From NCBI RefSeq assembly GCF_040546585.1, contig NZ_JBEPOC010000001.1, positions 3,534,001 through 3,598,000 of the forward strand: 64,000 nt of DNA, in the 5' to 3' direction. A program made the translations under genes and the position numbers. This DNA comes from Marmoricola sp. OAE513. Its GTDB lineage: Bacteria > Actinomycetota > Actinomycetes > Propionibacteriales > Nocardioidaceae. This document shows positions 1 through 64,000 of the stretch, piece by piece (positions within the stretch are counted from its first letter, which is position 1; every line of letters starts with the position of its first letter). The notes below the pieces were generated by a model. That model was not told the origin of the DNA. It did no database searches and saw only the letters and a list, made by a program, of their open reading frames with translations.

Positions 1-1430
1 GTGGTGCGCTCTGGGTGCTGGACGCCAGCCAGATCCCGAGCGTGTGCAACCCGGCCTCCGCCAAGGTCGGCAGCACCTACACCGGCCTCAAGTGCGGCCC
101 GACGATCTGCTCCATCCCGTGCAAACCCGCCTCCGGTGACCAGTGCAACACCATCAGGCTGGTCGACGAGAAGGACGTCCCGTTCACCTTCGCGCGCGCT
201 CTCGGCATCGCCAAGGGCGGTACGGGCGCGACCCAGTCGGTGGCCTGCAAGGGCTCGTGCGGCACGGTGCCGCCGAACCCGATGGACGTCGCGGTCGTCG
301 CCGACCGCACCACCAGCATGACGAGCACGGACGTGACGGCGATGGTCAACGGCATCAAGGGCATGCTCAAGGTGATGACGCCCTCGCAGCAGTACGTCTC
401 GCTCGGAACGATCGGACGGTCCAGCTCCTCGGCGCCGTCGTCGTGCAAGACCAGCCCGAGCACGAGCCTGACCTCGGGGCCGTGGATGCCGACCGCCTTC
501 ACCAACGGATACCTCAACGCCGCTGGGACCGACCTGAACACCTCGAACCAGCTGGTCAAGGACATCAGCTGCCTCGGCTTCTCCAACACCGGTACGTCGC
601 TGTCGGCTCCGTTCAAGGGTGCTGCGCGCTACCTGCTCGGGTCTGCCGTGGGTGCGTCGAACAACCTGTCCTCGCTGCCGGCCCGCAACACCGGGACGCC
701 GCAGAAGGTGCTCATCTTCGAGACCGACGGCCAGCCGAACGAGAACGCGGCGACCGGGGGTTCGGCCTCGCTGTCCACCAGCAGCGACCTGTTCTCCAAC
801 ACCGACGACTACAGCACCTCCACCGCGACGACCGGACCGGTCGCGGTGCCGGTCACGGTCACGACGACGTCGGGATACGGAGCCGCACAGATCACCATCA
901 ACACGACCACGACGTACAACACCACGACCGTGACGACCACCAACACCTACAACGGTGGCCAGAACGCGTGCAACAACCTCAAGCTGCTGGCGGCGAACGC
1001 GAAGGCGGCCGGCATCCTCGTGGTGACCATCGCCTTCAACATCGCCGGCAAGGCCTGCGACGACTACAACCCGACCCCGCCGGCTCCCACGTCGACGACG
1101 TCCGACGGCCCGATCACCGTGCTGAGCAACGTCCTGGTCGGCAAGGTCCGCACGATCCAGCAACGCGTGAACCGCACCGTTAACAAGCTGGTCTGGTCGG
1201 CACCGTCGGGAGCCAACGTGTCGAGCGTGCTGGCGGACGTCGCCTCACCGACCTCCACCGGAGCGCCGAGCACGAACAACAGCGACTGCGGGACCACCGC
1301 CGGTCGCACCGCGGAGAACACCGACGGCGACTACTTCTTCTGCGCGGCCTCCGGCACCGACATGGCACCGATCTTCAAGACGGCGCTGTCGCAGGCCGGG
1401 TCGGGCATCAAGCTGATCCGGCTCCCCTGA
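1..1430 (+). CDS. VWA-domain, TadG-like protein (5' partial)
   Basis: The frame is open to the left edge (residues ALW precede the first possible GTG at 15), so the start lies outside the window. The visible ~475 residues resemble a von Willebrand factor A module. DVAVVADRTTSM sits where a MIDAS strand belongs, although the usual D-x-S-x-S reads D-R-T-T-S. Later, VLIFETDGQPNE matches the second metal-site strand of VWA domains. Between that strand and the C-terminal part lies a Thr-rich low-complexity insert (about 265-305), and several Cys pairs suggest an extracytoplasmic protein. The end, FFCAASGTDMAPIFKTAL, is the typical last helix of VWA proteins. In actinobacteria such proteins are usually annotated as TadE/TadG-type pilus-assembly proteins. 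The VWA call is firm; the pilus role is inferred. Confidence 0.7.
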   Translation, partial: GALWVLDASQIPSVCNPASAKVGSTYTGLKCGPTICSIPCKPASGDQCNTIRLVDEKDVPFTFARALGIAKGGTGATQSVACKGSCGTVPPNPMDVAVVADRTTSMTSTDVTAMVNGIKGMLKVMTPSQQYVSLGTIGRSSSSAPSSCKTSPSTSLTSGPWMPTAFTNGYLNAAGTDLNTSNQLVKDISCLGFSNTGTSLSAPFKGAARYLLGSAVGASNNLSSLPARNTGTPQKVLIFETDGQPNENAATGGSASLSTSSDLFSNTDDYSTSTATTGPVAVPVTVTTTSGYGAAQITINTTTTYNTTTVTTTNTYNGGQNACNNLKLLAANAKAAGILVVTIAFNIAGKACDDYNPTPPAPTSTTSDGPITVLSNVLVGKVRTIQQRVNRTVNKLVWSAPSGANVSSVLADVASPTSTGAPSTNNSDCGTTAGRTAENTDGDYFFCAASGTDMAPIFKTALSQAGSGIKLIRLP

Positions 1431-1472
1431 TCATCGAGCCTGCCGCGATGGGGTGACGTGCGCGCAACGCCC

Positions 1473-1877
1473 TCAAAGCACCGCGCCGTCGTCCCAGCCG
1501 GAGTCGGGGTCGCGGGGGCCGTTCATGGTGGCCACCAGGTAGCCGAAGCCACCGACGAACCACGCGATCATGAGCAGACCGGTGGGTGAGGGCGGGGACC
1601 AGTGCGCGATCACCATGACCAGCATCAGAGCCGGGATCCCGAACAGGCCGAACCAGGCGAGGGCGCGCACGCCCCGCGGTCGCGGAACGGGTGGCGGTTC
1701 CGGCGGGACGAAGCGACCCTCGTCCTCCCAGGCGGCCGCGTCCAGCTCGTGCGGGACCTCGGGCGCGGGCCGCGCGGGGACAGGCTCCTGCTCGGGTACG
1801 ACGTCGGGGAACTCGGGGCGGTCGCCGTAGGAGTCGACGATGTCGCGCCACAGGGCATCCTCGTCGGGACGGCTCAC
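1473..1877 (-). CDS. Small acidic/Pro-rich two-helix membrane protein, unknown function
   Basis: 134 residues from a GTG whose last base overlaps the TGA of the upstream hydrolase (GTGA, 1874-1877), so translation is probably coupled. The N-terminal ~65 residues are acidic and Pro-rich and should be cytoplasmic. Two hydrophobic stretches follow (about 71-92 and 99-118), then a short acidic tail ending GWDDGAVL. I do not recognise a family. The overlap suggests it is co-expressed with the alpha/beta hydrolase, but no functional link can be read from the sequence. Confidence 0.75.
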   Translation of the reverse strand: MSRPDEDALWRDIVDSYGDRPEFPDVVPEQEPVPARPAPEVPHELDAAAWEDEGRFVPPEPPPVPRPRGVRALAWFGLFGIPALMLVMVIAHWSPPSPTGLLMIAWFVGGFGYLVATMNGPRDPDSGWDDGAVL

Positions 1878-2665
1878 GGCGCTGTCTTCCGGACTGGCGC
1901 CTGCGCCGTCACGCGGCGTACGAAGTCGGCGGTCCCGGCGAAGATCAGCGGGGCGTCGTTGTCGAGCGTCGCCACGTGGTAGCTCTCGGTCAGCACCCGT
2001 TCCTCGGCGTCGGCCGAGGAGATCCCGTCCAGGATGATCCGGGCCGAGGACGGGTCGACGACGTGGTCGTCGGCCGCTCGGAAGAGCAGCACCGGCGCGG
2101 TCACCTTGGGCAGGTCGGCGCGGATGCCCTTCCAGGCCTCCAGCATCGAGGCCAGCGGCTTGAGGGGGGTCTTGGGGTAGGCGTGCTCGGAGACGCCTTC
2201 CTTCTTGATGTCGTTGCCGATCGCGGGGAACGCCTTCACCAGGTGCTTCATCACCGGGAGGAGCAGCAGCTGCTTGTTCGTGCTCGCGACGGCGGGGTTC
2301 ACCATCACCAGCCCCGCTACCTCGCCGGCCCGTCGCTCGGCCAGGGTCAGCGTCAGGCAGGCGCCCATGGACAGGCCTCCGACGACGACCGCGTCGGTGC
2401 GGGCCCGGAGGGTCTCGAACTCCTGCTCGATCGCGGCGTAGTAGTCGTCGTAGCGGGTGGGGACCATGTCCTGCCAGGCGGTGCCGTGGCCCGGGAGGCG
2501 GGGGACCGCGACGGCGAAGCCCTGGTCGGCGAGATACCTGCCCCACGGCACGACCGAGGCCGGCGAACCGGTGAAGCCGTGGCTGAGCAGGACGCCGATC
2601 CGGCGTCCGGACGCGTCCGGGGTGCCGTCGCTGTAGAACGTCTCGGCGTGCGCGGCGACTGGCAC
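1874..2665 (-). CDS. Alpha/beta hydrolase (carboxylesterase / monoacylglycerol lipase-like)
   Basis: 263 residues with a complete serine-hydrolase apparatus. There is an oxyanion-type loop LLSHGFTGSP near residue 27, the nucleophile elbow GLSMG with Ser99, an acid Asp200 or Asp204 in AADDHVVD, and His230 in SYHVATLD. Size and motif order match thermostable carboxylesterase Est30-type and monoglyceride-lipase-type enzymes, which cleave short- to medium-chain esters in the cytoplasm. The GTG start is preceded by a good Shine-Dalgarno (AGGGAGG, about 7 nt away). It is the first gene of a two-gene operon and is divergent from the PlsC-like acyltransferase, so a lipid-related role is plausible but not shown. 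Confidence 0.88.
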   Translation of the reverse strand: MPVAAHAETFYSDGTPDASGRRIGVLLSHGFTGSPASVVPWGRYLADQGFAVAVPRLPGHGTAWQDMVPTRYDDYYAAIEQEFETLRARTDAVVVGGLSMGACLTLTLAERRAGEVAGLVMVNPAVASTNKQLLLLPVMKHLVKAFPAIGNDIKKEGVSEHAYPKTPLKPLASMLEAWKGIRADLPKVTAPVLLFRAADDHVVDPSSARIILDGISSADAEERVLTESYHVATLDNDAPLIFAGTADFVRRVTAQAPVRKTAP

Positions 2666-2793
2666 CGGGTTCCTCCCTGGATGTGTTCACGGGTTGTTCG
2701 ACGGCAGGCAGCGCTGGGCGCCCGGTCGTTCGTGGACCATCGTTTCATGCTGCCCCAGGACGGGCTAGGGTTCTGCTGACGAGGAGGTGTGGG

Positions 2794-3591
2794 TTGTTCT
2801 ACTGGTTCCTGAAATGGATCGCGCTCGGTCCACTGCTTCGCGTGGTCTTCCGGCCGCAGACCGAGGGCGCCGAGAACATCCCCGCCGAGGGTCCGGTGAT
2901 CCTCGCCAGCAACCACCTCTCGTACGCCGACTGGCTGTTCATGCCTCTCACGCTCTCGCGCCGCGTGACCTTCGTGGCCAAGGCCGAGTACTTCAACACC
3001 CCGGGCATCAAGGGCTGGTTCCAGAAGCAGTTCTTCTCCGGAGCGGGCCAGGTTCCGATCGACCGGTCCGGTGCGTCGGCCGCCGAGGGCGCACTCAGCT
3101 CCGCCAAGCGGATCCTCGCCGACGGAGACATGTTCGGGATCTTCCCCGAAGGCACCCGCTCCCACGACGGTCGGCTCTACCGCGGCAAGACCGGCGTCGC
3201 CCGGCTCGCGCTGGAGACCGGCGTCCCGGTGATCCCGGTCGCCGTCGTCGGTACCGACGCGATCGCGCCCCCGGGCAAGAAGTTCGGCTCGATCACGCGC
3301 CCCGTGGTGCGCTTCGGCAAGCCGCTCGACTTCGAGCGCTACGAGGGCATGGAGAACGACCGCTACATCCTGCGGTCGGTCACCGACGAGATCATGTACG
3401 AGATCATGCGCCTCTCCGGCCAGGAGTACGTCGACCTGTACGCCGGTCGCGCCAAGGAGGAGCAGAAGAAGGCGGCCGAGGCCGCCAAGGCTGCCGAGCG
3501 CGCCGCGGCCGCCGAGCTGGCCGCCGCTGCGCAGGCGGCGACCGCTGGTGCCGAGAAGGCCGACGGCGCCTCGGAGCCCAAGGCCTCCTGA
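2794..3591 (+). CDS. 1-acylglycerol-3-phosphate O-acyltransferase-like (PlsC family)
   Basis: PlsC-family acyltransferase that transfers acyl groups to a glycerophosphate-type acceptor at the membrane. Motif I NHLSYAD (the H-x4-D catalytic pair) lies near residue 39 and the FPEGTRS acceptor motif near residue 115. A TTG at 2794 is chosen as start because GAGGAGG lies 6 nt upstream and the protein then begins with the usual FYWFLKW hydrophobic segment; the frame extends further upstream but with non-homologous-looking residues. The C-terminal ~45 residues are an Ala/Glu/Lys-rich, probably coiled or disordered tail. 265 residues is normal for the family. The physiological acceptor (lysophosphatidate or another) cannot be told from sequence. 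Confidence 0.87.
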   Translation: MFYWFLKWIALGPLLRVVFRPQTEGAENIPAEGPVILASNHLSYADWLFMPLTLSRRVTFVAKAEYFNTPGIKGWFQKQFFSGAGQVPIDRSGASAAEGALSSAKRILADGDMFGIFPEGTRSHDGRLYRGKTGVARLALETGVPVIPVAVVGTDAIAPPGKKFGSITRPVVRFGKPLDFERYEGMENDRYILRSVTDEIMYEIMRLSGQEYVDLYAGRAKEEQKKAAEAAKAAERAAAAELAAAAQAATAGAEKADGASEPKAS

Positions 3592-3603
3592 ACGCTTCCT
3601 GCC

Positions 3604-4128
3604 GTGACGATCCACGACACGTTCCCGTTCGCCGAGCCTGCCGATGTGGTGCGGCGCTTCCGCGGGCGCCTCGGCGGTGCGGTCTCGTTGTGGACCGCAG
3701 GTGCGGAGGGTTCCCGCGCCGGTCTCACGGTGTCCTCGCTGGTGGTGGCGAACGGAGATCCTGCGCACCTGCTCGGGCTGCTGGACCCCGATGCCGACCT
3801 CACCGAGGCCCTGAGGAGCACCGGCGTCGCCGTGGTCCAGCTGCTCGGGGCCCACGACCGTGGCGTCGCCGAAGCGTTCGGAGGAAGTGAGCCGTCGCCC
3901 GGGGGACCGTTCCGCTCCGCGGTGGACTGGGTCCAGGGCGACCACGGCCCGGTGCTCGGCGGTAGGACCCACGCGCTGGTCCGGCTGGAGTCGCTGCGCG
4001 AGGTCGGTTGGTCCGTGCTGGCCGACGTCGTCGTGGAGGGCGTCCACGTCGCCGAGGACGACGCCGGTCTGGAGCACCGCAGGGGCAGGTACAGGTCTGT
4101 CGGTGGTCTAGGGAAAGATCGGTCCTGA
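3604..4128 (+). CDS. Flavin reductase-like FMN-binding split-barrel protein
   Basis: 174 residues starting at GTG 3604, 12 nt after the acyltransferase stop. The segment SRAGLTVSSLVVANGDP is the hallmark first FMN-contact region of the flavin-reductase/HpaC-like split barrel, which supplies reduced flavin or binds FMN. The C-terminal HVAEDDAGLEHRRGRYRSV fits the end of the barrel, where a family His-x-G/R-G-x-Y region is expected. No monooxygenase partner is adjacent, so the electron acceptor is unknown. It probably shares a transcript with the upstream acyltransferase. Confidence 0.75.
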   Translation: MTIHDTFPFAEPADVVRRFRGRLGGAVSLWTAGAEGSRAGLTVSSLVVANGDPAHLLGLLDPDADLTEALRSTGVAVVQLLGAHDRGVAEAFGGSEPSPGGPFRSAVDWVQGDHGPVLGGRTHALVRLESLREVGWSVLADVVVEGVHVAEDDAGLEHRRGRYRSVGGLGKDRS

Positions 4129-4229
4129 GCAGAAACCTGGCTCCGATGGCTCAGAACTGGCCGGGAAGAACCGACCTACCGGTAGCGTTGCACCTGCAAG
4201 ACCCAGCAGGACGGAAGGAGATCGCAGAG

Positions 4230-4538
4230 ATGGTGCTGTTCCGCCGACAACTCGGTGACGTGCTCCGCGGCGAGCGGATGCGTCGTGGCATGACTCTGCG
4301 CGAGCTCTCCTCCGAGGCCCGGATCTCCCTCGGCTACATCTCCGAGATCGAGCGCGGCCAGAAGGAAGCGTCCTCGGAGCTGCTCGCGTCGTTGTGCGAC
4401 GCTCTCGAGATCCCGCTGTCGAGCGTCCTGCGCGAGGTCAGCGACACGGTTGCCGTCGAGGAGGCCCGGCTCGTCGCCGAGGCCGCCGTCGAGCGGGTCC
4501 CGGTGCGTGCGGGCGACGTCGTCGCCTCTGCTGCCTGA
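4230..4538 (+). CDS. clgR: ClgR-like XRE-family transcriptional regulator
   Basis: 102 residues from ATG 4230 with GGAAGGAG at 4213-4220 as ribosome-binding site. A Cro/C1-type helix-turn-helix covers roughly residues 8-65. RGMTLRELSSEARISLGY is the HTH, followed by ISEIERGQKEASSELLASL and a PLSSVLREVSD tail that is highly characteristic of ClgR. In actinobacteria ClgR activates clp protease genes and is itself turned over by ClpP. No clp gene is in the window, so regulation here would be in trans. The 100-bp gap before it contains a 10-bp palindrome CTACCGGTAG (4176-4185) overlapping a possible -10 (TAGCGT, 4183-4188), which could be an autoregulatory site. Confidence 0.88.
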   Translation: MVLFRRQLGDVLRGERMRRGMTLRELSSEARISLGYISEIERGQKEASSELLASLCDALEIPLSSVLREVSDTVAVEEARLVAEAAVERVPVRAGDVVASAA

Positions 4539-4544
4539 CCCAGG

Positions 4545-5429
4545 TCAGACGCAGGGGCCCTTGCCGGCGAGCCGCAGGCCCTCGCGATCGCCCTTGCCCA
4601 GCGTCTGCGTTCCCACCGCGGGGTACATCACGTCGCTGCTCGAGCCCGAGTGGTCGAGCCCGAGCGCGTGCCCGAACTCGTGCAGCACCACGGTGAGGTT
4701 GTGCGCGCGGTCCTGTCGGGTGGCGTACTCGCGGTCGAGCGCGACGGTGCCGGCGTACAGGTAGGTGGTGCCGCTGGGGGTGGTCTCGCTGTAGGGCGCG
4801 GCTACCCCGACCGCTTCGCCCTTGAAGGCGGCGATCGCCTCGCCGGTCTGCCAGGAGACGCTGATCGGGTCGTCGTGCAGGACCGGCGCAGCCTCGAAAT
4901 TCCAACCGGGGGCGTGACCGCCGAAGACGCCGGTGACGACGATGTCGAGACCGGTGGCGTTGCGCAGGATCTTCACGGCCTCGCGCACGATGCTCTCGGC
5001 ATCCTTCGGTCCGCCGGCGGGGTAGATCGCGATCGGGATCGCGCGGCACGAGCTGCGGGTCACGGGTCGACCCTCGAGGCTCTGCAGGAACGCGTAGCCC
5101 GGTCCGTCCTCCGCCTCCGACCCGGCTCCCTGCAGGACCACGGCCAGGAGGAGCGCGCCGAGTGCCAGGCTCCAGCCGATGGCCCGGCCCTTCCTCGAGG
5201 CGGGTCGCTCTTTCGCGCGCTCCCGCGCAGGGTCGGGCGGGAGCGCGAACGACGGCTCGCCGACGTACTCGACCGTGCCGCCCTGCTCGACGAGGTCGCG
5301 GGCGTCGTCCGGCACCTGCACCCAGGGGCCTGCTGACTGCTCGCGTTCCCGCAACCCGCGCAGGATGCGCTCGTACTCGATCTCGGTGACACCGAGATCG
5401 GCAGCAGAAGGAAGGTCGGGGCGCTCCAT
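4545..5429 (-). CDS. Membrane-anchored matrixin-type zinc metalloprotease
   Basis: 294 residues. Residues 1-105 are cytoplasmic and charged. A single hydrophobic helix (about 106-125) anchors the protein, and the rest is probably extracellular. Near the C-terminus HEFGHALGLDH supplies the zinc-binding H-E-x2-H-x2-G-x2-H, and DVMYP six residues later is the Met-turn of M10/matrixin metzincins. The catalytic domain (about residues 145-294) is of normal minimal matrixin size. No propeptide cysteine switch is evident. A possible -10 (TAGGAT at 5440-5445 on this strand) sits 10 nt before the ATG, implying a very short leader. The substrate is unknown. Confidence 0.85.
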   Translation of the reverse strand: MERPDLPSAADLGVTEIEYERILRGLREREQSAGPWVQVPDDARDLVEQGGTVEYVGEPSFALPPDPARERAKERPASRKGRAIGWSLALGALLLAVVLQGAGSEAEDGPGYAFLQSLEGRPVTRSSCRAIPIAIYPAGGPKDAESIVREAVKILRNATGLDIVVTGVFGGHAPGWNFEAAPVLHDDPISVSWQTGEAIAAFKGEAVGVAAPYSETTPSGTTYLYAGTVALDREYATRQDRAHNLTVVLHEFGHALGLDHSGSSSDVMYPAVGTQTLGKGDREGLRLAGKGPCV

Positions 5430-5489
5430 GACGGGAGCGATCCTATTTGTCCTTTTTAGGCCGTGAGGTGAAACGCTGATCTGGGGCGG

Positions 5490-6896
5490 TCAGGAGACGC
5501 CGGTGGCGTTCTCGAGCTCGGTCAGCTCGGCGTCCAGGTGCACCAGCAGGCGCTGCAGGTGCGGCACCGTGCGGCGGCACCCGGTCAGTCCGAAGCCCAT
5601 GTCGTCGGCGTAGCTGTTGCAGGTGATGTTCAACGCCATGCCCTGCATCGGGATCGAGACCGGGTAGGTGCCGGTGAGCTTGGCCCCGTTGAGGTACTGC
5701 GTCGAGCGCGGTCCCGGGACGTTGGAGATGATCACGTTGAACGGCGGTCGCACGATGCCGTTGAGCCGCAGCATGGGGATCGCCAGGGACGGTGCCATCC
5801 CGAGCGCGCTCATCGCGACGATCTGGTTCGGCGTCATCGACTCCAGGGCCTCCTTGCCGGCGACCATCGATCCGTGGATCGCGGCCAGCCGGTCAGCGGG
5901 GTCGGCCAGGTCGGTGCCCAGCTTCACCATCACCGAACCGACGGCGTTGCCCCCGCCCCCGGACTCCGACTCCGCCTTCCGCGACTTCAGGCCGACCGGC
6001 ACCATCGAGACCAGCGACTCGACCGGCAACCGGTTGACCTCGCGCAGGTAGTTGCGCAGCGCACCGCCGCACATCGCCAGGACCACGTCGTTCAGGGTCG
6101 TGCGGCTCGCCTTGGAGATCGCCCGGATCCTCTCGAGCGGCCAGTCGTCGGCAGCGAACCGGCGCGAGCCGGTGATGTTGACGTTGAACATCGACTTCGG
6201 TGCGTGGAACGAGAACGCGGACGCCTCGTTCCGCACGCCCTTGTTGAGCGTGCGCACCAGGGCGGCAGGCAGGCCGGCCGCGTCGGCGGTGATCCCGAAG
6301 GCCGAGCGCAGTGCGTCCATCGGGATCTCGGTGAGCGGACGTTCGGTCGCCTCGCGGACCTTCTTGCTGCGGGTGTTGGCCCGGGCCTCGAACGGCAGGC
6401 CCATGCCACGCTTGTCGGGGTCCGAGGTGAGCACGCTCTGCATCAGCTTCATCGCGGAGATGCCGTCGACCAGCGAGTGGTGGAGCTTGGTGTACATCGC
6501 GACCCGGCCGTCGGCGAGCCCCTCGATGATGTGCGCCTCCCACAGCGGACGTTCCCGGGCCAGGCGCTGGCCGTGGAGCCGGGAGACGAGCTCGAGCAGC
6601 TCGCGGATCCGGCCCGGCTCGGGCAGCGCGCTGTGCCGCACGTGGTACTCGATGTCGAACTGCTCGTCGTCGGTCCAGGCCCACTGGCCCAGGCTGCTCA
6701 GCGAGCGGGTCGGCCGCTTGCGGAACAGCGGGGCGACCTCCTCGGTGTCGAGCGCAGCCTCGTAGGTCTCGCGCGCGAAGTGAGGTCCGGCGTCCGGCGG
6801 GAGCTCGAAGAGCTGCAGTCCGGCGACGTGCATCGGCTGGTTCCGGTTCTCGGCGAGCAGGAAGCCGAGCGAGGTCGGGTCGATGGTGGTGGGCAC
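5490..6896 (-). CDS. Wax ester synthase/diacylglycerol acyltransferase (WS/DGAT) family protein
   Basis: 468 residues from GTG 6896 with AAGGA just upstream. The catalytic HHSLVDG (H-H-x3-D-G) is at residues 139-145. Near the C-terminus the family's NVIISNVPGPRS motif (PLxLxNVPGP type) is present. WS/DGAT enzymes esterify acyl-CoA to diacylglycerol or fatty alcohol and make storage triacylglycerol or wax esters in actinobacteria. The N-terminus begins directly with the usual D-x-x-F-L-type start (DPTSLGFLLAENRNQPMHV). Divergently transcribed from the aldehyde dehydrogenase with a 93-bp shared promoter region, so the two may be co-regulated. Confidence 0.93.
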   Translation of the reverse strand: MPTTIDPTSLGFLLAENRNQPMHVAGLQLFELPPDAGPHFARETYEAALDTEEVAPLFRKRPTRSLSSLGQWAWTDDEQFDIEYHVRHSALPEPGRIRELLELVSRLHGQRLARERPLWEAHIIEGLADGRVAMYTKLHHSLVDGISAMKLMQSVLTSDPDKRGMGLPFEARANTRSKKVREATERPLTEIPMDALRSAFGITADAAGLPAALVRTLNKGVRNEASAFSFHAPKSMFNVNITGSRRFAADDWPLERIRAISKASRTTLNDVVLAMCGGALRNYLREVNRLPVESLVSMVPVGLKSRKAESESGGGGNAVGSVMVKLGTDLADPADRLAAIHGSMVAGKEALESMTPNQIVAMSALGMAPSLAIPMLRLNGIVRPPFNVIISNVPGPRSTQYLNGAKLTGTYPVSIPMQGMALNITCNSYADDMGFGLTGCRRTVPHLQRLLVHLDAELTELENATGVS

Positions 6897-6977
6897 GCTG
6901 TGATCCTTGCGGCTAGTGGGGCGTTTGGGAAGGCCGACATCCGACCCTGGTAGGTGCCCTTCGGGCGTATCCCGGAG

Positions 6978-6983
6978 TATGTT
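6978..6983 (+). promoter_or_regulatory. -10 box, leaderless start of aldehyde dehydrogenase
   Basis: TATGTT ends 6 nt before the ATG at 6990. There is no room for a Shine-Dalgarno between a start site here and the ATG, so the transcript is predicted to be leaderless. Confidence 0.5.
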
Positions 6984-6989
6984 CTGATC

Positions 6990-8492
6990 ATGACGATCAC
7001 CGAACCGACCGGCACCCGCACCGCTGCGACCTTCGACTCGCTCGACCCGCGCACGGGAGCCGTGGTGGCGACCCACCCGATCGCGAGCGAGGCCGACGTC
7101 CAGGCTGCGGTCGAGCGTGCCCGGAAGGCGGCGACCTGGTGGTCCGGCCTCAGCTTCGCCGATCGAAAGACCCGTCTGAACGCCTGGAAGAGCCTCATCA
7201 CGAACCGCATCGACGAGCTCGCCGCGGTGATGCAGGCCGAGACCGGCAAGCCCCAGGGTGACGCGATGCTCGAGTGCGCCCTGGCGATCGATCACCTCGC
7301 GTGGGCCGCCGGGCACGCCAAGAAGGTGCTCGGTCGGCACAAGGTGCCCAGCGGCCTGGTGATGGCCAACCAGAAGGCCACCGTCGAGTACGCCCCGCTC
7401 GGCGTCATCGGTGTGATCGGTCCGTGGAACTACCCGGTCTTCACGCCGATGGGTTCGATCGCCTACGCGCTCGCCGCCGGGAACGCCGTCGTGTTCAAGC
7501 CGAGCGAGTACACCCCGGGCGTCGGTGCGTGGTTGGAGAAGACCGCCAACGAGGTCTTCGAGCAGCCGGTGTTCCAGGTCGTCACCGGCTTGGGTGAGAC
7601 CGGCGCCGCACTGTGCCGCTCGGGCGTCAACAAGGTCGCGTTCACGGGCTCGACCGCGACCGGCAAGCGGGTGATGGCGGCCTGCTCGGAGTCGCTGACC
7701 CCGGTGCTCATCGAGGCGGGCGGCAAGGACGCTCTGATCGTCGACGTCGACGCTGACATCGAGGCCGCTGTCGACGGGGCCGTGTGGGGCGCGAACGCGA
7801 ATGCCGGCCAGACCTGTGCCGGCGTGGAGCGTGTCTACGTGCACGAGAAGGTCTACGACGAGTTCCTCGAGCAGGTCGTCGCCCGCACCAAGGAGGTGCA
7901 CGCGAACAACGACGCGGACGCCAAGATCGGGCCGATCACGATGCCGAGCCAGCTGAACATCATCAAGCGGCACATCGACGACGCCCTCGCCTCGGGCGGC
8001 AAGGCCGTCCTCGGAGGACCGGAATCGGTCGGTGACCGCTTCGTGCAGCCGGTGATCCTCGTCGACGTACCGGAGACCTCGGCGGCGGTGACCGAGGAGA
8101 CCTTCGGCCCGACGATGACGGTCACCAAGGTGAAGAGCATGGACGAGGCGGTCGCGCTGACCAACGCGTCCAAGTACGCGCTCGGCTCCTCGGTGTTCAG
8201 CAAGCGCAACGGCATGCAGATCGCGGAGAAGCTGCGCGTCGGCATGACCGCGATCAACGGCGTGATCACCTTCGCCGGTGTCCCGTCGCTGCCGTTCGGT
8301 GGGGTCGGCGACTCGGGCTTCGGTCGGATCCACGGTCCCGACGGGCTCAAGGAGTTCACCTACGCGCACGCGATCACCCGGCAGCGTATGAAGCCGCTGA
8401 TCGCGCTGACCACGTTCCAGCGGACCGAGAAGGCCGAGGAGCAGCTCGGCAAGATGATCGCCATGCTGCACGGCCGTGGTGGGAAGAAGTAG
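6990..8492 (+). CDS. NAD(P)-dependent aldehyde dehydrogenase family protein
   Basis: 500 residues covering the whole ALDH fold. IGPWNYPV is near residue 143, FTGSTATGK near 218 (cofactor loop), the general base Glu242 lies in LIEAGGKD, and the nucleophile Cys276 in NAGQTCAGVERV. FGPTMTV and the LPFGGVGDSGFGR C-terminal motif are also present. It most resembles succinate-semialdehyde or fatty/aromatic aldehyde dehydrogenases of actinobacteria; substrate specificity cannot be fixed from sequence. Start ATG 6990 is set by the -10 box 6 nt upstream. The last 17 bases overlap the GTG start of the FUSC-like gene. Divergent from WS/DGAT, compatible with aldehyde/acyl metabolism. Confidence 0.92.
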   Translation: MTITEPTGTRTAATFDSLDPRTGAVVATHPIASEADVQAAVERARKAATWWSGLSFADRKTRLNAWKSLITNRIDELAAVMQAETGKPQGDAMLECALAIDHLAWAAGHAKKVLGRHKVPSGLVMANQKATVEYAPLGVIGVIGPWNYPVFTPMGSIAYALAAGNAVVFKPSEYTPGVGAWLEKTANEVFEQPVFQVVTGLGETGAALCRSGVNKVAFTGSTATGKRVMAACSESLTPVLIEAGGKDALIVDVDADIEAAVDGAVWGANANAGQTCAGVERVYVHEKVYDEFLEQVVARTKEVHANNDADAKIGPITMPSQLNIIKRHIDDALASGGKAVLGGPESVGDRFVQPVILVDVPETSAAVTEETFGPTMTVTKVKSMDEAVALTNASKYALGSSVFSKRNGMQIAEKLRVGMTAINGVITFAGVPSLPFGGVGDSGFGRIHGPDGLKEFTYAHAITRQRMKPLIALTTFQRTEKAEEQLGKMIAMLHGRGGKK

Positions 8493-9592
8493 CGCCCACC
8501 CCGCTCTCGACCACGCGCTGACCCGCGGCCGGCTCTCGGCCCGGGCCCGCGTGGCCCGTCTGCGCTCGAAGTCCTGGCAGGTCGGCCAGTGCGCGATCGC
8601 GGCCGGGGTCGCCTGGTTCGTCGCGGCCGACCTGGTCGGTCACACCCAGCCGTTCTTCGCGCCGATCGCCGCGGTCGTCAGCCTCGGTACGTCGTACGGG
8701 CAGCGGTTGCGGCGGGTCGCCGAGGTGACCCTCGGCGTCGCCATCGGGGTGTTCCTCGGCGACGCCCTGACGCACCTGCTCGGTTCGGGCGGCTGGCAGA
8801 TCGCCTTGATCGTGAGCCTGGCGATGGTCTCGGCTCTGCTGCTGGACGCCGGTGCGATCTTCGTGACCCAGGCAGCCGTCCAGGCGATCGTGGTGAGCAC
8901 GCTGGTCCCGGACCCGGGCCAGGCGTTCCTGCGCTGGAGCGACGCCCTGATCGGGAGGGGTGGCCCTGGTGGCCGCGACCGTCGTGCCGCGGGCGCCGCT
9001 GCGGCGGCCACGGGAACAGGCCTCGGTCGTCGTCCGCAAGATCTCCGGGCTGCTGCGCGACTCGGCCGACCGGATCGAGGACGGTGACGTCGATCGGGCG
9101 ATGGACACGCTCGCCGACGCGCGCTCCACCGACGCGCTGATCGCGGAGCTGCGCGCTGCGGCCGACGAGGGCCTCTCGGTGCTCGCCTCCTCACCGTTCC
9201 GCTGGCGTCACCGCGACGGCGTACGCCGGATGGTCGACCTGGTCGAGCCGCTGGACTTCGCGCTGCGCAACACCCGGGTCGTCGCCCGCCGTGTCGCCGT
9301 CGCCTGCTACCGGCACGAGCCCATCCCGCAGGGCTACGCGGTGTTCCTGCGTGACCTGGCCGGTGCGACCGACGCCCTGGCCGGCGAGCTCAGGGCGAAC
9401 CGGATGGCGGTCAGCATGCAGGAGCCGCTGATCGCGCTCGGCCGGCACAGCTCGGAGCTCGAGCGCACCGCGGTGCTGTCGGCCGAGGTGGTGCTGGCCA
9501 GCGTGCGGTCGATGATCGCGGACCTGCTGGCGGTCAGCGGGATGGATCCGCTCGAGGCGACCGACCAGATCCCGCCGATCGCCGGTGGTTGA
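8476..9592 (+). pseudogene. FUSC/aromatic-acid-exporter-like membrane protein, interrupted by a +1 frameshift
   Basis: The N-terminal part (frame of 8476) has four hydrophobic helices and runs correctly to DPGQAFLRWSDALIG. The rest continues in another frame from about 8960, beginning VALVAATVVPRAPLRRPR. The join is a G-run (8957-8960): removing one G restores a single ~371-residue frame reading ALIGRVALVAATVVP, as expected for the last helix of this half-size FUSC/ArAE-type protein followed by a helical cytoplasmic domain. Either the sequence has one extra G or the gene is recently broken. The stop codon TGA (9590-9592) lies inside the downstream GGTGGTTGAG repeat. The family is implicated in export of aromatic acids; no substrate can be read here. 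Confidence 0.8.
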
Positions 9593-9655
9593 GCATGCTT
9601 CCGGTGGTTGAGCCTCCCGGTGGTTGGGCCTCCGGGTGGTTGAGCCTGACGAAAC
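9582..9655. repeat. Four tandem CCGGTGGTTGAGC units plus CGAAACC end: degenerate dispersed repeat
   Basis: CCGGTGGTTGAGC or near copies start at 9582, 9601, 9617 and about 9632, followed by GACGAAACC. The outer motifs GGTGGTTGAG and CGAAACC are the two ends of the longer repeat at 15329-15389, so this looks like a rearranged copy of the same dispersed element. It lies between convergent genes and provides the stop codon of the FUSC-like gene. Confidence 0.6.
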
Positions 9656-10768
9656 CTACAGCTCGCGGACGATCGACTCGACCACGGCGAGCAGGTCCCC
9701 GCCGGTCGCCTCGGCCACCGCGCGCTGCCGCTGGTACGACGCCCCGAGCCGGGTGATCTCGTTGACCAGCACGAGGTCCTCGGCGCACCCGAGGCGCTCG
9801 GCCACCGGCTCGAGCCGGAGCAGGAGGTCGGCGAGGTCATCGCGCAGCAGCCGCTCGTTGGAGGCGGCGTCCAGGATGATCCAGGCATCCAGGCCGTAGC
9901 GTGCCGCGCGCCACTTGTTCTCCTGGACGTGCCACGGGGGCATCGTCGGCAGCTTCTCGCCGGCATCGAGCCGTTCGGACAGGTCGACGACCAGGCAGTG
10001 GGTGAGGGCGACCAGTGCGCGCATCTCCCACAGCGTGGAGACGCCGTCGCAGATCCGGACCTCCACGGTGCCGGTCCGTGGCGCGGGGCGGACGTCCCAG
10101 CGGATCTCGTCGACCTCGTCGATGACGCCCGTGGTGAGCAGGTCCTCGGCGTACGCCTCGAACTCCGGCCAGGTGTCGAACTGGAACGGCAACCCCGCGG
10201 TCGGCAGCTGCTGGAACATCATCGCCCGGTTGCTGGCGTAGCCGGTGTCGTGGCCTGCCCAGACGGGCGAGGAGGCGGAGAGCGCCTGCAGGTGCGGGTA
10301 CCAGTTCAGCAAGGACGACACGATCGGCATGACCTGGTCCGGGCGGACGCCGACGTGGACGTGCACGCCCCAGATGAGCATCTGCTGACCCCACCACTGG
10401 GTGCGCGCCATCAGCTCCTCGTAGCGCTTGCCCGGGGTGATCAGCTGGTCCGACCAGGCGGCGAACGGGTGGGTGCCGGCGCTGAACAGGTCGACGCCCA
10501 GCTCGGTGGCGGCCGGCACGACCTTGGCGAGCAGGTCGACCAGCTCGGCGATCGCCTGGTCGGTGTTCTCGCAGATGCCGGTGACCAGCTCGACGGTGTT
10601 GAGCAGCAGCTCCTTGTGCAGCTGGGGCTGCGGCCCGTGCTTGGCGGTGACGAGGTCGAAGAGCTCGGAGGCGGCATTCACCAGGTCGCGGGTGGTGTGG
10701 TCGACGAGCGCGAACTCCCACTCGACCCCGAGCGTCGGCCGCGGCGAGCCGCTGAAGTCGATGACCAC
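9656..10768 (-). CDS. Carboxylate-amine ligase, glutamate-cysteine ligase family 2 (YbdK-like)
   Basis: 370 residues from GTG 10768, giving the N-terminus VVIDFSGSPRPTLGVEWEFA with the family's G-x-E-x-E metal/ATP motif (GVEWEF). Further GCS2 motifs follow: the VHVHVGV His cluster, NRAMMFQQLPTAG, and the RTGTVEVRICDG segment near the active site. 370 residues matches YbdK-type enzymes, which have weak glutamate-cysteine ligase activity; EgtA-type ligases of ergothioneine synthesis are longer. The N-terminus faces a divergent VOC gene only 24 bp away. True substrate unknown. Confidence 0.88.
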   Translation of the reverse strand: MVIDFSGSPRPTLGVEWEFALVDHTTRDLVNAASELFDLVTAKHGPQPQLHKELLLNTVELVTGICENTDQAIAELVDLLAKVVPAATELGVDLFSAGTHPFAAWSDQLITPGKRYEELMARTQWWGQQMLIWGVHVHVGVRPDQVMPIVSSLLNWYPHLQALSASSPVWAGHDTGYASNRAMMFQQLPTAGLPFQFDTWPEFEAYAEDLLTTGVIDEVDEIRWDVRPAPRTGTVEVRICDGVSTLWEMRALVALTHCLVVDLSERLDAGEKLPTMPPWHVQENKWRAARYGLDAWIILDAASNERLLRDDLADLLLRLEPVAERLGCAEDLVLVNEITRLGASYQRQRAVAEATGGDLLAVVESIVREL

Positions 10769-10792
10769 ACGAGAATGCTCCCACGTGGAACC

Positions 10793-11488
10793 ATGAGATG
10801 CGTGACGACAGACTGGATCACCGCGTTCCTCGACGTCCCCGCGTCGCGCCACGACGTGGCCGCCTCGTTCTGGTGCGGCGTGACCGGCGCGACGATGTCG
10901 CGCGCCAGGGGAGCCGACGAGGAGTTCTCCACCTTCCTGCCGCCGGACGGAGCGGCGTACCTGCGGTTGCAGCGCATCGCCTCCGGGCCCGCGGGCGTGC
11001 ACGTGGACCTGCACGCGGCCGACGGCACGTGGGTCCCGGGCCGGTCGCCCGCGGGTCTGCCGTTCTGCCTCAACGAGGGCGAGACGGAGACCCGTCCGCT
11101 CCCGCGGATCTGGGCCTCGGGGCACACCAGCCTGGTCGACCAGGTGACGATCGACATCCCGGCGCCGGCGTACGACGAGGAGTGCGCGTTCTGGGCCGAG
11201 CAGACCGGCTGGGAGCTGCGCGACGGGTCACGTCCGGAGTTCCGCTACCTGGTGCGACCCGACGCGATGCCGTTGCGGATCCTGCTCCAGCGGCTCGACG
11301 AGAGCGAGGGACCCGCGCGGGCCCACCTCGACATCGCCACCAGCGACCGGGCCGCGGAGACCGAGCGGCACCGCACCCTCGGCGCGCGGGTGGAGACCAC
11401 CCGCCACCACTGGACGGTGCTGCGCGACCCCGCCGGCGCGCTCTACTGCATCACCGACCGCGACCCGTACACGGGCCAGCTGGGATAG
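10793..11488 (+). CDS. VOC-superfamily (glyoxalase/bleomycin-resistance fold) protein
   Basis: 231 residues with two VOC modules: residues 1-110 (ITAFLDVPASRHDVAASFW ... VHVDLHA) and 115-231 (DQVTIDIPAPAYDEECAFW ... LRDPAGALYCITDRDP). The phrases VHVDLHA and AHLDIATSD occupy the usual metal/substrate strand positions, and WTVLRDPAG is a common VOC ending. The function could be antibiotic binding, isomerisation or dioxygenation; nothing singles one out. GTG 10802 is an alternative start three codons in. Convergent with the DUF402 gene; both stop codons lie in one hairpin. Confidence 0.78.
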   Translation: MRCVTTDWITAFLDVPASRHDVAASFWCGVTGATMSRARGADEEFSTFLPPDGAAYLRLQRIASGPAGVHVDLHAADGTWVPGRSPAGLPFCLNEGETETRPLPRIWASGHTSLVDQVTIDIPAPAYDEECAFWAEQTGWELRDGSRPEFRYLVRPDAMPLRILLQRLDESEGPARAHLDIATSDRAAETERHRTLGARVETTRHHWTVLRDPAGALYCITDRDPYTGQLG

Positions 11489-11544
11489 TCCCCACCTGAG
11501 GACACCATTCCGAGAGCGCGCGTGGTGCTCCCCGGTGGGGACTA
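11486..11544. terminator. Bidirectional hairpin whose arms contain both convergent stop codons
   Basis: TAGTCCCCACC (11486-11496) and GGTGGGGACTA (11534-11544) are perfect 11-bp inverted arms. The left arm begins with the TAG stop of the VOC gene and the right arm ends with the complementary TAG stop of the DUF402 gene. The loop is 37 nt. Its position between convergent genes fits a two-way terminator, although no T-run follows. Confidence 0.6.
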
Positions 11545-12075
11545 CCCGAGCTTCGAGCGCAGCCGGGCGAGCCAGCCCAGTGCGACCCCGTCGAACGCTC
11601 CGCTGCGCGCGGTGAGCTCCGCGAAGACCTCGGCGCAGCTGGCCTCGGCGCCTGCGACGACGTCGGCGGGGTAGCCGTAGCGCACCTGGTGCTCGGCGAA
11701 CTCGTCCTCGTCGTCGACCCAGACCTCACCGTCGACACCGCGGATGACGTCGAGGTCCAGGTCGACGCAGGTCACGGTGGTCTCGTCGTCGGCCCAGACG
11801 CAGGGGGTGGTCATGTCGACGTACACGTCCATCGGGCGCTCGGCGTCGTCGCCGTAGATCGTCGCGACCCACCAGGCGTCGTGGGGGAGCAGCACGACGT
11901 GGTCCGCGGTGGCGGTGAAGCCCTTGTCGGGCTTGGAGAGCCAGGTGCCCTTCGGCACGCCGACCCAGTGCCCGTGCGCGTCCACCCCCAGCCGGATCGC
12001 GTCGAACTCCCAGTGCGGGCTGTCGGGCCACTTCCGGGTCAGGACGCGCACGGTGCGCAGCTCAGAGGCACTCAC
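11542..12075 (-). CDS. DUF402 domain-containing protein
   Basis: 177 residues. The DUF402 core is visible as a basic/aromatic N-terminal half, then YVDMTTPCVW and VTCVDLDLDVIRGVDGEVWVDDEDEF. The D-L-D-L-D and acidic D-x-D-E-F residues are the conserved, probably metal-binding positions of this beta-barrel family. Characterised members are nucleoside di/triphosphate phosphatases or RNA-associated proteins; which applies here is unknown. The GTG start is supported by a TAGGCT box 6 nt upstream (leaderless). Confidence 0.82.
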   Translation of the reverse strand: MSASELRTVRVLTRKWPDSPHWEFDAIRLGVDAHGHWVGVPKGTWLSKPDKGFTATADHVVLLPHDAWWVATIYGDDAERPMDVYVDMTTPCVWADDETTVTCVDLDLDVIRGVDGEVWVDDEDEFAEHQVRYGYPADVVAGAEASCAEVFAELTARSGAFDGVALGWLARLRSKLG

Positions 12076-12081
12076 GGTCGG

Positions 12082-12087
12082 AGCCTA
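12082..12087 (-). promoter_or_regulatory. -10 box, leaderless start of DUF402 gene
   Basis: TAGGCT on the minus strand ends 6 nt before GTG 12075. It lies immediately beside repeat array A, which therefore covers the region where the -35 and upstream contacts would be. Confidence 0.5.
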
Positions 12088-12091
12088 GTGC

Positions 12092-12262
12092 GCCGACCCG
12101 GCACCGATGTGCCTCCGAACCGTGCCGACCCGGCAGCGATGTGCCTTCCAACCGCGCCGACCTGGCACCAATGTGCCTTCCAACCGCGCCGACCTGGCAC
12201 CAATGTGTGCACATCGCTGCCAGGTCGGCGTTCAGGGCTGGCACATCCCTGCCAGGTCAGCG
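12092..12262. repeat. Repeat array A: 32-bp-period units, 4 direct then 2 inverted
   Basis: Direct units begin at 12092, 12124, 12156 and 12188, exactly 32 bp apart, with core GCCGACCYGGCA followed by SC(G/A)ATGTGCC and a TTCCAACCGC-type linker. Inverted units start at 12209 and 12241, again 32 bp apart. Direct unit 4 and the first inverted unit form a ~21-bp hairpin with few mismatches (12187-12230). The last inverted copy overlaps the TGA stop of the SDR gene (12257-12259). The array separates two same-strand genes. It shares period, dyad layout and core pattern (GCCGA-N9-GATGT) with arrays at 23288 and 35459. Function unknown. Confidence 0.9.
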
Positions 12263-13090
12263 CTTCTTCTTGGGGACGACGCGCGGGCTGCCCCAGGCCA
12301 CGAAGTCCTGGTAGCGCGAGCCGGCGAGCTTCGCGGCGTGGTGGATGATGTGCGCGTCGATGCCGACGAGCACGCGCGCCTGCTTCTTCTTGGTGCCGTC
12401 GAGAATGATCCTCGCGGCCTTCTCTGCGGTCATCCGGGCGAGCTTCTTGTCGAAGAGCTCGTCGAGCTTCGCGCCGTCCTGGCTGGCGGTCTTGCGGCCG
12501 TTGCGGGAGATGCCGGTCTTGATGCCGCCCGGGTGCACGCAGGTCACCGAGACGTTGTGCTTGTTGATCAGCATCTCCTCGCGGAGCGCCTCGGTGAAGC
12601 CGCGCACGGCGTACTTGGTGGCGTTGTAGGCGGTCTGGCCGGGCATGGAGATCAGACCGAAGAGGCTGGAGATGTTCACCAGCGCGCCGTCGCCCGAGGC
12701 GATCAGGTGCGGCAGGAACTCCTTGGTGCCGTTGACGACGCCGTTGAAGTTGACCCCGACGATCCAGTCGAAGTCCTCGTACGACATCTCCTCGAAGTCG
12801 CCCGTGACGGTGACGCCGGCGTTGTTGACCACGACGTTCACGCGCCCGAACTGCTCGGCGACCGCCGTGGCCCAGGTGCCCATCGCGGCGCGGTCGGAGA
12901 CGTCGATGACGTCGCTGCGGACCTCGGCGCCGATCTCCTTGACCAGGTCGACGGTCTCGGCGAGCGACTCGGCGTTCCAGTCGGAGATGGCGAGCAGTGC
13001 CCCCTCGCGGGCGGCGTACAGAGCCATCTCGCGACCCATGCCTCCGCCGGCACCGGTGATGACGACGACCTTGTCCTCGAAAGACTTCAT
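12257..13090 (-). CDS. Short-chain dehydrogenase/reductase (SDR family)
   Basis: 277 residues. TGAGGGMG (12-19) is the NAD(P)-binding turn, NNAG is at 89-92, catalytic Ser141 lies in NISSLFG, and Tyr155-x3-Lys159 in AYNATK. A basic KKKR tail ends the protein. The ATG overlaps the TGA of the upstream monooxygenase by four bases (ATGA), so the two are translationally coupled. Pairing of a flavin monooxygenase with an SDR suggests sequential oxidation of a ketone/alcohol substrate, which is inference. The downstream stop codon lies inside repeat array A. Confidence 0.92.
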   Translation of the reverse strand: MKSFEDKVVVITGAGGGMGREMALYAAREGALLAISDWNAESLAETVDLVKEIGAEVRSDVIDVSDRAAMGTWATAVAEQFGRVNVVVNNAGVTVTGDFEEMSYEDFDWIVGVNFNGVVNGTKEFLPHLIASGDGALVNISSLFGLISMPGQTAYNATKYAVRGFTEALREEMLINKHNVSVTCVHPGGIKTGISRNGRKTASQDGAKLDELFDKKLARMTAEKAARIILDGTKKKQARVLVGIDAHIIHHAAKLAGSRYQDFVAWGSPRVVPKKKR

Positions 13091-14613
13091 AATGCGACCT
13101 TCTCCTCGGTGCTGTGGGTGGGGGCGGTGGACCGGGCGGTCACCACGTACTTGTCGATGTCGAACTCGCGGAGCAGCTGCCGGAACGCGAACGTGGTCCG
13201 CGGCCAGAGCGTGGTGTTGCGGCCGTGCTCGTCGAGGTACCAGCTCGCGCAGCCGCCGGTGCTCCACACCGTGGTCTGCATCCGGCGGTGCAGGTCCTCG
13301 GACCACTCCGTCTGTGCCTCGACGGTGGGCTCGAGCGAGGAGATCTGGCCGGCGCCCATCTGCTGGAGGGCCGAGACGATGTAGTTCACCTGGCTCTCGA
13401 TCATGAACACCATGCTCGAGTGGCCGAGGCCCACGTTCGCGCCGACGATCTGGAACAGGTTCGGGAAGCCCGAGGTGGTGGTGCCCTTGTACTGCGCCAT
13501 CCCGCCGACGGACCACACGTCGGCCAGGGTGCGGCCGTCGCGGCCCTTGATGTGGTGCGCGATCGGCTGGTCGGTCGTGTGGAACCCGGTGGCCACGATG
13601 AGGACGTCGACGTCACGGGACACGCCGTCGCGCGTGACCACACCGGTCGGGGTGATCTCGGCGATGCCGTCGGTGATCACCTCGACGTTGTCCTGGGCAA
13701 GTGCCGGGTAGTACGTGTTCGAGATCAGGATCCGCTTGCAGCCGATCGCGAAGTCGGGGGTGACCTTCGCCTGCAGGTCGGGGTCGCTGATGCCCTTCTT
13801 GATGTTGCCGAGCGCCATCGTCTTCGCGAGGGTGAGGATCTTCGGTGCGCGGACGAAGCCCGGCACGTAGGTCTCGCGACCCCAGTAGATCGCGGTCCGG
13901 TAGAGCTTCTGCAGGCCCGGGACCAGCTTGAAGCCGAGGCGCTCGATGCCGGTGTACGCGCGGTCGTGGCGCGGCATCACCCAGGGAGCCGTGCGCTGGT
14001 AGACGTCGAGGTGGCCGACGGTCTTGGCGATCTCCGGGATCACCTGGATCGCGGAGGCGCCGGTGCCGATGATCGCCACGCGCTTCCCGGTCAGGTCGGT
14101 GTCGTGGTCCCAGCGGGCGGTGTGGAAGATCTGGCCACCGAAGTCGTCGATGCCCTTGATGTCGGGGTTCTTCGGCTCCGAGAGGCCGCCCGCACCGCTG
14201 ATCAGCACGTCGGTGATGACGGTGCCGGCGCTGGTGACCACGGTCCAGGCCTGGTCGGTCTCGTCCCAGGCGGCGTCCTGCACCGTCACGCCGAAGCGGA
14301 AGCGGTCCAGCACGCCGGACTTCTGGGCGACGTCCTGCAGGTAGGCGTGAATCTCGGGCTGAGGGGAGAACGAGCGCGACCAGTTCGGGTTCGGGGCGAA
14401 GGAGAACGAGTACAGCTGGCTCGGTACGTCGCAGGCGGCACCGGGGTAGGTGTTGTCGCGCCAGGTGCCGCCGACGCTCTCTCCCTTGTCGATGACCAGG
14501 AAGTCGGCGTGGCCGGCCTCCTCGAGCTTGATGGCCGCTCCGAGTCCGGCGAAGCCGGCGCCGATCACCAGGACGCGGACGCGCTCGGGGAGAGTGGAGG
14601 TCTGGGTTGTCAT
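13087..14613 (-). CDS. FAD-dependent monooxygenase, Baeyer-Villiger type
   Basis: 508 residues with two dinucleotide-binding motifs, GAGFAG (18-23, FAD) and GTGASA (183-188, NADPH). Between them is the Baeyer-Villiger fingerprint F-x-G-x3-H-T-x2-W-(P/D), read as FGGQIFHTARWDHD from about residue 158. VGGTWRDNTYPGAACDV is the usual FAD-domain signature of the group. Such enzymes insert oxygen next to a carbonyl, or hydroxylate, in ketone, steroid or terpenoid catabolism. The promoter overlaps an operator for the divergent TetR regulator, so it is probably inducible by its substrate. The transcript appears leaderless (TAGGAT 7 nt before the ATG). Confidence 0.92.
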   Translation of the reverse strand: MTTQTSTLPERVRVLVIGAGFAGLGAAIKLEEAGHADFLVIDKGESVGGTWRDNTYPGAACDVPSQLYSFSFAPNPNWSRSFSPQPEIHAYLQDVAQKSGVLDRFRFGVTVQDAAWDETDQAWTVVTSAGTVITDVLISGAGGLSEPKNPDIKGIDDFGGQIFHTARWDHDTDLTGKRVAIIGTGASAIQVIPEIAKTVGHLDVYQRTAPWVMPRHDRAYTGIERLGFKLVPGLQKLYRTAIYWGRETYVPGFVRAPKILTLAKTMALGNIKKGISDPDLQAKVTPDFAIGCKRILISNTYYPALAQDNVEVITDGIAEITPTGVVTRDGVSRDVDVLIVATGFHTTDQPIAHHIKGRDGRTLADVWSVGGMAQYKGTTTSGFPNLFQIVGANVGLGHSSMVFMIESQVNYIVSALQQMGAGQISSLEPTVEAQTEWSEDLHRRMQTTVWSTGGCASWYLDEHGRNTTLWPRTTFAFRQLLREFDIDKYVVTARSTAPTHSTEEKVAL

Positions 14614-14620
14614 GCTGAAG

Positions 14621-14648
14621 ATCCTAAACCCTGTTGAACGAACGTCAA
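14621..14648 (-). promoter_or_regulatory. Promoter of the monooxygenase-SDR operon
   Basis: On the minus strand TTGACG (14648-14643), 16 nt, then TAGGAT (14626-14621), 7 nt before ATG 14613: a near-consensus sigma-70-type promoter for a leaderless mRNA. The -35 lies inside the palindromic operator. Confidence 0.7.
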
Positions 14649-14670
14649 TAGCGTTATTGACTGATGTTCA
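14635..14670. promoter_or_regulatory. Extended palindromic operator between TetR regulator and monooxygenase operon
   Basis: Inner arms GTCAATA (14644-14650) and TATTGAC (14655-14661) and outer arms TGAAC (14635-14639) and GTTCA (14666-14670) are perfectly symmetric about the same centre (14652.5). It covers the -35 of the minus-strand promoter and lies just upstream of the TetR gene's -10. Expected to be bound by the adjacent TetR protein. Confidence 0.75.
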
Positions 14671-14671
14671 G

Positions 14672-14677
14672 TAATGT
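14672..14677 (+). promoter_or_regulatory. -10 box, leaderless start of TetR gene
   Basis: TAATGT ends 7 nt before ATG 14685 and begins immediately beside the operator palindrome, consistent with negative autoregulation. Confidence 0.45.
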
Positions 14678-14684
14678 AGCCCAC

Positions 14685-15299
14685 ATGACGGCCAGCAGCG
14701 GATCGAGGAGCGGGCGACTTCGGATGTCCCCGGAGAGCCGACGCGAGCAGCTGCTCGAGCTCGGCACCCGCTTGCTCTCCACCCGCACCCTGGAGGAGAT
14801 CTCCATCGAGGTGCTCGCCGAGGAGGCGGGGATCTCGCGCGGCTTGCTCTACCACTACTTCGGCAACAAGCAGGAGTTCCACGTCGCCGTCGTCCGGCGG
14901 GCCGTGGAGGACCTGGTCGCGATCACCGCGCCCCGCGACATCGACGACCCGCTGGAGCAGCTCGCGGTCTCGATCGGCGCGTACGTCGACTACGTCGCGG
15001 AGAACTTCACCGGCTACGTCTCGCTGGTCCGCGCTGCTTCCGGTGGCAACGAGGAGCTCCGTGCGCTCTACGAGGAGGGCCGTCGCGCCCTGACCGACCG
15101 GATCTTCGAGGTCACCGGTCCCGAGGGGCTGGCGGCGCTCGGGCTGTCGGACTCGCCGACGATGAGGATGCTCGTGAACGGGTGGGCGGCCATGCTCGAG
15201 GTCGTCATCATCGACTGGGTCACCGACCCGCGCGGCATCAGCCGCGAGGAGCTGCTGGAGCGTCTGGCGAAGGCGCTGCCGGCGATCGTGCTGGCCTGA
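14685..15299 (+). CDS. TetR/AcrR-family transcriptional regulator
   Basis: 204 residues from ATG 14685. The HTH is in residues ~35-55 (VLAEEAGISRGLLYHYFGNK), a standard TetR DNA-binding helix pair. The C-terminal two thirds is the helical ligand-binding/dimer domain. The frame extends to an earlier ATG at 14664, but that lies inside the operator and is unlikely. Divergent from the monooxygenase-SDR operon with a 36-bp palindrome between them: a classic local repressor arrangement. The ligand is unknown, probably the monooxygenase substrate or a CoA ester. Confidence 0.9.
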   Translation: MTASSGSRSGRLRMSPESRREQLLELGTRLLSTRTLEEISIEVLAEEAGISRGLLYHYFGNKQEFHVAVVRRAVEDLVAITAPRDIDDPLEQLAVSIGAYVDYVAENFTGYVSLVRAASGGNEELRALYEEGRRALTDRIFEVTGPEGLAALGLSDSPTMRMLVNGWAAMLEVVIIDWVTDPRGISREELLERLAKALPAIVLA

Positions 15300-15328
15300 T
15301 GGAGGACGCGTCTGCGGACTCCATCGAT

Positions 15329-15389
15329 GGTGGTTGAGCAGCGAGCGCCGAGGCGAGGAACGAGCTCGGCGACCGAGCGTGTCGAAACC
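15329..15389. repeat. Dispersed GGTGGTTGAG...CGAAACC intergenic repeat
   Basis: 61 bp from GGTGGTTGAG to CGAAACC with a GC-rich interior (GAGCGCCGAGGCG, CGAGCTCGGCGACCGAGCG). The same two end motifs recur, rearranged, at 9582-9655, and a relic of the right end (GGTTTCGCCACGCT) lies at 41907-41920. It lies in a 114-bp gap between convergent genes. Elements with these ends look like short palindromic intergenic repeats; no transposase is present. Confidence 0.65.
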
Positions 15390-15413
15390 TGGCGAGGTGC
15401 GTGCTGAGCTGAC

Positions 15414-16583
15414 CTACTCGTCGTTGCCGTAGATGTCGCGCGTGTAGACCTTGTCGCCGGAGTCCGCGAGGTCCTCGGTACGACGGTTGGCGATGATCAC
15501 GTCGGAGCGCTTCTTGAACTCGTCGAGGTCGGTGATGACCTCGGAGTTGAAGAACGTCTCGTCCTCGAGAGCCGGTTCGTAGATGACGACCTCGATGCCC
15601 TTGGCCTTGATCCGCTTCATCACGCCCTGGACGGCGGACTCGCGGAAGTTGTCCGACCCGGCCTTCATCGTCAGGCGGTAGATGCCGACCGTCTGCGGGT
15701 TGCGCCGCAGGACGTCGTCGGCGATGAAGTCCTTGCGGGTCGTGTTGGCGTCGACGATCGCGCTGATCAGGTTCTGCGGGACCTCGCGGTAGTTGGCCTG
15801 CAGCTGGCGGGTGTCCTTGGGGAGGCAGTAGCCGCCGTACCCGAAGGAGGGGTTGTTGTAGCCCTTGCCGACACGCGGGTCGAGGCCGACACCCTCGATG
15901 ATCTGGCGGGTGTCGAGCTGGTGGCTGACCGCGTAGGTGTCCAGCTCGTTGAAGTAGGCGACCCGCAGGGCCAGGTAGGTGTTGGCGAACAGCTTGATCG
16001 CCTCGGCCTCGGTCGATCCGGTGAACAGCACCGGTACGTCCTTGCGGATCGCGCCCTCGACGAGCAGTTCGGCGAACCGGTGCGCGGGTTCGAGCTCGGA
16101 GCCCACGATGATCCGGGACGGGTGCAGGTTGTCGTAGAGCGCGTAGCCCTCACGGAGGAACTCGGGGGAGAAGATGATGGACGCCCCGGGGTGCCGCTCG
16201 CGCAGTCCGCCGGTGAAGCCGACCGGCACGGTGGACTTGATCACGACAGTCGCGTCGGGCTGGATCCGCAGGACGTCGGCCACGACGGACTCCACCGAGC
16301 TGGTGTCGAAGTAGTTGGTGCGCTCGTCGTAGTTCGTCGGCGTCGCGACCACCACGAACGTCGCGCCGGAGAAGGCCGCCTGCTGGTCGAGGGTCGCAGT
16401 CAGGTTCAGCGGCTTGGTGGCGAGGTACTCCTCGATCTCCGCGTCCACGATCGGGGACCGCTTCGCGTTGATGGTCGCGACCTTCTCGGCATCCAGGTCG
16501 AGCGCCCAGACCTCGTGGTGCTGCGCGAGGATCACCGCGTTGGACAGGCCCACGTAGCCGGTGCCGGCGATCGCGATCTTCAT
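15414..16583 (-). CDS. ugd: UDP-glucose 6-dehydrogenase
   Basis: 389 residues. N-terminal Rossmann motif GTGYVG (7-12), KSTVPVG near 116, FSPEFLREG (138-146), and the catalytic Cys253 in [11 protein letters not shown]. It oxidises UDP-glucose to UDP-glucuronate in two NAD-dependent steps, supplying acidic sugars for capsule or cell-wall polysaccharide. 389 residues matches the short (Streptococcus/E. coli-type) enzymes. Stands alone, with no glycosyltransferase neighbours. TAGGAT lies 7 nt before the ATG (leaderless). Confidence 0.95.
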
Positions 16584-16590
16584 ACGTCGG

Positions 16591-16596
16591 ATCCTA
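16591..16596 (-). promoter_or_regulatory. -10 box, leaderless start of ugd
   Basis: TAGGAT on the minus strand ends 7 nt before ATG 16583, with no Shine-Dalgarno between. Confidence 0.5.
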
Positions 16597-16644
16597 CTGG
16601 CGCGGGGAGCCGGGAATCAGCGACTTGGCGACGCCCCGGGGGGC

Positions 16645-18102
16645 CTAGGGCAACGCGACGGTGAAGGTTGTGCTGCCGGGTTGCGAACGCACGCTCGCGG
16701 TGCCGCCGTGCGCCTCGGTGATGGCGCTGACCAGCGACAACCCAAGGCCGGCGCCGCCCGAGGCACGGGTACGGCTGCTGTCGCCGCGGGTGAAGCGCTC
16801 GAACGCTGCCTGGCTGATGTCCTCGGGCAGCCCGGGGCCGTCGTCGTGCACGTCGATCTGCACGCCTCCGTCCTCGGCGCGCGCGACTCCGACGGTGACG
16901 GTCGTTCCGGCGGGGGTGTGGTTGCGTGCGTTGTTCAGCAGGTTGGTGACGACCTGGTGCAGCCGGGCGTCGTCCCCGGTCACGGTCACCGGCTCCTCGG
17001 GCAGGTCCAGGCGCCAGTGGTGCTCGGGCGCCAGCACGCGGGCGTCGGCGACCGCCTCGAGGAGCAGGCGGGTCAGGTCGACCTCGTCTCTGGCCAGGGG
17101 CCGCCCTGCGTCGAGACGGGCGAGCAGGAGGAGGTCCTCGACCAGGGCCGACATCCGGCCGGCCTCGGTCTCGACCTTGTTGAGGGCGGTGGACAGCACG
17201 GCCGGGTCGTCCGGCGTACGGCGGGACAGCTCGGCGTACCCGTGGATGGTGGACAACGGGGTGCGCAGCTCGTGCGAGGCGTCGGCGACGAACTGCCGGA
17301 CCTGCTGCTCGCTGCGGTGACGCGCGGCCAGTGCGCTGTCGACGTGGTCGAGCAGCGTGTTGAGGGCGGAGCCGACCTGGCCCACCTCGTTGGCCGAGTC
17401 GGCGAGGCCGGCGTCGACCCGGGTGGTGATCGTGGTCTCCCCGCTGGAGAGGTCCTGGTCGGCGACCTCGCGGGCGGTGTCGGCGACGGCGCGCAGCGGC
17501 CGGAGCTGGTGCCGCACCAAGCCGGTGCCGGCCACCGCCGCGGCCACCACGCCGATCAGCGTGAGCAGTGCGAAGGTGCTGATCAGGCTGCCCAACGTCT
17601 CGTCCATGTCGTCGGTGGGCAGCCCGACGATGCGGATCTCGCCCGTGGGCGAGCGCTCGACCTGGACCCGGTAGGTCTGGCCGAGCACGTCGGTGGAGTG
17701 CGCCTTGCCGTCCTGGGGGATCTTCGCGAGGCGCTTGATCGAGGCGGAGCTCAGGGCTTTGCTGCCCTCCCGGGTGGAGATCCGACCGGCCAGGAGCGTG
17801 GTGGACCCGGTATCGTTGACGGCGGCGAACAACGTGCCGACGAACTGGAGGTTGTTGGTCCCGGCGCCGCCGATCACCGGACCGGGGACACCGCCGGGGG
17901 TGTCGTCGCCCCTGTCGCCGATCTGGAGCGAGGGGCCGGGGCCGCGCCGCATCTGGTCGCGCACCTGGTCGTCGAGGCGGTCGGTGAGGATCCCCCGCAT
18001 CACCAGCGTCGCGCTGAGCGCGACCAGGACGGCGACGAACGCGACCAGGGCGACCGACGTCACCACCAGTCTGCTGGTCAGGCTGCGGGGGACCAGGGTC
18101 AT
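16645..18102 (-). CDS. Sensor histidine kinase (HAMP, HisKA, HATPase_c)
   Basis: 485 residues. TM1 is at ~10-35, an extracytoplasmic sensor at ~36-170, and TM2 at ~172-195. A HAMP linker with LRPLRAVADTAREVA follows, then HisKA with FVADASHELRTPLS (phospho-acceptor His277), and HATPase_c with N-box NLLNNARNHTPAGT and G-boxes DDGPGLPE and GGAGLGLSLV. Begins 10 nt after the response-regulator stop, so the pair is one operon. The sensor domain has no recognisable ligand motif. Architecture resembles actinobacterial TcrY/MprB-like kinases, but the signal is unknown. Confidence 0.94.
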   Translation of the reverse strand: MTLVPRSLTSRLVVTSVALVAFVAVLVALSATLVMRGILTDRLDDQVRDQMRRGPGPSLQIGDRGDDTPGGVPGPVIGGAGTNNLQFVGTLFAAVNDTGSTTLLAGRISTREGSKALSSASIKRLAKIPQDGKAHSTDVLGQTYRVQVERSPTGEIRIVGLPTDDMDETLGSLISTFALLTLIGVVAAAVAGTGLVRHQLRPLRAVADTAREVADQDLSSGETTITTRVDAGLADSANEVGQVGSALNTLLDHVDSALAARHRSEQQVRQFVADASHELRTPLSTIHGYAELSRRTPDDPAVLSTALNKVETEAGRMSALVEDLLLLARLDAGRPLARDEVDLTRLLLEAVADARVLAPEHHWRLDLPEEPVTVTGDDARLHQVVTNLLNNARNHTPAGTTVTVGVARAEDGGVQIDVHDDGPGLPEDISQAAFERFTRGDSSRTRASGGAGLGLSLVSAITEAHGGTASVRSQPGSTTFTVALP

Positions 18103-18112
18103 CGGCGGACCT

Positions 18113-18841
18113 TCACTCGGCCGGCTTCAGGACGTAGCCGGCGCCGCGCATGGTGTGGATCATCGGCTCACGTCCGGCGTCGACCTTCTTGCGCAGGTAG
18201 GAGATGTACAGCTCGACCACGTTGGCCTGCCCGCCGAAATCGTAGTTCCACACGCGGTCGAGGATCTGCGCCTTCGACAGCACGCGCTTCGGGTTGCGCA
18301 TCAGGTAGCGCAGCAGCTCGAACTCGGTGGCTGTCAGGGCGATCGCCGTACCGGCCCGGGCGACCTCGTGGCTGTCCTCGTTGAGGACCAGGTCGCCGAC
18401 CGAGAGCACCGAGTCGGTAGCGGTCTGCTGGGCGCCGGCGCGTCGCATCAGCGCCCGCAGCCGGGCCACGACCTCCTCCAGCGAGAACGGCTTGGTCACG
18501 TAGTCGTCGCCGCCCGCCGTCAGGCCGGCAATTCGGTCCTCGACAGCGTCCTTGGCGGTCAGGAACAGCACCGGTACGTCGTTGGCGTCGGCGCGCACGC
18601 GGCGCAGCACCTCCATGCCGTCGAAGTCCGGGAGCATCATGTCCAGGACGATCGAGTCCGGGGCGAACGCGCGCGCGGCCGCCACCGCCTTGGAGCCGGA
18701 CAACGCGACCTCGACCTCCCAGCCCTCGTAGCGCAGCGCCATCCGGAGGAGCTCGGCGATGTTGGCCTCGTCGTCGACGACGAGGACGCGCAGGGGGCTG
18801 CCGTCGAGGCGGGTCAGCTCGGGGCCACGTGCAGTGCTCAT
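18113..18841 (-). CDS. OmpR/PhoB-family response regulator
   Basis: 242 residues. Receiver domain ~18-130 with acidic pair VVDDE, phospho-acceptor Asp67 (IVLDMMLPD), Thr in FLTAK and Lys in TKPF. Winged-helix domain ~145-240 with TATEFELLRYLMRNP and VVELYISYLRKK. First gene of the operon with the downstream kinase. A CTGTGA direct repeat with 11-bp period (18886-18902) in the upstream divergent region is the right kind of site for this protein and suggests autoregulation and control of the divergent membrane protein gene. Confidence 0.94.
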   Translation of the reverse strand: MSTARGPELTRLDGSPLRVLVVDDEANIAELLRMALRYEGWEVEVALSGSKAVAAARAFAPDSIVLDMMLPDFDGMEVLRRVRADANDVPVLFLTAKDAVEDRIAGLTAGGDDYVTKPFSLEEVVARLRALMRRAGAQQTATDSVLSVGDLVLNEDSHEVARAGTAIALTATEFELLRYLMRNPKRVLSKAQILDRVWNYDFGGQANVVELYISYLRKKVDAGREPMIHTMRGAGYVLKPAE

Positions 18842-18885
18842 GGGACCACCCTGGACCGGCTGTGTCGTGATTCGCCATGGTTTGG

Positions 18886-18902
18886 CTGTGAGAAACCTGT
18901 GA
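18886..18902. promoter_or_regulatory. Direct repeat CTGTGA-N5-CTGTGA, candidate response-regulator box
   Basis: CTGTGA at 18886-18891 and 18897-18902, 11 bp start to start, which is the spacing PhoB/OmpR-type regulators recognise in tandem. Lies 45 bp upstream of the response-regulator gene and 55 bp upstream of the divergent gene at 18958. Confidence 0.45.
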
Positions 18903-18957
18903 ACGAATTCCTAGGTTCTCCTGGCCGGGTCACAGCCCTCTGACAGGGAGGTCCCGG

Positions 18958-19455
18958 ATGCTGGATCGCATGGCAGACAACGAGACACCTGACGAGACCC
19001 CGGCCGAGGTGCCCACCGACGGACCCGGGGATGCGAACGACGAACCGACCACGGTGAACGAGGCCGTGGCGGCTCCACCGACAGAACCTGCACCTGCACC
19101 TGCTCCCGCTGACCCGCGCCTGCGTGACCGGGTCTTCTCCCTCCGCGCCCTGGTGGCCGTCGGGGTGGCGACCCTGCTCCTCGGCGGGGCCGGCGGTGCC
19201 GCGATCGTGGCGGCGACCTCCGAGGACCACGGCGACGTACGTCGTGTCGGTCGGTTCGCCGACGGGCCGGGACGCGACGGGCGGTTCCCCGGTGGGCCGG
19301 GGTTCAACGGTCCGGGGTTCAACGGCCCTGGCTCCCGCGGCGGCGGCAACGACGGGCCGCTGCAACAGCGGGGTCAGGACGGCAGCCAGGGTGGCGGCCA
19401 GAGCGACCAGCAGAACGGGAACCAGAACGCCCCGGACGACGAGACCCCGGGCTGA
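18958..19455 (+). CDS. Single-pass membrane protein with Gly/Asn/Gln-rich tail, unknown function
   Basis: 165 residues from ATG 18958 (GGGAGG 7 nt upstream). Residues 1-58 are acidic and Pro/Ala-rich (cytoplasmic). One hydrophobic helix lies at about 63-85 (LRALVAVGVATLLLGGAGG), and the rest is an extracellular low-complexity tail with repeated GPGFN, GGG and QN-rich segments. No family recognised. The divergent arrangement with the two-component system and the CTGTGA box between them make it a likely target gene. A strong hairpin follows. Confidence 0.75.
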   Translation: MLDRMADNETPDETPAEVPTDGPGDANDEPTTVNEAVAAPPTEPAPAPAPADPRLRDRVFSLRALVAVGVATLLLGGAGGAAIVAATSEDHGDVRRVGRFADGPGRDGRFPGGPGFNGPGFNGPGSRGGGNDGPLQQRGQDGSQGGGQSDQQNGNQNAPDDETPG

Positions 19456-19482
19456 CCGCACCCGATCAGTTCCCGGCCGGAG

Positions 19483-19518
19483 ACAGGCCCACGCCGCTAT
19501 CCAGTGGCGTGGGCCTGT
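19483..19518. terminator. Strong hairpin between membrane protein gene and hrpA
   Basis: Perfect 13-bp arms ACAGGCCCACGCC (19483-19495) and GGCGTGGGCCTGT (19506-19518) with a 10-nt loop. No long T-run follows, so either a terminator of the GC-rich actinobacterial kind or a processing structure. Confidence 0.65.
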
Positions 19519-19543
19519 TGCCGTTGGGGAGAATGGCGGGGTT

Positions 19544-22500
19544 GTGCGCATCCATTTCCCTGCCGAGCTCCCGGTCTCGGCCCGCCGTGGCGACATCGCC
19601 GTCGCCGTCCGGGACCACCAGGTGGTCATCGTCGCGGGGGAGACCGGCTCGGGGAAGACGACCCAGCTGCCGAAGATCTGTCTCGAGCTCGGCCGCGGCG
19701 TCGGGGGCCGTGACGGCAAGCTGATCGGGCACACGCAACCGCGACGCATCGCCGCGCGCAGCGTGGCCGAGCGGATCGCCGATGAGCTCGGGACCGATCT
19801 CGGTGACGTGATCGGCTACCAGGTGCGGTTCACCGACAAGACCTCGTCGGCCGGGCGGGTGAAGGTGATGACCGACGGCATCCTGCTCGCCGAGCTGCAG
19901 CACGACCGCGACCTGCAGCGCTACGACACGATCATCATCGACGAGGCTCACGAGCGGAGCCTCAACATCGACTTCATCCTCGGGTACCTCAAGCGGTTGC
20001 TGCCGCGACGCCCGGACCTCAAGGTGATCATCACCTCGGCCACCATCGACCCCGAACGGTTCGCCGAGCACTTCGCGGCGGCGGACGGTACGCCGGCGCC
20101 GATCATCGAGGTCTCCGGCCGCACCTACCCGGTCGAGATCCGCTACCGGCCGCTGGTCGAGCAGCAGGAGGAAGACGAGGACGGCGAGGTCGTGGTCCGC
20201 GACCAGACCGAGGCCATCGTCGCGGCCGTCGACGAGCTCCGGGCCGAGATCGACGGCGACATCCTCGTGTTCCTCCCCGGCGAGCGCGAGATCCGCGACA
20301 CCGAGGACGTCCTGCGCAAGCGCTCGGAGGGCCCGCGCGGGTTCGACGTCGTACCGCTGTACTCCCGGCTGTCGGCTGCTGAGCAGCACCGCGTCTTCGA
20401 GCGGCACTCGCGGCGCCGGGTAGTCCTGGCCACCAACGTGGCGGAGACGTCGCTGACCGTTCCGGGCATCACCGCCGTGATCGACACCGGCGTGGCCCGG
20501 ATCAGCCGCTACTCGGTGCGCACCAAGGTGCAGCGCCTGCCGATCGAGCCGATCAGCCAGGCCTCGGCCAACCAGCGGTCGGGGCGCTGCGGTCGCGTCG
20601 AGGCCGGCATCGCGATCCGGTTGTACTCCGAGGAGGACTTTGAGAGCCGTCCCGAGTTCACCGAGCCGGAGATCCTGCGCACGACGCTGGCGAGCGTCAT
20701 CCTGCAGATGACCTCGCTCGGCCTCGGCGACGTCGGACGGTTCCCGTTCGTCGAGCCGCCGGACCCGCGCAACGTCCGCGCCGGCAAGACGCTGCTGGAG
20801 GAGCTCGGCGCGATCTCGGCCGGTTCGGGTCGCGATTCCCGGCCCCGGCTGACCCGCGTCGGCCGCGCCCTCGCCCGGCTGCCGATCGATCCGCAGCTGG
20901 GCCGGATGCTGCTCGAGGCCGACCGCCTCGGGTGCCTGCGCGACGTGCTGGTGATCGCGTCGGCGCTCTCGATCCAGGACCCGCGAGAACGTCCCGTGGA
21001 CGCGCAGGCGAAGGCGGACGAGAAGCACAGCCGCTTCCGCGACCAGCGCTCGGACTTCATGGCGTGGTTGAACCTGTGGGACCACCTCCGGGAGAACCAG
21101 AAGGCTCTGGGGTCCAGCGCGTTCCGACGGATGTGCCGTTCGGAGTACCTCAACTACGTCCGGGTCCGGGAGTGGCAGGATTTCGAGAGCCAGCTGCGCC
21201 AGGTCGCCAAGCAGGTCGGTCTGAAGGTCGGCAAGCCCTCCGAGCCGGGGGTGCACGCCGAGGACCAGATCCACCAGGCGCTGCTCACCGGGTTGCTGTC
21301 GCACATCGGCCTGCGCGACGCCGACCGGCGCGACTACCTCGGCGCGCGGGGCACCCGGTTCTCGGTCTTCCCGGGATCGGGGCTGTTCAAGAAGCAGCCC
21401 GACTTCATCATCGCCGCCGAGCTCGTCGAGACCTCCCGGCTCTGGGGGCGGCAGTGTGCAGCGGTCGACCCGCTCTGGGTCGAGCGGGCAGCGGCGCACC
21501 TGGTCTCCCGCACGTGGTCGGAGCCGCACTGGTCGAAGAAGCGCGCTGCGGTGATGGCCCACGAGCGGGTCACCCTGTACGGCGTCCCGCTGGTCGCCGA
21601 CCGGTTGATCAACTACGGCAAGCACGACCAGGCGCTGGCGCGTGAGCTGTTCCTGCGGCACGCGCTGGTCTACGGCGAGTGGCACTCGCGGCACCGCTTC
21701 CTGGCGACCAACCGCGAGCTGCTCGAGCAGGCCGAGGAGCTCGAGCACCGGGCACGGCGCCGCGACCTGGTCGTCGACGAGCACACGCTCTTCGACTTCT
21801 ACGACGCCCGCGTCCCGGCAGACGTCGTCTCGGGCGCGCACTTCGACGGGTGGTGGAAGCAGGCGCGCCGCGAGAACCCGGACCTGCTGACCTTCGACCC
21901 GGCGATGCTGCTGCACGAGACGGCCGCCGAGGTCACCGCGCGCGACTTCCCCGACCTGTGGCAGGAGGGGGCGACGGAGTTCCCGCTGGCCTACCACTTC
22001 GAGCCGGGATCGGCACAGGACGGGGTCCGGATCGACGTACCGCTGGCGACCCTGAACCACCTCGGAGCCGGTGCGTTCAGCTGGCACGTTCCCGGGTTGC
22101 GCGAGGAGCTCGTGATCGCGCTGCTCCGGTCGCTGCCGAAGGCCCTGCGGGTGAACTTCGTGCCGGCGCCGAACGTGGCCAAGGGGTTCCTCGCTGCCGT
22201 CCCGCCAGGGGAGGAGGCGCTGACCGACGCCCTGACCCGGCACCTGCGTGCTCTCACCGGCGTCGCGGTGCCTGCCGAGGCGTGGGACTGGGAGAAGGTG
22301 CCCGAGCACCTGAAGCCGTCGTTCCGGATCGTCGACGAGAGCGGGGCCGTGCTGGGTGAGGGCAAGGACCTGGAGGCGCTGAAGCGTCCGCTGCGGGCGT
22401 CCTTCGACGAGGCGATGGCGGGAGCGGCCGCCGAGTCGGGGATGACCGCCACCGGACAGCGGAGCTGGACCTTCGGGACCATCGAGCCCTCGTTCCGCCA

Positions 22501-23287
22501 GGTCCGCGCCGGCCACGAGGTCCGCGGGTTCCCGGCACTGGTCGACGAGGGCACGACGGTGGGTCTCCAGGTGTTCGCCACCGAGGCCGAGCAGGAAGCG
22601 CAGCACCTGCGCGGCGTACGGCGGCTGCTGATGCTCGCGATCCCGGCACCCGACCTCGAGGTCGGCCTGGACAACGTCACCAAGCTGACGCTCGCCAGCT
22701 CGCCGTACCCCAACGTGAAGGCGTTGCTGGCCGACTGCGTGCTGGCCGCGTTCGGCGACCTGACCGAACCGGTGCGCGACGAGGCTGCCTTCGACGCGCT
22801 CGTCTCCCGGGTGCGCGCCGTCGTGGCCGACCAGGCGCTGGGAGTGCGCGGTCTGGTGCTCCGGATCCTCACCGAGGCCCGGGAGACCGACAAGCTGCTG
22901 CACGGTCGGGTCGACATGGCGGTGCTCGCGTCGATGAACGACATGCGTCAGCACTACGGCCGCCTGCTGGCCCCCGGCTTTGTGAGCGAGGCCGGGACCA
23001 CTCAGCTGCGCGAGGTCCCGCGCTACCTGGCCGCACTCAACGAGCGGTACCGGCGGTTGCCCGAGTCACCGGCCAAGGATCTCGAGCGGATGTCGCGGGT
23101 CGCGGAATTCCAGAACGGGCTCGAGCAGCGGCTCGCCGCGCTCCCGCCGGGGCGTCCGCCGGGTCTCGCGCTGGAGCGCCTGCGCTGGCTCATCGAGGAG
23201 TACCGGGTCTCGCTGTGGGCCCAGCAGCTCGGCACCAAGCAGACCGTCTCCGACACCCGTCTGCGCGCCGCCATGAACGACACCTAG
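19544..23287 (+). CDS. hrpA: ATP-dependent RNA helicase HrpA
   Basis: 1247 residues from GTG 19544. DEAH helicase core: Walker A GETGSGKTT (32-40), motif Ia QPRRIAA, motif II DEAH (IIIDEAHERSLNIDF), motif III SATID, motif V ATNVAETSLTVPGI and motif VI QRSGRCGR. These are followed by the ratchet/OB-fold region and a long C-terminal HrpA-specific extension (~600 residues). The length and order match bacterial HrpA, which unwinds mRNA and resolves stalled ribosomes. Monocistronic, with a hairpin upstream and repeat array B starting immediately after the TAG stop. Confidence 0.94.
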   Translation: MRIHFPAELPVSARRGDIAVAVRDHQVVIVAGETGSGKTTQLPKICLELGRGVGGRDGKLIGHTQPRRIAARSVAERIADELGTDLGDVIGYQVRFTDKTSSAGRVKVMTDGILLAELQHDRDLQRYDTIIIDEAHERSLNIDFILGYLKRLLPRRPDLKVIITSATIDPERFAEHFAAADGTPAPIIEVSGRTYPVEIRYRPLVEQQEEDEDGEVVVRDQTEAIVAAVDELRAEIDGDILVFLPGEREIRDTEDVLRKRSEGPRGFDVVPLYSRLSAAEQHRVFERHSRRRVVLATNVAETSLTVPGITAVIDTGVARISRYSVRTKVQRLPIEPISQASANQRSGRCGRVEAGIAIRLYSEEDFESRPEFTEPEILRTTLASVILQMTSLGLGDVGRFPFVEPPDPRNVRAGKTLLEELGAISAGSGRDSRPRLTRVGRALARLPIDPQLGRMLLEADRLGCLRDVLVIASALSIQDPRERPVDAQAKADEKHSRFRDQRSDFMAWLNLWDHLRENQKALGSSAFRRMCRSEYLNYVRVREWQDFESQLRQVAKQVGLKVGKPSEPGVHAEDQIHQALLTGLLSHIGLRDADRRDYLGARGTRFSVFPGSGLFKKQPDFIIAAELVETSRLWGRQCAAVDPLWVERAAAHLVSRTWSEPHWSKKRAAVMAHERVTLYGVPLVADRLINYGKHDQALARELFLRHALVYGEWHSRHRFLATNRELLEQAEELEHRARRRDLVVDEHTLFDFYDARVPADVVSGAHFDGWWKQARRENPDLLTFDPAMLLHETAAEVTARDFPDLWQEGATEFPLAYHFEPGSAQDGVRIDVPLATLNHLGAGAFSWHVPGLREELVIALLRSLPKALRVNFVPAPNVAKGFLAAVPPGEEALTDALTRHLRALTGVAVPAEAWDWEKVPEHLKPSFRIVDESGAVLGEGKDLEALKRPLRASFDEAMAGAAAESGMTATGQRSWTFGTIEPSFRQVRAGHEVRGFPALVDEGTTVGLQVFATEAEQEAQHLRGVRRLLMLAIPAPDLEVGLDNVTKLTLASSPYPNVKALLADCVLAAFGDLTEPVRDEAAFDALVSRVRAVVADQALGVRGLVLRILTEARETDKLLHGRVDMAVLASMNDMRQHYGRLLAPGFVSEAGTTQLREVPRYLAALNERYRRLPESPAKDLERMSRVAEFQNGLEQRLAALPPGRPPGLALERLRWLIEEYRVSLWAQQLGTKQTVSDTRLRAAMNDT

Positions 23288-23605
23288 GCCGAGAGGTCAC
23301 AGATGTCCCGCCCGCGGTCGCCGAGAGGTCTCAGATGTCCCGTCCGCGGTCGCCGAGAGGTCTCAGATGTCCCGTCCGCGGTCGCCGAGAGGTCTCAGAT
23401 GTCCCGCCCGCGGTCGCCGAGAGGTCTCAGATGTCCCGCCCGCGGTCGCCGAGAGGTCTCAGACGTCTCGCGGGCGGACTCGAGTCCGTACATGCGTGAC
23501 CTCTCGACGCGTTGACGTGAGGCACCCGGGCCCTCTCGGCCCACTGAGGTGGGACATCTGGGCCCTCTCGGCGCACTGAGGTGGGACATCTGGGCCCTCT
23601 CGGCG
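23288..23605. repeat. Repeat array B: 32-bp-period units, 6 direct then 4 inverted
   Basis: Direct units start at 23288, 23320, 23352, 23384, 23416 and 23448 (the last degenerate), each GCCGAGAGGTC(A/T)CA then GATGTCCCG and a CCCGCGGTC linker. Inverted units carry CTCTCG at 23501, 23533, 23565 and 23597, again exactly 32 bp apart, with a different linker (CCACTGAGGT). The centre of the dyad holds a 14-bp palindrome CGGACTCGAGTCCG (23474-23487). Fills the entire gap between hrpA and the convergent PemK-like gene. 32 is not a multiple of 3, so it is unlikely to be coding. No CRISPR-like unique spacers. Confidence 0.93.
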
Positions 23606-23614
23606 TCGGGTGGG

Positions 23615-23974
23615 TCAGCGGTAGCGCCGGCTCGCGCGCAGCACCTCGTCGAACAGGGCGGCGTCGAGCTCGGCGCCGTTGCGGCGCACGTCGTAGATGC
23701 TCACGGTCAGGACCCGGTTGAGCTGGACCTCGCTGCTGCGGTCCTGCCGGTCCCAGGCACCGGCGCCGAGATCCATCCAGACCTGGTTGCGGCGCTGCTG
23801 GTCGGTCCGGCTGCGCAGTGGGAGCGCCGTCAGCCGGGCGCCGTCGACGGCGAGCACGAGGACCGGACGGTCCTTGCCCTCGCGCGAGCCCTCCTCGAAC
23901 GGGACCCAGGTCCAGACGACCTCACCCGGGTACGGGCGACCGTCGACGGCCGGGTTGTACGGCGGCCGGGTCAG
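23615..23974 (-). CDS. PemK/MazF-like protein, second copy, probable CTG start
   Basis: Frame of ~119 residues clearly paralogous to the upstream gene: shared PGEVVWTWVPFEE / PGEVCWAWVPFEE, GKDRPVLV, W-DRQ-SEVQLNRVL. No ATG/GTG/TTG exists in frame before this homologous start region. The first usable codon is CTG at 23974, which overlaps the upstream TGA as CTGA, mimicking the usual ATGA coupling. From the first GTG (23857) the protein would lose the whole N-terminal strand, so CTG initiation or reinitiation is the best reading. MazF/PemK proteins are usually mRNA interferases. No antitoxin is adjacent, so toxicity is doubtful. Confidence 0.7.
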   Translation of the reverse strand: MTRPPYNPAVDGRPYPGEVVWTWVPFEEGSREGKDRPVLVLAVDGARLTALPLRSRTDQQRRNQVWMDLGAGAWDRQDRSSEVQLNRVLTVSIYDVRRNGAELDAALFDEVLRASRRYR

Positions 23975-24417
23975 GACGTCGCCTCGGGCAGGTACGGCGT
24001 CGCCGCCGCGATGACGGCGTCGAAGATCGGGCGCGGCAGCGCACCGCCCTCACGCCGTACGGTCTTCACGTCGAGCTGGAGAACGCGGTTGAGGCGGACC
24101 TCGCTCGGGCGGCGCTGCCGGTCCCAGTCGCCGGTCCCGATGTCCATCCAGAAGCGGCCCTCGCGGGCCTGGTGGTCGGCGTCGCGGTCGTGGTCCTTGC
24201 TGGTCAGCGGCAACGCGATCACGGTGCTCCCGTAGATCGCGATCACCAGCACCGGCCGGTCCTTGCCCTGGCTGGCGTCCTCCTCGAAGGGCACCCACGC
24301 CCAGCAGACCTCGCCCGGGTCCGGGCGACCGTTGCGGCGTGGTGCGTAGGTCGTCGTGAGGCGTGGCGTGCGCCGAGCCAGGCTGCGCCGGAAGAACTGC
24401 ACGATGCGTGATGCCAT
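23971..24417 (-). CDS. PemK/MazF-like toxin-fold protein
   Basis: 148 residues. A basic N-terminal extension (RIVQFFRRSLARR) is followed by a PemK/MazF-like domain: PGEVCWAWVPFEED as the first strand (normally P-G-x-(V/I)-x-x-V), GKDRPVLVIAIYGSTVIALPL as the strand pair lining the active site, and PSEVRLNRVLQLD matching the conserved S-x-V-x-x-x-x-(I/L) segment. TAGCGT 7 nt before the ATG makes it leaderless. Tandem with the second copy; neither has an upstream antitoxin ORF, and the upstream 196 bp hold no gene. It may be a housekeeping homologue rather than a toxin. Confidence 0.75.
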   Translation of the reverse strand: MASRIVQFFRRSLARRTPRLTTTYAPRRNGRPDPGEVCWAWVPFEEDASQGKDRPVLVIAIYGSTVIALPLTSKDHDRDADHQAREGRFWMDIGTGDWDRQRRPSEVRLNRVLQLDVKTVRREGGALPRPIFDAVIAAATPYLPEATS

Positions 24418-24424
24418 GGCCGGA

Positions 24425-24430
24425 ACGCTA
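24425..24430 (-). promoter_or_regulatory. -10 box, leaderless start of PemK-like pair
   Basis: TAGCGT on the minus strand ends 7 nt before ATG 24417. Confidence 0.45.
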
Positions 24431-24516
24431 GTCGAGTTCGCGACGCCGGTGGGCGGTCGGCCCCACAGCGACGATGACCCCGGGCGCGCCGGGCCGGGAG
24501 CGCCTCACGGCGCGTG

Positions 24517-24538
24517 GCCGCTCGAAGCGGCTATTTTT
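24517..24538 (+). terminator. Intrinsic terminator without an obvious upstream gene on this strand
   Basis: GCCGCT (24517-24522), loop CGA, AGCGGC (24526-24531), then TATTTTT (24532-24538): a textbook plus-strand terminator. The flanking genes are all on the minus strand, so on the plus strand it ends a transcript with no visible gene. On the minus strand it is a hairpin downstream of the 24614 gene. Confidence 0.5.
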
Positions 24539-24613
24539 AGGTCCCGGGGCTGCCACGGCCCGGCGCTCTGCAATTCTAACCGGCGTGAGGTTGCGCCGCT
24601 GGTTTACCCGTCC

Positions 24614-25243
24614 TCACCCGAGGTCGCCGGCGAGCTCGAGCCGTGCCGCCTGCTGGAGCTGCTCGGCCAGCGTGAGCAGTCGCGCGGCCGACAGGTCGCT
24701 GCTGTACGACGACCCGGAGACCGACTCCTCCTGGGCGCGTCCGGCGGCCGCGACCCGGGCGAACGCCGACGCGCGGAACAACGTGTCCGCGAAGTCGCCG
24801 ACGACGACGCCGCTGAGCACGGAATCGACCAGCACCCGGACCTCGTCGGGGCCCGGTGGCTCCTCGACGCCCGAGATCGCCTCGGCCACCGGTGCCAGGG
24901 CCCGGCCGCGGTCGAACTCGCGCGCCGCCGTGGCGGGGTCGGCGTACACCCAGGTGCGCAGCAGGTAGAGCCGCCAGAGCACGCCCGCGAGCGAGGTAGG
25001 CGCCGCGCCGGACCAGAGGTCGGCCAGGGTCTCCAGACCCTCGGTGTCAGCGAGGTGGACGACGCGGCCGACGAGCTCGTCGTCCGCCTGGTCCCGGGCG
25101 CCCCGCACCAGGGCGAACGCCGCGCGCTCGGCCGCCTCGGCCAGGACCGCCGGGTCGTGCTCGGTGGTCTCGATCGCCTCGAAGTGCCCGGCACCGGGCA
25201 GCGAGGGGCGGTGGTGCCCGCGGGAACCGGTGCCGTCACTCAT
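24614..25243 (-). CDS. Conserved-looking alpha-helical protein, unknown function
   Basis: 209 residues, almost entirely helical and Ala/Leu/Glu-rich, without signal peptide or membrane segment. Distinct stretches include FALVRGARDQADDELVGRVV, LYLLRTWVYADP and GVVVGDFADTLFRASAFAR. I do not recognise a domain. TAGGTT lies 6 nt before the ATG (leaderless). Same strand as the downstream PemK-like genes but separated from them by 196 bp and a hairpin, so probably a separate transcript. Confidence 0.72.
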   Translation of the reverse strand: MSDGTGSRGHHRPSLPGAGHFEAIETTEHDPAVLAEAAERAAFALVRGARDQADDELVGRVVHLADTEGLETLADLWSGAAPTSLAGVLWRLYLLRTWVYADPATAAREFDRGRALAPVAEAISGVEEPPGPDEVRVLVDSVLSGVVVGDFADTLFRASAFARVAAAGRAQEESVSGSSYSSDLSAARLLTLAEQLQQAARLELAGDLG

Positions 25244-25249
25244 GGCACC

Positions 25250-25255
25250 AACCTA
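25250..25255 (-). promoter_or_regulatory. -10 box, leaderless start of the 24614-25243 gene
   Basis: TAGGTT on the minus strand ends 6 nt before ATG 25243. Confidence 0.45.
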
Positions 25256-25289
25256 CGCGGTGAACCTGGACGAACGCCGCGAATCCGGC

Positions 25290-26024
25290 TCACGCCAAGC
25301 GGGCGGCGGCGGCGTTGACCATCGCGACCATCGGCTCCTTGCCGGCGGGGTAGTTGTAGTCCTGGCCGATCAGGTCGATCGTCAGCACCGCGATCCGGGT
25401 GCCCGAGGTGACCAGCCCGACCGCCTGGAACAGGCCTTCGTCCTTGTTCGGCGAGGTCTTGGTGACCAGGTACCAGGAACCACCCTGGACGCTGGTCAGC
25501 GGACCGACCTTGACCCGGGGTGCCGAGCAGCGCTTGTGCCAGCTCTTGAGCACCTTCAGGGCGGTCGCGGTCGTGGTCGCGTCGGGGAACTCTGCGATCT
25601 GCTCGGCAGCGTTGTCGTCGGTGTCGACCGGCGGGAAGTAGGTGCGCTCGACGACTTCCGTGGCACCGATGCTTGCCAGGTCGACCTTCGCGCAGAGGCC
25701 GAACGCCTCGGAGCCGGCGGGACCGGTCTCGCCGTCCTCCCAGCGCCAGGTCGCGTTCAGGCCGGGCACCGACGCTGTCGGCAGCAGCCGGTCGGCCAGG
25801 GTCGCCGGGGCATCGTCGGTCGGCTCCTCGGTCGGCTCCTCGCTCACCTCGTCGGTCGGCTCGTCGACGGGGGCGCTGGCGCTCGGCGCACTGCTCGGGC
25901 TCTCGCCGGGAGCCGCCTTCGCGGGGGAGTCGTCCTTGGACGCGCACCCGGTGAGGAGAGCGGCGACGAGAGCGGCGACGAGAACGCCGAGGAGGAGGGA
26001 GGGCATCGAACGGGGAGAACGCAT
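25290..26024 (-). CDS. Secreted lipoprotein, unknown function
   Basis: 244 residues. Basic start MRSPRS, hydrophobic core, lipobox LLTGC with Cys at residue 27, then a Pro/Glu/Ser/Thr-rich linker (28-75) typical of actinobacterial surface lipoproteins. A compact domain (80-244) contains two Cys (FGLCAKVD, HKRCSAP) that may form a disulfide. The domain is not recognised; the layout resembles PknH-sensor-like or DUF-type lipoproteins. TAGGCT lies 6 nt before the ATG (leaderless). Divergent from the solute-binding lipoprotein gene. Confidence 0.78.
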   Translation of the reverse strand: MRSPRSMPSLLLGVLVAALVAALLTGCASKDDSPAKAAPGESPSSAPSASAPVDEPTDEVSEEPTEEPTDDAPATLADRLLPTASVPGLNATWRWEDGETGPAGSEAFGLCAKVDLASIGATEVVERTYFPPVDTDDNAAEQIAEFPDATTTATALKVLKSWHKRCSAPRVKVGPLTSVQGGSWYLVTKTSPNKDEGLFQAVGLVTSGTRIAVLTIDLIGQDYNYPAGKEPMVAMVNAAAARLA

Positions 26025-26030
26025 GGTCCG

Positions 26031-26036
26031 AGCCTA
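26031..26036 (-). promoter_or_regulatory. -10 box, leaderless start of lipoprotein gene
   Basis: TAGGCT on the minus strand ends 6 nt before ATG 26024. Confidence 0.5.
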
Positions 26037-26136
26037 GGCGGGCGAACATCACACCCGGGGCTCCGGGGAGGGCGCGGCGTGTCCGGCTATCGTGATGCTG
26101 CCGTGGGACCTCCCCCCGGGCAGAAGGGAGTCCGCT

Positions 26137-27510
26137 GTGGCCAGCCGCGCCTCACGTGGTCGTGTCGTCCTCGTGACCGTGCTGGCGCTCGCCGCCGGAC
26201 TGGCTGCCGGGTGCTCCAGCGACGAGAAGCCCGAGCCGACGGTGACCTCGGCTGCACCGTCCGGGCCCACGCTGCTGTCCTTCTCGGTCTACGGACCGCC
26301 CCAGGTGATCACTGCGTACGCCAGGATCGCGGCCAACTACAACGCCGAGCACCCGAAGGTCGCCGTCAGCGTCCGGCCCTACGGCACCGCGTCGGCGTCG
26401 CAGGCTGCGTTCAAGGCCGAGCTCGCCGCCGGGAAGCAGCCGGACGTGTTCCTGGCCCCGCCCTCGGCGCTGCCGGACCTGGTCGAGGAGAAGGCGATCC
26501 GCCGGGTCGACGACCTCCTCGGAGAGCGGGAGGTCGACTTCGGTGACGGCTTCAACCGCTACTCGTTGGAGGCGTTCTCCTCCGACAACGCGCTGCAGTG
26601 CATGCCGGTCGACGTCTCGCCGATGGTCGTCTACTACAACACCGACCTGATCGACCTCAACAAGGTGGCGGGCGAGAACGAGACCGAGGTCTCCCACGAC
26701 ACCGGCTGGACCTTCAGCCAGTTCGCCCGGGCGGCACGAAGCGTCCAAGGCCCCGGTGTCCGCGGCCTGTACGTCGCCCCGACCATCGAGCAGCTCGCCC
26801 CGCTCATCTACTCGGGCAACGGCGACCTGGTCGACAGCAAGACCGACCCGACCACGCTGAAGCTGGAGAACGGTTCCACCGAGGCCGCGCTCGAGAAGGT
26901 GCTCGAGCTGGTCCGCGACCCGCTCGCGACGTACAACGAGAAGCAGATCGCGCGCAGCTCGGGAATCCAGCGGTTCAAGAACGGCAAGCTCGGGATGATC
27001 TTCGGCTACCGCAGCCTCACCCCGGAGCTGCGCACCCAGGCGAAGCTGAAGTTCGACGTCATGCCGATGCCGAGCCTCGGCAAGCGCGCGACGGTCGGGC
27101 AGAGCTCGGGCCTGTGCCTGAGCGCCGGCTCCGAGCACAGCAGCAAGGCCGCGGACTTCATGGCGTACGCCGTGTCGGACGAGGCGGCCTCGATCCTGGC
27201 CGAGACGGGGTTCACGGTTCCGACCAACGTCGACGTGGCGCACTCCGACTCCTACCTCCAGCCGGGTCAGCTGCCCGAGCACGCGGAGGTCTTCGACCAG
27301 CAGGCTCGCTACAGCCGCATCCTGCCGTCCGGGAACTTCCCTGCCGCTGCGGCCGCCGCCGAGCCGCTCCTGACCCGTTTGTTCTACGACGCCCTCATCG
27401 AGCCGCTGGACGAGCGCCTCAAGGCGATCGACGAGGCATCGGTGCCGGTGTTCACCCCACCGGCTGTCCCCACGGGCACGCCCAGCGGGTCGGCGACGCC
27501 GAGCCCGTAG
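26137..27510 (+). CDS. Extracellular solute-binding lipoprotein (ABC importer, family 1)
   Basis: 457 residues from GTG 26137 (AAGGGAG 7 nt upstream). Signal VVLVTVLALAAG and lipobox LAAGC with Cys26. It then has a family-1 binding fold: LSFSVYGPPQVITAYARIAANYNAEHP, QPDVFLAPPSALPDLVEEKAI, CMPVDVSPMVVYYNTDLID, and AADFMAYAVSDEAASILAETG near the end. Such proteins deliver sugars or other small solutes to an ABC permease. No permease or ATPase gene is adjacent, so it is an orphan receptor. A possible -10, TATCGT, lies at 26088-26093, giving a leadered transcript. The tail is Pro/Thr-rich. Confidence 0.88.
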   Translation: MASRASRGRVVLVTVLALAAGLAAGCSSDEKPEPTVTSAAPSGPTLLSFSVYGPPQVITAYARIAANYNAEHPKVAVSVRPYGTASASQAAFKAELAAGKQPDVFLAPPSALPDLVEEKAIRRVDDLLGEREVDFGDGFNRYSLEAFSSDNALQCMPVDVSPMVVYYNTDLIDLNKVAGENETEVSHDTGWTFSQFARAARSVQGPGVRGLYVAPTIEQLAPLIYSGNGDLVDSKTDPTTLKLENGSTEAALEKVLELVRDPLATYNEKQIARSSGIQRFKNGKLGMIFGYRSLTPELRTQAKLKFDVMPMPSLGKRATVGQSSGLCLSAGSEHSSKAADFMAYAVSDEAASILAETGFTVPTNVDVAHSDSYLQPGQLPEHAEVFDQQARYSRILPSGNFPAAAAAAEPLLTRLFYDALIEPLDERLKAIDEASVPVFTPPAVPTGTPSGSATPSP

Positions 27511-27527
27511 GTCCTACCCCGTAGGTC

Positions 27528-28811
27528 CTACTCGGCCTCAGCGCCGGGAGAGTCGAGCTCGCCCGGGTTGCGGATCGCCTCGGCGATGATCGGTGCCATC
27601 AGGTCGACCTGCCACTGGCGAGCGCCGAGCGTAAGCAGCTCAGCGCCGACGGCGCCCTCGAGCTCCTCGTCGGCGACCTGCGGCGGGCTCCACAGCAGCC
27701 GTCGCATGTAGTCGGGTGTCAGCAGGTTCTCGACCGGCGTGTTCCACTCCTCCGACAGCGCCGTCACCGCCGCGCGCGCCGTGTTCAGACGCGCTGCGGC
27801 CACCGGGTCCCGGTCCGGCCACGAGCGCACCTGGGGCGGCCCGTCGGAGCGGTTCGCGACCGGAGGCAGCTCGTTGTCGGGCAGCGCTCGGGCGCGCTTG
27901 AGTGCTTCGACCCAGGTGTCCAGGTAGCGGCGGGCGCCACGTCCGTGGAAGCCGGCTGTGTCCATCAGCATCTTGCCGTTGGTCGGCAGCGCGTTCGCAG
28001 CCGCGATCATCGCCGAGTCCGGGATCAGGCGGCCCGGGGTGGTGTCGAGGTCGGCGGCGAGCTCGTCCCGCACGGTCCACAGCTCACGCACCGCGGCGAG
28101 CGCCCGGCGTCCCTTGGCCTTGTGGATCCCGGACGTGCGCCGCCACGGGTCTTGGCGGGCCGGGGTCTCGTAGGAGAGCAGCGCCTCGAACTCCTGGCGC
28201 GCCCACTCGGTCTTGCCGGACGCCTCGAGCTCGGCAGCGAGCACGTCGCGGAGCTCGGTGAGCACCTCGACGTCGAGGGCGGCGTACTCCAGCCACGGCT
28301 CGGGCAGAGGGCGCTTCGACCAGTCCGCGGCCGAGTGCTCCTTGCGCATCGTCTTGCCGACGATGACCTCGACGAGGGTGGCCAGGCCGACCCGCGGGTA
28401 GCCGAGGAGCCGTGCAGCGAGCTCGGTGTCGAAGAGAGCCGTCGGGACCAGGCCGACCTCGCGCAGGCACGGGATGTCCTGGCTGGCCGCGTGCAGGATC
28501 CACTCGGCGCCGCCGAAGGCCTCGTTCAGGTCGTTCAGGTCGTCGAACGCGATCGGGTCGATCAGCGCCGTACCGGCACCCTCACGGCGCAGCTGGATCA
28601 GGTACGCGCGGGCGGAGTACCGGTAGCCGGAAGCACGCTCGGCGTCCAGGCCGATCGGTCCGGTGCCGGCGGCCACGGCGCCGACGACCTCGTCGAGCGC
28701 AGCACGCGTCTCGACGATCGGGGGCAGTCCGTCGCGCAGGGTCAGCAGGGGAGCCTCGGGCTTCTCCTCGACCGTCTCCTCGACAGCCCGCTCGGACTTG
28801 TCCTCAGCCAT
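27528..28811 (-). CDS. rnd: Ribonuclease D (HRDC domain-containing)
   Basis: 427 residues. DEDD exonuclease domain (~30-215): IGLDAERASGYRYSARAYLIQL (DEDD motif I), the second motif in WILHAASQDIPCL and the third in WLEYAALDVEVLTELRD. An HRDC-type domain (~245-325) with RRALAAVRELWTVRDELAADLD follows. It trims 3' ends of tRNA and other structured RNAs. Starts 5 nt after the DUF3000 stop. DUF3000-RNase D next to hemE is a conserved actinobacterial gene order. Confidence 0.92.
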   Translation of the reverse strand: MAEDKSERAVEETVEEKPEAPLLTLRDGLPPIVETRAALDEVVGAVAAGTGPIGLDAERASGYRYSARAYLIQLRREGAGTALIDPIAFDDLNDLNEAFGGAEWILHAASQDIPCLREVGLVPTALFDTELAARLLGYPRVGLATLVEVIVGKTMRKEHSAADWSKRPLPEPWLEYAALDVEVLTELRDVLAAELEASGKTEWARQEFEALLSYETPARQDPWRRTSGIHKAKGRRALAAVRELWTVRDELAADLDTTPGRLIPDSAMIAAANALPTNGKMLMDTAGFHGRGARRYLDTWVEALKRARALPDNELPPVANRSDGPPQVRSWPDRDPVAAARLNTARAAVTALSEEWNTPVENLLTPDYMRRLLWSPPQVADEELEGAVGAELLTLGARQWQVDLMAPIIAEAIRNPGELDSPGAEAE

Positions 28812-28816
28812 CTCCA

Positions 28817-29416
28817 CTACTCCGGGCCGCGCTGACCGCGTCGGCTCGGGATCGTGGCAACGCCCTCGGGGACGGGTGCGAGACCGGCGGCGGTGCAGAG
28901 CAGCTCGCCCCAGGCCTCGACGTGCGGAGTGAGGTCGCCGACCGGGGTCCACGACGCGCGGATCTCGATCTGGGCGGTGCCGGGCTCGGCGGCCATCCCG
29001 CCGAAGCTCTCCGAGGCGACGCTGGTCACCGTGCCCGAGGGGGCGCCGTACTCGGCTCCGTGCGCCTCGAGTGCCTCGGTCAGCCAGGTCCAACCGACCT
29101 CGGCGAGCAGCGGGTCGGTCACCAGCTCAGGATCGATGTCCGCGCGGGCGTAGGCCACGCAGCGGAAGGTGCCGTCCCAGGTGTCGTTGCCGGCTGGGTC
29201 GTGCAGGACGACGATCCTGCCGGTGCCGACGTCCTCACCGTCCACGGTCACGTCCGCCGAGATCGCCGAGGCGAACGGGGCGATCCGCTGCGGAGCGGGC
29301 ATCTCCTCGGTGAAGACCTCGGGACGGAAGGTCGCGCCGCGCAGCTGGCGCACGGCGCGCTCGAACTCCGCCGGGATCGGCGTCGGCTCGATGTGCCGTT
29401 CGCGGGGTGCAGCCAT
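28817..29416 (-). CDS. DUF3000 domain-containing protein
   Basis: 199 residues, cytoplasmic. FERAVRQLRGATFRPEV, DGTFRCVAYARADIDPEL and EVGWTWLTEALEAHGA are the conserved DUF3000 landmarks. Function unknown; in actinobacteria it is consistently linked to RNase D and hemE, as here. TAACCT lies 6 nt before the ATG (leaderless), back to back with hemE. Confidence 0.88.
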   Translation of the reverse strand: MAAPRERHIEPTPIPAEFERAVRQLRGATFRPEVFTEEMPAPQRIAPFASAISADVTVDGEDVGTGRIVVLHDPAGNDTWDGTFRCVAYARADIDPELVTDPLLAEVGWTWLTEALEAHGAEYGAPSGTVTSVASESFGGMAAEPGTAQIEIRASWTPVGDLTPHVEAWGELLCTAAGLAPVPEGVATIPSRRGQRGPE

Positions 29417-29422
29417 GGGCTC

Positions 29423-29428
29423 AGGTTA
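29423..29428 (-). promoter_or_regulatory. -10 box, leaderless start of DUF3000-rnd operon
   Basis: TAACCT on the minus strand ends 6 nt before ATG 29416. Confidence 0.5.
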
Positions 29429-29487
29429 GGACGGATCAACAGATCCCGCGTCCCCGACTCGCCGCCTGACCTGCGAAGATCGTCCCC

Positions 29488-30540
29488 ATGTCCGTCTCCT
29501 CGTCCGTCCCCGAGTCCGTTCAGGACTCCGCCTTCCTCCGCGCCGCCCGCGGCGAGCCCGTGCCGCACACCCCGGTCTGGTTCATGCGCCAGGCAGGCCG
29601 GTCGCTCCCCGAGTACCTCAAGGTGCGCGAGGGCGTCACGATGCTGGACTCCTGCATGCAGCCCGACCTGGTCACCGAGATCACCCTGCAGCCCGTCCGC
29701 CGGTACGGCGTCGACGCGGCGATCTTCTTCTCCGACATCGTGCTGCCGCTCAAGGCCATCGGGGTCGACCTCGACATCGTGGCCGGGGTGGGGCCGGTGG
29801 TCGCGAACCCGGTACGCACCCTGGCCGACGTCGAGGCGATCCCCGACCTCGCGCCCGAGCACGTCCCGTTCATCACCCAGGCCGTCTCGCAGCTCGTCTC
29901 CGAGCTGGGCCAGACCCCGCTGATCGGTTTCGCGGGCGCGCCGTTCACGGTCGCCTCCTACCTGGTCGAGGGCGGCCCGTCGAAGGAGCACGCCAAGACC
30001 AAGACGTTGATGTTCGGTGCGCCGGACGTCTGGGACGCCCTGATGCGCAAGATCGCCGGCATCTCCGCGGCGTACCTGCACGTCCAGGTCGCCGCCGGCG
30101 CCAGCGCCGTCCAGCTGTTCGACTCCTGGGCCGGAGCGGTCACCCGCGCCGACTACGAGAAGCACGTGCTGCCGTACTCGACCGACGTCCTGACCTCGAT
30201 CGGCGTGACCGGCGTGCCGCGGATCCACTTCGGCGTCGGCACCGGTGAGATCCTGGACCTGATGGGTTCGGCCGGCGCCGAGGTCGTGGGGGTGGACTGG
30301 CGGGTGCCGCTCAGCGAGGGCGTACGCCGCGTCGGTGGCCGCAGCGTCCAGGGCAACCTCGACCCGACCCTGGTGTTCGCGCCGACCGAGGTGATGCTCG
30401 ATCGCGCCGACCAGGTGCTCGCCGCCGGACGCGAGGCACCGGGCCACATCTTCAACCTCGGCCACGGCGTGATCCCCTCGACGAACCCCGACCAGCTCAA
30501 GCGGCTGACCGACCACGTCCACGAGGTCAGCGCGCGCTAG
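29488..30540 (+). CDS. hemE: Uroporphyrinogen decarboxylase
   Basis: 350 residues with PVWFMRQAGRSLPEY (the PxWxMRQAGR signature), FFSDIVLPL, GFAGAPFTVASY, and VPLSEGVRRVGGR near the C-terminus followed by NLGHGVIPST. It decarboxylates the four acetate chains of uroporphyrinogen III to coproporphyrinogen III. Followed, beyond one convergent gene, by cgoX and chdC, i.e. the coproporphyrin-dependent branch. Its stop TAG shares the tetranucleotide CTAG with the TAG of the convergent DUF4349 gene. GAAGAT 7 nt before the ATG is a weak leaderless -10. Confidence 0.97.
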   Translation: MSVSSSVPESVQDSAFLRAARGEPVPHTPVWFMRQAGRSLPEYLKVREGVTMLDSCMQPDLVTEITLQPVRRYGVDAAIFFSDIVLPLKAIGVDLDIVAGVGPVVANPVRTLADVEAIPDLAPEHVPFITQAVSQLVSELGQTPLIGFAGAPFTVASYLVEGGPSKEHAKTKTLMFGAPDVWDALMRKIAGISAAYLHVQVAAGASAVQLFDSWAGAVTRADYEKHVLPYSTDVLTSIGVTGVPRIHFGVGTGEILDLMGSAGAEVVGVDWRVPLSEGVRRVGGRSVQGNLDPTLVFAPTEVMLDRADQVLAAGREAPGHIFNLGHGVIPSTNPDQLKRLTDHVHEVSAR

Positions 30541-31463
30541 CCGACCTGCGCCGTACGCCGGCGTCGCGAGATCCAGACCGGCACGCCGATCGCCGCGAGC
30601 ACTGCGGCGAACGGCAGCAGGGCGCCGACGCTGACCAGCACCACCGAGGTCACCGTGGCCAGGGCGTCCCAACCCGAATCCAGACCGCCGAGGAACCCGT
30701 CGTTGTCGTCGTCCTTCTTCGGCGTCGCGGTCTCGTCGTCCGGCAGCCGCAGGTAGACGTTGATCGTGGCCAGCGCGGTGGAGTCGGACAGGTACTTCTG
30801 CTGGGACTCCAGCGCCTCCAGGTCGGCCTGGCGCTGGCTGAGCTGACCCTCGATCGCGATCACCTGGTCGAGGTCCTTGGCCTTCGCGAGCAACGCCTGG
30901 ATCCGGGCCAGGCTGAGCTTCTGGCTGCGCAGCCGGGCGTTGTTGTCGATCACCTGGGCCGTGACGTCCCCGGAGCTGCGGCTCCGGTCGACCAGCACCC
31001 CGAGCTTCGAGATCCGGTCCATCGCCGTACCGAACTTGGTGCTGGGCACCCGTAGCTCGAGCCGCTGCCGGTCGGTGCGACCCTTCTCGTCCGCGCTGGA
31101 CTCCTCGTCGGCGATGATCCCGCCGAGGGAGTCGAGCAGCTTCTGCAGGTCGAACCGCGCCTGGTCGAGATCCTTGGTGCGCAGCGAGACCTGACCGGTA
31201 CTGATGATCGCTCGTTCCTGCGGTACGGAGTCACTCTTCGCGACCTTGGCGTCGGAGTACGCGAAGCCCTCGGCACTGGTGCCGCCCGAGGCGTCGCGGG
31301 CGCCGGGCGCGGGCTCGGCCCCCGGCGCCGACGCCGGGTCGACCTGGGAGGAGTCGGCATCCGCGCTCGCGGCTTTGGAGTCGCCGGCATCGTGGGCCGC
31401 GGCACCGCAGGCGGCGACGAGGGCGAGAACAGGGACGGCGAGGGCCACGCGCGAGATCTTCAT
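30537..31463 (-). CDS. DUF4349 membrane-bound lipoprotein
   Basis: 308 residues. Signal plus lipobox LVAACG (Cys ~19), then a low-complexity linker to ~65. The DUF4349 region (~85-230) has RAIISTGQVSLRTKDL and long heptad-rich helices (RLRSQKLSLARIQALLAKAKDLDQV, QRQADLEALESQQKYL) predicted to form a coiled coil. A C-terminal transmembrane helix (~275-297) ends in a basic tail. So the protein is anchored at both ends, with the coiled coil outside. Function unknown; separates hemE from cgoX on the opposite strand. Confidence 0.85.
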   Translation of the reverse strand: MKISRVALAVPVLALVAACGAAAHDAGDSKAASADADSSQVDPASAPGAEPAPGARDASGGTSAEGFAYSDAKVAKSDSVPQERAIISTGQVSLRTKDLDQARFDLQKLLDSLGGIIADEESSADEKGRTDRQRLELRVPSTKFGTAMDRISKLGVLVDRSRSSGDVTAQVIDNNARLRSQKLSLARIQALLAKAKDLDQVIAIEGQLSQRQADLEALESQQKYLSDSTALATINVYLRLPDDETATPKKDDDNDGFLGGLDSGWDALATVTSVVLVSVGALLPFAAVLAAIGVPVWISRRRRTAQVG

Positions 31464-31514
31464 GGCGGTACGACGCACGACCTGCCCGTCTGGATCCCTC
31501 CTCCGCCGGATCCG

Positions 31515-31520
31515 TAGTCT
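31515..31520 (+). promoter_or_regulatory. -10 box upstream of cgoX
   Basis: TAGTCT ends 7 nt before GTG 31528. GGGAGG (31521-31526) fills the gap, so initiation could be leaderless or, from an upstream promoter, Shine-Dalgarno-driven. Confidence 0.4.
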
Positions 31521-31527
31521 GGGAGGC

Positions 31528-32943
31528 GTGTCCGCCACCCCCGCTCCGGTCGTCGTCGTCATCGGCGGCGGCATCGCCGGCCTGGCGGCAGCAGCCCGGA
31601 TGCGCGAGGAACGGCCCGACGCCGAGATCGTGGTGCTCGAGGGCTCCCCGGAGATCGGCGGCAAGCTGAAGCTGGCGGAGGTCGGTGGCGTGGTCGTCGA
31701 CGTGGGGGCGGAGGCGATGCTCAACCGGCGTCCCGAAGCGGTCGCGCTGGCGCGCACCTCCGGGCTGGCCGATGCGGTCGTGCACCCGGCCACGATCACC
31801 GCGCACCTGTGGAACCGGGGCGACCTGGTGACGATGCCGCGCACGATGATGGGCATCCCCGTCGACCTCCGTGCGTTGGCCGAGACCGGCGTGATCTCCA
31901 AGGCCGGGATGGCGCGCGCGGCGATGGACACCGTCCTGCCCGCGACGTCGCTGGACGGCCGCGACACGAGCATCGGGGGGCTGGTCGAGGAGCGCTTCGG
32001 CAAGGAGGTCGTCGACCGACTCGTCGAGCCGCTCCTGGGCGGGGTGTACGCCGGGCACGCCCGGGAGATCTCCGCACGTGCCGCCGTACCGCAGGTGGTG
32101 GCGCTGCTGGACCGCGACCGCTCGCTGGGCAAGGCGGCAGCGCGCGCGACGTCCGGGCCTGCCAGCGAGATACCCGTCTTCGCCGGCCTCGTCGGCGGAG
32201 TCGGACGGCTTCCCGCCGCGGTGGCGACCGCCAGCGGAGCCCAGATCAGGGTCGGTACCACCGCACGCGGCCTGGCCCGTCGGCCGGAAGGCGGCTGGAC
32301 CGTCGTGGTGGGCTCCACCACGGCACCCGAGCTCGTGCACGCCGACGCCGTCGTGGTCGCGGTTCCGGCCCGTGCGGCGGCGAAGCTGCTCAGCGACGTC
32401 GTACCGAGAGCGGCCCTGGAGCTCGCGCGGATCGAGCACGCCTCGGTCGCGCTGGTGACCATGGCGTTCGCGGCCCGGGACTTCCCGGCCGTCACCGGGT
32501 CGGGGTTCCTGGTCCCGCCGGTGGAGAAGCGCACGATCAAGGCGGCCACGTTCTCGTTCGCGAAGTGGGACTGGGTCCGCGAGACGGGGGACGGTGTCCT
32601 GGTCATGCGTTGCTCGATCGGGCGCCACCGCGAGGAGCACCAGCTGCAGGCCAGCGACGAGGAGCTCGTGCAGGTCGCGCTCGAGGACCTGACCGATGCC
32701 ATCGGCCTGTCGGTCAAGCCCATCGACACGCACGTCCAGCGCTGGGGCGGGGGGCTGCCGCAGTACGCCGTCGGGCACCTCGACCGGATCGGAACCGTGC
32801 GGGCCGAGGTGGCCCGGGTGCCGGGCCTGGCGGTGTGCGGAGCGGCGTACGACGGGCTCGGGATCCCGGCGTGCATCGCCTCGGCACACCTGGCCGTCTC
32901 GTCGTTGCTGGACCAACTACCCGCCCTGCCTTCGACTCCTTAG
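31528..32943 (+). CDS. cgoX: Coproporphyrinogen III oxidase / protoporphyrinogen oxidase (HemY/CgoX type)
   Basis: 471 residues. N-terminal FAD motif VVVIGGGIAGLAAAARMRE (GGGIAG at 13-18), LEGSPEIGGKLK, and a C-terminal AVCGAAYDGLGIPACIASA FAD segment, all as in Gram-positive HemY. In actinobacteria this enzyme oxidises coproporphyrinogen III to coproporphyrin III. With ChdC immediately downstream (23 bp) it forms the last part of the coproporphyrin-dependent heme route; the ferrochelatase (cpfC) is not in the window. Confidence 0.92.
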   Translation: MSATPAPVVVVIGGGIAGLAAAARMREERPDAEIVVLEGSPEIGGKLKLAEVGGVVVDVGAEAMLNRRPEAVALARTSGLADAVVHPATITAHLWNRGDLVTMPRTMMGIPVDLRALAETGVISKAGMARAAMDTVLPATSLDGRDTSIGGLVEERFGKEVVDRLVEPLLGGVYAGHAREISARAAVPQVVALLDRDRSLGKAAARATSGPASEIPVFAGLVGGVGRLPAAVATASGAQIRVGTTARGLARRPEGGWTVVVGSTTAPELVHADAVVVAVPARAAAKLLSDVVPRAALELARIEHASVALVTMAFAARDFPAVTGSGFLVPPVEKRTIKAATFSFAKWDWVRETGDGVLVMRCSIGRHREEHQLQASDEELVQVALEDLTDAIGLSVKPIDTHVQRWGGGLPQYAVGHLDRIGTVRAEVARVPGLAVCGAAYDGLGIPACIASAHLAVSSLLDQLPALPSTP

Positions 32944-32966
32944 GTGACCCTTGGGAGGATGTCCCC

Positions 32967-33665
32967 ATGTCGACGTCTGTGAAGAAGGCCCGCGAGATCA
33001 ACGAGATGGTGCGCTACACCATGTGGTCGGTCTTCCGCCTCGACGACCTGTACGGGACCGCGGACAGGAGCGACGAGATCAGCGAGGTCGAGACGCTCTT
33101 CGCCGAGCTCGACGCGGCCGACGTCACCACCCGTGGCGTGTACGACGTCGGCGGCCTGCGCGCGGACGCCGACGTGATGATCTGGTGGCACGCCGAGACC
33201 TCCGACGAGCTGCAGGACGCCTACCACCGGTTCCGCGCGACCGGCTTCGGCCGTCGACTGGCGCCGGTCTGGTCGCAGATGGCCCTGCACCGTCCCGCCG
33301 AGTTCAACAAGAGCCACGTGCCGGCCTTCCTCGCCGACGAGGAGGTGCAGCCCTACGTCTGCGTCTACCCGTTCGTGCGGTCCTACGAGTGGTACCTGCT
33401 CGAGGACGGCGAGCGTCGTCGCCTGCTCGCCGAGCACGGCAGGATGGCGCGCGACTACCCGGACGTGCGGGCGAACACGGTCTCGTCGTTCGCGCTCGGT
33501 GACTACGAGTGGATGCTGGCCTTCGAGGCCGCCGAGCTGTACCGGATCGTCGACCTGATGCGCCACCTGCGCGGGTCCGAGACCCGGCGCCACGTGCGCG
33601 AGGAGACCCCGTTCTACACGGGCCGTCGGCTGGAGACCGCGGAGATGATCAACAAGCTCCCCTGA
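32967..33665 (+). CDS. chdC: Coproheme decarboxylase (HemQ/ChdC)
   Basis: 232 residues from ATG 32967 (GGGAGGA upstream). Chlorite-dismutase fold with ChdC-type landmarks: MVRYTMWSVFR, VMIWWHAETSDELQ, KSHVPAF, the catalytic-Tyr region PYVCVYPFVRSYEWYLL, and HGRMARDYPDVRANTVSSFALGDYEW, which carries the heme-ligand His neighbourhood and the family's D-(Y/W)-E-W. It decarboxylates coproheme to heme b using peroxide. Second gene of the cgoX-chdC operon and followed by a strong terminator hairpin. Confidence 0.95.
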   Translation: MSTSVKKAREINEMVRYTMWSVFRLDDLYGTADRSDEISEVETLFAELDAADVTTRGVYDVGGLRADADVMIWWHAETSDELQDAYHRFRATGFGRRLAPVWSQMALHRPAEFNKSHVPAFLADEEVQPYVCVYPFVRSYEWYLLEDGERRRLLAEHGRMARDYPDVRANTVSSFALGDYEWMLAFEAAELYRIVDLMRHLRGSETRRHVREETPFYTGRRLETAEMINKLP

Positions 33666-33674
33666 GCCCGGGTC

Positions 33675-33714
33675 GTGTGCCCCAGGACGCGCTGGGCCGC
33701 GTCCTGGAGCACAC
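33675..33714. terminator. Bidirectional terminator between chdC and msrB
   Basis: Arms GTGTGC-C-CCAGGACGCG (33675-33691) and CGCGTCCTGG-A-GCACAC (33698-33714), 16 paired bases with one mismatch and a 6-nt loop, between convergent genes. Confidence 0.75.
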
Positions 33715-33724
33715 AACTCAAGTC

Positions 33725-34132
33725 TCAGGCCTCGTCCGGCTCCAGCGTCAGGCTGATCGAGTTGATGCAGTAGCGCTGGTCGGTCGGCGTCCCGTAGCCC
33801 TCGCCCTCGAACACGTGGCCGAGGTGCGAGCCGCAGTTCGCGCAGCGGACCTCGGTGCGCACCATGCCGCCGGAGGTGTCGGTGATGTACTCGACCGTGT
33901 CGCCGGCGAGCGGGGCGTAGAACGACGGCCAGCCGCAGTGCGAGTCGAACTTGGTGTCGCTGCGGAAGAGCTCGGTCTGGCAGGCGCGGCACTTGTACAC
34001 ACCGACCGTCTTGGTGTCGGTGTACTCACCGGTGAAAGCCCGCTCGGTCCCGGCCTGGCGGAGCACCTGGAACTCGGCGGGGGAGAGCTGCTCGCGCCAC
34101 TCGGCGTCGGACTTCTCGACCTTGTATCCCAT
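33725..34132 (-). CDS. msrB: Peptide-methionine (R)-S-oxide reductase MsrB
   Basis: 135 residues, complete MsrB domain. Zinc ligands CRAC (48, 51) and CANC (97, 100), HCGWPSF (66-71), GGMVRTEVRC, and the catalytic Cys122 in RYCINSISL. It reduces methionine-R-sulfoxide in proteins. TAGACT lies 6 nt before the ATG (leaderless). Confidence 0.97.
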   Translation of the reverse strand: MGYKVEKSDAEWREQLSPAEFQVLRQAGTERAFTGEYTDTKTVGVYKCRACQTELFRSDTKFDSHCGWPSFYAPLAGDTVEYITDTSGGMVRTEVRCANCGSHLGHVFEGEGYGTPTDQRYCINSISLTLEPDEA

Positions 34133-34138
34133 ACCTGA

Positions 34139-34144
34139 AGTCTA
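34139..34144 (-). promoter_or_regulatory. -10 box, leaderless start of msrB
   Basis: TAGACT on the minus strand ends 6 nt before ATG 34132. Confidence 0.5.
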
Positions 34145-34232
34145 CTGACCGGGTGGTTTCCCTACTTGATCGAACCGGGGAAATCGGACACCCTCAAGGC
34201 CCTCGGATCTCTCAGGAACAGAAGGTTGCCCC

Positions 34233-35456
34233 ATGGCTCGCACATCTCGGATCGCCCGGCTCTCGATCGCTGCAGCTGCAGGCGCCGTCATCCTCGCCGG
34301 CAGCGTCTCGTCGTACGCCGCCGAACCCACCGACCAGGCCGCGGCCGGAGGGTGGGTCTACTTCGGCGCCGACAACGGGTCGACCGGGTGCGAGCTGTTC
34401 CGGACCAACGGCTCGACGACCGAGCTGGTCAAGGACATCATCACCGGCACGGAACCCGGCTACCCCGCGCAGCCGGCGGCCCTGGGCTCCAAGGTCGTGT
34501 TCGGCGCGAGCGACGGCGTCCACGGCAAGGAGCCCTGGGTCTCCGACGGCACCGACGCCGGGACCTTCATGCTCAAGGACGTTCGGCTGGGGTCCGGGTG
34601 GAGCAACGCGGGTGGCTTCTACACCTGGCAGGGCAAGACCTACTTCCGGGCCAACGACGGCAGCCACGGCCGCGAGCTCTGGGTGACCAACGGCACGCCC
34701 GGTGGCACGAAGCTGGTCAAGGACATTCTTCCGGGCTCGGCAGGAAGCGAGCCGGCGTTCTTCGCGGGCATGGGCAACAAGGTCTACTTCGCCGCGAACA
34801 AGGACCTGTGGGTCAGCGACGGCACCACGGCGGGCACGAAGAAGGTGAAGGACCTGAACTCCAAGGGCACTTGGGGGATCACGGGTCTCGGCAAGAAGAT
34901 CGTCTTCACGGCCTCGGCCAAGGGCAAGGGTCGCGAGCTCTGGGTGTCCACCGGGACCAAGAAGGGCACCAAGCTGCTCAAGGACATTCGCAAGGGCTCG
35001 AAGGGCAGCGACCCCGAGCAGGGCGCACGCGTCGGCAAGAAGGTGGTGTTCAGCGCGTACGACAAGTCCCACGGTCGCGAGCTTTGGGTCACCAACGGCA
35101 CCAAGAAGGGCACCAAGCTCCTCAAGGACCTGAAGAAGGGCAAGAAGAGCGCCAACGCCGGGGTGTTCTCCGCGGCAGGCTCGAAGGCGTACTTCGTGGC
35201 CGACGGCGGCAGCAACGTCTACACCGTGTGGAAGACGAACGGTACGAAGGCCGGGACCAGCAAGGTCGCGTCCTTCAACCGCGGCGGCAGCTACGACTAC
35301 CCCGAGTCCTTCGCGACCGCGGGCGCCGTCACCTACTTCCAGGCGTGGAGCGGCAGCACGCTGAAGGAGCAGGTCTGGCGCACCAACGGAACCGCGGCCG
35401 GTACGACGCGGGTCACCTCGATCCCCGGCGGTGTCAGCGACTGCGGGAGCAACTGA
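34233..35456 (+). CDS. Secreted ELWVxxGTxxGT-repeat protein (beta-propeller-like)
   Basis: 407 residues from ATG 34233 (AGAAGG upstream). Signal peptide ~1-30 with cleavage after SSYAA. The mature part is about seven copies of a ~45-residue unit built around (R)ELWV(T/S)NGT-x2-GTK-LL-KD followed by G-KVVF-A-D, e.g. at about residues 100, 147, 190, 228, 272 and 325. Such ELWxxxGTxxGT repeats are found in extracellular hyalin/propeller-like proteins of unknown function. Lys-rich units in the C-terminal half differ from the acidic N-terminal units. Array C begins two bases after the stop. Confidence 0.8.
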   Translation: MARTSRIARLSIAAAAGAVILAGSVSSYAAEPTDQAAAGGWVYFGADNGSTGCELFRTNGSTTELVKDIITGTEPGYPAQPAALGSKVVFGASDGVHGKEPWVSDGTDAGTFMLKDVRLGSGWSNAGGFYTWQGKTYFRANDGSHGRELWVTNGTPGGTKLVKDILPGSAGSEPAFFAGMGNKVYFAANKDLWVSDGTTAGTKKVKDLNSKGTWGITGLGKKIVFTASAKGKGRELWVSTGTKKGTKLLKDIRKGSKGSDPEQGARVGKKVVFSAYDKSHGRELWVTNGTKKGTKLLKDLKKGKKSANAGVFSAAGSKAYFVADGGSNVYTVWKTNGTKAGTSKVASFNRGGSYDYPESFATAGAVTYFQAWSGSTLKEQVWRTNGTAAGTTRVTSIPGGVSDCGSN

Positions 35457-35458
35457 CT

Positions 35459-35669
35459 CCCGAGAGGTCACAGATGTCCCACCCCCGTACGGCGAGAGGT
35501 CACAGATGACCCGCTCCCGTACGGCGAGAGGTCACAGATGTCTCACTGAAGTGCGCCGAGAGGGCGCTGATGTCGCACCCGGTGCGACATCAGCGCCCTC
35601 TCGATGCGTGTGACCGAGACATCTCGGACCTCTCGGCGTTCCGGGGCGGGACATCTGTGACCTCTCGGC
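35459..35669. repeat. Repeat array C: 32-bp-period units, 4 direct then 3 inverted, with a 47-bp perfect palindrome
   Basis: CGAGAGG of the direct units lies at 35461, 35493, 35525 and 35557; CTCTCG of the inverted units at 35598, 35630 and 35662. Both series are exactly 32 bp apart. Core GAGAGGTCACA then GATGTCCC matches array B, but the linkers (ACCCCCGTACGG) differ. Direct unit 4 and inverted unit 1 together form a perfect 47-bp palindrome (35557-35603, 23-bp arms, 1-nt centre). The array fills the gap between the repeat-protein gene and the primase-polymerase gene, ending 8 bp before the latter's -10. Confidence 0.93.
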
Positions 35670-35677
35670 GATCGGGC

Positions 35678-35683
35678 TAGGGT
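35678..35683 (+). promoter_or_regulatory. -10 box, leaderless start of primase-polymerase gene
   Basis: TAGGGT ends 7 nt before ATG 35691. The last inverted unit of array C occupies the -35 region. Confidence 0.5.
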
Positions 35684-35690
35684 CGGGGGC

Positions 35691-36770
35691 ATGGCTACGC
35701 CCGCTGCTGAGGTCCTCGCCGGTGACCGTGCTGTCCGGGTCTCGAGCCCCGACCGGGTGATCTACCCGGGGACGGAGTCGACGCCGGAGGTCACCAAGCT
35801 GATGGTCGCGCAGTACTTCTGCGACGTCGGCGACGGCCTGATGCGCGCGCTCGGTGACCGCCCGACGGCGTTGGAGCGGTGGCCCAAGGGCGTGCTGCCG
35901 GGCATCAAGCTCGGCACCGGCCGGCCGGGGGAGAAGTCGGACGCGTTCTACCAGAAGCGGGTGCCGATGGGCGCGCCCGACTACCTCGAGGACTGCGAGA
36001 TCACATTTCCCTCGGGTCGGACCGCGAAGGAGGTCTGCCCGACCGAGATCGCCGTGCCGGTGTGGTGCGCGCAGATGGGCACGCTCACCTTCCACCCGTG
36101 GCCCGTACGCCGCTCCGACGTCGACAAGCCGGACGAGCTGCGCATCGACCTCGACCCCCAACCCGGTACGTCGTTCAGCGACGCCGTCCGTGTCGCCGGC
36201 GTCGCCAAGGAGCTGCTCGAGGACCTCGGGATCGTGGGGTTCCCGAAGACCTCGGGCAGCCGGGGCGTGCACATCTACGTGCGGATCGAGCCACGCTGGG
36301 ACTTCGTCGACGTCCGCCACGCCGCGATCGCCTTCGGGCGCGAGCTGGAGAAGCGGGACGACGGTGTCACGACCGCCTGGTGGAAGGAGGAGCGCGGCGA
36401 GCGCATCTTCGTCGACTTCAACCAGAACTCCCGCGACCGCACGATCGCCTCTGCGTACTCGCTGCGGCCGATCCCCGGCGCCCCGGTCTCCACGCCGATG
36501 ACCTGGGACGAGCTGGCCGGCGTCACCGACCCGAAGGTCTACAACCTGTTCACCGTCCCCGACCGACTGGCCGACGGCGACCCGTGGGCCGCGATCGACG
36601 ACGTCGCTTGCTCGTTGCAGCCGCTGCTGGACGCGTTCGAGGAGCAGGGCGCCGTCGAGCTCAACTACCCGCCGGACTACCCGAAAATGCCTGGCGAGCC
36701 GCCGCGGGTGCAGCCGAGCAAGAAGGTCGCCGAGCACTGGGACGACGAAGGCAACCGGATCGACGGCTGA
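35691..36770 (+). CDS. LigD-polymerase-like primase-polymerase (Prim-PolC type)
   Basis: 359 residues, a stand-alone AEP-family polymerase domain as in LigD. The catalytic acidic pair is Asp153/Asp155 in RIDLDPQPG, and SGSRGVHIYV (188-197) is the S-x-G-x-x-x-H-I-Y motif. The third acid lies near VDFNQNSRDRT, with DRTIASAYSLRP following. It fills short gaps with ribonucleotides in end-joining or excision repair. In mycobacteria a Prim-PolC gene sits directly beside ligC. Here the ligase is 1.9 kb away on the other strand and no Ku gene is present, which favours excision repair over classical NHEJ (inference). Confidence 0.9.
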   Translation: MATPAAEVLAGDRAVRVSSPDRVIYPGTESTPEVTKLMVAQYFCDVGDGLMRALGDRPTALERWPKGVLPGIKLGTGRPGEKSDAFYQKRVPMGAPDYLEDCEITFPSGRTAKEVCPTEIAVPVWCAQMGTLTFHPWPVRRSDVDKPDELRIDLDPQPGTSFSDAVRVAGVAKELLEDLGIVGFPKTSGSRGVHIYVRIEPRWDFVDVRHAAIAFGRELEKRDDGVTTAWWKEERGERIFVDFNQNSRDRTIASAYSLRPIPGAPVSTPMTWDELAGVTDPKVYNLFTVPDRLADGDPWAAIDDVACSLQPLLDAFEEQGAVELNYPPDYPKMPGEPPRVQPSKKVAEHWDDEGNRIDG

Positions 36771-36776
36771 GCCGCT

Positions 36777-36782
36777 ATCGTC
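36777..36782 (+). promoter_or_regulatory. -10 box, leaderless start of the thioesterase-like gene
   Basis: TATCGT ends 6 nt before ATG 36789, immediately after the stop of the polymerase gene. Confidence 0.45.
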
Positions 36783-36788
36783 CCGGTC

Positions 36789-37235
36789 ATGACTGAGACC
36801 GACCTCGCCGAGGCCACCGCAGGAGTCCATGCCGTCGTCCCGATCCTGGGCGCGATGGGTCTCGAGGTGCTCGAGGCGACACCCGGGAGCGCGGCCGCCC
36901 GCATCCCGAGCGGACCCAACGTGAACCACTTCGGTGTCGCGTACGCCGGGTCGCTGTTCTCAGTGGCGGAGATGCTCGGCGGGATCATCGGCGGCTTCTT
37001 CGACGTGTCCGGAGCGGTACCCCTGGTGAAGCGGCTGGAGATCGACTTCACCCGCCCGGCGATGACCGCGGCCACGGCGAGGACGACGCTGTCGGAGGAG
37101 GAGCGCGCGCGGGTCCAGGCCGAGGCGACCGAAAACGGCAAGTCCAACTTCGAGCTGCTCACCGAGGTCACCGACGAGGACGGCACCGTGGTCGCGAAGA
37201 CCCACGGTTTCTACCAGCTCAGGGTGATGGGTTGA
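36789..37235 (+). CDS. Hotdog-fold thioesterase-like protein (DUF4442/YiiD-C type)
   Basis: 148 residues. Hotdog core with VPILGAMGLEVLEATPGSAAARIPSGPNVNHFGVAYAGSL: the N-H-x-G-x-x-(Y/F)-A-G helix start typical of YiiD/DUF4442 thioesterases. VKRLEIDFTRPAM is the next strand. No catalytic Asp of the 4HBT class is evident. Probably hydrolyses an acyl-thioester; substrate unknown. Has its own leaderless promoter. Confidence 0.78.
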   Translation: MTETDLAEATAGVHAVVPILGAMGLEVLEATPGSAAARIPSGPNVNHFGVAYAGSLFSVAEMLGGIIGGFFDVSGAVPLVKRLEIDFTRPAMTAATARTTLSEEERARVQAEATENGKSNFELLTEVTDEDGTVVAKTHGFYQLRVMG

Positions 37236-37268
37236 GGAACAGCACGCGCGGAACAGCGGCGGGCGATC

Positions 37269-37274
37269 TACCCT
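37269..37274 (+). promoter_or_regulatory. -10 box, leaderless start of the membrane protein gene 37282
   Basis: TACCCT ends 7 nt before ATG 37282. Confidence 0.45.
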
Positions 37275-37281
37275 GATCGGC

Positions 37282-37731
37282 ATGAGCTTCGTCGGACCGT
37301 TCCTGGTTGCCGTGGTGGTGCTCGCCGCAGTGATCTCCTTGGCCGTATCGGTGGTGCGGTCGTTGCGCACGCCCATCGTCAACGTGGCTGACGAGCTCGT
37401 CGTGTCCGCGCCGGCGGTCGAGGTGGAGTCCGCAGTGGTCGAGCTGCTGGGCCTGGCCCGCAAGGTCGAGCTCGAGATGGTCCTCCCCGGCACCTACCAG
37501 CTCTCGTACCGCTACAGCTCCGGCGCGATGCTCTTCCTCGCGCTCGTGACCTTCCCGATCGGTCTGTTGCTGCTCGCCTTCGGCGCGACCCGCATGAAGC
37601 TCACCGTCTCGGTTGTCGCTGATGCGGAGTCGACGAGGATCCGGGTGTTCGGCCGGGTGCACCAGCCGCTCGCCGTCGCGATCGGCGAGGCCCTGGAGAC
37701 GCGCTTCCGTCAGGTCCCGGTCAGGCGCTGA
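37282..37731 (+). CDS. Two-helix membrane protein, unknown function
   Basis: 149 residues. N-terminal helix FLVAVVVLAAVISLAVSVV (6-24), a soluble strand-rich segment, a second helix MLFLALVTFPIGLLLLAF (~90-107), and a C-terminal beta-rich domain ending RFRQVPVRR. The two soluble parts flanking the second helix look alike in spacing (VELEMVLPGTYQLSYRY; MKLTVSVVADAESTRIRV), reminiscent of PH-like membrane-proximal domains. Family not recognised. Its 3' end overlaps the convergent gene by 11 bp. Confidence 0.7.
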   Translation: MSFVGPFLVAVVVLAAVISLAVSVVRSLRTPIVNVADELVVSAPAVEVESAVVELLGLARKVELEMVLPGTYQLSYRYSSGAMLFLALVTFPIGLLLLAFGATRMKLTVSVVADAESTRIRVFGRVHQPLAVAIGEALETRFRQVPVRR

Positions 37732-38137
37732 CCGGGAAAGGATCCTCGCCACGCTGGTAGGCACCCGCGATGTCCCGGATCCGCTCCTCGGACTCGCGCC
37801 AACCGCGAACGCCGACGGTCCCGAGGGTCTGGTCGCCGTACGTCGCCTCGATCTTCCACGGCAGCAGGTAGAGCATCCGGGCCGCCGCGAGCAGCGGCAG
37901 CAGGAGCAGGAGCAGCAGGAAGAACTCTCCGGCGAGAACCGCGACGGTCAGGATGATGCCGCCGAAGAGGGCCAGGAAGATCGCCAGCGCGAGGAGCGCG
38001 ACGAAGCTGACCGGGTCGTCAGCACCCCCGACGATGTCGAAGGCGTCGAAGCCGTCGAACTTGCGGGCCTTGAGACGCCAGGGGACCCAGCGCCGACGGA
38101 CGGTGACGTACCGGCCGTCCAAGGCCTGGACGATCAC
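37721..38137 (-). CDS. Membrane protein with two hydrophobic segments, unknown function
   Basis: 138 residues from GTG 38137, whose GTGA overlaps the TGA of the upstream gene. Basic N-terminus (VTVRRRWVPWRLKARKFDGFDAFDI), two hydrophobic helices (~43-65 and ~68-92, the second Leu-rich), then a soluble tail containing PWKIEATYGDQTLGTVGVRGWRESEERI. No family assigned. Last gene of the ligase operon. Confidence 0.7.
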   Translation of the reverse strand: MIVQALDGRYVTVRRRWVPWRLKARKFDGFDAFDIVGGADDPVSFVALLALAIFLALFGGIILTVAVLAGEFFLLLLLLLPLLAAARMLYLLPWKIEATYGDQTLGTVGVRGWRESEERIRDIAGAYQRGEDPFPVSA

Positions 38138-38670
38138 AGGCCGGTGATGCCTTCGCCCTCGCCCGCCTGCTCGTCGAAGGTCTCGTGCTCGAGCAGGTGC
38201 AGGACCGGCACGCCGAGCTTGCGTCGCGCGCGCGAGGTCCAGTCGAGGTGGAAGAACTCGGAGACGACGTGCGGGCGGGTCAGGATGATCGCCTCGCGCG
38301 CGTCCACCGCGGCGACCTTGCCGGCCAGGCCCTCGATCGGGTCGGTGGTGACGATGTCGCCCACGGCGCGACCGCCCGCAGCCTCGATGGCGGCGACCGA
38401 GTCGCGTACGGCGTCACGCGCCACGTCCAGCAGGTCCTGCTGGAGCTCGGCGACCACGTCGGGGTCGGTGAGGATCGGGGGAGCGACGAGGGTCTCGCCG
38501 GCACCGAGCCCGCCGATGCCGGCCTCGATCCGCGCCGCGCTCTCCTCGACCGGGATGAGCACGTGGTACAGGACCGGGTCCTCGATCCCGTCGTGCAGGC
38601 TGCGGATCTGGGTCGCATCCTGCGCGGTGAGCGCCTGCTCGATCAGCAGCGCCACGTCGTAGTCGCTCAT
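38134..38670 (-). CDS. Soluble alpha/beta protein, universal-stress-like, unknown function
   Basis: 178 residues. VLYHVLIPVEESAARI, then an amphipathic helix with DVVAELQQDLLDVARDAVRDSVAAIEAAGG, then VGDIVTTDPIEGLAGKVAAVDAREAIILTRPH. This beta-alpha order with a repeated-dosage USP-like E-A-I-I-(L/V) strand suggests a universal-stress-protein-like fold, but the nucleotide-binding G-x2-G-x9-G(S/T) motif is absent. Overlaps ligC (ATGA) upstream and the membrane gene (GTGA) downstream. Confidence 0.65.
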   Translation of the reverse strand: MSDYDVALLIEQALTAQDATQIRSLHDGIEDPVLYHVLIPVEESAARIEAGIGGLGAGETLVAPPILTDPDVVAELQQDLLDVARDAVRDSVAAIEAAGGRAVGDIVTTDPIEGLAGKVAAVDAREAIILTRPHVVSEFFHLDWTSRARRKLGVPVLHLLEHETFDEQAGEGEGITGL

Positions 38671-39779
38671 CGCGTCTCCTTGCCGGTCGAAGAGTTCACA
38701 CCCAACACCTTAGACAGGTCGTAGTTCACCGGCTCGTCGAGCTGCTCGTAACCGCACGACTCCGGATCGCGGTCAAGGCGCCAGTGCTTGAACTGGGCGG
38801 TGTGCCGGAAGCGTCGACCTTCCATGTGCTCGTAGCCGACCTCGAGCACGCGCTCGGGGCGCAGCGGGGTGAAGGACAGGTCCTTCCCGGCGCTCCACCG
38901 GCTCTGCGTCCCTGGCACGCGATCGGGGTTGGCCGTCAGGAACTCCTGCCACCGCCCCCACGGGTGCTCGTCGATCGGGACGACCAGCGGTTGCAGCTCC
39001 TCGATGAGCTCGGCGCGACGGGCCTCGGTGAACGATGCGGCGACACCGACGTGCTGGAGCTCGCCGTCGGCGTACAGGCCGAGCAGGAGGGAACCGAGCA
39101 ACGGTCGCTCGGGTGTGGAGTTCTTGTGCTCGCGGTAGCCGGCGACGACGACGTCGGCGGTCCGCGCGTGCTTGATCTTGAGCATGGTGCGCCCGTTCGG
39201 GCTGTACGGCGCGGCCATCGGCTTGGCGATCACGCCGTCGAGCCCGGCGCCCTCGTACTGCTCGAACCAGGCTTCGGCCTCGACCGGGTCGAGGGTGGTG
39301 CGGGTCAGGTACGTCGGACCGGACAGTCCGGTGAGGTGCTGTTCCATCAGCGCCCGGCGCTCGGCGAAGGGCCGCTCGGTGAGGTCCTCGTCGCCGTACG
39401 CGAGCAGGTCGAACGCCACGAAGCTGGCCGGGGTCTCCTCGGCCAGCTTGGCGATGCGCGAGGCTGCCGGGTGGATCCGCTCCTGGAGCACCTCGAACTC
39501 GAGCCGGGGTCCGATCGCGACGAAGAGCTCACCGTCCAGCACGCACCGGTCGGGCAGCTGGGTGCGCAGCGCCTCGACGACCTCGGGGAAGTAGCGGGTC
39601 AGCGGCTTGGTGTTGCGCGAGGTCATCTCGACCTCGTCGCCGTCCTTGAAGACGAGGCATCGGAAGCCGTCCCACTTGGGCTCGAAGGACAGGCCACCCT
39701 CGAACTTCGCCGGGTCGGGGATGCCCTTCACTGATTTCGCGAGCATGGGCTGCACGGGCGGCATCACCGGAAGGTCCAC
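38667..39779 (-). CDS. ligC: ATP-dependent DNA ligase (LigC type)
   Basis: 370 residues. Adenylation motif I EPKWDGFR with nucleophile Lys35, motif III FVAFDLLAYGDEDL, motif IV GLDGVIAKPM, motif V MLKIKHARTADVVVAGY, then an OB domain (~220-350). The size and the lack of polymerase or nuclease domains match LigC rather than LigD. It joins nicks, working in mycobacteria with Prim-PolC in excision repair. GTG start with TAGGCT 6 nt upstream (leaderless). First of three overlapping genes. Confidence 0.93.
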   Translation of the reverse strand: MDLPVMPPVQPMLAKSVKGIPDPAKFEGGLSFEPKWDGFRCLVFKDGDEVEMTSRNTKPLTRYFPEVVEALRTQLPDRCVLDGELFVAIGPRLEFEVLQERIHPAASRIAKLAEETPASFVAFDLLAYGDEDLTERPFAERRALMEQHLTGLSGPTYLTRTTLDPVEAEAWFEQYEGAGLDGVIAKPMAAPYSPNGRTMLKIKHARTADVVVAGYREHKNSTPERPLLGSLLLGLYADGELQHVGVAASFTEARRAELIEELQPLVVPIDEHPWGRWQEFLTANPDRVPGTQSRWSAGKDLSFTPLRPERVLEVGYEHMEGRRFRHTAQFKHWRLDRDPESCGYEQLDEPVNYDLSKVLGVNSSTGKETR

Positions 39780-39785
39780 GCGCGA

Positions 39786-39791
39786 AGCCTA
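39786..39791 (-). promoter_or_regulatory. -10 box, leaderless start of ligC operon
   Basis: TAGGCT on the minus strand ends 6 nt before GTG 39779. Confidence 0.5.
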
Positions 39792-39874
39792 CCGAGCGCC
39801 CGGGCTTGCTCGTGGCCGAGTGGACGACAGTGCGTTGACGAGCGCAGCGAGGATCATGAGGGGGAGCGTAGCCC

Positions 39875-39880
39875 TAGGCT
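39875..39880 (+). promoter_or_regulatory. -10 box, leaderless start of ppk2 operon
   Basis: TAGGCT ends 6 nt before ATG 39887, the same sequence and spacing as at glyA (45707) and the class IV aminotransferase gene (53697). Confidence 0.55.
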
Positions 39881-39886
39881 CTGACC

Positions 39887-40726
39887 ATGAGCTCCCCGAT
39901 CTCGGACGCACTCCGGTACCGCCACGGCACCGACCTGGCCGACCTCGACACCCGGGGCACGCCCGGTTTCGACGGCAGCAAGAGCGATGCCGAGAAGGCG
40001 CTGCCCGAGCTCGCCCCCGAGATGGCAGACCTGCAGGAGAAGCTCTTCGCCGCCGGTTACACCGGATCGGACCGGCGCCTGCTGCTGGTCCTGCAGGGCA
40101 TGGACACCTCCGGCAAGGGCGGCATCCTCCGGCACGCGGTCGGCCTCCTCGACCCCGGCGGCATGCGCCTGAAGTCGTTCAAGAAGCCGACCAAGGAAGA
40201 GCTCTCGCACGACTTCCTGTGGCGGATCGAGCGTGAGCTGCCCGGCCCCGGCGAGATCGGCATCTTCGACCGCTCGCACTACGAGGACGTGCTGGTGGTC
40301 AAGGTGCACCAGCTCACCGACGCCGCCGAGATCGAGCGCCGGTACGACGCCATCAACGCTTTCGAGCAGCGCCTCGTCGACGAGGGCACGGTGATCGTGA
40401 AGTGCATGCTGCACATCTCGCCCGAGACCCAGAAGGAGCGCCTCCTCGCCCGGCTCGACGACCCCACCAAGCAGTGGAAGTTCAAGCCCGAGGACGTCGA
40501 CGAGCGTGGCCACTGGGACGCCTACCAGGCGGCGTACGCCACCGCGCTCGAGTGGTGCAGCACCGAGGCTGCTCCCTGGCACGTCGTGCCGAGCGACCGG
40601 AAGTGGTACCGCAACTGGGCGATCGGGCAGCTCCTGCGCGAGCACCTGGCCGCGCTCGACCTGGACTGGCCGGAGCCGGACTACGACATCGCCGAGCAGC
40701 GTGCCCGCCTGGAGAACGAGAAGTGA
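39887..40726 (+). CDS. ppk2: Polyphosphate kinase 2 family protein
   Basis: 279 residues. Walker A GMDTSGKGG (71-79), lid PTKEELSHDFLWRIERELP, Walker B IFDRSHYEDV (126-135), and the C-terminal basic region DDPTKQWKFKPEDVDERGHWDAY. PPK2 enzymes phosphorylate nucleotides with polyphosphate (or make polyphosphate from GTP). The single-domain form fits a nucleoside mono- or diphosphate kinase; the class cannot be fixed by eye. Its TGA overlaps the GTG of the HipA-like kinase, so the nucleotide enzyme and kinase are made together. Confidence 0.93.
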   Translation: MSSPISDALRYRHGTDLADLDTRGTPGFDGSKSDAEKALPELAPEMADLQEKLFAAGYTGSDRRLLLVLQGMDTSGKGGILRHAVGLLDPGGMRLKSFKKPTKEELSHDFLWRIERELPGPGEIGIFDRSHYEDVLVVKVHQLTDAAEIERRYDAINAFEQRLVDEGTVIVKCMLHISPETQKERLLARLDDPTKQWKFKPEDVDERGHWDAYQAAYATALEWCSTEAAPWHVVPSDRKWYRNWAIGQLLREHLAALDLDWPEPDYDIAEQRARLENEK

Positions 40727-41487
40727 GCCTCCCGCAGGTCACCGCCACCCGGTTTATCGCTCCGCTGCGTGAGGGCGGTTCGCTGCCCGGGATCGTCGAG
40801 GCCGACGACCTCGGCACCTACGTCTGCAAGTTCCGCGGCGCGGGCCAGGGGCTCAACGTCCTGGTGGCCGAGGTCATCGTCAGCGGACTGGCGGACCTGC
40901 TCGACCTGCGCACGCCGCGCCTGGCCGAGATCGACCTCACCGAACCGATCGCGCGGTACGAGGCCGACGAGGAGGTCCAGGACCTGCTCAACGCCAGCCT
41001 GGGGAAGAACCTCGGTGTCGACTTCCTGCCCGGCTCGTTCGGTTTCGACTCGACCACCGAGTTCCCCGTAGAGGTCGGGACCAAGGTGTTGTGGCTGGAC
41101 GCGTTCACCGCCAACGTCGACCGCACCTGGCGCAACCCGAACCTGCTCGTCTGGCACGGCGACGTCTGGGCGATCGACCACGGGGCGTCGTTGTACTTCC
41201 ACCACGCCTGGAGCGGCGGGGTCACCGACCCGCAGCGTTTCGCCGAGCAACCGTGGTCGTCGGCCGACCACGTGATGGCGGCGTACGTCGACCAGCTGCC
41301 CGCCGTCGCCGACGGCTACGCCGATCTGGTCACCGATGCCGCGCTGGCGGAGATCACCGCGCAGGTCCCCGACGAGTGGTTGGTCGGGCCGGTCGGCCCC
41401 GAGGAGCTGCGCGAGGCCTACCGGCGGTTCCTGCGTGCGCGCCTGGACGGGTCCCGCAGCTGGCTCCCGCGGCGAGGTGCTGCATGA
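40723..41487 (+). CDS. HipA-like kinase domain protein
   Basis: 254 residues. Kinase-like landmarks: Lys36 in TYVCKF (ATP-contacting), a catalytic-loop equivalent WLDAFTANVDRTWRNPN (Asp133, Asn138/140) and a DFG-equivalent AIDHGAS (Asp152). These match the short HipA-like (HipA_2) family rather than full HipA: the N-subdomain is abbreviated and there is no HipB-like DNA-binding partner. Overlaps PPK2 upstream (GTGA) and the DUF3037 gene downstream (ATGA). Substrate unknown; protein or small-molecule phosphorylation are both possible. Confidence 0.82.
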   Translation: MSLPQVTATRFIAPLREGGSLPGIVEADDLGTYVCKFRGAGQGLNVLVAEVIVSGLADLLDLRTPRLAEIDLTEPIARYEADEEVQDLLNASLGKNLGVDFLPGSFGFDSTTEFPVEVGTKVLWLDAFTANVDRTWRNPNLLVWHGDVWAIDHGASLYFHHAWSGGVTDPQRFAEQPWSSADHVMAAYVDQLPAVADGYADLVTDAALAEITAQVPDEWLVGPVGPEELREAYRRFLRARLDGSRSWLPRRGAA

Positions 41488-41891
41488 GCCTGATGCCCTA
41501 CCAGTACGTCGTGCTGCGCTGCGTCCCGCGCGTGGAGCGCGAGGAGTTCGTGAACGTCGGCCTCGTTCTCTACTGCGAGGACGCCGGGTTCCTGGAGTGC
41601 CACTGGCGCGTCACGGTGGCCCGGTTGCGCGCGCTCGATCCGCAGGTCGACGTGACCGCGGTGAGCGACGCGCTGTGCTTCATCGACGACGTGTGCGCCG
41701 GCGACGAGGACGCCGGCTCGGTCGGTCGGCAGTCGCTCAGCAGCAGGTTCGGGTTCCTCAAGGCGCCGCGTTCGACGGTCGTGCAGCCGGGGCCCGTGCA
41801 CGGCGGGCTCACTGCCGACCCGAGCGAGGAGCTGGTCCGGCTGCTGGAGGCGCTGGTGGAGCCTCCGGCGTACGAGCGGGACGCGACCTAG
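41484..41891 (+). CDS. DUF3037 domain-containing protein
   Basis: 135 residues. PYQYVVLRCVPRVEREEFVNVGLVLYC is the DUF3037 hallmark (R-x-E-x-x-N-x-G-v-v-l), followed by RLRALDPQVDV and the LSSRFGFLKAPRST segment. Function unknown. The family repeatedly occurs next to HipA-like kinase genes, and here ATG overlaps the kinase's TGA by four bases, so a two-protein module is likely. It has no DNA-binding domain and so is not a HipB substitute by sequence. Confidence 0.85.
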   Translation: MSLMPYQYVVLRCVPRVEREEFVNVGLVLYCEDAGFLECHWRVTVARLRALDPQVDVTAVSDALCFIDDVCAGDEDAGSVGRQSLSSRFGFLKAPRSTVVQPGPVHGGLTADPSEELVRLLEALVEPPAYERDAT

Positions 41892-41933
41892 GCGCGCACG
41901 TCACCAGGTTTCGCCACGCTGGTCGCGTCTTCG

Positions 41934-42677
41934 CTAGACCGGGACGAGCTCGACGGCCCCGACGGCGTACCGCGCCAGGATCGTCCGCGCGACCTCCGGG
42001 TCGGCTCCGAGCGGCTCGGAGACCGCCACGGCGCCGGCCTCGAGCGCGAGCTCGGCGGCCCGGTCGGGCAGGAAGCCCGGCGCGAGGAACATCGAGGCAA
42101 CCGCGACGTGGCGCCGTCCCTCGGCGCGGAAGGCGCGTACGGCCTCACCGGTCGCCGGGGGAGTCGTGGAGGCGAACGCTGCAGTCACCGGAAGCTTGTG
42201 GTGGGCGCCCCAGACGCGAGCGAGACGCGCGACGGCCTGGTTGGCCAGCGGGTCCGAGGAGCCGGCTGCGGCGAGGACCAGGGCGTCGAGCTCACGGACC
42301 CGGGCGGCGCTGAGCGCTTCGCGCAGCCGCTTGTCGAGGACCTCCAGGAAGGTGTGCTCGAGGCCCAGCACCTTGGTGGCACGGATCTGCAGACCGGGGT
42401 GCCGCTCGGTCGCCTCGGCGATCACCTGGGGCACGTCCACCTTCGCGTGGAACGCCTCGCTGAGCAGCAGCGGCACTACGACGATCTCCTCGTAGCGGGC
42501 ACGGACCAGCTTGTTGACGGTCGTCTCGAACGACGGCCGCACGTGGTCGAGGAACGCGACCTCGATCCGCAGGTCCGGACGCATCAGGCGGGTCTCGGCG
42601 ACCAGTGCTTCGATGGTCGCCTTCGATCGGGGATCGCGACTGCCGTGGGCAAGGGCGATGAGGGCTGGAGCGGTCAC
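41934..42677 (-). CDS. CbiX/SirB-like sirohydrochlorin ferrochelatase
   Basis: 247 residues from GTG 42677 with AAGGGAG upstream. Two CbiX-type halves. The N-terminal half has LIALAHGSRDPRS with the metal-binding His and VVVPLLLSEAFHAKVDVP with the second His region. The C-terminal half has VLAAAGSSDP and VASMFLAPGFLPDRA. It inserts iron into sirohydrochlorin to make siroheme, the cofactor of the sulfite reductase encoded at the head of this operon. Confidence 0.88.
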   Translation of the reverse strand: MTAPALIALAHGSRDPRSKATIEALVAETRLMRPDLRIEVAFLDHVRPSFETTVNKLVRARYEEIVVVPLLLSEAFHAKVDVPQVIAEATERHPGLQIRATKVLGLEHTFLEVLDKRLREALSAARVRELDALVLAAAGSSDPLANQAVARLARVWGAHHKLPVTAAFASTTPPATGEAVRAFRAEGRRHVAVASMFLAPGFLPDRAAELALEAGAVAVSEPLGADPEVARTILARYAVGAVELVPV

Positions 42678-42762
42678 GGACCGGTCTCCCTTCTCGTCGA
42701 TCGCGCTGTGACGCCGTTGTCTCTGCGATGGGTGGGTGCTGCTCGGGGTGGGTGTTCGTCTG

Positions 42763-43509
42763 CTACTGGTGGATCCCGCACTCGGTCTTGTTCGTGCCGG
42801 CCCAGCGACCGCTCCGGGCGTCCTCGCCCGGTGCGACCCGCGAGGTGCACGGCCAGCAGCCGATCGAGGGGTACCCGTCGTACTGCAAGGGGTTGACCAG
42901 GACACCGTTCTCCACGATGTACTTCTCGATGTCCTCGTCGGTCCAGCGGGCCAGTGGCGAGACCTTGACCTTCTGCTTCTTCTCGTCCCAGCCGACGACC
43001 GGGGCGATGACCCGGTTGTGGGTCTCTGCCCGGCGCAGGCCGGTCGCCCAGGCGTCGTAGTTGCCCAGCGTGTCGGCGAGCGGCTGGACCTTGCGCAGCT
43101 TGCAGCACAGGTCCGGGTCGGTCTTGTAGAGGTCCTTGCCGTACTGGGCGTCCTGCTCGGCGACCGACTGCACCGGCGTGATGGTGAGCAGGTTGACCGG
43201 CATCGTCGCGGCGACGGCGTCGCGGGTCCCGATGGTCTCGACGAAGTGGTAGCCGGTGTCGAGGAAGACGACCTTGACGCCGGGGGCGACCTTGGAGGCC
43301 ACGTGGGCGAGTACTGCGTCTCCCATCGAGGACGTCACGCAGAACCGCTCGCCGAAGGTGGCGAAGGCCCACTCGACGATGTCCTCGGCAGGCGCGAGCT
43401 CGAGCTCCGCGCCGACCTGGAAGACGATGTCCTTCAGCTCCTCGATGCTGCGTCCCTCGGTCGCCGATCCACGCGCCGCGCGAGCCGCGAGGGTGGTGGG
43501 CGTGGTCAT
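42763..43509 (-). CDS. cysH: Phosphoadenylyl/adenylyl-sulfate reductase (CysH)
   Basis: 248 residues. SSMGDAVLAH is the P-loop-like substrate motif. Cys135-Cys136 and Cys218-x2-Cys221 (DLCCKLRKV, GCWPCTSRV) are the four ligands of a [4Fe-4S] cluster, typical of APS-reducing bacterial enzymes. The C-terminal ECGIH carries the catalytic Cys244. It reduces APS (or PAPS) to sulfite. Its ATG overlaps the Zn-ribbon gene's stop by four bases. Confidence 0.95.
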   Translation of the reverse strand: MTTPTTLAARAARGSATEGRSIEELKDIVFQVGAELELAPAEDIVEWAFATFGERFCVTSSMGDAVLAHVASKVAPGVKVVFLDTGYHFVETIGTRDAVAATMPVNLLTITPVQSVAEQDAQYGKDLYKTDPDLCCKLRKVQPLADTLGNYDAWATGLRRAETHNRVIAPVVGWDEKKQKVKVSPLARWTDEDIEKYIVENGVLVNPLQYDGYPSIGCWPCTSRVAPGEDARSGRWAGTNKTECGIHQ

Positions 43510-43700
43510 CGGTCACCTCCCAACGCAGGACGGGCCAGTTTTCCGATCATGGTGATCTTGAACGCGCGCAGGCAGGAACGGCATTCCCAGCCGCCCTGCG
43601 GGGCAGCACCGTCGGACCTGGCAGCGCCCTCGTGGGGCCACAGGTTCTCGCCACCGCAGAAAGGGCAGTGGTACGGCACGGCGCGCTCGGAGGAGGTCAT
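43506..43700 (-). CDS. Small zinc-ribbon protein of the sulfate-assimilation operon
   Basis: 64 residues. CPFCGG and CRSC, 26 residues apart, form a four-Cys zinc (or Fe-S) knuckle. Starts at ATG 43700 overlapping the sulfite reductase TGA and ends overlapping the cysH ATG, so it is locked inside the operon. Small Cys-knuckle proteins between sir and cysH are common in actinobacteria; a role as scaffold or electron carrier is speculation. Confidence 0.85.
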   Translation of the reverse strand: MTSSERAVPYHCPFCGGENLWPHEGAARSDGAAPQGGWECRSCLRAFKITMIGKLARPALGGDR

Positions 43701-45430
43701 CAGATCGTCACCGGCTCCTTGGCGTACGCCGTCTCGCCGCGGAGCACCTCGTCGTCGGCCCGAAGGACCCACGCGGCGAAGGACTCACCCTCGGTCCGCT
43801 CGGCCAGGTAGGCGGTGACGACGTTGGTCACGTAGTCATCGAGGCCGGCGCTGGTGACCTTGTGGGCGCGAAGCTTCTTGCCGAACGTGTCGTGCAGGCC
43901 GATGCCACCACCGAGGTGCACCTGGAACCCCTCGACCTGGTTGCCCTCGGCGTCCAGCGCGACCATGCCCTTGAGGCCGATGTCGGCGACCTGGGTGCGC
44001 GCACAGGAGTTCGGGCAGCCGTTCACGTTGATCGTGATCGGGGTGTCGAGGTCGGGGAAGCGCGCCTCCAGCTCACCGACCAGCGCGCGGGCGCGCTCCT
44101 TGGTGTCGACGATCGCGAGCTTGCAGAACTCGATGCCGGTGCAGGCCATCGTGTTGCGGCGCCAGTTCGACGGGTTGGCCTCGAGGCCGATCGCGGAGAG
44201 GTCGGCGACGAACGCGTCCACGTCGGTGCCGTCGACGCCGAGGACGACCAGCTTCTGCTGCGCGGTGAGCCGGGCTCCGGCGGCGCCGTACTTCTCGACC
44301 AGGTCACCGAGGTCGGTGAGCACCTGGCCGTTGACGCGGCCGGCGATCGGGGCGGCACCGATGTAGAACTTGCCGTCCTTCTGGGCGTGCACGCCGACGT
44401 GGTCACCGCTGTCGGTGGAGACCGGCGGGGAGTCGACGCGGACGAGCGTCTTGTCGAGGTACTCGTTCTCGAGGACCTCACGGAATTTGTCCACGCCCCA
44501 GTCCGCGACGAGGAACTTCAGCCGGGCACGCGCGCGCAGCCGGCGGTAGCCGTAGTCACGGAAGATCCCGGCGACACCGGCCCACACGTCGGGGACCTCG
44601 TCGAGCGGGATCCAGACGCCGAGCTTCTGGGCGAACATCGGGTTCGTCGACAGGCCGCCGCCGACCCAGACGTCGAAACCGGGTCCGTGCTCGGGGTGCA
44701 CGACACCCACGAACGAGACGTCGTTGACGGCCGGCACGGTGTCCAGGCTCGGGTGTCCTGTGAGCGAGGTCTTGAACTTCCGCGGGAAGTTCGAGAACTC
44801 CTTGTTGTTGAGGTACCGGCGCTTGATCTCCTCCAGCGCCCAGGTGCCGTCGATGATCTCGTCAGCGGCGACGCCGGCGACGGGGGAGCCCAGGAACGGT
44901 CGCGGGCTGTCGCCGCACGCCTCGAGGCTGCTCATCCCGACCGAGTCGAGGAGCTCCCAGATCGCGGGGACGTCCTCGATCTGGATCCAGTGGTACTGGA
45001 TGTTCTGGCGGTCGCTGATGTCGGCGGTGCCACGGGCGTAGTCCGTGCCGATGGTGCCGAGTGCGCGGAGCTTGGCCGCGTCGAGGAGCTCGCCGTCGCT
45101 GCGGACGCGCATCATGAAGAAGCGGTCGTCCAGCTCCTCCTCCTCCATCGCCCCGGTGTGGAAGCCGTCGATGCCGGGTTTGCGCTGGGTGTACAGGCCC
45201 ATCCACCGGAAGCGGCCACGCAGGTCGGCAGGGTCGATCGAGTCGAAGCCGCGCTTGGAGTAGGTGTAGAGGATCCGGTCCCGCACGTTCAGCGGGTCGT
45301 CGTCCTTCTTGGACTGCTCGTTCTTGTTCAGCGGCTCACGCTGGCCCAGCGACCACTGGCCCTCGGCCCTCTTCGGGCGCGGGATCTCGGTCTTGCGAGG
45401 CGGAAGGGAATCGAAACGCTGGTCAGGCAT
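43700..45430 (-). CDS. sir: Ferredoxin-dependent sulfite (nitrite/sulfite) reductase
   Basis: 576 residues. Two-fold NiR/SiR repeat. RQNIQYHWIQIEDVP is the first siroheme-binding region. Cluster motifs are ACTGIEFCK (C-x5-C) and NGCPNSCAR (C-x3-C), which bridge siroheme and the [4Fe-4S] cluster. Reduces sulfite to sulfide in six electrons; the cysH and CbiX neighbours favour sulfite over nitrite. First gene of the operon. A GAAGGA/TCCTTC inverted repeat (45435-45448) overlaps its ribosome-binding site. Confidence 0.94.
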   Translation of the reverse strand: MPDQRFDSLPPRKTEIPRPKRAEGQWSLGQREPLNKNEQSKKDDDPLNVRDRILYTYSKRGFDSIDPADLRGRFRWMGLYTQRKPGIDGFHTGAMEEEELDDRFFMMRVRSDGELLDAAKLRALGTIGTDYARGTADISDRQNIQYHWIQIEDVPAIWELLDSVGMSSLEACGDSPRPFLGSPVAGVAADEIIDGTWALEEIKRRYLNNKEFSNFPRKFKTSLTGHPSLDTVPAVNDVSFVGVVHPEHGPGFDVWVGGGLSTNPMFAQKLGVWIPLDEVPDVWAGVAGIFRDYGYRRLRARARLKFLVADWGVDKFREVLENEYLDKTLVRVDSPPVSTDSGDHVGVHAQKDGKFYIGAAPIAGRVNGQVLTDLGDLVEKYGAAGARLTAQQKLVVLGVDGTDVDAFVADLSAIGLEANPSNWRRNTMACTGIEFCKLAIVDTKERARALVGELEARFPDLDTPITINVNGCPNSCARTQVADIGLKGMVALDAEGNQVEGFQVHLGGGIGLHDTFGKKLRAHKVTSAGLDDYVTNVVTAYLAERTEGESFAAWVLRADDEVLRGETAYAKEPVTI

Positions 45431-45500
45431 CTGAGAAGGAAGTCCTTCGCTGAAGGGGAGCGCATGCGTCGTTGCACACGGAGGTGAACAAGGGCGAGGT

Positions 45501-45518
45501 TCAGCGGGCGGGACACAT
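45501..45518 (-). CDS. Candidate 5-codon Cys-containing leader peptide upstream of sir
   Basis: ATG TGT CCC GCC CGC TGA (M-C-P-A-R) 70 nt upstream of sir, with TACCGG 7 nt before the ATG as an imperfect leaderless -10. Mycobacterial sulfur operons are attenuated by short leaderless Cys-coding ORFs, so this is a possible counterpart. It has only one Cys codon, so support is weak. Confidence 0.3.
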   Translation of the reverse strand: MCPAR

Positions 45519-45544
45519 GGCGCTACCGGTACGACCGAGGTCCA

Positions 45545-45561
45545 CGTGACGACGTGTCACG
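45545..45561. promoter_or_regulatory. Palindrome CGTGAC-N5-GTCACG upstream of sir
   Basis: Perfect 6-bp arms with a 5-nt spacer, 115 bp upstream of the sir ATG. It would lie near -35 if transcription starts at the leader ORF. Candidate operator for a sulfur regulator. Confidence 0.4.
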
Positions 45562-45633
45562 AGCCAGGTCGAGGTGGAGGCGCTGATCATGGGTCAAGTC
45601 TCAGGTTCCGGACACGCGTTCCACAAACCCGAA

Positions 45634-45648
45634 TCTCATGTCATGAGA
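45634..45648. promoter_or_regulatory. Palindrome TCTCATG-T-CATGAGA in the sir/glyA divergent region
   Basis: Perfect 7-bp arms around a single T, 71 bp upstream of the glyA ATG. Candidate operator; the regulator is unknown. Confidence 0.4.
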
Positions 45649-45706
45649 CGCCTGTCCGTCATTTGGTATGGGCCCGGGTGGTCCGCCCGCGGTCCGAGGT
45701 CGGCTC

Positions 45707-45712
45707 TAGGCT
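45707..45712 (+). promoter_or_regulatory. -10 box, leaderless start of glyA
   Basis: TAGGCT ends 6 nt before ATG 45719, with no Shine-Dalgarno between. Confidence 0.55.
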
Positions 45713-45718
45713 GTGCGC

Positions 45719-47167
45719 ATGAGCGCCGAATCCCTCGCCAAGACGACTTCTGCAGCGTACGACGCCATGCTGGAGGTGATCGCGTCCGTGGAGCCGCGTG
45801 TGGCGGAAGCCACACGCAAGGAGCTCGCCGACCAGCGCTCGTCGCTCAAGCTGATCGCCTCGGAGAACTACGCATCGCCCGCGACCCTGATGACGATGGG
45901 CACCTGGTTCTCCGACAAGTACGCCGAGGGCACCGTCGGTCACCGCTTCTACGCGGCCTGCCAGAACGTCGACACCATCGAGTCGCTGGCTGCCGAGCAC
46001 GCCCGCGAGCTCTTCGGAGCGCCGTACGCCTACGCGCAGCCGCACTCGGGCATCGACGCCAACCTGGTCGCCTTCTGGTCGATCCTGGCGCACCGCGTCG
46101 AGACGCCGGCCCTGGAGAAGTACGGCGTCAAGAACGTCAACGAGCTCTCCGAGACCGACTGGGAGCAGCTGCGCCACGAGTTCGGCAACCAGCGGCTGCT
46201 CGGCATGGCCCTGGACGCCGGTGGTCACCTGACCCACGGCTTCCGACCGAACATCAGCGGCAAGATGTTCCACCAGCAGCAGTACGGCACCGACCCGGAG
46301 ACCGGGCTGCTCGACTACGACGTGGTAGCCGCGAAGGCTCGCGAGTTCAAGCCGGCCGTCCTGGTCGCCGGGTACTCGGCGTACCCGCGACGCGTGAACT
46401 TCGCCAAGATGCGCGAGATCGCCGACGAGGTCGGCGCCACTCTGATGGTCGACATGGCGCACTTCGCCGGTCTGGTCGCGGGCAAGGTCTTCAACGGCGA
46501 CGAGAACCCGGTCCCGTTCGCGCACATCACCACCACGACCACGCACAAGTCACTGCGCGGCCCGCGCGGTGGCCTCGTCCTGGCCCAGGAGGAGTTCGCG
46601 GCCGACGTCGACCGCGGCTGCCCGATGGTGCTCGGTGGCCCGCTGTCGCACGTGATGGCCGCCAAGGCGGTCGCCCTGGCAGAGGCGCGCCAGCCGGCGT
46701 TCCAGACCTACGCCCAGAACATCGCCGACAACGCGAAGTCGCTGGCTGACGGGTTCCTGACCCGTGGCGCCAAGCTGGTCACCGGCGGTACCGACAACCA
46801 CATCGTGCTGCTCGACGTCGCCTCGTTCGGACTGACCGGTCGCCAGGCGGAGTCGGCGCTGCTCGACGCCGGCGTCGTCACCAACCGCAACTCGGTCCCG
46901 AACGACCCGAACGGCGCCTGGTACACCACCGGCGTCCGCCTGGGCACGCCTGCGCTGACGACCCGCGGCTTCGGCCACGAGGAGTTCGACAAGGTCGCCG
47001 AGATGATCGTCGACGTGCTCACGAACACCGAGGCCGGCACCAACAAGGCCGGCGCGCCCTCCAAGGCGACGTACAAGCTGGCCGACGGCGTCGCGGACCG
47101 CGTGCGGTCGCAGTCGGCGGAGATGCTGGACAAGCACCCGCTGTACCCGGGCCTCGAGCTGAGCTGA
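45719..47167 (+). CDS. glyA: Serine hydroxymethyltransferase (long form)
   Basis: 482 residues. [10 protein letters not shown], the substrate region [33 protein letters not shown], and the PLP Lys277 in [15 protein letters not shown]. It interconverts serine and glycine with tetrahydrofolate. It is some 60 residues longer than the common ~420-residue enzymes, the extra residues lying between about 124 and 190 ([20 protein letters not shown] onwards), a variant seen in some actinobacteria. Start ATG 45719 chosen over GTG 45713 by the leaderless -10. Confidence 0.93.
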
Positions 47168-47243
47168 CGCCGTACGCCACCGCCCGCCTGACGAACGGGT
47201 CACATCGGCCTCCACGGTGCGTGGATCCAGCCGCGTCTGGCTC

Positions 47244-47249
47244 TACGGT
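47244..47249 (+). promoter_or_regulatory. -10 box, leaderless start of the BrkB-family gene
   Basis: TACGGT ends 7 nt before ATG 47257. Confidence 0.45.
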
Positions 47250-47256
47250 TGACCCC

Positions 47257-48300
47257 ATGGTCTCCCCGAGCAGTGCGTCGACGCCTGCTCGCCGGTGGAC
47301 CCCGACCAACGTCGGCAAGGCGCTGTGGCGGCTGACCGTCTCGACGGTCGACACCTGCATGAAGAACCGGGTGACCGGGTTGGCGGCCGAGGCGGCGTTC
47401 TTCGCGATCCTCTCGCTACCCCCATTGATCTTCGCGCTCGCAGGTTCGGTCGGCTACGTGTTCAACCAGTTCAGCGACGACCAGATCAACGACGTCCGCA
47501 CCAACGTGCTGGACCTCGCCGGTCAGGCGCTGACCCCGGACACGGTCCAGAAGATCATCCAACCGACGCTCGACGACGTGCTCAACGGCGGTCGGTACGA
47601 CGTGATCTCGATCGGCTTCATCCTCGCGCTCTGGTCGGGCTCCCGTGCCCTCAACGTCTTCGTCGACACCATCACCATCATGTACGGCCTCGGCGGGCAC
47701 CGCGGGATCGTGCGGACCCGGGCGCTGTCGTTCCTGCTCTACGTCCTGGGGATGTTCACCGGGGTCATCACGATCCCGCTGGTCGTGGCCGGGCCGAAGC
47801 TGGTCGACGAGGCGCTCTCGGAGCGCTGGGACTGGCTGAACGAGCTGTACTGGCCGACGGTCGTGGTGCTCTGCATCTGCTTCCTCGCCACCCTGTACCA
47901 CCTCTCGGTGCCGGTCCGTACGTCGTGGCGCTTCAACCTCCCCGGTGCGGTGTTCACCCTGTTCTGCTGGGTGGTCGGCTCCGCCGTGCTGCGCTGGGTG
48001 CTGGTCAGCACGGCGCAGGGCTCGACCTCGATCTACGGCCCGCTGGCAGCGCCGATCGCGATCCTGCTGTGGCTCTACGTGCTCTCGATCGCGGTGCTCA
48101 TCGGTGCCGCCCTGAACGCGGCGTTCGACCAGATCTGGCCGCAGAAGGAGACGACCCGGGCACGGTCGGAGCTGCTGAAGAGGTTGAGCCTGGACGTGGT
48201 CCTGCCGTGGCGTACGACGACGGGTGCGGAGGACGACTCGACACCGGACTCCGGGGTCTCGGAAACCGGGCCGTCCCAGGGCGCGGAGAAGTCCGGTTAA
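47257..48300 (+). CDS. YihY/virulence factor BrkB-family membrane protein
   Basis: 347 residues with six predicted membrane helices. The YihY/BrkB family signatures LAAEAAFFAILSLPPLIFAL, FILALWSGSRALNVFVDTI and the final SIYGPLAAPIAILLWLYVLSIAVLIGAALNAAFDQ are intact. Formerly mislabelled RNase BN. Function is unclear (putative transporter/efflux). The C-terminal 45 residues are hydrophilic and cytoplasmic. Confidence 0.92.
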   Translation: MVSPSSASTPARRWTPTNVGKALWRLTVSTVDTCMKNRVTGLAAEAAFFAILSLPPLIFALAGSVGYVFNQFSDDQINDVRTNVLDLAGQALTPDTVQKIIQPTLDDVLNGGRYDVISIGFILALWSGSRALNVFVDTITIMYGLGGHRGIVRTRALSFLLYVLGMFTGVITIPLVVAGPKLVDEALSERWDWLNELYWPTVVVLCICFLATLYHLSVPVRTSWRFNLPGAVFTLFCWVVGSAVLRWVLVSTAQGSTSIYGPLAAPIAILLWLYVLSIAVLIGAALNAAFDQIWPQKETTRARSELLKRLSLDVVLPWRTTTGAEDDSTPDSGVSETGPSQGAEKSG

Positions 48301-48327
48301 TCGCGTGCCAGAGGTGAATTCGCGCCG

Positions 48328-48333
48328 TACATT
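48328..48333 (+). promoter_or_regulatory. -10 box for leaderless leader ORF 48340
   Basis: TACATT ends 6 nt before GTG 48340, the same geometry as the other leaderless starts. The annotated downstream ATG (48369) is too far to be the leaderless start itself. Confidence 0.45.
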
Positions 48334-48339
48334 GAGCGC

Positions 48340-48372
48340 GTGACTTCCGTCGAAGAGATCGGCGTTCGATGA
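48340..48372 (+). CDS. 10-codon leaderless leader ORF coupled to the next gene
   Basis: GTG followed by nine codons (MTSVEEIGVR) and TGA. The TGA overlaps the ATG of the next gene as ATGA (48369-48372), so ribosomes starting at the 5' end of the mRNA would terminate on the downstream start codon and could reinitiate. Confidence 0.45.
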   Translation: MTSVEEIGVR

Positions 48373-48641
48373 GCGTCGAGCGTGTGACGCGACTCGACCC
48401 CTGGTTGGGTTGCGTCGTCGGCTGCGAGCCGGGTGTCGCCGTCGTTCGGACCGAGCGCGGCGAGGTGCGAGCGACCTACTCGGGTCGGATGCTCGGTCGG
48501 ATCGCGCGCGACCGCGCGTGCGCCGTGCAGACGGGTGACTGGGTGGTCCTTCGCCGCTGGCCGGACAAGCGCGTGACGATCGAGGACATCTCCAAGCCGG
48601 TCGAGCGCTGCGCCGAGGTCATCGAGCTGCACCCGCGCTGA
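48369..48641 (+). CDS. Small OB-fold-like protein resembling the RsgA N-terminal domain
   Basis: 90 residues. GCEPGVAVVRTERGEVRATYSGRMLGRIARD and AVQTGDWVVLRRWPDKRVTIEDI have the strand order and the V-x-T-G-D-W-V-x-(L/V)...V-x-I-E-D motif of the OB domain that precedes the GTPase domain in RsgA. There is no GTPase domain downstream, so this is a stand-alone module. RNA binding is plausible but unproven. Translation is probably coupled to the 10-codon leader ORF. Confidence 0.65.
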   Translation: MSVERVTRLDPWLGCVVGCEPGVAVVRTERGEVRATYSGRMLGRIARDRACAVQTGDWVVLRRWPDKRVTIEDISKPVERCAEVIELHPR

Positions 48642-48700
48642 CCGACGGCACGCGGGAGGCGCTGCGCCCGACGTGATGGCCGCCGTGACATGCTCTGCTC

Positions 48701-49051
48701 GTGGGAAACGTGACTCTTCCGACCCCGGTCTTCGTGGCCGGCGGCGCGCTGTGCCTGGTGGCCGGGTACCTGATCGGCACGGTCGCCGGTCCGGACACCC
48801 CGAACCGCTCCACGGCCACCGTCGCCAGTTTCGACTCCCGGACCTCCACCCTGTGCCTGGAGGGCAAGGGCGTCGAGGACGAGAAGGCCGTCAACGACGA
48901 CGGCGAGCTCTGCGGCATCTGGAACCACTCGGCCGGGGCGACCCTGCCCGACAAGGGTGACAAGTTCCGGTTCGTGTCGATGGACACCTCGGGGGTCTCG
49001 GGCGCGGAGCCCGAGTCAAAGGTGCTCATCTACGGCACCGTGGTCAAGTAG
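48701..49051 (+). CDS. Small single-pass membrane or secreted protein, unknown function
   Basis: 116 residues from GTG 48701 (CATGCT 6 nt upstream is a variant leaderless -10). One hydrophobic helix at ~8-28 (PVFVAGGALCLVAGYLIGTV), then a beta-rich extracytoplasmic domain with two Cys (TLCLEGKG, ELCGIWN) likely bridged, ending KVLIYGTVVK. Family not recognised. Only 12 bp before the K+ channel gene, so perhaps co-transcribed. Confidence 0.7.
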   Translation: MGNVTLPTPVFVAGGALCLVAGYLIGTVAGPDTPNRSTATVASFDSRTSTLCLEGKGVEDEKAVNDDGELCGIWNHSAGATLPDKGDKFRFVSMDTSGVSGAEPESKVLIYGTVVK

Positions 49052-49063
49052 CCGTGTCCGCCC

Positions 49064-50149
49064 GTGCCTGACATCGAGTCGAAGGTCGTCCCCGGCGTCC
49101 TCAAGCTGCCGGTCCTGACCCGGTCGCCGTGGTGGGAACTCACCCGCCGGTTGCTGCTCGCGGTCGGCATCCTCCTGTTCACCGTGCTGGTGGTTTACCT
49201 CGACCGCCACAACTACCGCGACAGCGCGCACCCGGGCCGGGACGCGATCACGCTCGTCGACTCGATCTACTACACGACCGTCACCCTGAGCACGACCGGC
49301 TACGGCGACATCGCCCCGGTCAGCGAGCACGCCCGGCTCATCAACGCGTTCGTCATCACGCCGCTGCGCATCGGCTTCCTGGTCCTGTTGATCGGTACCA
49401 CGCTGGAGGTCCTCGCCAACCAGGGGCGCGAGATGATCCGGAACGCCCGTTGGAGGAAGCACATGGAGCAGCACATCGTCGTCATCGGCTACGGCACCAA
49501 GGGCCGCAGCGCCGTCGACACCCTGGTCAACAACGGGGTCGACAAGGAGCACATCGTCATCGTCGACCCGAGCAGCGTCGCGCTCGGCGAGGCGCACGCG
49601 CACGGGCTGGCCGTCGTCACCGGGGATGCCGCCCGCCGCGAGGTGCTGCGCCGCGCCGGCGTCGAGCGCGCCCGCCAGGTCATCATCACCACCCCGCGGG
49701 ACGACACCACGGTGCTCGCCACCCTGACCGTGCGCCAGCTCAACCCGCAGGCCTACATCGTGGCCGCGGTCCGGGAGCAGGACAACGTCCCGCTGGTCCG
49801 GCAGAGCGGTGCGGACGCGGTCGTCACCTCCTCGGACGCGGTCGGCCGGCTGGTCGGCCTGTCGTCGATCTCGCCGCCGCTGGCCTCGGTGCTCGAGGAC
49901 CTGCTCACCTACGGCGAGGGCCTCGAGGTCGCCGAGCGCGAGCTGCTGGTCAACGAGGTCGGCAAGGCGCCGCAGAGCCTGCCGGACCAGGTGATCGCGG
50001 TGCTGCGCGACGAGAAGGTCTACCGCTACTTCGACCCGACGGTGACCCAGCTCGCGCGCGGGGACCGGCTGGTCGTCGTCCGGCCGTCCAAGGAGCTGCC
50101 GTGGGCCCCCCGGCCGGGCACCCACGGTGAAGCCGTGGCTGAGGACTGA
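49064..50149 (+). CDS. Two-helix potassium channel with TrkA-N (RCK) domain
   Basis: 361 residues. TM1 ~27-46, pore loop with the selectivity filter TTGYGD (77-82), TM2 ~90-110. An RCK domain follows, starting HIVVIGYGTKGRSAV (Rossmann G-x-G-x2-G from ~141), with DPSSVALGEAHAHGLAVVTGDA and a TrkA-C-like end. Four subunits would form a ligand-gated K+ channel. Start GTG 49064. Confidence 0.92.
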   Translation: MPDIESKVVPGVLKLPVLTRSPWWELTRRLLLAVGILLFTVLVVYLDRHNYRDSAHPGRDAITLVDSIYYTTVTLSTTGYGDIAPVSEHARLINAFVITPLRIGFLVLLIGTTLEVLANQGREMIRNARWRKHMEQHIVVIGYGTKGRSAVDTLVNNGVDKEHIVIVDPSSVALGEAHAHGLAVVTGDAARREVLRRAGVERARQVIITTPRDDTTVLATLTVRQLNPQAYIVAAVREQDNVPLVRQSGADAVVTSSDAVGRLVGLSSISPPLASVLEDLLTYGEGLEVAERELLVNEVGKAPQSLPDQVIAVLRDEKVYRYFDPTVTQLARGDRLVVVRPSKELPWAPRPGTHGEAVAED

Positions 50150-50156
50150 GTCACCC

Positions 50157-51266
50157 GTGCCGTCGGTCGTGCGCACGGCCGGACGTCTCGGGCAGGAGCT
50201 CGGCAGGGTCGCCCTGGACCTGCTGCCGTCGTCGTCGGCACTGCCGGGACGGGCGGCGGACTTCACGCCCCCAGTGATGTCGTCGCTGCTCGGGCGCGAG
50301 GTCAGCGGTTGCGAACCGATCGGCGGGACGACCGGTACGACGGACCGCAGCGTGCTGCGGCTTCGCGGCGACGACGTCCCGGACACGGTGTTCGTGAAGT
50401 CCGCAGCCACCGACCTGGGCACCCGCCTCTTCGGTGGGTTGGCACGACTGGGCGAGGTCGAGGTCGGCTTCTTCCGCGACCTGCGGGCCGGGCTCGACCT
50501 GGAGGCGCCGGCAGCGCTCGGGTCACGCTTCGAGCGGCGTACGGGGCGTTTCGCGGTCGTGCTGGAAGACCTCGCCGCCCGCGGTGCGGAGTTCGTCGAC
50601 ACCACGACTCCGCTGAGCGCGGACCAGGTGGCCGCCGGACTGAGCACCCTGGCCGCGCTGCACGGCTCGACCTCGGGTCGCGCAGGCCTGCCGACCTGGT
50701 TGGGCACGAACTCGGCCGACGCGCTGATGCCGGTGGTGTCCGGCGTCATCGGCCGGCTCGGCCGCAAGGTCGCCGAACGCGATCCGTCGCTGGTGGCAGC
50801 CGGGGGAGACGGACTCCTGCGCAGCTACGGCCGGTGGGCCGAGGTCCTGGACCGGGACGCGTTCTGCGTGCTGCACGGCGACCCGCACCCCGGCAACGTC
50901 TACCTCCTCGGGGAGCCGGGCGACCAGCACGTGGGTCTGCTCGACTGGCAGGCCGTCCGCCGCGGCAACGGGTTCCGCGACGCGACCTACTTCACCGTGC
51001 TGAGCCTCGAGGCCGCCGTACGCCGGGAGCACGAGCGCGAGCTGCTGGCGCACTACTGCGGCGAGCTCGCCGCCGCGGGCGGACCCGAGGTCGGCGCGGA
51101 TGCGGCTTGGACGACGTACCGGCAGATGGTCGCGTACGTGTACGTCGCGACGACCTTTACCAGTGGCCTCGGAGGGCTGCAGGGGACCGAGATCGCCGAC
51201 ACCGGTCTGCGTCGGGCGGTCGCCGCAGTCGAGGACCTGGATACGCCGGCGGCGCTGTCGAGGTGA
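50157..51266 (+). CDS. Aminoglycoside phosphotransferase/choline-kinase-like protein
   Basis: 369 residues from GTG 50157. Kinase-like: Lys81 (TVFVKSA), FAVVLEDLAARGAEFVD (hinge), catalytic loop VLHGDPHPGNVYL (Asp242, Asn247), and LLDWQAVRRGNGFRD supplying the metal-binding Asp263. This is the APH/ecdysteroid-kinase-like class, which phosphorylates small hydroxyl compounds. Downstream of the channel gene by 7 bp, probably the same transcript. The substrate is unknown; an antibiotic-resistance role should not be assumed. Confidence 0.85.
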   Translation: MPSVVRTAGRLGQELGRVALDLLPSSSALPGRAADFTPPVMSSLLGREVSGCEPIGGTTGTTDRSVLRLRGDDVPDTVFVKSAATDLGTRLFGGLARLGEVEVGFFRDLRAGLDLEAPAALGSRFERRTGRFAVVLEDLAARGAEFVDTTTPLSADQVAAGLSTLAALHGSTSGRAGLPTWLGTNSADALMPVVSGVIGRLGRKVAERDPSLVAAGGDGLLRSYGRWAEVLDRDAFCVLHGDPHPGNVYLLGEPGDQHVGLLDWQAVRRGNGFRDATYFTVLSLEAAVRREHERELLAHYCGELAAAGGPEVGADAAWTTYRQMVAYVYVATTFTSGLGGLQGTEIADTGLRRAVAAVEDLDTPAALSR

Positions 51267-51403
51267 CCGAGACAGCGTCGGGCGACGGTCGGTGGACTGG
51301 ACCGGAGTCGCCTCATCCGTCCCACCAATCTCACTGCGTCACGCGAGTTGACTGCTGAACGGGGAGTTCCGGAATCGGAGGCTCACGGGTCTCGAAAGGC
51401 TCG

Positions 51404-51409
51404 TACTTT
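51404..51409 (+). promoter_or_regulatory. -10 box, leaderless start of the 51416 gene
   Basis: TACTTT ends 6 nt before ATG 51416. Confidence 0.45.
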
Positions 51410-51415
51410 GGGCGC

Positions 51416-51979
51416 ATGGCCGAAGGGATCGTCGCCGAGCCGGGACCGCTGCTGCAGTCCGCGGCCTCGCCGTACGTGCCTGAGCAGCGTCAGGCTCCCG
51501 ATGGCGGCGCAGCAAGCCACCGCAGCCACCGCGCCCCGTCGCTGGTGCAGCTGGTCGACAACGCCCTGATGATCATCCGGCGCGACAACCTGGTGCCGAG
51601 CGGCTACCTGGTCGTGCAGGCGTCGCGCGGGGCCAAGCACCAGCACGCCGTCTGGCAGCTCGGACAGTTCGCGATCCTCGACGACGGCTGGTTCGGCCAG
51701 GTCCACGGACGCGAAGCCAGCGGCCCGAGGCCGTCCACCTGGCTGCGCAAGCACGAGCGCCACTGCCAGGAGCAGCACTGGACCCAGTTCCACTGGATCG
51801 ATCCTGCGCTGCTGGACGTCGGGTGCGGCGCCGGAAACGTCGGTCTCGGGCTCAGCCCGGACGGGCCTACGTACTGCCCGGGCTTCAAGCCAGGCGTGCG
51901 CCACCCGGAGCACATCCCGCTGATCCAGATGTTCAAGGACGGCCTGCGCCTGCTGGCGCTCGACCAGCCGCGCCGCTGA
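51416..51979 (+). CDS. Soluble protein of unknown function
   Basis: 187 residues. Residues 1-40 are Pro/Ser/His-rich and probably disordered. The rest is a compact domain: VQLVDNALMIIRRDNLVPSGYLVVQASRGAKHQHAVWQL, a Trp/His-rich stretch (STWLRKHERHCQEQHWTQFHW) and GLSPDGPTYCPGFKPGVRHPEHIP. Clustered His/Cys could bind metal. No family recognised. It has its own leaderless promoter. Confidence 0.7.
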   Translation: MAEGIVAEPGPLLQSAASPYVPEQRQAPDGGAASHRSHRAPSLVQLVDNALMIIRRDNLVPSGYLVVQASRGAKHQHAVWQLGQFAILDDGWFGQVHGREASGPRPSTWLRKHERHCQEQHWTQFHWIDPALLDVGCGAGNVGLGLSPDGPTYCPGFKPGVRHPEHIPLIQMFKDGLRLLALDQPRR

Positions 51980-51991
51980 CGGCGGGGTGCC

Positions 51992-52126
51992 TCAGACGTT
52001 GGGGCGTGTCTGCGGATCCTCCTGAGGGCTCTTGGGGGTGCCAGGGGCGATCGGATTGATGCCGGGGTCCTCCCCGGGCGGCACGATGTTCGGGTCTTCG
52101 ACGGGTTCGTTCGGAGTCGTGGTCAT
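51992..52126 (-). CDS. Small Pro-rich protein (44 aa), unknown function
   Basis: 44 codons from ATG 52126 to TGA. The product is unusually Pro/Glu/Asp/Asn-rich with a quasi-repeat (EPVEDPNIVPPGEDPG; NPIAPGTPKSPQEDP) and no hydrophobic core, so intrinsically disordered. TAGCAA lies 6 nt before the ATG, an imperfect leaderless -10 with the standard spacing. Too short for routine ORF calling, but the biased composition and start context support it. Confidence 0.55.
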   Translation of the reverse strand: MTTTPNEPVEDPNIVPPGEDPGINPIAPGTPKSPQEDPQTRPNV

Positions 52127-52163
52127 ACCCGGTTGCTACCCGGAGTGCGATGGACCATGAGGC

Positions 52164-52505
52164 TCAGTCACCGGTGACCTCGAGCAGCACGCGGACCTCG
52201 TCGCCGTCATCGATGCCCTCCGCAACGCGCACCGGCTTCTTGACCGGCAGCAAGAACGACCCGGACGCTTTGTCGGGGAACACCGATGTGCGCCACCGCG
52301 ACGTACCGATCGTGACCTCCACGCGGACCGACCCGAAGCCCGTCGGGGGAGCGGTGACCAGGTCCCGCACCTCCTCGGCCGCCTCCACCGGGAGCCGGAC
52401 GAAGTACCAGCCGCCGTCGCTCCACAGGAACAGCTCGGCGGTGAACTCGACGACCTCGCCGCTAGACAGCGTCGTCCTCCAACGGCGGCACGCCGGCGGT
52501 CCCAC
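52164..52505 (-). CDS. DUF1905 domain-containing protein
   Basis: Up to 113 residues from GTG 52505. The DUF1905 domain starts at VEFTAELFLWSDGGWYFVRLP (the F-x-A-x-(L/I)-x3-(D/G)-x2-W-x-(F/Y)-v-x-(L/V)-P signature) and continues through VTIGTSRWRTSVFPDKASGSFLLPVKKPVR. The N-terminal ~15 residues overlap the upstream 43-codon ORF in another frame, so the true start may be the CTG near 52472 next to that ORF's TAG. Function unknown. Confidence 0.75.
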   Translation of the reverse strand: MGPPACRRWRTTLSSGEVVEFTAELFLWSDGGWYFVRLPVEAAEEVRDLVTAPPTGFGSVRVEVTIGTSRWRTSVFPDKASGSFLLPVKKPVRVAEGIDDGDEVRVLLEVTGD

Positions 52506-52593
52506 GCAGGCGGTCCACGATCTCGGCAGGGGTGTCGTCGCCGCGGCTCAGGACGACGTACATCGGCTTCTCTCGCTGCAGCTCGGTCTTCAT
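52462..52593 (-). CDS. Small protein (43 aa) upstream of DUF1905 gene
   Basis: 43 codons from ATG 52593 to TAG. The product begins MKTELQREKPMYVVLSRGDD and continues with PAEIVDRLRGTAG, a helix-like segment. Overlaps the DUF1905 frame by 44 bp. Plausible by composition and arrangement, not by family. Confidence 0.45.
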   Translation of the reverse strand: MKTELQREKPMYVVLSRGDDTPAEIVDRLRGTAGVPPLEDDAV

Positions 52594-52638
52594 GCTCGGA
52601 GCCTTGCAGGGTGCACCGACAAACCCGGGCTCGCGCGG

Positions 52639-52644
52639 TAGCGT
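52639..52644 (+). promoter_or_regulatory. -10 box, leaderless start of the 52651 gene
   Basis: TAGCGT ends 6 nt before ATG 52651. Confidence 0.45.
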
Positions 52645-52650
52645 CGGGTC

Positions 52651-52938
52651 ATGGACGCTGGATTCGGGATCGCTACCGGACTGTTCGTCATCTTCGGGCT
52701 GTTCGCGCTGGGGAGCATCGTGCTGTGGCTGGTGTTCCTGATCGAGGCGATCAACATGCCCGACGCCCAGTGGACCGCTGCCGGTCAGAACAAGATCTTG
52801 CACGTCGTGCTCATGGTCGTGCTCGGCATCATCGGCACGATCATCTACTTCGTGACGGCACGGGGGGACCTCACGCGGGTCGGTCCTCCGCCACCGGGCT
52901 TCCAGACCGGACCTCCGGGCTACGGGCCGCCGCAGTGA
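52651..52938 (+). CDS. Small two-helix membrane protein, PLDc-N-like
   Basis: 95 residues. TM1 ~8-31 (ATGLFVIFGLFALGSIVLWL), a polar turn MPDAQWTAAGQNK, TM2 ~48-68 (VVLMVVLGIIGTIIYFVTARG), then a Pro/Gly-rich tail. The W-x2-x-G-Q-x-K ... G-x2-(I/L)-Y-F order resembles the N-terminal membrane module of phospholipase D/cardiolipin-synthase proteins, which often occurs alone. Its TGA overlaps the next gene's GTG. Confidence 0.72.
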   Translation: MDAGFGIATGLFVIFGLFALGSIVLWLVFLIEAINMPDAQWTAAGQNKILHVVLMVVLGIIGTIIYFVTARGDLTRVGPPPPGFQTGPPGYGPPQ

Positions 52939-53264
52939 CCAAGATCCTCGGCTGGGTCGCGGCCGGTCTGCTCGTCTCCGGTTTGATCCTCGGCTTCCTG
53001 CCCCTCAACAGCTACGAGATCGACTGCGGGTCGGTGTTCAACCCGACGAGCAAGTCCGAGCGAGCCAAGGACGCAGCGGACCAGCGGGACGAGGAGGACA
53101 TCAGCTACCCCGACTTCTGCGACGAGGCCCGCGACGGTGCTGTGCGCACGCCGATCATCTTGTTGGTGATGGGCGTCGCGGTCGCCGGGGCTGCGGTGCA
53201 CAGCAGCGGAGTCAGCCTGGTGCGCAAGGGCGGCTGGTCGGGCACCGAGCTCCGAGAGGACTGA
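52935..53264 (+). CDS. Small membrane protein with two helices and an extracytoplasmic loop
   Basis: 109 residues from GTG 52935 (GTGA overlap with the previous stop). TM1 ~5-24, a charged loop with two Cys (IDCGSVF, PDFCDEARD) likely disulfide-linked outside, TM2 ~73-93, and a basic end. Family not recognised. Co-expressed with the PLDc-N-like protein. Confidence 0.7.
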   Translation: MTKILGWVAAGLLVSGLILGFLPLNSYEIDCGSVFNPTSKSERAKDAADQRDEEDISYPDFCDEARDGAVRTPIILLVMGVAVAGAAVHSSGVSLVRKGGWSGTELRED

Positions 53265-53291
53265 GGTCCGTCACGACTCGAGAACGACGAA

Positions 53292-53315
53292 GGCCCCGCT
53301 CCGAGGAGCGGGGCC
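53292..53315. terminator. Terminator hairpin downstream of the tRNA operon
   Basis: GGCCCCGCTCC (53292-53302) and GGAGCGGGGCC (53305-53315) pair almost without loop, i.e. ~9-10 bp with a 4-nt loop in practice. It ends the minus-strand tRNA transcript and also follows the plus-strand gene ending at 53264. Confidence 0.75.
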
Positions 53316-53322
53316 AACGTAC

Positions 53323-53397
53323 TGGTGGGCGATACTGGGTTTGAACCAGTGACCTCTTCCGTGTCAGGGAAGCGCGCTACCGCTGCGCCAATCGCCC
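53323..53397 (-). tRNA. tRNA-Val (anticodon GAC)
   Basis: Cloverleaf on the minus strand: acceptor GGGCGAT/ATCGCCC, D-arm with GCGCAGCGGTAGCGC, anticodon stem CTTCC/GGAAG with loop CTGACAC (anticodon GAC), T-loop GGTTCAAACC. CCA is encoded in the DNA. Last of three co-oriented tRNAs before the terminator. Confidence 0.95.
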
Positions 53398-53422
53398 GAG
53401 GTGTTGCTGTTTCAGTTGTTCG

Positions 53423-53493
53423 AGGTGGGTACGGGATTTGAACCCGTGTAGACGGATTTGCAGTCCGTTGCCTCGCCTCTCGGCCAACCCACC
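53423..53493 (-). tRNA. tRNA-Cys (anticodon GCA)
   Basis: Acceptor GGTGGGT/ACCCACC, D-arm GGCCGAGAGGC, anticodon stem ACGGA/TCCGT with loop CTGCAAA (GCA), T-loop GGTTCAAATCC. CCA not encoded. Confidence 0.95.
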
Positions 53494-53520
53494 GTGGAGG
53501 TTTCGGCAGTTCCTACTCCG

Positions 53521-53593
53521 AGCGGACAACGAGACTCGAACTCGCGACCTCAACCTTGGCAAGGTTGCGCTCTACCAACTGAGCTATGTCCGC
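53521..53593 (-). tRNA. tRNA-Gly (anticodon GCC)
   Basis: Acceptor GCGGACA/TGTCCGC, D-arm AGCTCAGTTGGTAGAGC, anticodon stem CAACC/GGTTG with loop TTGCCAA (GCC), T-loop GAGTTCGAGTCTC. First gene of the Gly-Cys-Val operon, an order common in actinobacteria. Confidence 0.95.
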
Positions 53594-53696
53594 CTGCGAA
53601 CTCCGACTGGTCGGAGGCGCGAAGAGAACATTAGCGGATGCTCACGCACCGGCCAATTCGGCCCCCCACTTGAGCGAGTTGCCGAGGACCAGCGCC

Positions 53697-53702
53697 TAGG
53701 CT
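53697..53702 (+). promoter_or_regulatory. -10 box, leaderless start of class IV aminotransferase
   Basis: TAGGCT ends 6 nt before ATG 53709. Confidence 0.55.
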
Positions 53703-53708
53703 CGACCC

Positions 53709-54530
53709 ATGCGCGTCTGGTTCAACGGCTCGGTCCTCGAAGACCCCACAGCGGCCTCGATCCGCATCGACGACCACGGTCTGACCGTCGGCGACGGGGT
53801 GTTCGAAGCGGTCAAGATCGTCGACGGACAGCCGTTCGCGCTCACCCGTCACCTCGACCGTCTGGTGGGCTCCGCCGCAGGTCTCGGACTTCCTCAGCCT
53901 GACGTCGCGGAGATCAGGGAGGCGATCGCGGCGGTGACAGCGGGCCAGGATCTTCCCCTCGGACGGCTGCGGGTGACGTGGACGGCCGGTCCGGCACCGC
54001 TCGGGTCCGGTCGCGGGGGAGGGCCACCGACGTTGGTGGTGGTCGCCGCTCCGATGGAGGCGGCTGCTGCATCGACCGAGGCCGTGGTGGTGCCGTGGGT
54101 GCGCAACGAGCGCAGCGCGGTCGCCGGTCTGAAGACGACGTCGTACGCCGAGAACGTGGTCGCGCTGGCCTATGCCCGCGAGCGGGGAGCGACCGAGGCG
54201 ATCTTCGGCAACACCCTCGGCAACGTGTGCGAGGGGACCGGTTCGAACCTCTGCTACGTCATCGACGGAGAAGCCCGTACGCCGACGCTGGCCTCCGGGT
54301 GCCTTGCGGGTGTCACCCGCGCACTCGTGGTCGAGTGGTGCGGTGTGCGCGAGGTGGACGAACCGATGTCCGTCCTCGACCAGGCGGAGGAGCTGTTCCT
54401 GGTCTCGACGACGCGCGACGTACAGCCGCTGCGCCGACTTGGTGACCGCGAGCTGCCGGCTCCTGGTCCCGTGACCCTCAGGGCGATGGAGACCTGGGCC
54501 GAGCGCGAGGCTGACGGCATCGACCCCTGA
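53709..54530 (+). CDS. Class IV PLP-dependent aminotransferase family (aminodeoxychorismate lyase / branched-chain type)
   Basis: 273 residues, fold-type IV. DHGLTVGDGVFEAVKIVDG (N-terminal signature with the substrate R/H region TRHLDRL), the PLP Lys in GLKTTSYAENVVAL, EAIFGNTLGNVCEGTGSNL (phosphate-binding), and EELFLVSTTRDVQPL near the end. The length and the single compact domain fit 4-amino-4-deoxychorismate lyase (PabC) or D-amino-acid aminotransferase. PabC is the usual annotation in this context, but specificity is not decidable by eye. Confidence 0.88.
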   Translation: MRVWFNGSVLEDPTAASIRIDDHGLTVGDGVFEAVKIVDGQPFALTRHLDRLVGSAAGLGLPQPDVAEIREAIAAVTAGQDLPLGRLRVTWTAGPAPLGSGRGGGPPTLVVVAAPMEAAAASTEAVVVPWVRNERSAVAGLKTTSYAENVVALAYARERGATEAIFGNTLGNVCEGTGSNLCYVIDGEARTPTLASGCLAGVTRALVVEWCGVREVDEPMSVLDQAEELFLVSTTRDVQPLRRLGDRELPAPGPVTLRAMETWAEREADGIDP

Positions 54531-54546
54531 CGGGACGTGCCGAGCC

Positions 54547-54972
54547 TCAGGCGCTCAGCAGCTCGGCGATCTCGTCGTCGAAGTCGATCAGGTCGGCCTC
54601 GGCGCCGAGGGCGACCTTGGCCAGCATCTGGCGGATGAAGTCCGACAGGGTGCGCGAGCTGACCTGGATCAGCACCTCGCCGCTCGGGGAGTTGAGCTCC
54701 AGGATCACCACGGCGCGACCCTCGGCGCTGAGGCACGGCCACACGTGGACGTCACCGTCGCCGGTCGGCTCGTAGAAACCCTCGATCAGAAGGTCGCGGG
54801 CGAACGTCCAGCGCACCGGCACCGGCTCACCCTTGAACAGGATGCTGACCGCGTACGGGTCGGCGGTGGTGTACTCGAACGAGGCCTGCAGCGGGGTCGA
54901 CGTTCCCTCGGTGTCGACGAACTCCATCTGCATCGCTTCGGTGATTGCTTGAGAAGTGACTTCCTTCTGCAT
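54547..54972 (-). CDS. SsgA-family sporulation/cell-division regulator (SALP)
   Basis: 141 residues. FEYTTADPYAVSILFKGE, WTFARDLLIEGFYEPTGDGD, VHVWPCLS and LELNSPSGEVLIQV are near-diagnostic of SsgA/SsgB-like proteins. In Streptomyces these recruit FtsZ and control septation. Finding one in a non-mycelial-looking genome context suggests a cell-division role outside sporulation. GAAAGG precedes the ATG (leadered). Upstream lie three TGGTCTA direct repeats. Confidence 0.93.
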   Translation of the reverse strand: MQKEVTSQAITEAMQMEFVDTEGTSTPLQASFEYTTADPYAVSILFKGEPVPVRWTFARDLLIEGFYEPTGDGDVHVWPCLSAEGRAVVILELNSPSGEVLIQVSSRTLSDFIRQMLAKVALGAEADLIDFDDEIAELLSA

Positions 54973-55106
54973 CGGTCATGCCTTTCAGGTGGCCGCGTCT
55001 GATGGAGAAAGCCCTCCCGCAAACTCCCAGCGCGACCCCCTGAGGGTGTGTCAGCCGTCACCCGGTGGCAAGTCCCGAGGGGGTATTTAGGCCCAAAACA
55101 GGGTGG

Positions 55107-55156
55107 TGGTCTAGCAAAATCGAGCGTGTGGTCTATTTTGGGGTCTGATTGGTCTA
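55107..55156. promoter_or_regulatory. Three TGGTCTA direct repeats at 21-22-bp spacing
   Basis: TGGTCTA at 55107-55113, 55129-55135 and 55150-55156, in an AT-richer patch of the 251-bp gap between the SsgA-like gene and the divergent PGPGW gene. Spacing of about two helical turns puts all three on one DNA face, as for a multimeric activator or repressor. Confidence 0.5.
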
Positions 55157-55223
55157 GTCCAGGTGGACAGCCGGGACGGACCCGCTCCCAGAGGTCTGAA
55201 CAGGGTCCTGTCAGGCTGTGGCC

Positions 55224-55682
55224 ATGACGACCCCGCCCGTTCCCGATCCGGAAGGCCCGTCGCGCTACCAGCGGCTCCATCACCACCTGCACCGCAACCG
55301 CGCCGTTGCCGCCACGACCAAGCTGGTCGTGACGATCATCGGCGGCGTCGTGCTGACCGGCGGCCTGATCATGATGGTGACCCCCGGGCCGGGCCTGGTC
55401 GGCATCGCGGCCGGCCTGGCGATCCTGGCGACCGAGTGGGACTGGGCGGACCGTTGGCTCCAGACCGCCCGGCGCAAGCTGGAGGAGGCGATCGAGGGCG
55501 AGACGGAGGAGGAGACCCGCAAGCGCAAGAAGCGGGCACTCATCACCACGATCATCACGGTCGGGACGGTGCTGGTCGTGACGGTCTACGTCTGGCTGCG
55601 CGACTGGCCGGGTTGGGCCGTGTCGGGCTGGAACCGGGCGCAGTCGGTGATCGGCTTCCTCCCGGAGCTGCCGGGCATGTGA
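55224..55682 (+). CDS. TIGR02611/PGPGW-type two-helix membrane protein
   Basis: 152 residues from ATG 55224. His/Arg-rich start, TM1-TM2 hairpin ~34-75 with TPGPGLVGIAAGLAILATEWDWA (the PGPGW-type signature between two hydrophobic segments), a charged coiled stretch (RKLEEAIEGETEEETRKRKKR), and TM3 ~108-130. Function unknown. CAGGCT 6 nt before the ATG is a variant leaderless -10. Confidence 0.85.
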   Translation: MTTPPVPDPEGPSRYQRLHHHLHRNRAVAATTKLVVTIIGGVVLTGGLIMMVTPGPGLVGIAAGLAILATEWDWADRWLQTARRKLEEAIEGETEEETRKRKKRALITTIITVGTVLVVTVYVWLRDWPGWAVSGWNRAQSVIGFLPELPGM

Positions 55683-55745
55683 TGCCGATGTGAACCTGAC
55701 GGTCCCGATGGGCTAAGGTTCACGTCGCACAACAGGTACGACATC

Positions 55746-55817
55746 GGGCGATTGGCGCAGTGGTAGCGCGCTTCGTTCACACCGAAGAGGTCACTGGTTC
55801 GAACCCAGTATCGCCCA
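55746..55817 (+). tRNA. tRNA-Val (anticodon CAC)
   Basis: Same body as the tRNA-Val(GAC) at 53.3 kb (acceptor GGGCGAT/ATCGCCC, identical D-arm except one base) but anticodon stem CTTCG/CGAAG with loop TTCACAC (CAC). CCA is not encoded (CCG follows). Confidence 0.95.
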
Positions 55818-55875
55818 CCGATGAAGACGGCCCCGGCCTGCGCATGGATCCGCGCGCCGAGGGTATCCATCCGGC

Positions 55876-56013
55876 ATGTTGACGCTGGTTCTCGCCGTGG
55901 GTCTCCCGCTAGTCGCAGCACTGGCCGTCTGGGCCTGGTACTGCCGCGACACGGGCACCCACGACCAGCCGCCGTTCGGCGAGCCGCGGTTCACCGACGA
56001 CCGGCGCCGCTAG
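55876..56013 (+). CDS. Small single-pass membrane protein (45 aa)
   Basis: 45 codons from ATG 55876 to TAG. N-terminal hydrophobic helix MLTLVLAVGLPLVAALAVWA, then WYCRDTGTHDQPPFGEPR and a basic end. Overlooked by length filters, but composition and codon use are coding-like. No family recognised. Confidence 0.55.
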   Translation: MLTLVLAVGLPLVAALAVWAWYCRDTGTHDQPPFGEPRFTDDRRR

Positions 56014-56026
56014 ATCCGTCGCGCCA

Positions 56027-56452
56027 TCAGTCGACCAGGCGCGAGAGGCCCTTGGTCAGCGAGGCACTGAGCGTCTTGGCCACCAGGTTCGCCATCCCGG
56101 GCAGGGGTGCGTCGAACCCGATCGTGTAGTTCAGCAGCGTGCCGCCGGTCGCCGTGGGGCTCAGCTCCTGACGACCCCAGTGGCCGCGCAGAGGTCCACC
56201 CTTGGTGATCGCGTACTCGATGAGCGAGTAGGGCTCCGCCTTCGTCGTCGTCTCCTCGAAGGCTGGCAGGAGGCCGATCTTGAGGCGTCGTACGGAACCC
56301 GCGCCGTTGCGCGAGTCCGTGCCGTCCTTGACCCGGCTGATCTTGGCTCCGAAGACGGGGCCGAGGTTCTCGTGCTCGGCGAGCTTCTCGAAGACGGTCT
56401 GCGGATCGGACTTGAACTCGTGCGTGACGTGGACGCGCTGGGGTGCTGGCAT
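56027..56452 (-). CDS. SRPBCC-family (START/Bet v1-like) protein
   Basis: 141 residues. RVHVTHEFKSDPQTVFEKLAEHENL is the first strand and helix of the polyketide cyclase/SRPBCC fold, then VKDGTDSRNGAGSVRRLKIG, YAITKGGPLRGHWGRQEL and TLLNYTIGFDAPLPG. A lipid- or steroid-sized pocket is expected; ligand unknown. TAGGAT lies 6 nt before the ATG. Divergent from the dehydrogenase gene that carries a TAGAAC-type operator. Confidence 0.85.
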   Translation of the reverse strand: MPAPQRVHVTHEFKSDPQTVFEKLAEHENLGPVFGAKISRVKDGTDSRNGAGSVRRLKIGLLPAFEETTTKAEPYSLIEYAITKGGPLRGHWGRQELSPTATGGTLLNYTIGFDAPLPGMANLVAKTLSASLTKGLSRLVD

Positions 56453-56458
56453 GCGGTG

Positions 56459-56464
56459 ATCCTA
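56459..56464 (-). promoter_or_regulatory. -10 box, leaderless start of SRPBCC gene
   Basis: TAGGAT on the minus strand ends 6 nt before ATG 56452. Confidence 0.5.
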
Positions 56465-56484
56465 GGAGGATGTCCGCGTCTGCA

Positions 56485-56500
56485 CTAGAACACGTTCCAG
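56485..56500. promoter_or_regulatory. KstR-like operator CTAGAACACGTTCCAG
   Basis: Imperfect 16-bp palindrome with TAGAA-N4-TTCCA half-sites, close to the TAGAAC-N2-GTTCTA type bound by KstR-like TetR repressors. Lies just upstream of the -10 (56509) of the dehydrogenase gene, where a repressor would block it. Related to the site at 59024-59037. Confidence 0.5.
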
Positions 56501-56508
56501 TTTCCGAC

Positions 56509-56514
56509 TACGGT
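56509..56514 (+). promoter_or_regulatory. -10 box, leaderless start of the 56522 gene
   Basis: TACGGT ends 7 nt before ATG 56522. Confidence 0.45.
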
Positions 56515-56521
56515 CGGGCGC

Positions 56522-57583
56522 ATGATCTCGACCATCGTCTGGGGGACCGGCAACGTCGGCCGCCTCGCCATCAAGGCTGTCGACGCGCACCCCGCCCTCG
56601 AGCTGTCCGCCGTCATCGTGCACAACCCCGCCAAGGTCGGGAAGGACGCGGGAGAGCTCGCCGGCATGGAACGCGAGCTCGGTGTCGTGGCGACCGACGA
56701 CATCGAGGCGGTCCTCGCGGCGAAGCCGAGGGCGGTCGTCTACGGGGCGTCCGGGGACATCCGCCCGGACGACGCTCTCGCCGACGTGGTCCGGGCGATC
56801 GGCGCCGGCGCGGTCGTGGTGACCCCGGCGCTCTACGCGCTCTACGACCAGCGCAACGCCCCGGCCGAGGTTCGCGACCCGGTCGCCACGGCCGTCGAGT
56901 CCGGCGGCGGCTCGTTGTTCGCCAACGGGGTCGATCCGGGATGGGGCAACGACATCCTGCCGCTGCTGATCAGCGGCCTCGGGTCGCGGGTCGACGTGAT
57001 CCGGTGCCAGGAGATCTTCGACTACACCACCTACGACCAGGAGGACTCGGTCCGCTACCTCGTCGGCATGGGGCAACCGATGGACTACGACGCCCCGATG
57101 ATCGCCGCCACCGTGCCGACGATGGTCTGGGGAGGGCAGGTCCGCATGATCGCGCGCGGTCTCGGCGTCGAGCTCGACGAGATCCGCGAGGTCGTGGAGC
57201 GGCGCCCGCTCGAGCAGAGCGTGACCACGACGACGATGGGTGACTTCGAGGCCGGGACGCAAGGGGCGATCCGGTTCGAGGTCCAGGGCATCGTCGCCGG
57301 CGAGCCGCGGATCATCTGCGAGCACGTCACCCGCATCCACGCCTCCTGTGCGCCGGAGTGGCCGGTGCCGCCGACGGGTGACGGCGCCCACCGCGTGATC
57401 ATCGAGGGGGAGCCGCGGATCGAGGTCAGCGTCGAGGCGACCGACGTGACCGGCAACCGGGCCGAGGGCGGCAACGCGACCGCGGTCGGACGCCTGGTGG
57501 GGGCGATCGAGTGGCTCGTCGCCGCCGAGCCCGGCTTGTACGACGCCCTGGACGTGCCGCTGCGGTACGGGACGTTGAGCTAG
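56522..57583 (+). CDS. NAD(P)-dependent dehydrogenase, dihydrodipicolinate reductase/diaminopentanoate dehydrogenase-like
   Basis: 353 residues. Rossmann start IVWGTGNVGRLAIKAV (G-x-G-x2-G at 8-13), VVYGASGDIRPDD and GSLFANGVDPGWGND, the last characteristic of the DapB-like/2,4-diaminopentanoate dehydrogenase-like family that is expanded in actinobacteria. In those genomes such genes frequently sit in steroid or lipid catabolic clusters. Substrate unknown. The TAGAAC operator suggests regulation by the neighbouring TetR protein. Confidence 0.82.
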   Translation: MISTIVWGTGNVGRLAIKAVDAHPALELSAVIVHNPAKVGKDAGELAGMERELGVVATDDIEAVLAAKPRAVVYGASGDIRPDDALADVVRAIGAGAVVVTPALYALYDQRNAPAEVRDPVATAVESGGGSLFANGVDPGWGNDILPLLISGLGSRVDVIRCQEIFDYTTYDQEDSVRYLVGMGQPMDYDAPMIAATVPTMVWGGQVRMIARGLGVELDEIREVVERRPLEQSVTTTTMGDFEAGTQGAIRFEVQGIVAGEPRIICEHVTRIHASCAPEWPVPPTGDGAHRVIIEGEPRIEVSVEATDVTGNRAEGGNATAVGRLVGAIEWLVAAEPGLYDALDVPLRYGTLS

Positions 57584-57587
57584 TTCG

Positions 57588-58202
57588 TCACGACGTCTCT
57601 GCCGGCTCGACGACCGGCCCCCAGGGGGCGCAGAGCAGCAGGCAGGCGCGGCGAAGGTCGGCCTCGGCCTCCGCGGCGGTGGACTCCCCGGCGACCGCCC
57701 AGGTGAGGACGCCGTACGCACACTGCTCGACCAGCCGGGCGAGGCGAAGGTCGGACTCGTCCGGGTCGGTGATGCCGGCGACGGTGAGGATGCGGTCACG
57801 CATGGTCGTGTCAGGCGCCACTGCCGTGGTCGACCGGACGACGTTGACCGAGTTGATCATCGCGCGGGCGAGCCGGGGGCTGCGCAGCATCGAGCGGCAG
57901 GCAGAGGCCATGAAGGCGGCGACCGCCTCGGCAGGCCTCGCACCGGGACGACGGGCGGCGGGCCGCAGCGCCTGGACGTTGCGGGCCAGCACCCCGGCGA
58001 ACAGGTGGTGCTTGGAGGGGTAGTACCGGTAGAGCGTGCCGAGCGCCAGGTCGGCCTCGGCGGCCACCTGGGCCATCTGGACGTGCTCGAGCCCGTGGGC
58101 CGCGCCGAGCCGCGCCGCGGCGGCCAGTGCACGGTCGCAGCGCTCCTGCTGCTGCACCGTCGTCGGTACGGCGGGAGGGCGTCCTTCGGCTATTCGGGGC
58201 AC
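57588..58202 (-). CDS. TetR-family regulator, KstR-like
   Basis: 204 residues. HTH residues ~38-66, VQMAQVAAEADLALGTLYRYYPSKHHLF, closely follow the KstR pattern (A-x-G-T-L-Y-R-Y-F-P-S-K). The C-terminal helical domain ends in PWGPVVEPAETS. Starts 2 nt after the SDR stop, so in its operon. Two similar palindromes (56485 and 59024) lie upstream of the dehydrogenase gene and of its own operon, indicating a local regulon of this repressor. The effector is likely an acyl- or steroid-CoA (inference). Confidence 0.85.
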   Translation of the reverse strand: MPRIAEGRPPAVPTTVQQQERCDRALAAAARLGAAHGLEHVQMAQVAAEADLALGTLYRYYPSKHHLFAGVLARNVQALRPAARRPGARPAEAVAAFMASACRSMLRSPRLARAMINSVNVVRSTTAVAPDTTMRDRILTVAGITDPDESDLRLARLVEQCAYGVLTWAVAGESTAAEAEADLRRACLLLCAPWGPVVEPAETS

Positions 58203-58204
58203 GG

Positions 58205-59020
58205 CTACTCCTTGTCCAGGCCCATCAGCTTCTGGATGAACTGGTGTGCGCCGAGCACGACCTTCGCGCGGTCGGGGTGCGTGCGCATCGCGAGGTACTC
58301 GTCGTTGCCGGCGGCGACGTGCACGGGTCCGTTGGCCAGGTTTGCGAGCCCCTCACGGGCCACGTCGAGCGGTTCGGCGACCTTCATGCCGGGCACCTCG
58401 AAGTCCAGGCCCACCCGTTCCATCGCCGGCGTGCGGGTCACGCCGAGGACGAGCTCGAGGACGTCGACGCCGTGCTCGCGCAGCTCGAGCCAGAGGCTCT
58501 CGGCGAAGATCCGGCTGAAGGCCTTCGCGCCGCCGTACACCGTGTGGTGCGTCGAGCCCATGTACGACGCCATCGAGCCGACGAGCACGATCCCGCCACG
58601 TCCACGCTCGCGCATCGCGCGGCCGTAGTGCTGGACAAGGGTCAGCGGCGTCGTCACGTTGAGCGTGATCACCTGACCAAAGGCGTCCAGGTCGCCGTCG
58701 AGGAACTCAGCGCTGTGCGTGTTCGCGCCGGCGTTCAGGATCAGCAGACCGACCTCGACGTCGGAGGTCTCGGCGAGCACGTCTTCGACCGCCCCGGGGG
58801 CGGCCAGGTCGACACCGAGCGTGCGCACCTCGACGCCGAGCGCCCGGCAGGCGATCGCGGTCTCCTCGAGCGGGACCGGCTTGCGGGCGAGCAGGACCAG
58901 GTTGACCCCGGCGGCCGCGAGCTCGGTCGCGAAGGCGGACCCGACGCCCTCGGAGCCGCCGGCGATCACCGCCCAGGGTCCGTACTTGTCGAGATCGGTC
59001 ACGAGTCGCACCTTCCGCAT
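58205..59020 (-). CDS. Short-chain dehydrogenase/reductase (SDR family)
   Basis: 271 residues. AVIAGGSEGVGSAFA (G-x3-G-x-G type), LLILNAGANTHS (NAG), catalytic Ser in VLVGSMASYMG, and YGGAKAF (Y-x3-K). SDRs with the GGSEGVG glycine motif and a long C-terminal part are common in actinobacterial lipid/steroid clusters. First gene of the SDR-TetR operon. The operator at 59024 lies immediately before its ATG. Confidence 0.9.
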   Translation of the reverse strand: MRKVRLVTDLDKYGPWAVIAGGSEGVGSAFATELAAAGVNLVLLARKPVPLEETAIACRALGVEVRTLGVDLAAPGAVEDVLAETSDVEVGLLILNAGANTHSAEFLDGDLDAFGQVITLNVTTPLTLVQHYGRAMRERGRGGIVLVGSMASYMGSTHHTVYGGAKAFSRIFAESLWLELREHGVDVLELVLGVTRTPAMERVGLDFEVPGMKVAEPLDVAREGLANLANGPVHVAAGNDEYLAMRTHPDRAKVVLGAHQFIQKLMGLDKE

Positions 59021-59023
59021 TCT

Positions 59024-59037
59024 TAGAATTCATTCTA
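59024..59037. promoter_or_regulatory. Operator TAGAAT-TC-ATTCTA between divergent SDR and SnoaL-like genes
   Basis: Perfect palindrome with TAGAA-N4-TTCTA half-sites. It contains a minus-strand -10 (TAGAAT) and overlaps the plus-strand -10 (TAGTGT), so binding would silence both directions. Same half-sites as 56485-56500. Confidence 0.6.
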
Positions 59038-59041
59038 GTGT
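59036..59041 (+). promoter_or_regulatory. -10 box, leaderless start of SnoaL-like gene
   Basis: TAGTGT ends 7 nt before ATG 59049 and overlaps the operator. Confidence 0.45.
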
Positions 59042-59048
59042 CGTCAGC

Positions 59049-59519
59049 ATGACCGACGACAGGCTGAACGCGCTAGAGGACCGACTCGCCCGGCTCGAGG
59101 ACGAGCGCGCGATCACCCGCCTGATCGGCTGCTACGGGCCCTTGGTCGACGCTGCCGACGCCGATGCGGTTGCCGCCCTGTGGGCCGAGGACGGCACCTA
59201 CGACGTCGAGGGGTGGGGGATGCGCAGCCGGGCCGACGTGCACGCGATGGTGCTCTCGCCGCAGCACCAGGGCTTGGTCACCGCGGGGTGCACCCACTTC
59301 CTCGGGCCGGTCGTCGTGACCGTCGAGGGCGACACCGCCGTCGCGGTCTGCGAGTCCGTGCTGGTCGTCCACCACAAGGAGCGGTTCCACGTGGCCCGCG
59401 CCGGGGCCAACCGGTTCGAGCTGGTGCGCAACGACGGGGTCTGGGAGATCCTGCACCGCACCACCCGGGCCCTCGACGGCGATGCCGCCGCCCGTGACCT
59501 GCTGGCGGTCGTGCGATGA
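59049..59519 (+). CDS. SnoaL/NTF2-like protein
   Basis: 156 residues. RLARLEDERAITRLIGCYGPLVDAADADAVAALWAEDGTYDVEGWG is the N-terminal SnoaL_4 pattern (helix, then A-x-L-W-x-E-D-G-x-Y/W-D). HVARAGANRFELVRNDGVWEI is the curved sheet. Enzymes of this fold act as isomerases, hydratases or ring-hydroxylase partners. Coupled by ATGA to the next SDR gene. Confidence 0.87.
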   Translation: MTDDRLNALEDRLARLEDERAITRLIGCYGPLVDAADADAVAALWAEDGTYDVEGWGMRSRADVHAMVLSPQHQGLVTAGCTHFLGPVVVTVEGDTAVAVCESVLVVHHKERFHVARAGANRFELVRNDGVWEILHRTTRALDGDAAARDLLAVVR

Positions 59520-60301
59520 GTGGCCAGCTGTCGGGTCGCGTCGCCCTGGTCACCGGGGGAGGTGCCGGCATCGGTGCCGGCCTGGTGCGCCGGTTCGCCG
59601 ACGAGGGAGCCAAGGTCGTCGTCGCCGAGCTCGACGAGACGCAGGGTCAGGAGGTCGCGGACGCGGTCGGCGGGATCTTCGCGCGGTGCGACGTTGCTCG
59701 TCGGGTCGACGTGGAGGGCGCGGTCGAGGCTGCGCTGGCGGCGTACGGGGCGATCGACATCGTCGTCAACAACGCCTGGGGCGGCGGTTCGATCGGCCGC
59801 GTCGAGAACAAGACCGGTGAGGCCCTGAACGCCGGGATGGCGGTCGGCTACCTCGGGCCGTTCTGGGCCATGAAGGCTGCCTACCCGCACATGAAGGAGC
59901 GCGGCTGGGGCCGGATCATCAACATGGTCAGTCTCAACGGCGTCAACGCGCACGTCGGCTCGCTGGAGTACAACGCGGCCAAGGAGGCCCTGCGCGCCCT
60001 GACCCGTACGGCGGCACGCGAGTGGGCGCCGACCGGTGTCACCGTCAACGCGATCGCGCCGGCCGCCAAGAGCCAGGCGTTCCTGCGCGCGATCGGGGAG
60101 TACCCCGAGCTGGTCGCGCTCGCCGACGCCGCCAACCCGATGGGCCGGATGGGCGACCCGTACGACGACATCGCCCCGGTCGCCGTCTTCCTCGCCTCCG
60201 AGGGTTCGCGCTACCTGACCGGCAACACGTTGTTCGTCGACGGCGGTTCCCACATCAACGGTGTCGCCTGGGCTCCCGACCTGGATGCCGAGAACGACTG
60301 A
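59516..60301 (+). CDS. Short-chain dehydrogenase/reductase (SDR family)
   Basis: 261 residues. ALVTGGGAGIGAGL (T-G-x3-G-x-G), VVNNAWGGG in place of the usual NNAG, catalytic Ser in NMVSLNG, Tyr-x3-Lys in EYNAAKEA, and C-terminal LTGNTLFVDGGSH. Classical SDR. ATG overlaps the SnoaL-like TGA by four bases, making a two-gene operon controlled by the 59024 operator. Confidence 0.92.
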   Translation: MSGQLSGRVALVTGGGAGIGAGLVRRFADEGAKVVVAELDETQGQEVADAVGGIFARCDVARRVDVEGAVEAALAAYGAIDIVVNNAWGGGSIGRVENKTGEALNAGMAVGYLGPFWAMKAAYPHMKERGWGRIINMVSLNGVNAHVGSLEYNAAKEALRALTRTAAREWAPTGVTVNAIAPAAKSQAFLRAIGEYPELVALADAANPMGRMGDPYDDIAPVAVFLASEGSRYLTGNTLFVDGGSHINGVAWAPDLDAEND

Positions 60302-60337
60302 CGGAATGCCGCGGACGATCCCGCCGTTGCCGCCTGT

Positions 60338-61033
60338 ATGACGACTCTGGGACTCATCGGAAGCGGAAACATCGGCAGCACCGTCGCTCGACTGGCCGTG
60401 GAGGCCGGGTACGACGTGGTGCTCAGCAACAGTCGGGGGCCCGAGACGCTCACCGACCTGGTCGACGAGCTCGGTGACTCGGCGCGTGCCGGGACCGCTG
60501 CGGAAGCTGCGGCTGCCGGGGACCTGGTGGTGGTGACGGTGCCGCTCCGGGCGGTCGACGACGTACCGGTCGAGGAGCTGCGCGGCAAGGTCGTCATCGA
60601 CACCTGCAACTACTACCCGCAGCGCGATGGTCACATCGCCGCTCTGGACGACGAGACGACCACCACCTCCGAGCTGGTGCAGGCGCACCTCCCGGAGTCG
60701 CGTGTGGTGAAGGGCTTCAACAACATCTACTTCGAGCACCTGCGCGACCTGGCTCGGCCGGCAGGCGCGGAGGACCGCAGCGTGCTGGCGATCGCCGGCG
60801 ACGACGCAGAGGCCAAGAAGACCGTCACGGAGTTCCTCGACCAGATCGGGTACGACGCCTACGACGTCGGGCCGCTCGCGGAGGGCTGGCGCTTCCAGCG
60901 GGACACCCCGGCGTACGCCGGTCTCTACGTCGACGGCGACCTGAGCGTGTGGCCGCCTCAAGGCGTACGTCGGGCCGACGCCGACCTGCTGCGCGAGAAG
61001 CTCGCGGAGGCCAAGCGCTACCGGGACCTCTGA
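60338..61033 (+). CDS. NADPH-dependent F420 reductase-like oxidoreductase
   Basis: 231 residues. N-terminal Rossmann GLIGSGNIGSTVARLAVEAG (G-x-G-x2-G), SNSRGPETL, DLVVVTVPLRA, KVVIDTCNYYPQRDG and VKGFNNIYFEHL, the hallmarks of the F420-oxidoreductase / NADP-binding 2 family. It lacks evidence for F420 binding beyond homology. Begins 36 bp after the SDR stop; whether it belongs to that operon is unclear. Confidence 0.82.
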   Translation: MTTLGLIGSGNIGSTVARLAVEAGYDVVLSNSRGPETLTDLVDELGDSARAGTAAEAAAAGDLVVVTVPLRAVDDVPVEELRGKVVIDTCNYYPQRDGHIAALDDETTTTSELVQAHLPESRVVKGFNNIYFEHLRDLARPAGAEDRSVLAIAGDDAEAKKTVTEFLDQIGYDAYDVGPLAEGWRFQRDTPAYAGLYVDGDLSVWPPQGVRRADADLLREKLAEAKRYRDL

Positions 61034-61067
61034 GTCAGCCGGGAGAAACCCGGTGGCACCACCTCGA

Positions 61068-61073
61068 TAGCAT
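61068..61073 (+). promoter_or_regulatory. -10 box, leaderless start of thrS
   Basis: TAGCAT ends 6 nt before GTG 61080. The in-frame TAG within the box bars any earlier start. Confidence 0.5.
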
Positions 61074-61079
61074 CCTGGG

Positions 61080-63000
61080 GTGACCAAAGCCTGGGAGTTG
61101 TTCAAGGACGAGCCGGACGTGATCGCGGCGCGGGTCGATGGTGCCCTCAAGGACCTGTCGTACGAGATCGTCGAGGGTGAGACGGTCGAGGGCGTGCTGA
61201 TCGACAGCGCCGACGGTCGCGACATCCTCCGCCACTCGACGGCGCACGTGCTGGCCCAGGCGGTCCAGGACCTGTTCCCGGAGGCCAAGCTCGGCATCGG
61301 CCCGCCGGTCGAGAACGGCTTCTACTACGACTTCGACGTCGAGACCCCGTTCGTGCCCGAGGACCTGGTCAAGATCGAGTCCCGGATGAAGAAGATCATC
61401 AAGGAGAACCAGAAGTTCTCCCGCCGGGTCACCAACGACGACGATGCCCGCGTCGAGCTGGCCGACGAGCCGTACAAGCTGGAGCTGATCGGTCTCAAGG
61501 GCTCGGCTGCGGACGCGGCGGAGGGCGCGAGTGCCGAGGTCGGTGCCGGCGAGCTCACCATCTACGACAACCTCAACCGCAACGGCGAGGTCGCCTGGAA
61601 GGACCTGTGCCGCGGTCCGCACCTGCCGACCACCAAGCGGATCCCGGCGTTCAAGCTGATGCGCAGCGCCGCGGCGTACTGGCGCGGTGACGAGAAGAAC
61701 AAGCAGCTCCAGCGGATCTACGGCACCGCGTGGGAGACCAAGGAAGCCCTCGACGAGCACCTGCACCGGATCGAGGAGGCCGAGCGCCGCGACCACCGCA
61801 AGCTCGGTCGCGACCTCGACCTGTTCAGCTTCCCCGACGAGATCGGGTCCGGCTTGGCGGTGTTCCACCCCAAGGGTGGCGTGCTCAAGCGGGTCATGGA
61901 GGACTACGTCCGCCAGCGCCACATCGAGGAGGGTTTCGAGTACGTCGGCACTCCGCACATCACCAAGGACCAGCTCTTCTACACCTCCGGCCACCTGCCG
62001 TACTACGCGGACACGATGTTCCCGCCGATGGAGTTCGAGGGCTCGAACTACATGGTGAAGCCGATGAACTGCCCGATGCACAACCTGATCTACCGCTCGC
62101 GCGGCCGGTCCTACCGGGAGCTGCCGCTGCGGCTGTTCGAGTTCGGCTCGGTCTACCGCTACGAGAAGTCCGGCGTCGTGCACGGACTGACCCGCGTGCG
62201 CGGCCTGACCCAGGACGACTCGCACTCCTACGTGACCGCCGAGCAGGCGCCAGGGGAGATCAAGCACCTGCTCGAATTCGTGCTCGGCCTGCTCAAGGAC
62301 TTCGGGCTGGATGACTTCTACCTCGAGCTGTCGACCCGTGACGACTCCAAGCCGGACAAGTTCGTCGGCTCCGACGAGGACTGGGCGATCGCCACCAAGG
62401 TGCTCGAGGACGTCTGCATCGAGTCCGGTCTCGAGCTCGTGCCGGATCCGGGCGGTGCCGCGTTCTACGGCCCCAAGGTCTCGGTCCAGTGCCGCGACGC
62501 GATCGGTCGCACCTGGCAGATGTCGACCATCCAGTACGACTTCAACCAGCCGGCCCGCTTCGAGCTCGAGTACAACGGCTCCGACGGCCAGAAGCACCAG
62601 CCGGTGATGATCCACTCCGCCAAGTTCGGCTCGCTCGAGCGGTTCTTCGGCGTGCTCGTCGAGCACTACGCCGGAGCGTTCCCGCCGTGGCTCGCGCCGG
62701 TGCAGGTCCAGGCGATCCCGGTCGCCGACACCTTTGCCGACTACCTGTACGACGTCCGCCGCCAAGATGAAGGCCGTCGGCATCCGCGTCGAGGTCGACG
62801 ACAGCGACGACCGGATGCAGAAGAAGATCCGCAACGCGCAGCTGCAGAAGGTGCCGTTCATGCTGATCGCCGGTGCCGACGACGTCGAGGCGGGTGCCGT
62901 CTCGTTCCGCTACCGCGACGGCCGTCAGGACAACGGCGTACCGATCGACGAGGCCATCGCCCGCGTGGCGGAGGCCGTGGCGACCCGGGTCCAGGTGTGA
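61080..63000 (+). CDS. thrS: Threonyl-tRNA synthetase (frameshifted near its 3' end in this sequence)
   Basis: ThrRS from GTG 61080 (leaderless -10). Shortened TGS part (1-~45), then editing/SAD domain with [10 protein letters not shown] and the RGPHLP zinc/SAD region. Catalytic class II core: motif 1 near [29 protein letters not shown], motif 2 [25 protein letters not shown]-type zinc ligands, motif 3 near [13 protein letters not shown]. At about 62757 the frame breaks: DYLYDV continues as [15 protein letters not shown] only if one C of GTCCGCC is removed. The anticodon-binding domain then runs in the other frame to TGA 62998-63000. Because thrS is essential and nothing else is altered, a one-base consensus error is the likeliest cause. 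Confidence 0.93.
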
Positions 63001-63551
63001 CGGACGCGGGTCAGGCCGACGAGCAGCTCCACCAGGACGGACTGGGGGAGTCCGACCAGCTCGAGCGTCTCTGGACGCCGCACCGGATGGCTTACATCCG
63101 GGGCGAGAGCAAGCCGGTGGACGACTCGGAGTCGGAGTGCCCGTTCTGCCGGATCCCGGGCCTCGACGACGAGGCGGGCCTGGTGGTGCACCGGGGGACC
63201 ACGGCGTACGTCGTGCTCAACCTGTACCCGTACAACTCCGGCCACCTGCTGGTCTGCCCGTTCCGGCACGTCGCGGACTACACCGACCTGACGACCGAGG
63301 AGACCCACGAGGTCGCCGCCCTCACCCAGACCGCGATGCGCACGATCCGTGTCGTCAGCGGCGCCCAGGGTTTCAACCTCGGTATGAACCAGGGTCCGAT
63401 CGCCGGCGCCGGGATCGCGGCGCACCTGCACCAGCACGTGGTGCCGCGCTGGTCGGGCGACGCCAACTTCATGCCGGTGATCGGCCGCACCAAGCCGCTC
63501 CCGCAGCTGTTGACCGAGACGCGCTCGCTGCTCGCCGGCGCCTGGTCCTAG
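62997..63551 (+). CDS. HIT-domain protein (AP4A phosphorylase/hydrolase-like)
   Basis: 184 residues from GTG 62997, overlapping the thrS TGA (GTGA). CPFCRIPG supplies a CxxC zinc knuckle near residue 48. [24 protein letters not shown] and the catalytic [10 protein letters not shown] (H-x-H-x-H) are the HIT core. thrS followed by this HIT gene is a standard actinobacterial order. The enzyme cleaves dinucleoside polyphosphates such as Ap4A, which aminoacyl-tRNA synthetases produce as by-products. Confidence 0.93.
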
Positions 63552-63563
63552 ACGCACGCAGAA

Positions 63564-63635
63564 GCAGGGCCCCGCGCCTAAGCGCGAGGCCCTGCATCCC
63601 CGAGTCAGCTCCCTCCCCCCAGAGCAGGGAGCTGA
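63564..63635. terminator. Double hairpin terminator between convergent transcripts
   Basis: First hairpin GCAGGGCC (63564-63571)/GGCCCTGC (63588-63595) with an inner GCGC/GCGC. Second hairpin TCAGCTCCCT (63605-63614)/AGGGAGCTGA (63626-63635). They lie between the HIT gene and the convergent surface-protein gene. Confidence 0.75.
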
Positions 63636-63638
63636 GTC

Positions 63639-64000
63639 TCAGGCGCTCCGGACGCGCCGGGCGCGCACCGCGAGGGCCGCCCCCGACGCACTGACCAGAG
63701 CGCCGCCGGCGAGGACGAACGACAGGGTGAGGCTGTCGTCGTGGGCCTCGGAGGCTGCGACCGGACCGAGCCCGGCGTCGATGCGGGTCGGGGTGACGAA
63801 CTGGTCGGTCGGGCCACCGGCGCCGTTGCCCCCATTGCCACCGTTCCCGCCGTCGCCACCCTTGCCGTCGCCGGGCTGGTCGGAGTCGCCCGGCTCGTCG
63901 CCGCCGCCGGAGCCGTTCTTGTCGCCCGGACCATCGCCACCGTCACCGGGGCAGGTGCCGTGGGTCGGGCACGGCTCCGGGTTCGTGATCACGCCGCCCG
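63639..64000 (-). CDS. Gly/Asp-rich surface protein with C-terminal membrane anchor (5' partial)
   Basis: The frame is open to the right window edge, so only the C-terminal ~120 residues are visible. They comprise a Cys-containing PCPTHGTCPG segment, ~45 residues of Gly/Asp/Pro/Asn low complexity (GGNGGNGGNGAGG), a linker, one hydrophobic helix (LSFVLAGGALVSASGAALAV) and a basic tail RARRVRSA. This is the layout of a cell-surface protein held by a C-terminal helix. An LPxTG sorting motif is not present. Function unknown. Confidence 0.7.
   Translation of the reverse strand, partial: GGVITNPEPCPTHGTCPGDGGDGPGDKNGSGGGDEPGDSDQPGDGKGGDGGNGGNGGNGAGGPTDQFVTPTRIDAGLGPVAASEAHDDSLTLSFVLAGGALVSASGAALAVRARRVRSA

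Follow-up and report, generated by a model that had tools for sequence, protein, structure and literature searches.

Phased 32 bp repeat arrays in Marmoricola sp. OAE513 and a predicted AbiEi–nuclease fusion gene framed by repeats of the same family

Three arrays of short repeats in the window (the whole 64,000 nt stretch of Marmoricola sp. OAE513 DNA that was analysed) belong to a dispersed repeat family, and units of the same family frame a gene for an AbiEi-like protein with a nuclease-like domain. We consider that the arrays are probably helically phased binding sites for this AbiEi–nuclease fusion protein and act as its non-autonomous partners. The structure, register and placement of the arrays, and their co-location with the gene, are apparent at the sequence level. 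The association of the repeats with the nuclease gene suggests a previously undescribed kind of partnership.

Array B (23288..23605) occupies the whole of a convergent gap and is composed of six direct and four inverted units of subfamily 1 (CCGAGAGGTCNCAGATGTCCC). The direct arm (23289..23469, plus strand) holds cores that start at 23289, 23321, 23353, 23385, 23417 and 23449. The inverted arm (23487..23603, minus strand) holds cores at 23487, 23519, 23551 and 23583, which place the CTCTCG motif at 23501, 23533, 23565 and 23597. These coordinates bear out the original prediction, in which both arms were assigned an exact 32 bp register and CTCTCG was placed at the same positions. The two innermost inverted cores are degenerate, with PWM scores of 17 and 15, against 29. 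The array is preceded by a plus-strand gene (19544..23287) that we take to encode an HrpA-like helicase, the TAG stop codon of which lies one base ahead of the first core. On the other side, a short convergent reading frame (23615..23857, minus strand) without a Pfam match stops 11 bases from the array, and a PemK/MazF-like toxin gene (23971–24417, minus strand) is the next but one neighbour.

Array A (12092..12261) is of subfamily 2 (CCGACCYGGCANCRATGTGCC) and lies in the gap between two minus-strand genes, with four direct and two inverted units at 32 bp steps in each arm. The TGA stop codon of the short-chain dehydrogenase gene (12257..13090, minus strand) falls inside the outer unit of this array. 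Array C (35459..35669), of subfamily 1, has four direct and three inverted units, and its innermost pair forms a near-perfect palindrome. The gene upstream of array C (34233..35456, plus strand; no Pfam match) has its stop codon 3 bases ahead of the first core. Downstream lies a LigD primase-polymerase gene (35691..36770, plus strand), for which the ATG at 35691 was adopted as the start, against the position of 35757 given by our home-made gene caller; a sequence seen by eye between array C and this gene, TAGGGT, is presumably a −10-like box. A period of 32 was called by TRF at arrays A, B and C, which together with the core coordinates confirmed that one direct-then-inverted layout recurs at the same period in all three. 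The common core proposed earlier, GCCGA-N9-GATGT, is shared by the arrays, except that two direct units of array A carry AATGT instead of GATGT. Stray core-like matches outside the arrays, at 1357 (plus strand, PWM score 17) and 10213 (minus strand, PWM score 15), lie in coding DNA and are probably due to chance. The window also contains an unrelated-looking tandem repeat at 9582–9647 (CCGGTGGTTGAGCCTC, 3.9 copies of 16 bp), in which no likeness to the arrays is visible.

The repeat family extends well beyond the window. In the 3.89 Mb genome from which the window was taken (G000), the pattern CCGA-N3-G-N5-GATGT had 179 matches and its reversed control had 7, and two cores exactly 32 bp apart matched 77 times, against 0. 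These counts show that the arrays are not chance occurrences, and the many further copies dispose of the chance look-alikes that the original prediction had named as a possible refutation. When the window and 57 other stretches (58 sequences in all) were scanned with a PWM, 35 array segments were identified in G000 and 28 in a sister genome (G012), as well as single cores without an array at L082 and L088. Within arms, the step was 32 bp in 146 of 152 cases in G000 (31 bp in five others and 64 bp in one) and in 52 of 52 in G012. Arms contain up to seven units in G000, and the G012 arrays mostly comprise two direct and two inverted units; a centre-palindrome pattern was found at 17 places in G012 and at only 3 in G000. 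As read from the PWM, the core of ~21 bp (consensus CCGASCGGGCNCAGATGTCCC) is not palindromic and carries no GTAG or CGTC tag. The linkers had been described as variable, and about 5–7 of their middle positions are indeed near random, but the linker ends (CG... and ...ACG) are conserved.

A restriction of the arrays to two species was considered and rejected, because the patterns used at that point fixed the second half of the unit, which is species-specific in the relatives compared. The half-core CCGASCGGGC, repeated at exactly 32 bp, was present in 31 of 341 same-family genomes, and the controls gave 0 except in two genomes (1 each). The counts were 121 in G277, 76 in G003, 56 in G000, 54 in G009, 26 in G311, 21 in G008, 19 in G012 and 15 in G010, and lower in the others; single matches among the 31 genomes may be due to chance. 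Tandem cores at 32 bp were seen in all 20 stretches fetched for this comparison, and 16 of these showed both orientations, with a lone direct core after the inverted ones at L214. The 32 bp register, expected from the outset to be a conserved feature, persists in the related species searched. Likewise, a search of the whole window against Rfam at gathering score returned nothing beyond four tRNAs, in line with the earlier view that the arrays match no named repeat family.

The same gene is centred between the arms in the genome of the window (L089), in the sister genome (L127), in G003 and in G277, which represent four species and two genera. In these four species the partner protein is 314–328 aa long and 41–63 % identical to the G000 protein. 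At E≤1e-20, a search with an alignment of the four proteins found matches in 24 of 24 same-genus genomes, and one with a 21-protein alignment found matches in 28 of 30 chosen genomes of the family. We examined 47 strong homologues (25 from the same genus and 22 others, in 39 genomes) of 57 listed at E≤1e-69; ten of the 57 had no usable locus, and L241, L242 and L245 (same genus) and L267 (family) were dropped as short or cut by a contig end. For each gene, two 260 bp flanks were compared, with thresholds of at least 85 % over 20 bp for an inverted repeat and at least 75 % on one side for a tandem repeat. Inverted flanking repeats were detected in 45 of the 47 strong homologues (23/25 in the same genus and 22/22 in others), L239 and L240 being below threshold, and 40 of the 47 had tandem repeats on one flank. 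Among control genes, 3 of 249 had inverted flank repeats, and two of these three were the partner gene itself; the figure is conservative because the controls come from array-rich loci. Nine weak homologues showed inverted repeats in five cases and tandem arrays in none.

With Pfam at E≤0.1, AbiEi_4 was matched by 19, MTES_1575 by 18 and DUF559 by 11 of 21 members of the protein family, although the domain matches are weak and several fall under the curated cut-off. The AbiEi models of PADLOC matched all 21. Of the first four proteins, two matched all three Pfam models, one matched AbiEi_4 only and one (L215) matched no Pfam model. Among the 21 members, one weakly matched an IS110-type model and none matched an IS200-type Pfam model. 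Residues E207, D240, E251, H258 and D266 are invariant across the 21 sequences. No relative of the partner protein was found when the PDB was searched by sequence, and an AlphaFold model made from one sequence had a pLDDT of 31 and was not used.

The genome of the window encodes two close paralogues of the partner gene and one distant match. Units of subfamily 1, as in arrays B and C, flank the paralogue at 1347023, and those around the paralogue at 3319831 read CCGACCCGGCAGCAATGTGC, which is subfamily 2, as in array A. At the level of individual arrays, B and C each match the units of the first paralogue at 20 of 21 bp and those of the second at 15, whereas array A matches the second at 20 and the first at 17. 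Of 32 dispersed G000 segments, 26 are closer to the units of the first paralogue and 6, including array A, to those of the second. Two close paralogues are also present in G002, framed by 21 bp and 22 bp units, and both types are dispersed in that genome: by eye, the 63 listed tandem matches (control 1) comprise 23 of the first type, 27 of the second and 13 that are coding-like. The same tandem pattern, looser than the earlier ones, gave 2–34 matches in the other 23 genomes, those listed being mostly coding-like. As judged from sequence comparison, two paralogues are paired with two unit types in two species.

We then matched array segments to 14 gene-flank sets, leaving out five segments on L089 and L127. 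For G000, the set from the same species came out best or tied for best in 27 of 32 segments; for G012 this was so in 25 of 26, and for nine other species in 14 of 18. It was the sole best in 17, 16 and 11 segments, respectively, and many matches tie because the unit types are related. The matching of units to genes failed in G010 (0/3) and G068 (0/1).

The spacing of the units follows the DNA helix. Tandem identity of at least 80 % at lags of 18–49 bp was found in 60 of 94 gene flanks, which are not independent of each other, and the periods were 32 (36 flanks), 22 (10), 31 (6), 42 (3), 44 (3) and 21 (2) bp, with nothing between. These values correspond to two, three or four helical turns. The steps across array centres (leaving out L204, L206 and L214) were phased at 10.5 bp (R 0.77, n=57), also when the 26–30 bp class was removed (R 0.60, n=22, p 3e-4) and when only distinct values were counted (p 0.04); the phasing was not significant in the eight steps from other species alone (p 0.24). 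Taken together, these values show at the sequence level that the units are helically phased. Loading of a protein on a single DNA face, as suggested in the original prediction, agrees with the periods of two, three and four turns, with centre gaps that change in steps of about 10 bp and with a cognate protein from a DNA-binding family. In one report, AbiEi of Streptococcus and Rv2827c of Mycobacterium are described as binding 23 bp inverted repeats 3 or 13 bp apart (PMC7319586). Our units are of nearly the same size, and the same one-turn (10 bp) difference in spacing is seen.

We propose that each unit of ~21–23 bp would be the binding site of an AbiEi-like winged-helix domain, fused to a predicted nuclease domain of the DUF559/MTES_1575 (Vsr-like, PD-(D/E)XK) type. 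Its gene is present once or in a few distinct versions on each chromosome, flanked on both sides by inverted arrays of what would be the protein's own sites. The dispersed arrays, which have a general F^n-R^m form and include A, B and C, would be non-autonomous copies of the gene ends with the cognate site sequence. Spacing by whole turns (2, 3 or 4) would align the protein molecules on one face of the DNA, with the two arms opposed across the dyad. We infer binding, cleavage or other catalysis, and mobilization by the partner protein; nuclease activity combined with host repair would be the most likely engine by which arrays are copied or moved, and the tolerated targets would chiefly be short gaps after stop codons. 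Gene and repeats may also form a selfish or addictive partnership, with the arrays holding the nuclease in check.

The placement of the arrays was determined with gene orientations from the home-made gene caller, leaving out one G012 array at a contig end with no left gene. Of the placed segments, 16 of 35 (G000) and 15 of 27 (G012) lie in convergent gaps, whereas 33 of 207 and 16 of 115 other gaps on these stretches are convergent (Fisher p 2e-4 and 1.6e-5), and divergent gaps hold 7 of the 62 placed segments. Of 80 stop-facing edges, 59 have their outer core within −4 to +5 nt of a stop codon, and in eight cases a TGA stop codon forms part of a unit. This tight placement after stop codons was absent from the original prediction, as were the partner gene and the correspondence of two subfamilies with two paralogues, so that the first interpretation is supported in part.

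The enrichment in convergent gaps and the close fit to stop codons are what would be expected if the arrays were bidirectional terminators or mRNA 3′-end hairpins that had spread under selection for that role, and bidirectional termination was our first candidate. Predicted RNA folds of the arrays were far more stable than those of shuffled sequences (z −13.6 for array C and −8.4 for array B), an outcome expected of any inverted array, and by eye two orthologous gaps in G012 that lack an array hold ordinary long hairpins. However, a scan of 23200–23700 found no terminator-like T-tract site at array B. Units that would pair concentrically were not significantly more alike than other units (16.92 versus 16.72 of 21, p 0.20; 18.59 versus 18.29, p 0.29), and hence there is no sign of stem selection. 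Termination would also have to accommodate the segments in divergent gaps, and leaves both the 10 bp phasing and the partner gene unexplained. Given the lack of significant concentric likeness and of a T tract at array B, the array sequence looks to be kept as DNA sites. We therefore set this candidate aside as unlikely, and a 3′-end hairpin role may be a by-product. Of the four roles first suggested for the arrays (terminator, insulator, nucleoid protein site or mobile relic), a mobile, protein-bound element is favoured, with a terminator-like side effect as a possibility.

Comparison of orthologous positions pointed to rapid change. Of 17 G000 slots with a located counterpart in G012, 4 hold a 32 bp array there and 13 do not. 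Twelve of these 13 were re-measured with a tandem measure. It recognizes 11 of the 13 known G000 arrays, and may therefore overlook degenerate arrays in relatives. Conversely, a window gap without an array (11488–11542) carries one in G012, and at the shared slot L081/L108 the subfamily differs between the two genomes. Array turnover between the sister species is thus high. Orthologous gene ends were compared further by searching 16 of 28 prepared pieces, which gave 13 usable ends each in G012, G010 and G003. Arrays were present at two of the thirteen ends in G003 and at none in G010; the two G003 arrays are built from a different unit sequence that shares GAGCGGGCGATCGTCGTACGCC, and their step is again 32 bp. 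At slot L106, following a gene that we take to be relA-like, both G000 and G003 carry 32 bp arrays, and the G012 counterpart (L145) has its own 22 bp tandem; this slot is reused by a third repeat type. In G012, no array follows the orthologue of the L084 gene; the gap there (L136) reads CGCCGGTCGGC, which resembles joined outer array ends and is, as a single case, a possible excision footprint.

This turnover bears on the idea that the arrays form a regulon, or a set of nucleoid sites, across the genome for the AbiEi-like partner protein, immobile and kept for regulation. The distance from the array end to the next start codon is at least 16 nt at all 32 start-facing edges, and 16–97 nt at 27 of them; directly after the array at such edges there is often what we take, by eye, to be a TAGNNT-like box. 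AbiEi antitoxins are also described as autoregulating through repeats bound at their own promoter (PMC7319586), and inheritance of the gene mostly in place would suit a regulator. A fixed set of regulatory sites is difficult to reconcile with 4 of 17 slots shared between sister species, and the commonest location, after stop codons in convergent gaps, also argues against it. We regard a purely regulatory role as improbable.

The inheritance of the partner gene was examined at 40 loci, in 22 of which it lies between the same two neighbours. By Pfam in one copy, these are triosephosphate isomerase and OpcA, and the isomerase side is present in all 22. At this conserved locus the unit sequence and the period (22, 31 or 32 bp) vary, and the G000 and G012 copies of the gene sit elsewhere. 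Orthologous partner proteins are 36–78 % identical (mean 48 %), against 76–99 % (mean 83 %) for the isomerase fragment, indicating that the partner protein evolves fast. Across the 22 orthologues, protein distance and unit distance were uncorrelated in a Mantel test (r 0.07, p 0.20).

The gene is passed on mostly at a fixed position and is therefore no fast-moving transposon. A conventional single-gene transposon that ends in tandem repeats, with the dispersed arrays as its MITE-like remnants, has in its favour the central gene, the outer inverted arms, the small gene-free copies elsewhere and the position of the window-genome gene away from the 22-species locus. The conserved position argues against it, as does the copy number, with one to five matches listed per same-genus genome rather than many identical copies. 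The partner protein also had no match in 50,697 phage records and none that was confirmed in viral contigs, and among 72,556 plasmids there were 7 weak matches, with identities below 40 %. We consider this explanation quite improbable. Slipped-strand tandem repeats or functionless chance look-alikes have in their favour that linkers tend to resemble each other inside one array and to differ from those of other arrays, as local duplication would produce. They are already refuted by the match counts against near-zero controls and have a negligible chance of being correct in view of the common 32 bp step, the direct-then-inverted layout, the dozens of loci and the partner gene. The original prediction had also argued against slippage, from the fixed register and core, the variable body and the dyad symmetry.

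The preferred explanation, of phased binding sites that are partners of a fusion nuclease, resembles several known systems. To our knowledge, the leading case of a domesticated nuclease that maintains dispersed repeats in bacteria is the REP/RAYT system. REP, BIME and REPIN elements are described as short repeats outside genes, arranged as inverted pairs and usually located behind genes, and RAYTs (TnpA-REP) as single-copy, largely vertically inherited nuclease genes that lie beside the repeat type they serve, with three RAYTs and three repeat flavours in P. fluorescens SBW25 (PMC3116915, PMC3733652). Similarly, our arrays are extragenic, high-copy repeats in inverted pairs, mostly after genes, and a cognate nuclease-like gene is framed by its own repeat type. 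RAYTs, however, are HUH transposases that act on single-stranded REP hairpins (PMC8266576), and many are associated with a GTAG tag (PMC3733652). The partner protein described here is AbiEi-like and Vsr-like rather than HUH- or IS200-like, and the array unit is not itself a hairpin and occurs in helically phased direct runs. These differences in protein family and unit structure exclude the arrays from the REP/RAYT class.

The N-terminal AbiEi-like domain of the partner protein recalls the AbiE type IV toxin–antitoxin systems. Unlike an AbiEi antitoxin, this domain is fused to a nuclease-like domain, and unlike AbiE, there are up to seven units per arm and sites throughout the chromosome. The C-terminal DUF559/MTES_1575 match, with its invariant acidic residues and H258, resembles the Vsr-like/DUF559 PD-(D/E)XK endonucleases, and a Caulobacter DUF559 protein has been described as Vsr-like and PD-(D/E)XK (PMC12907096). 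In the titles and opening lines of abstracts of open-access papers naming DUF559, no link between this family and repeats was found. Multiple predicted binding sites in long terminal inverted repeats are shared with Galileo, for which multiple transposase binding sites are reported in such repeats (PMC3688188); Galileo differs in that it belongs to the P superfamily of Drosophila and its transposase is unrelated. A search of the open-access literature, at the level of titles and the first part of abstracts, gave no description of these repeats with such a protein.

We see an even chance that these elements represent a second, HUH-independent class of repeat–nuclease system, in which a fast-evolving and mostly in-place fusion of an antitoxin-type binder and a Vsr-like nuclease changes its site and seeds phased arrays. 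If so, an unrelated protein family would have adopted the REP/RAYT way of life, and such partnerships would arise repeatedly. The partnership, if true, would also provide a lead to the function of DUF559/AbiEi_4 proteins. The helical-turn rule (21/22, 31/32 and 42/44 bp) makes a direct prediction for assembly of the protein on DNA, and the locus common to 22 of 40 gene copies, with its differing units and periods, offers a natural series for the study of protein–DNA co-evolution.

At five fetched loci the arms surround other genes or no recognized gene: an NAD-binding dehydrogenase (L202), OsmC (L205), a YqeY-like gene (L093) and unmatched short frames (L203 and L204). The half arrays at these loci give the impression that genes became trapped between the arms. 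Lastly, the distant AbiEi/DUF559-like genes at L273–L277 are without tandem arrays and carry single inverted copies of a ~20 bp motif on both sides, an arrangement that may be the ancestral state.
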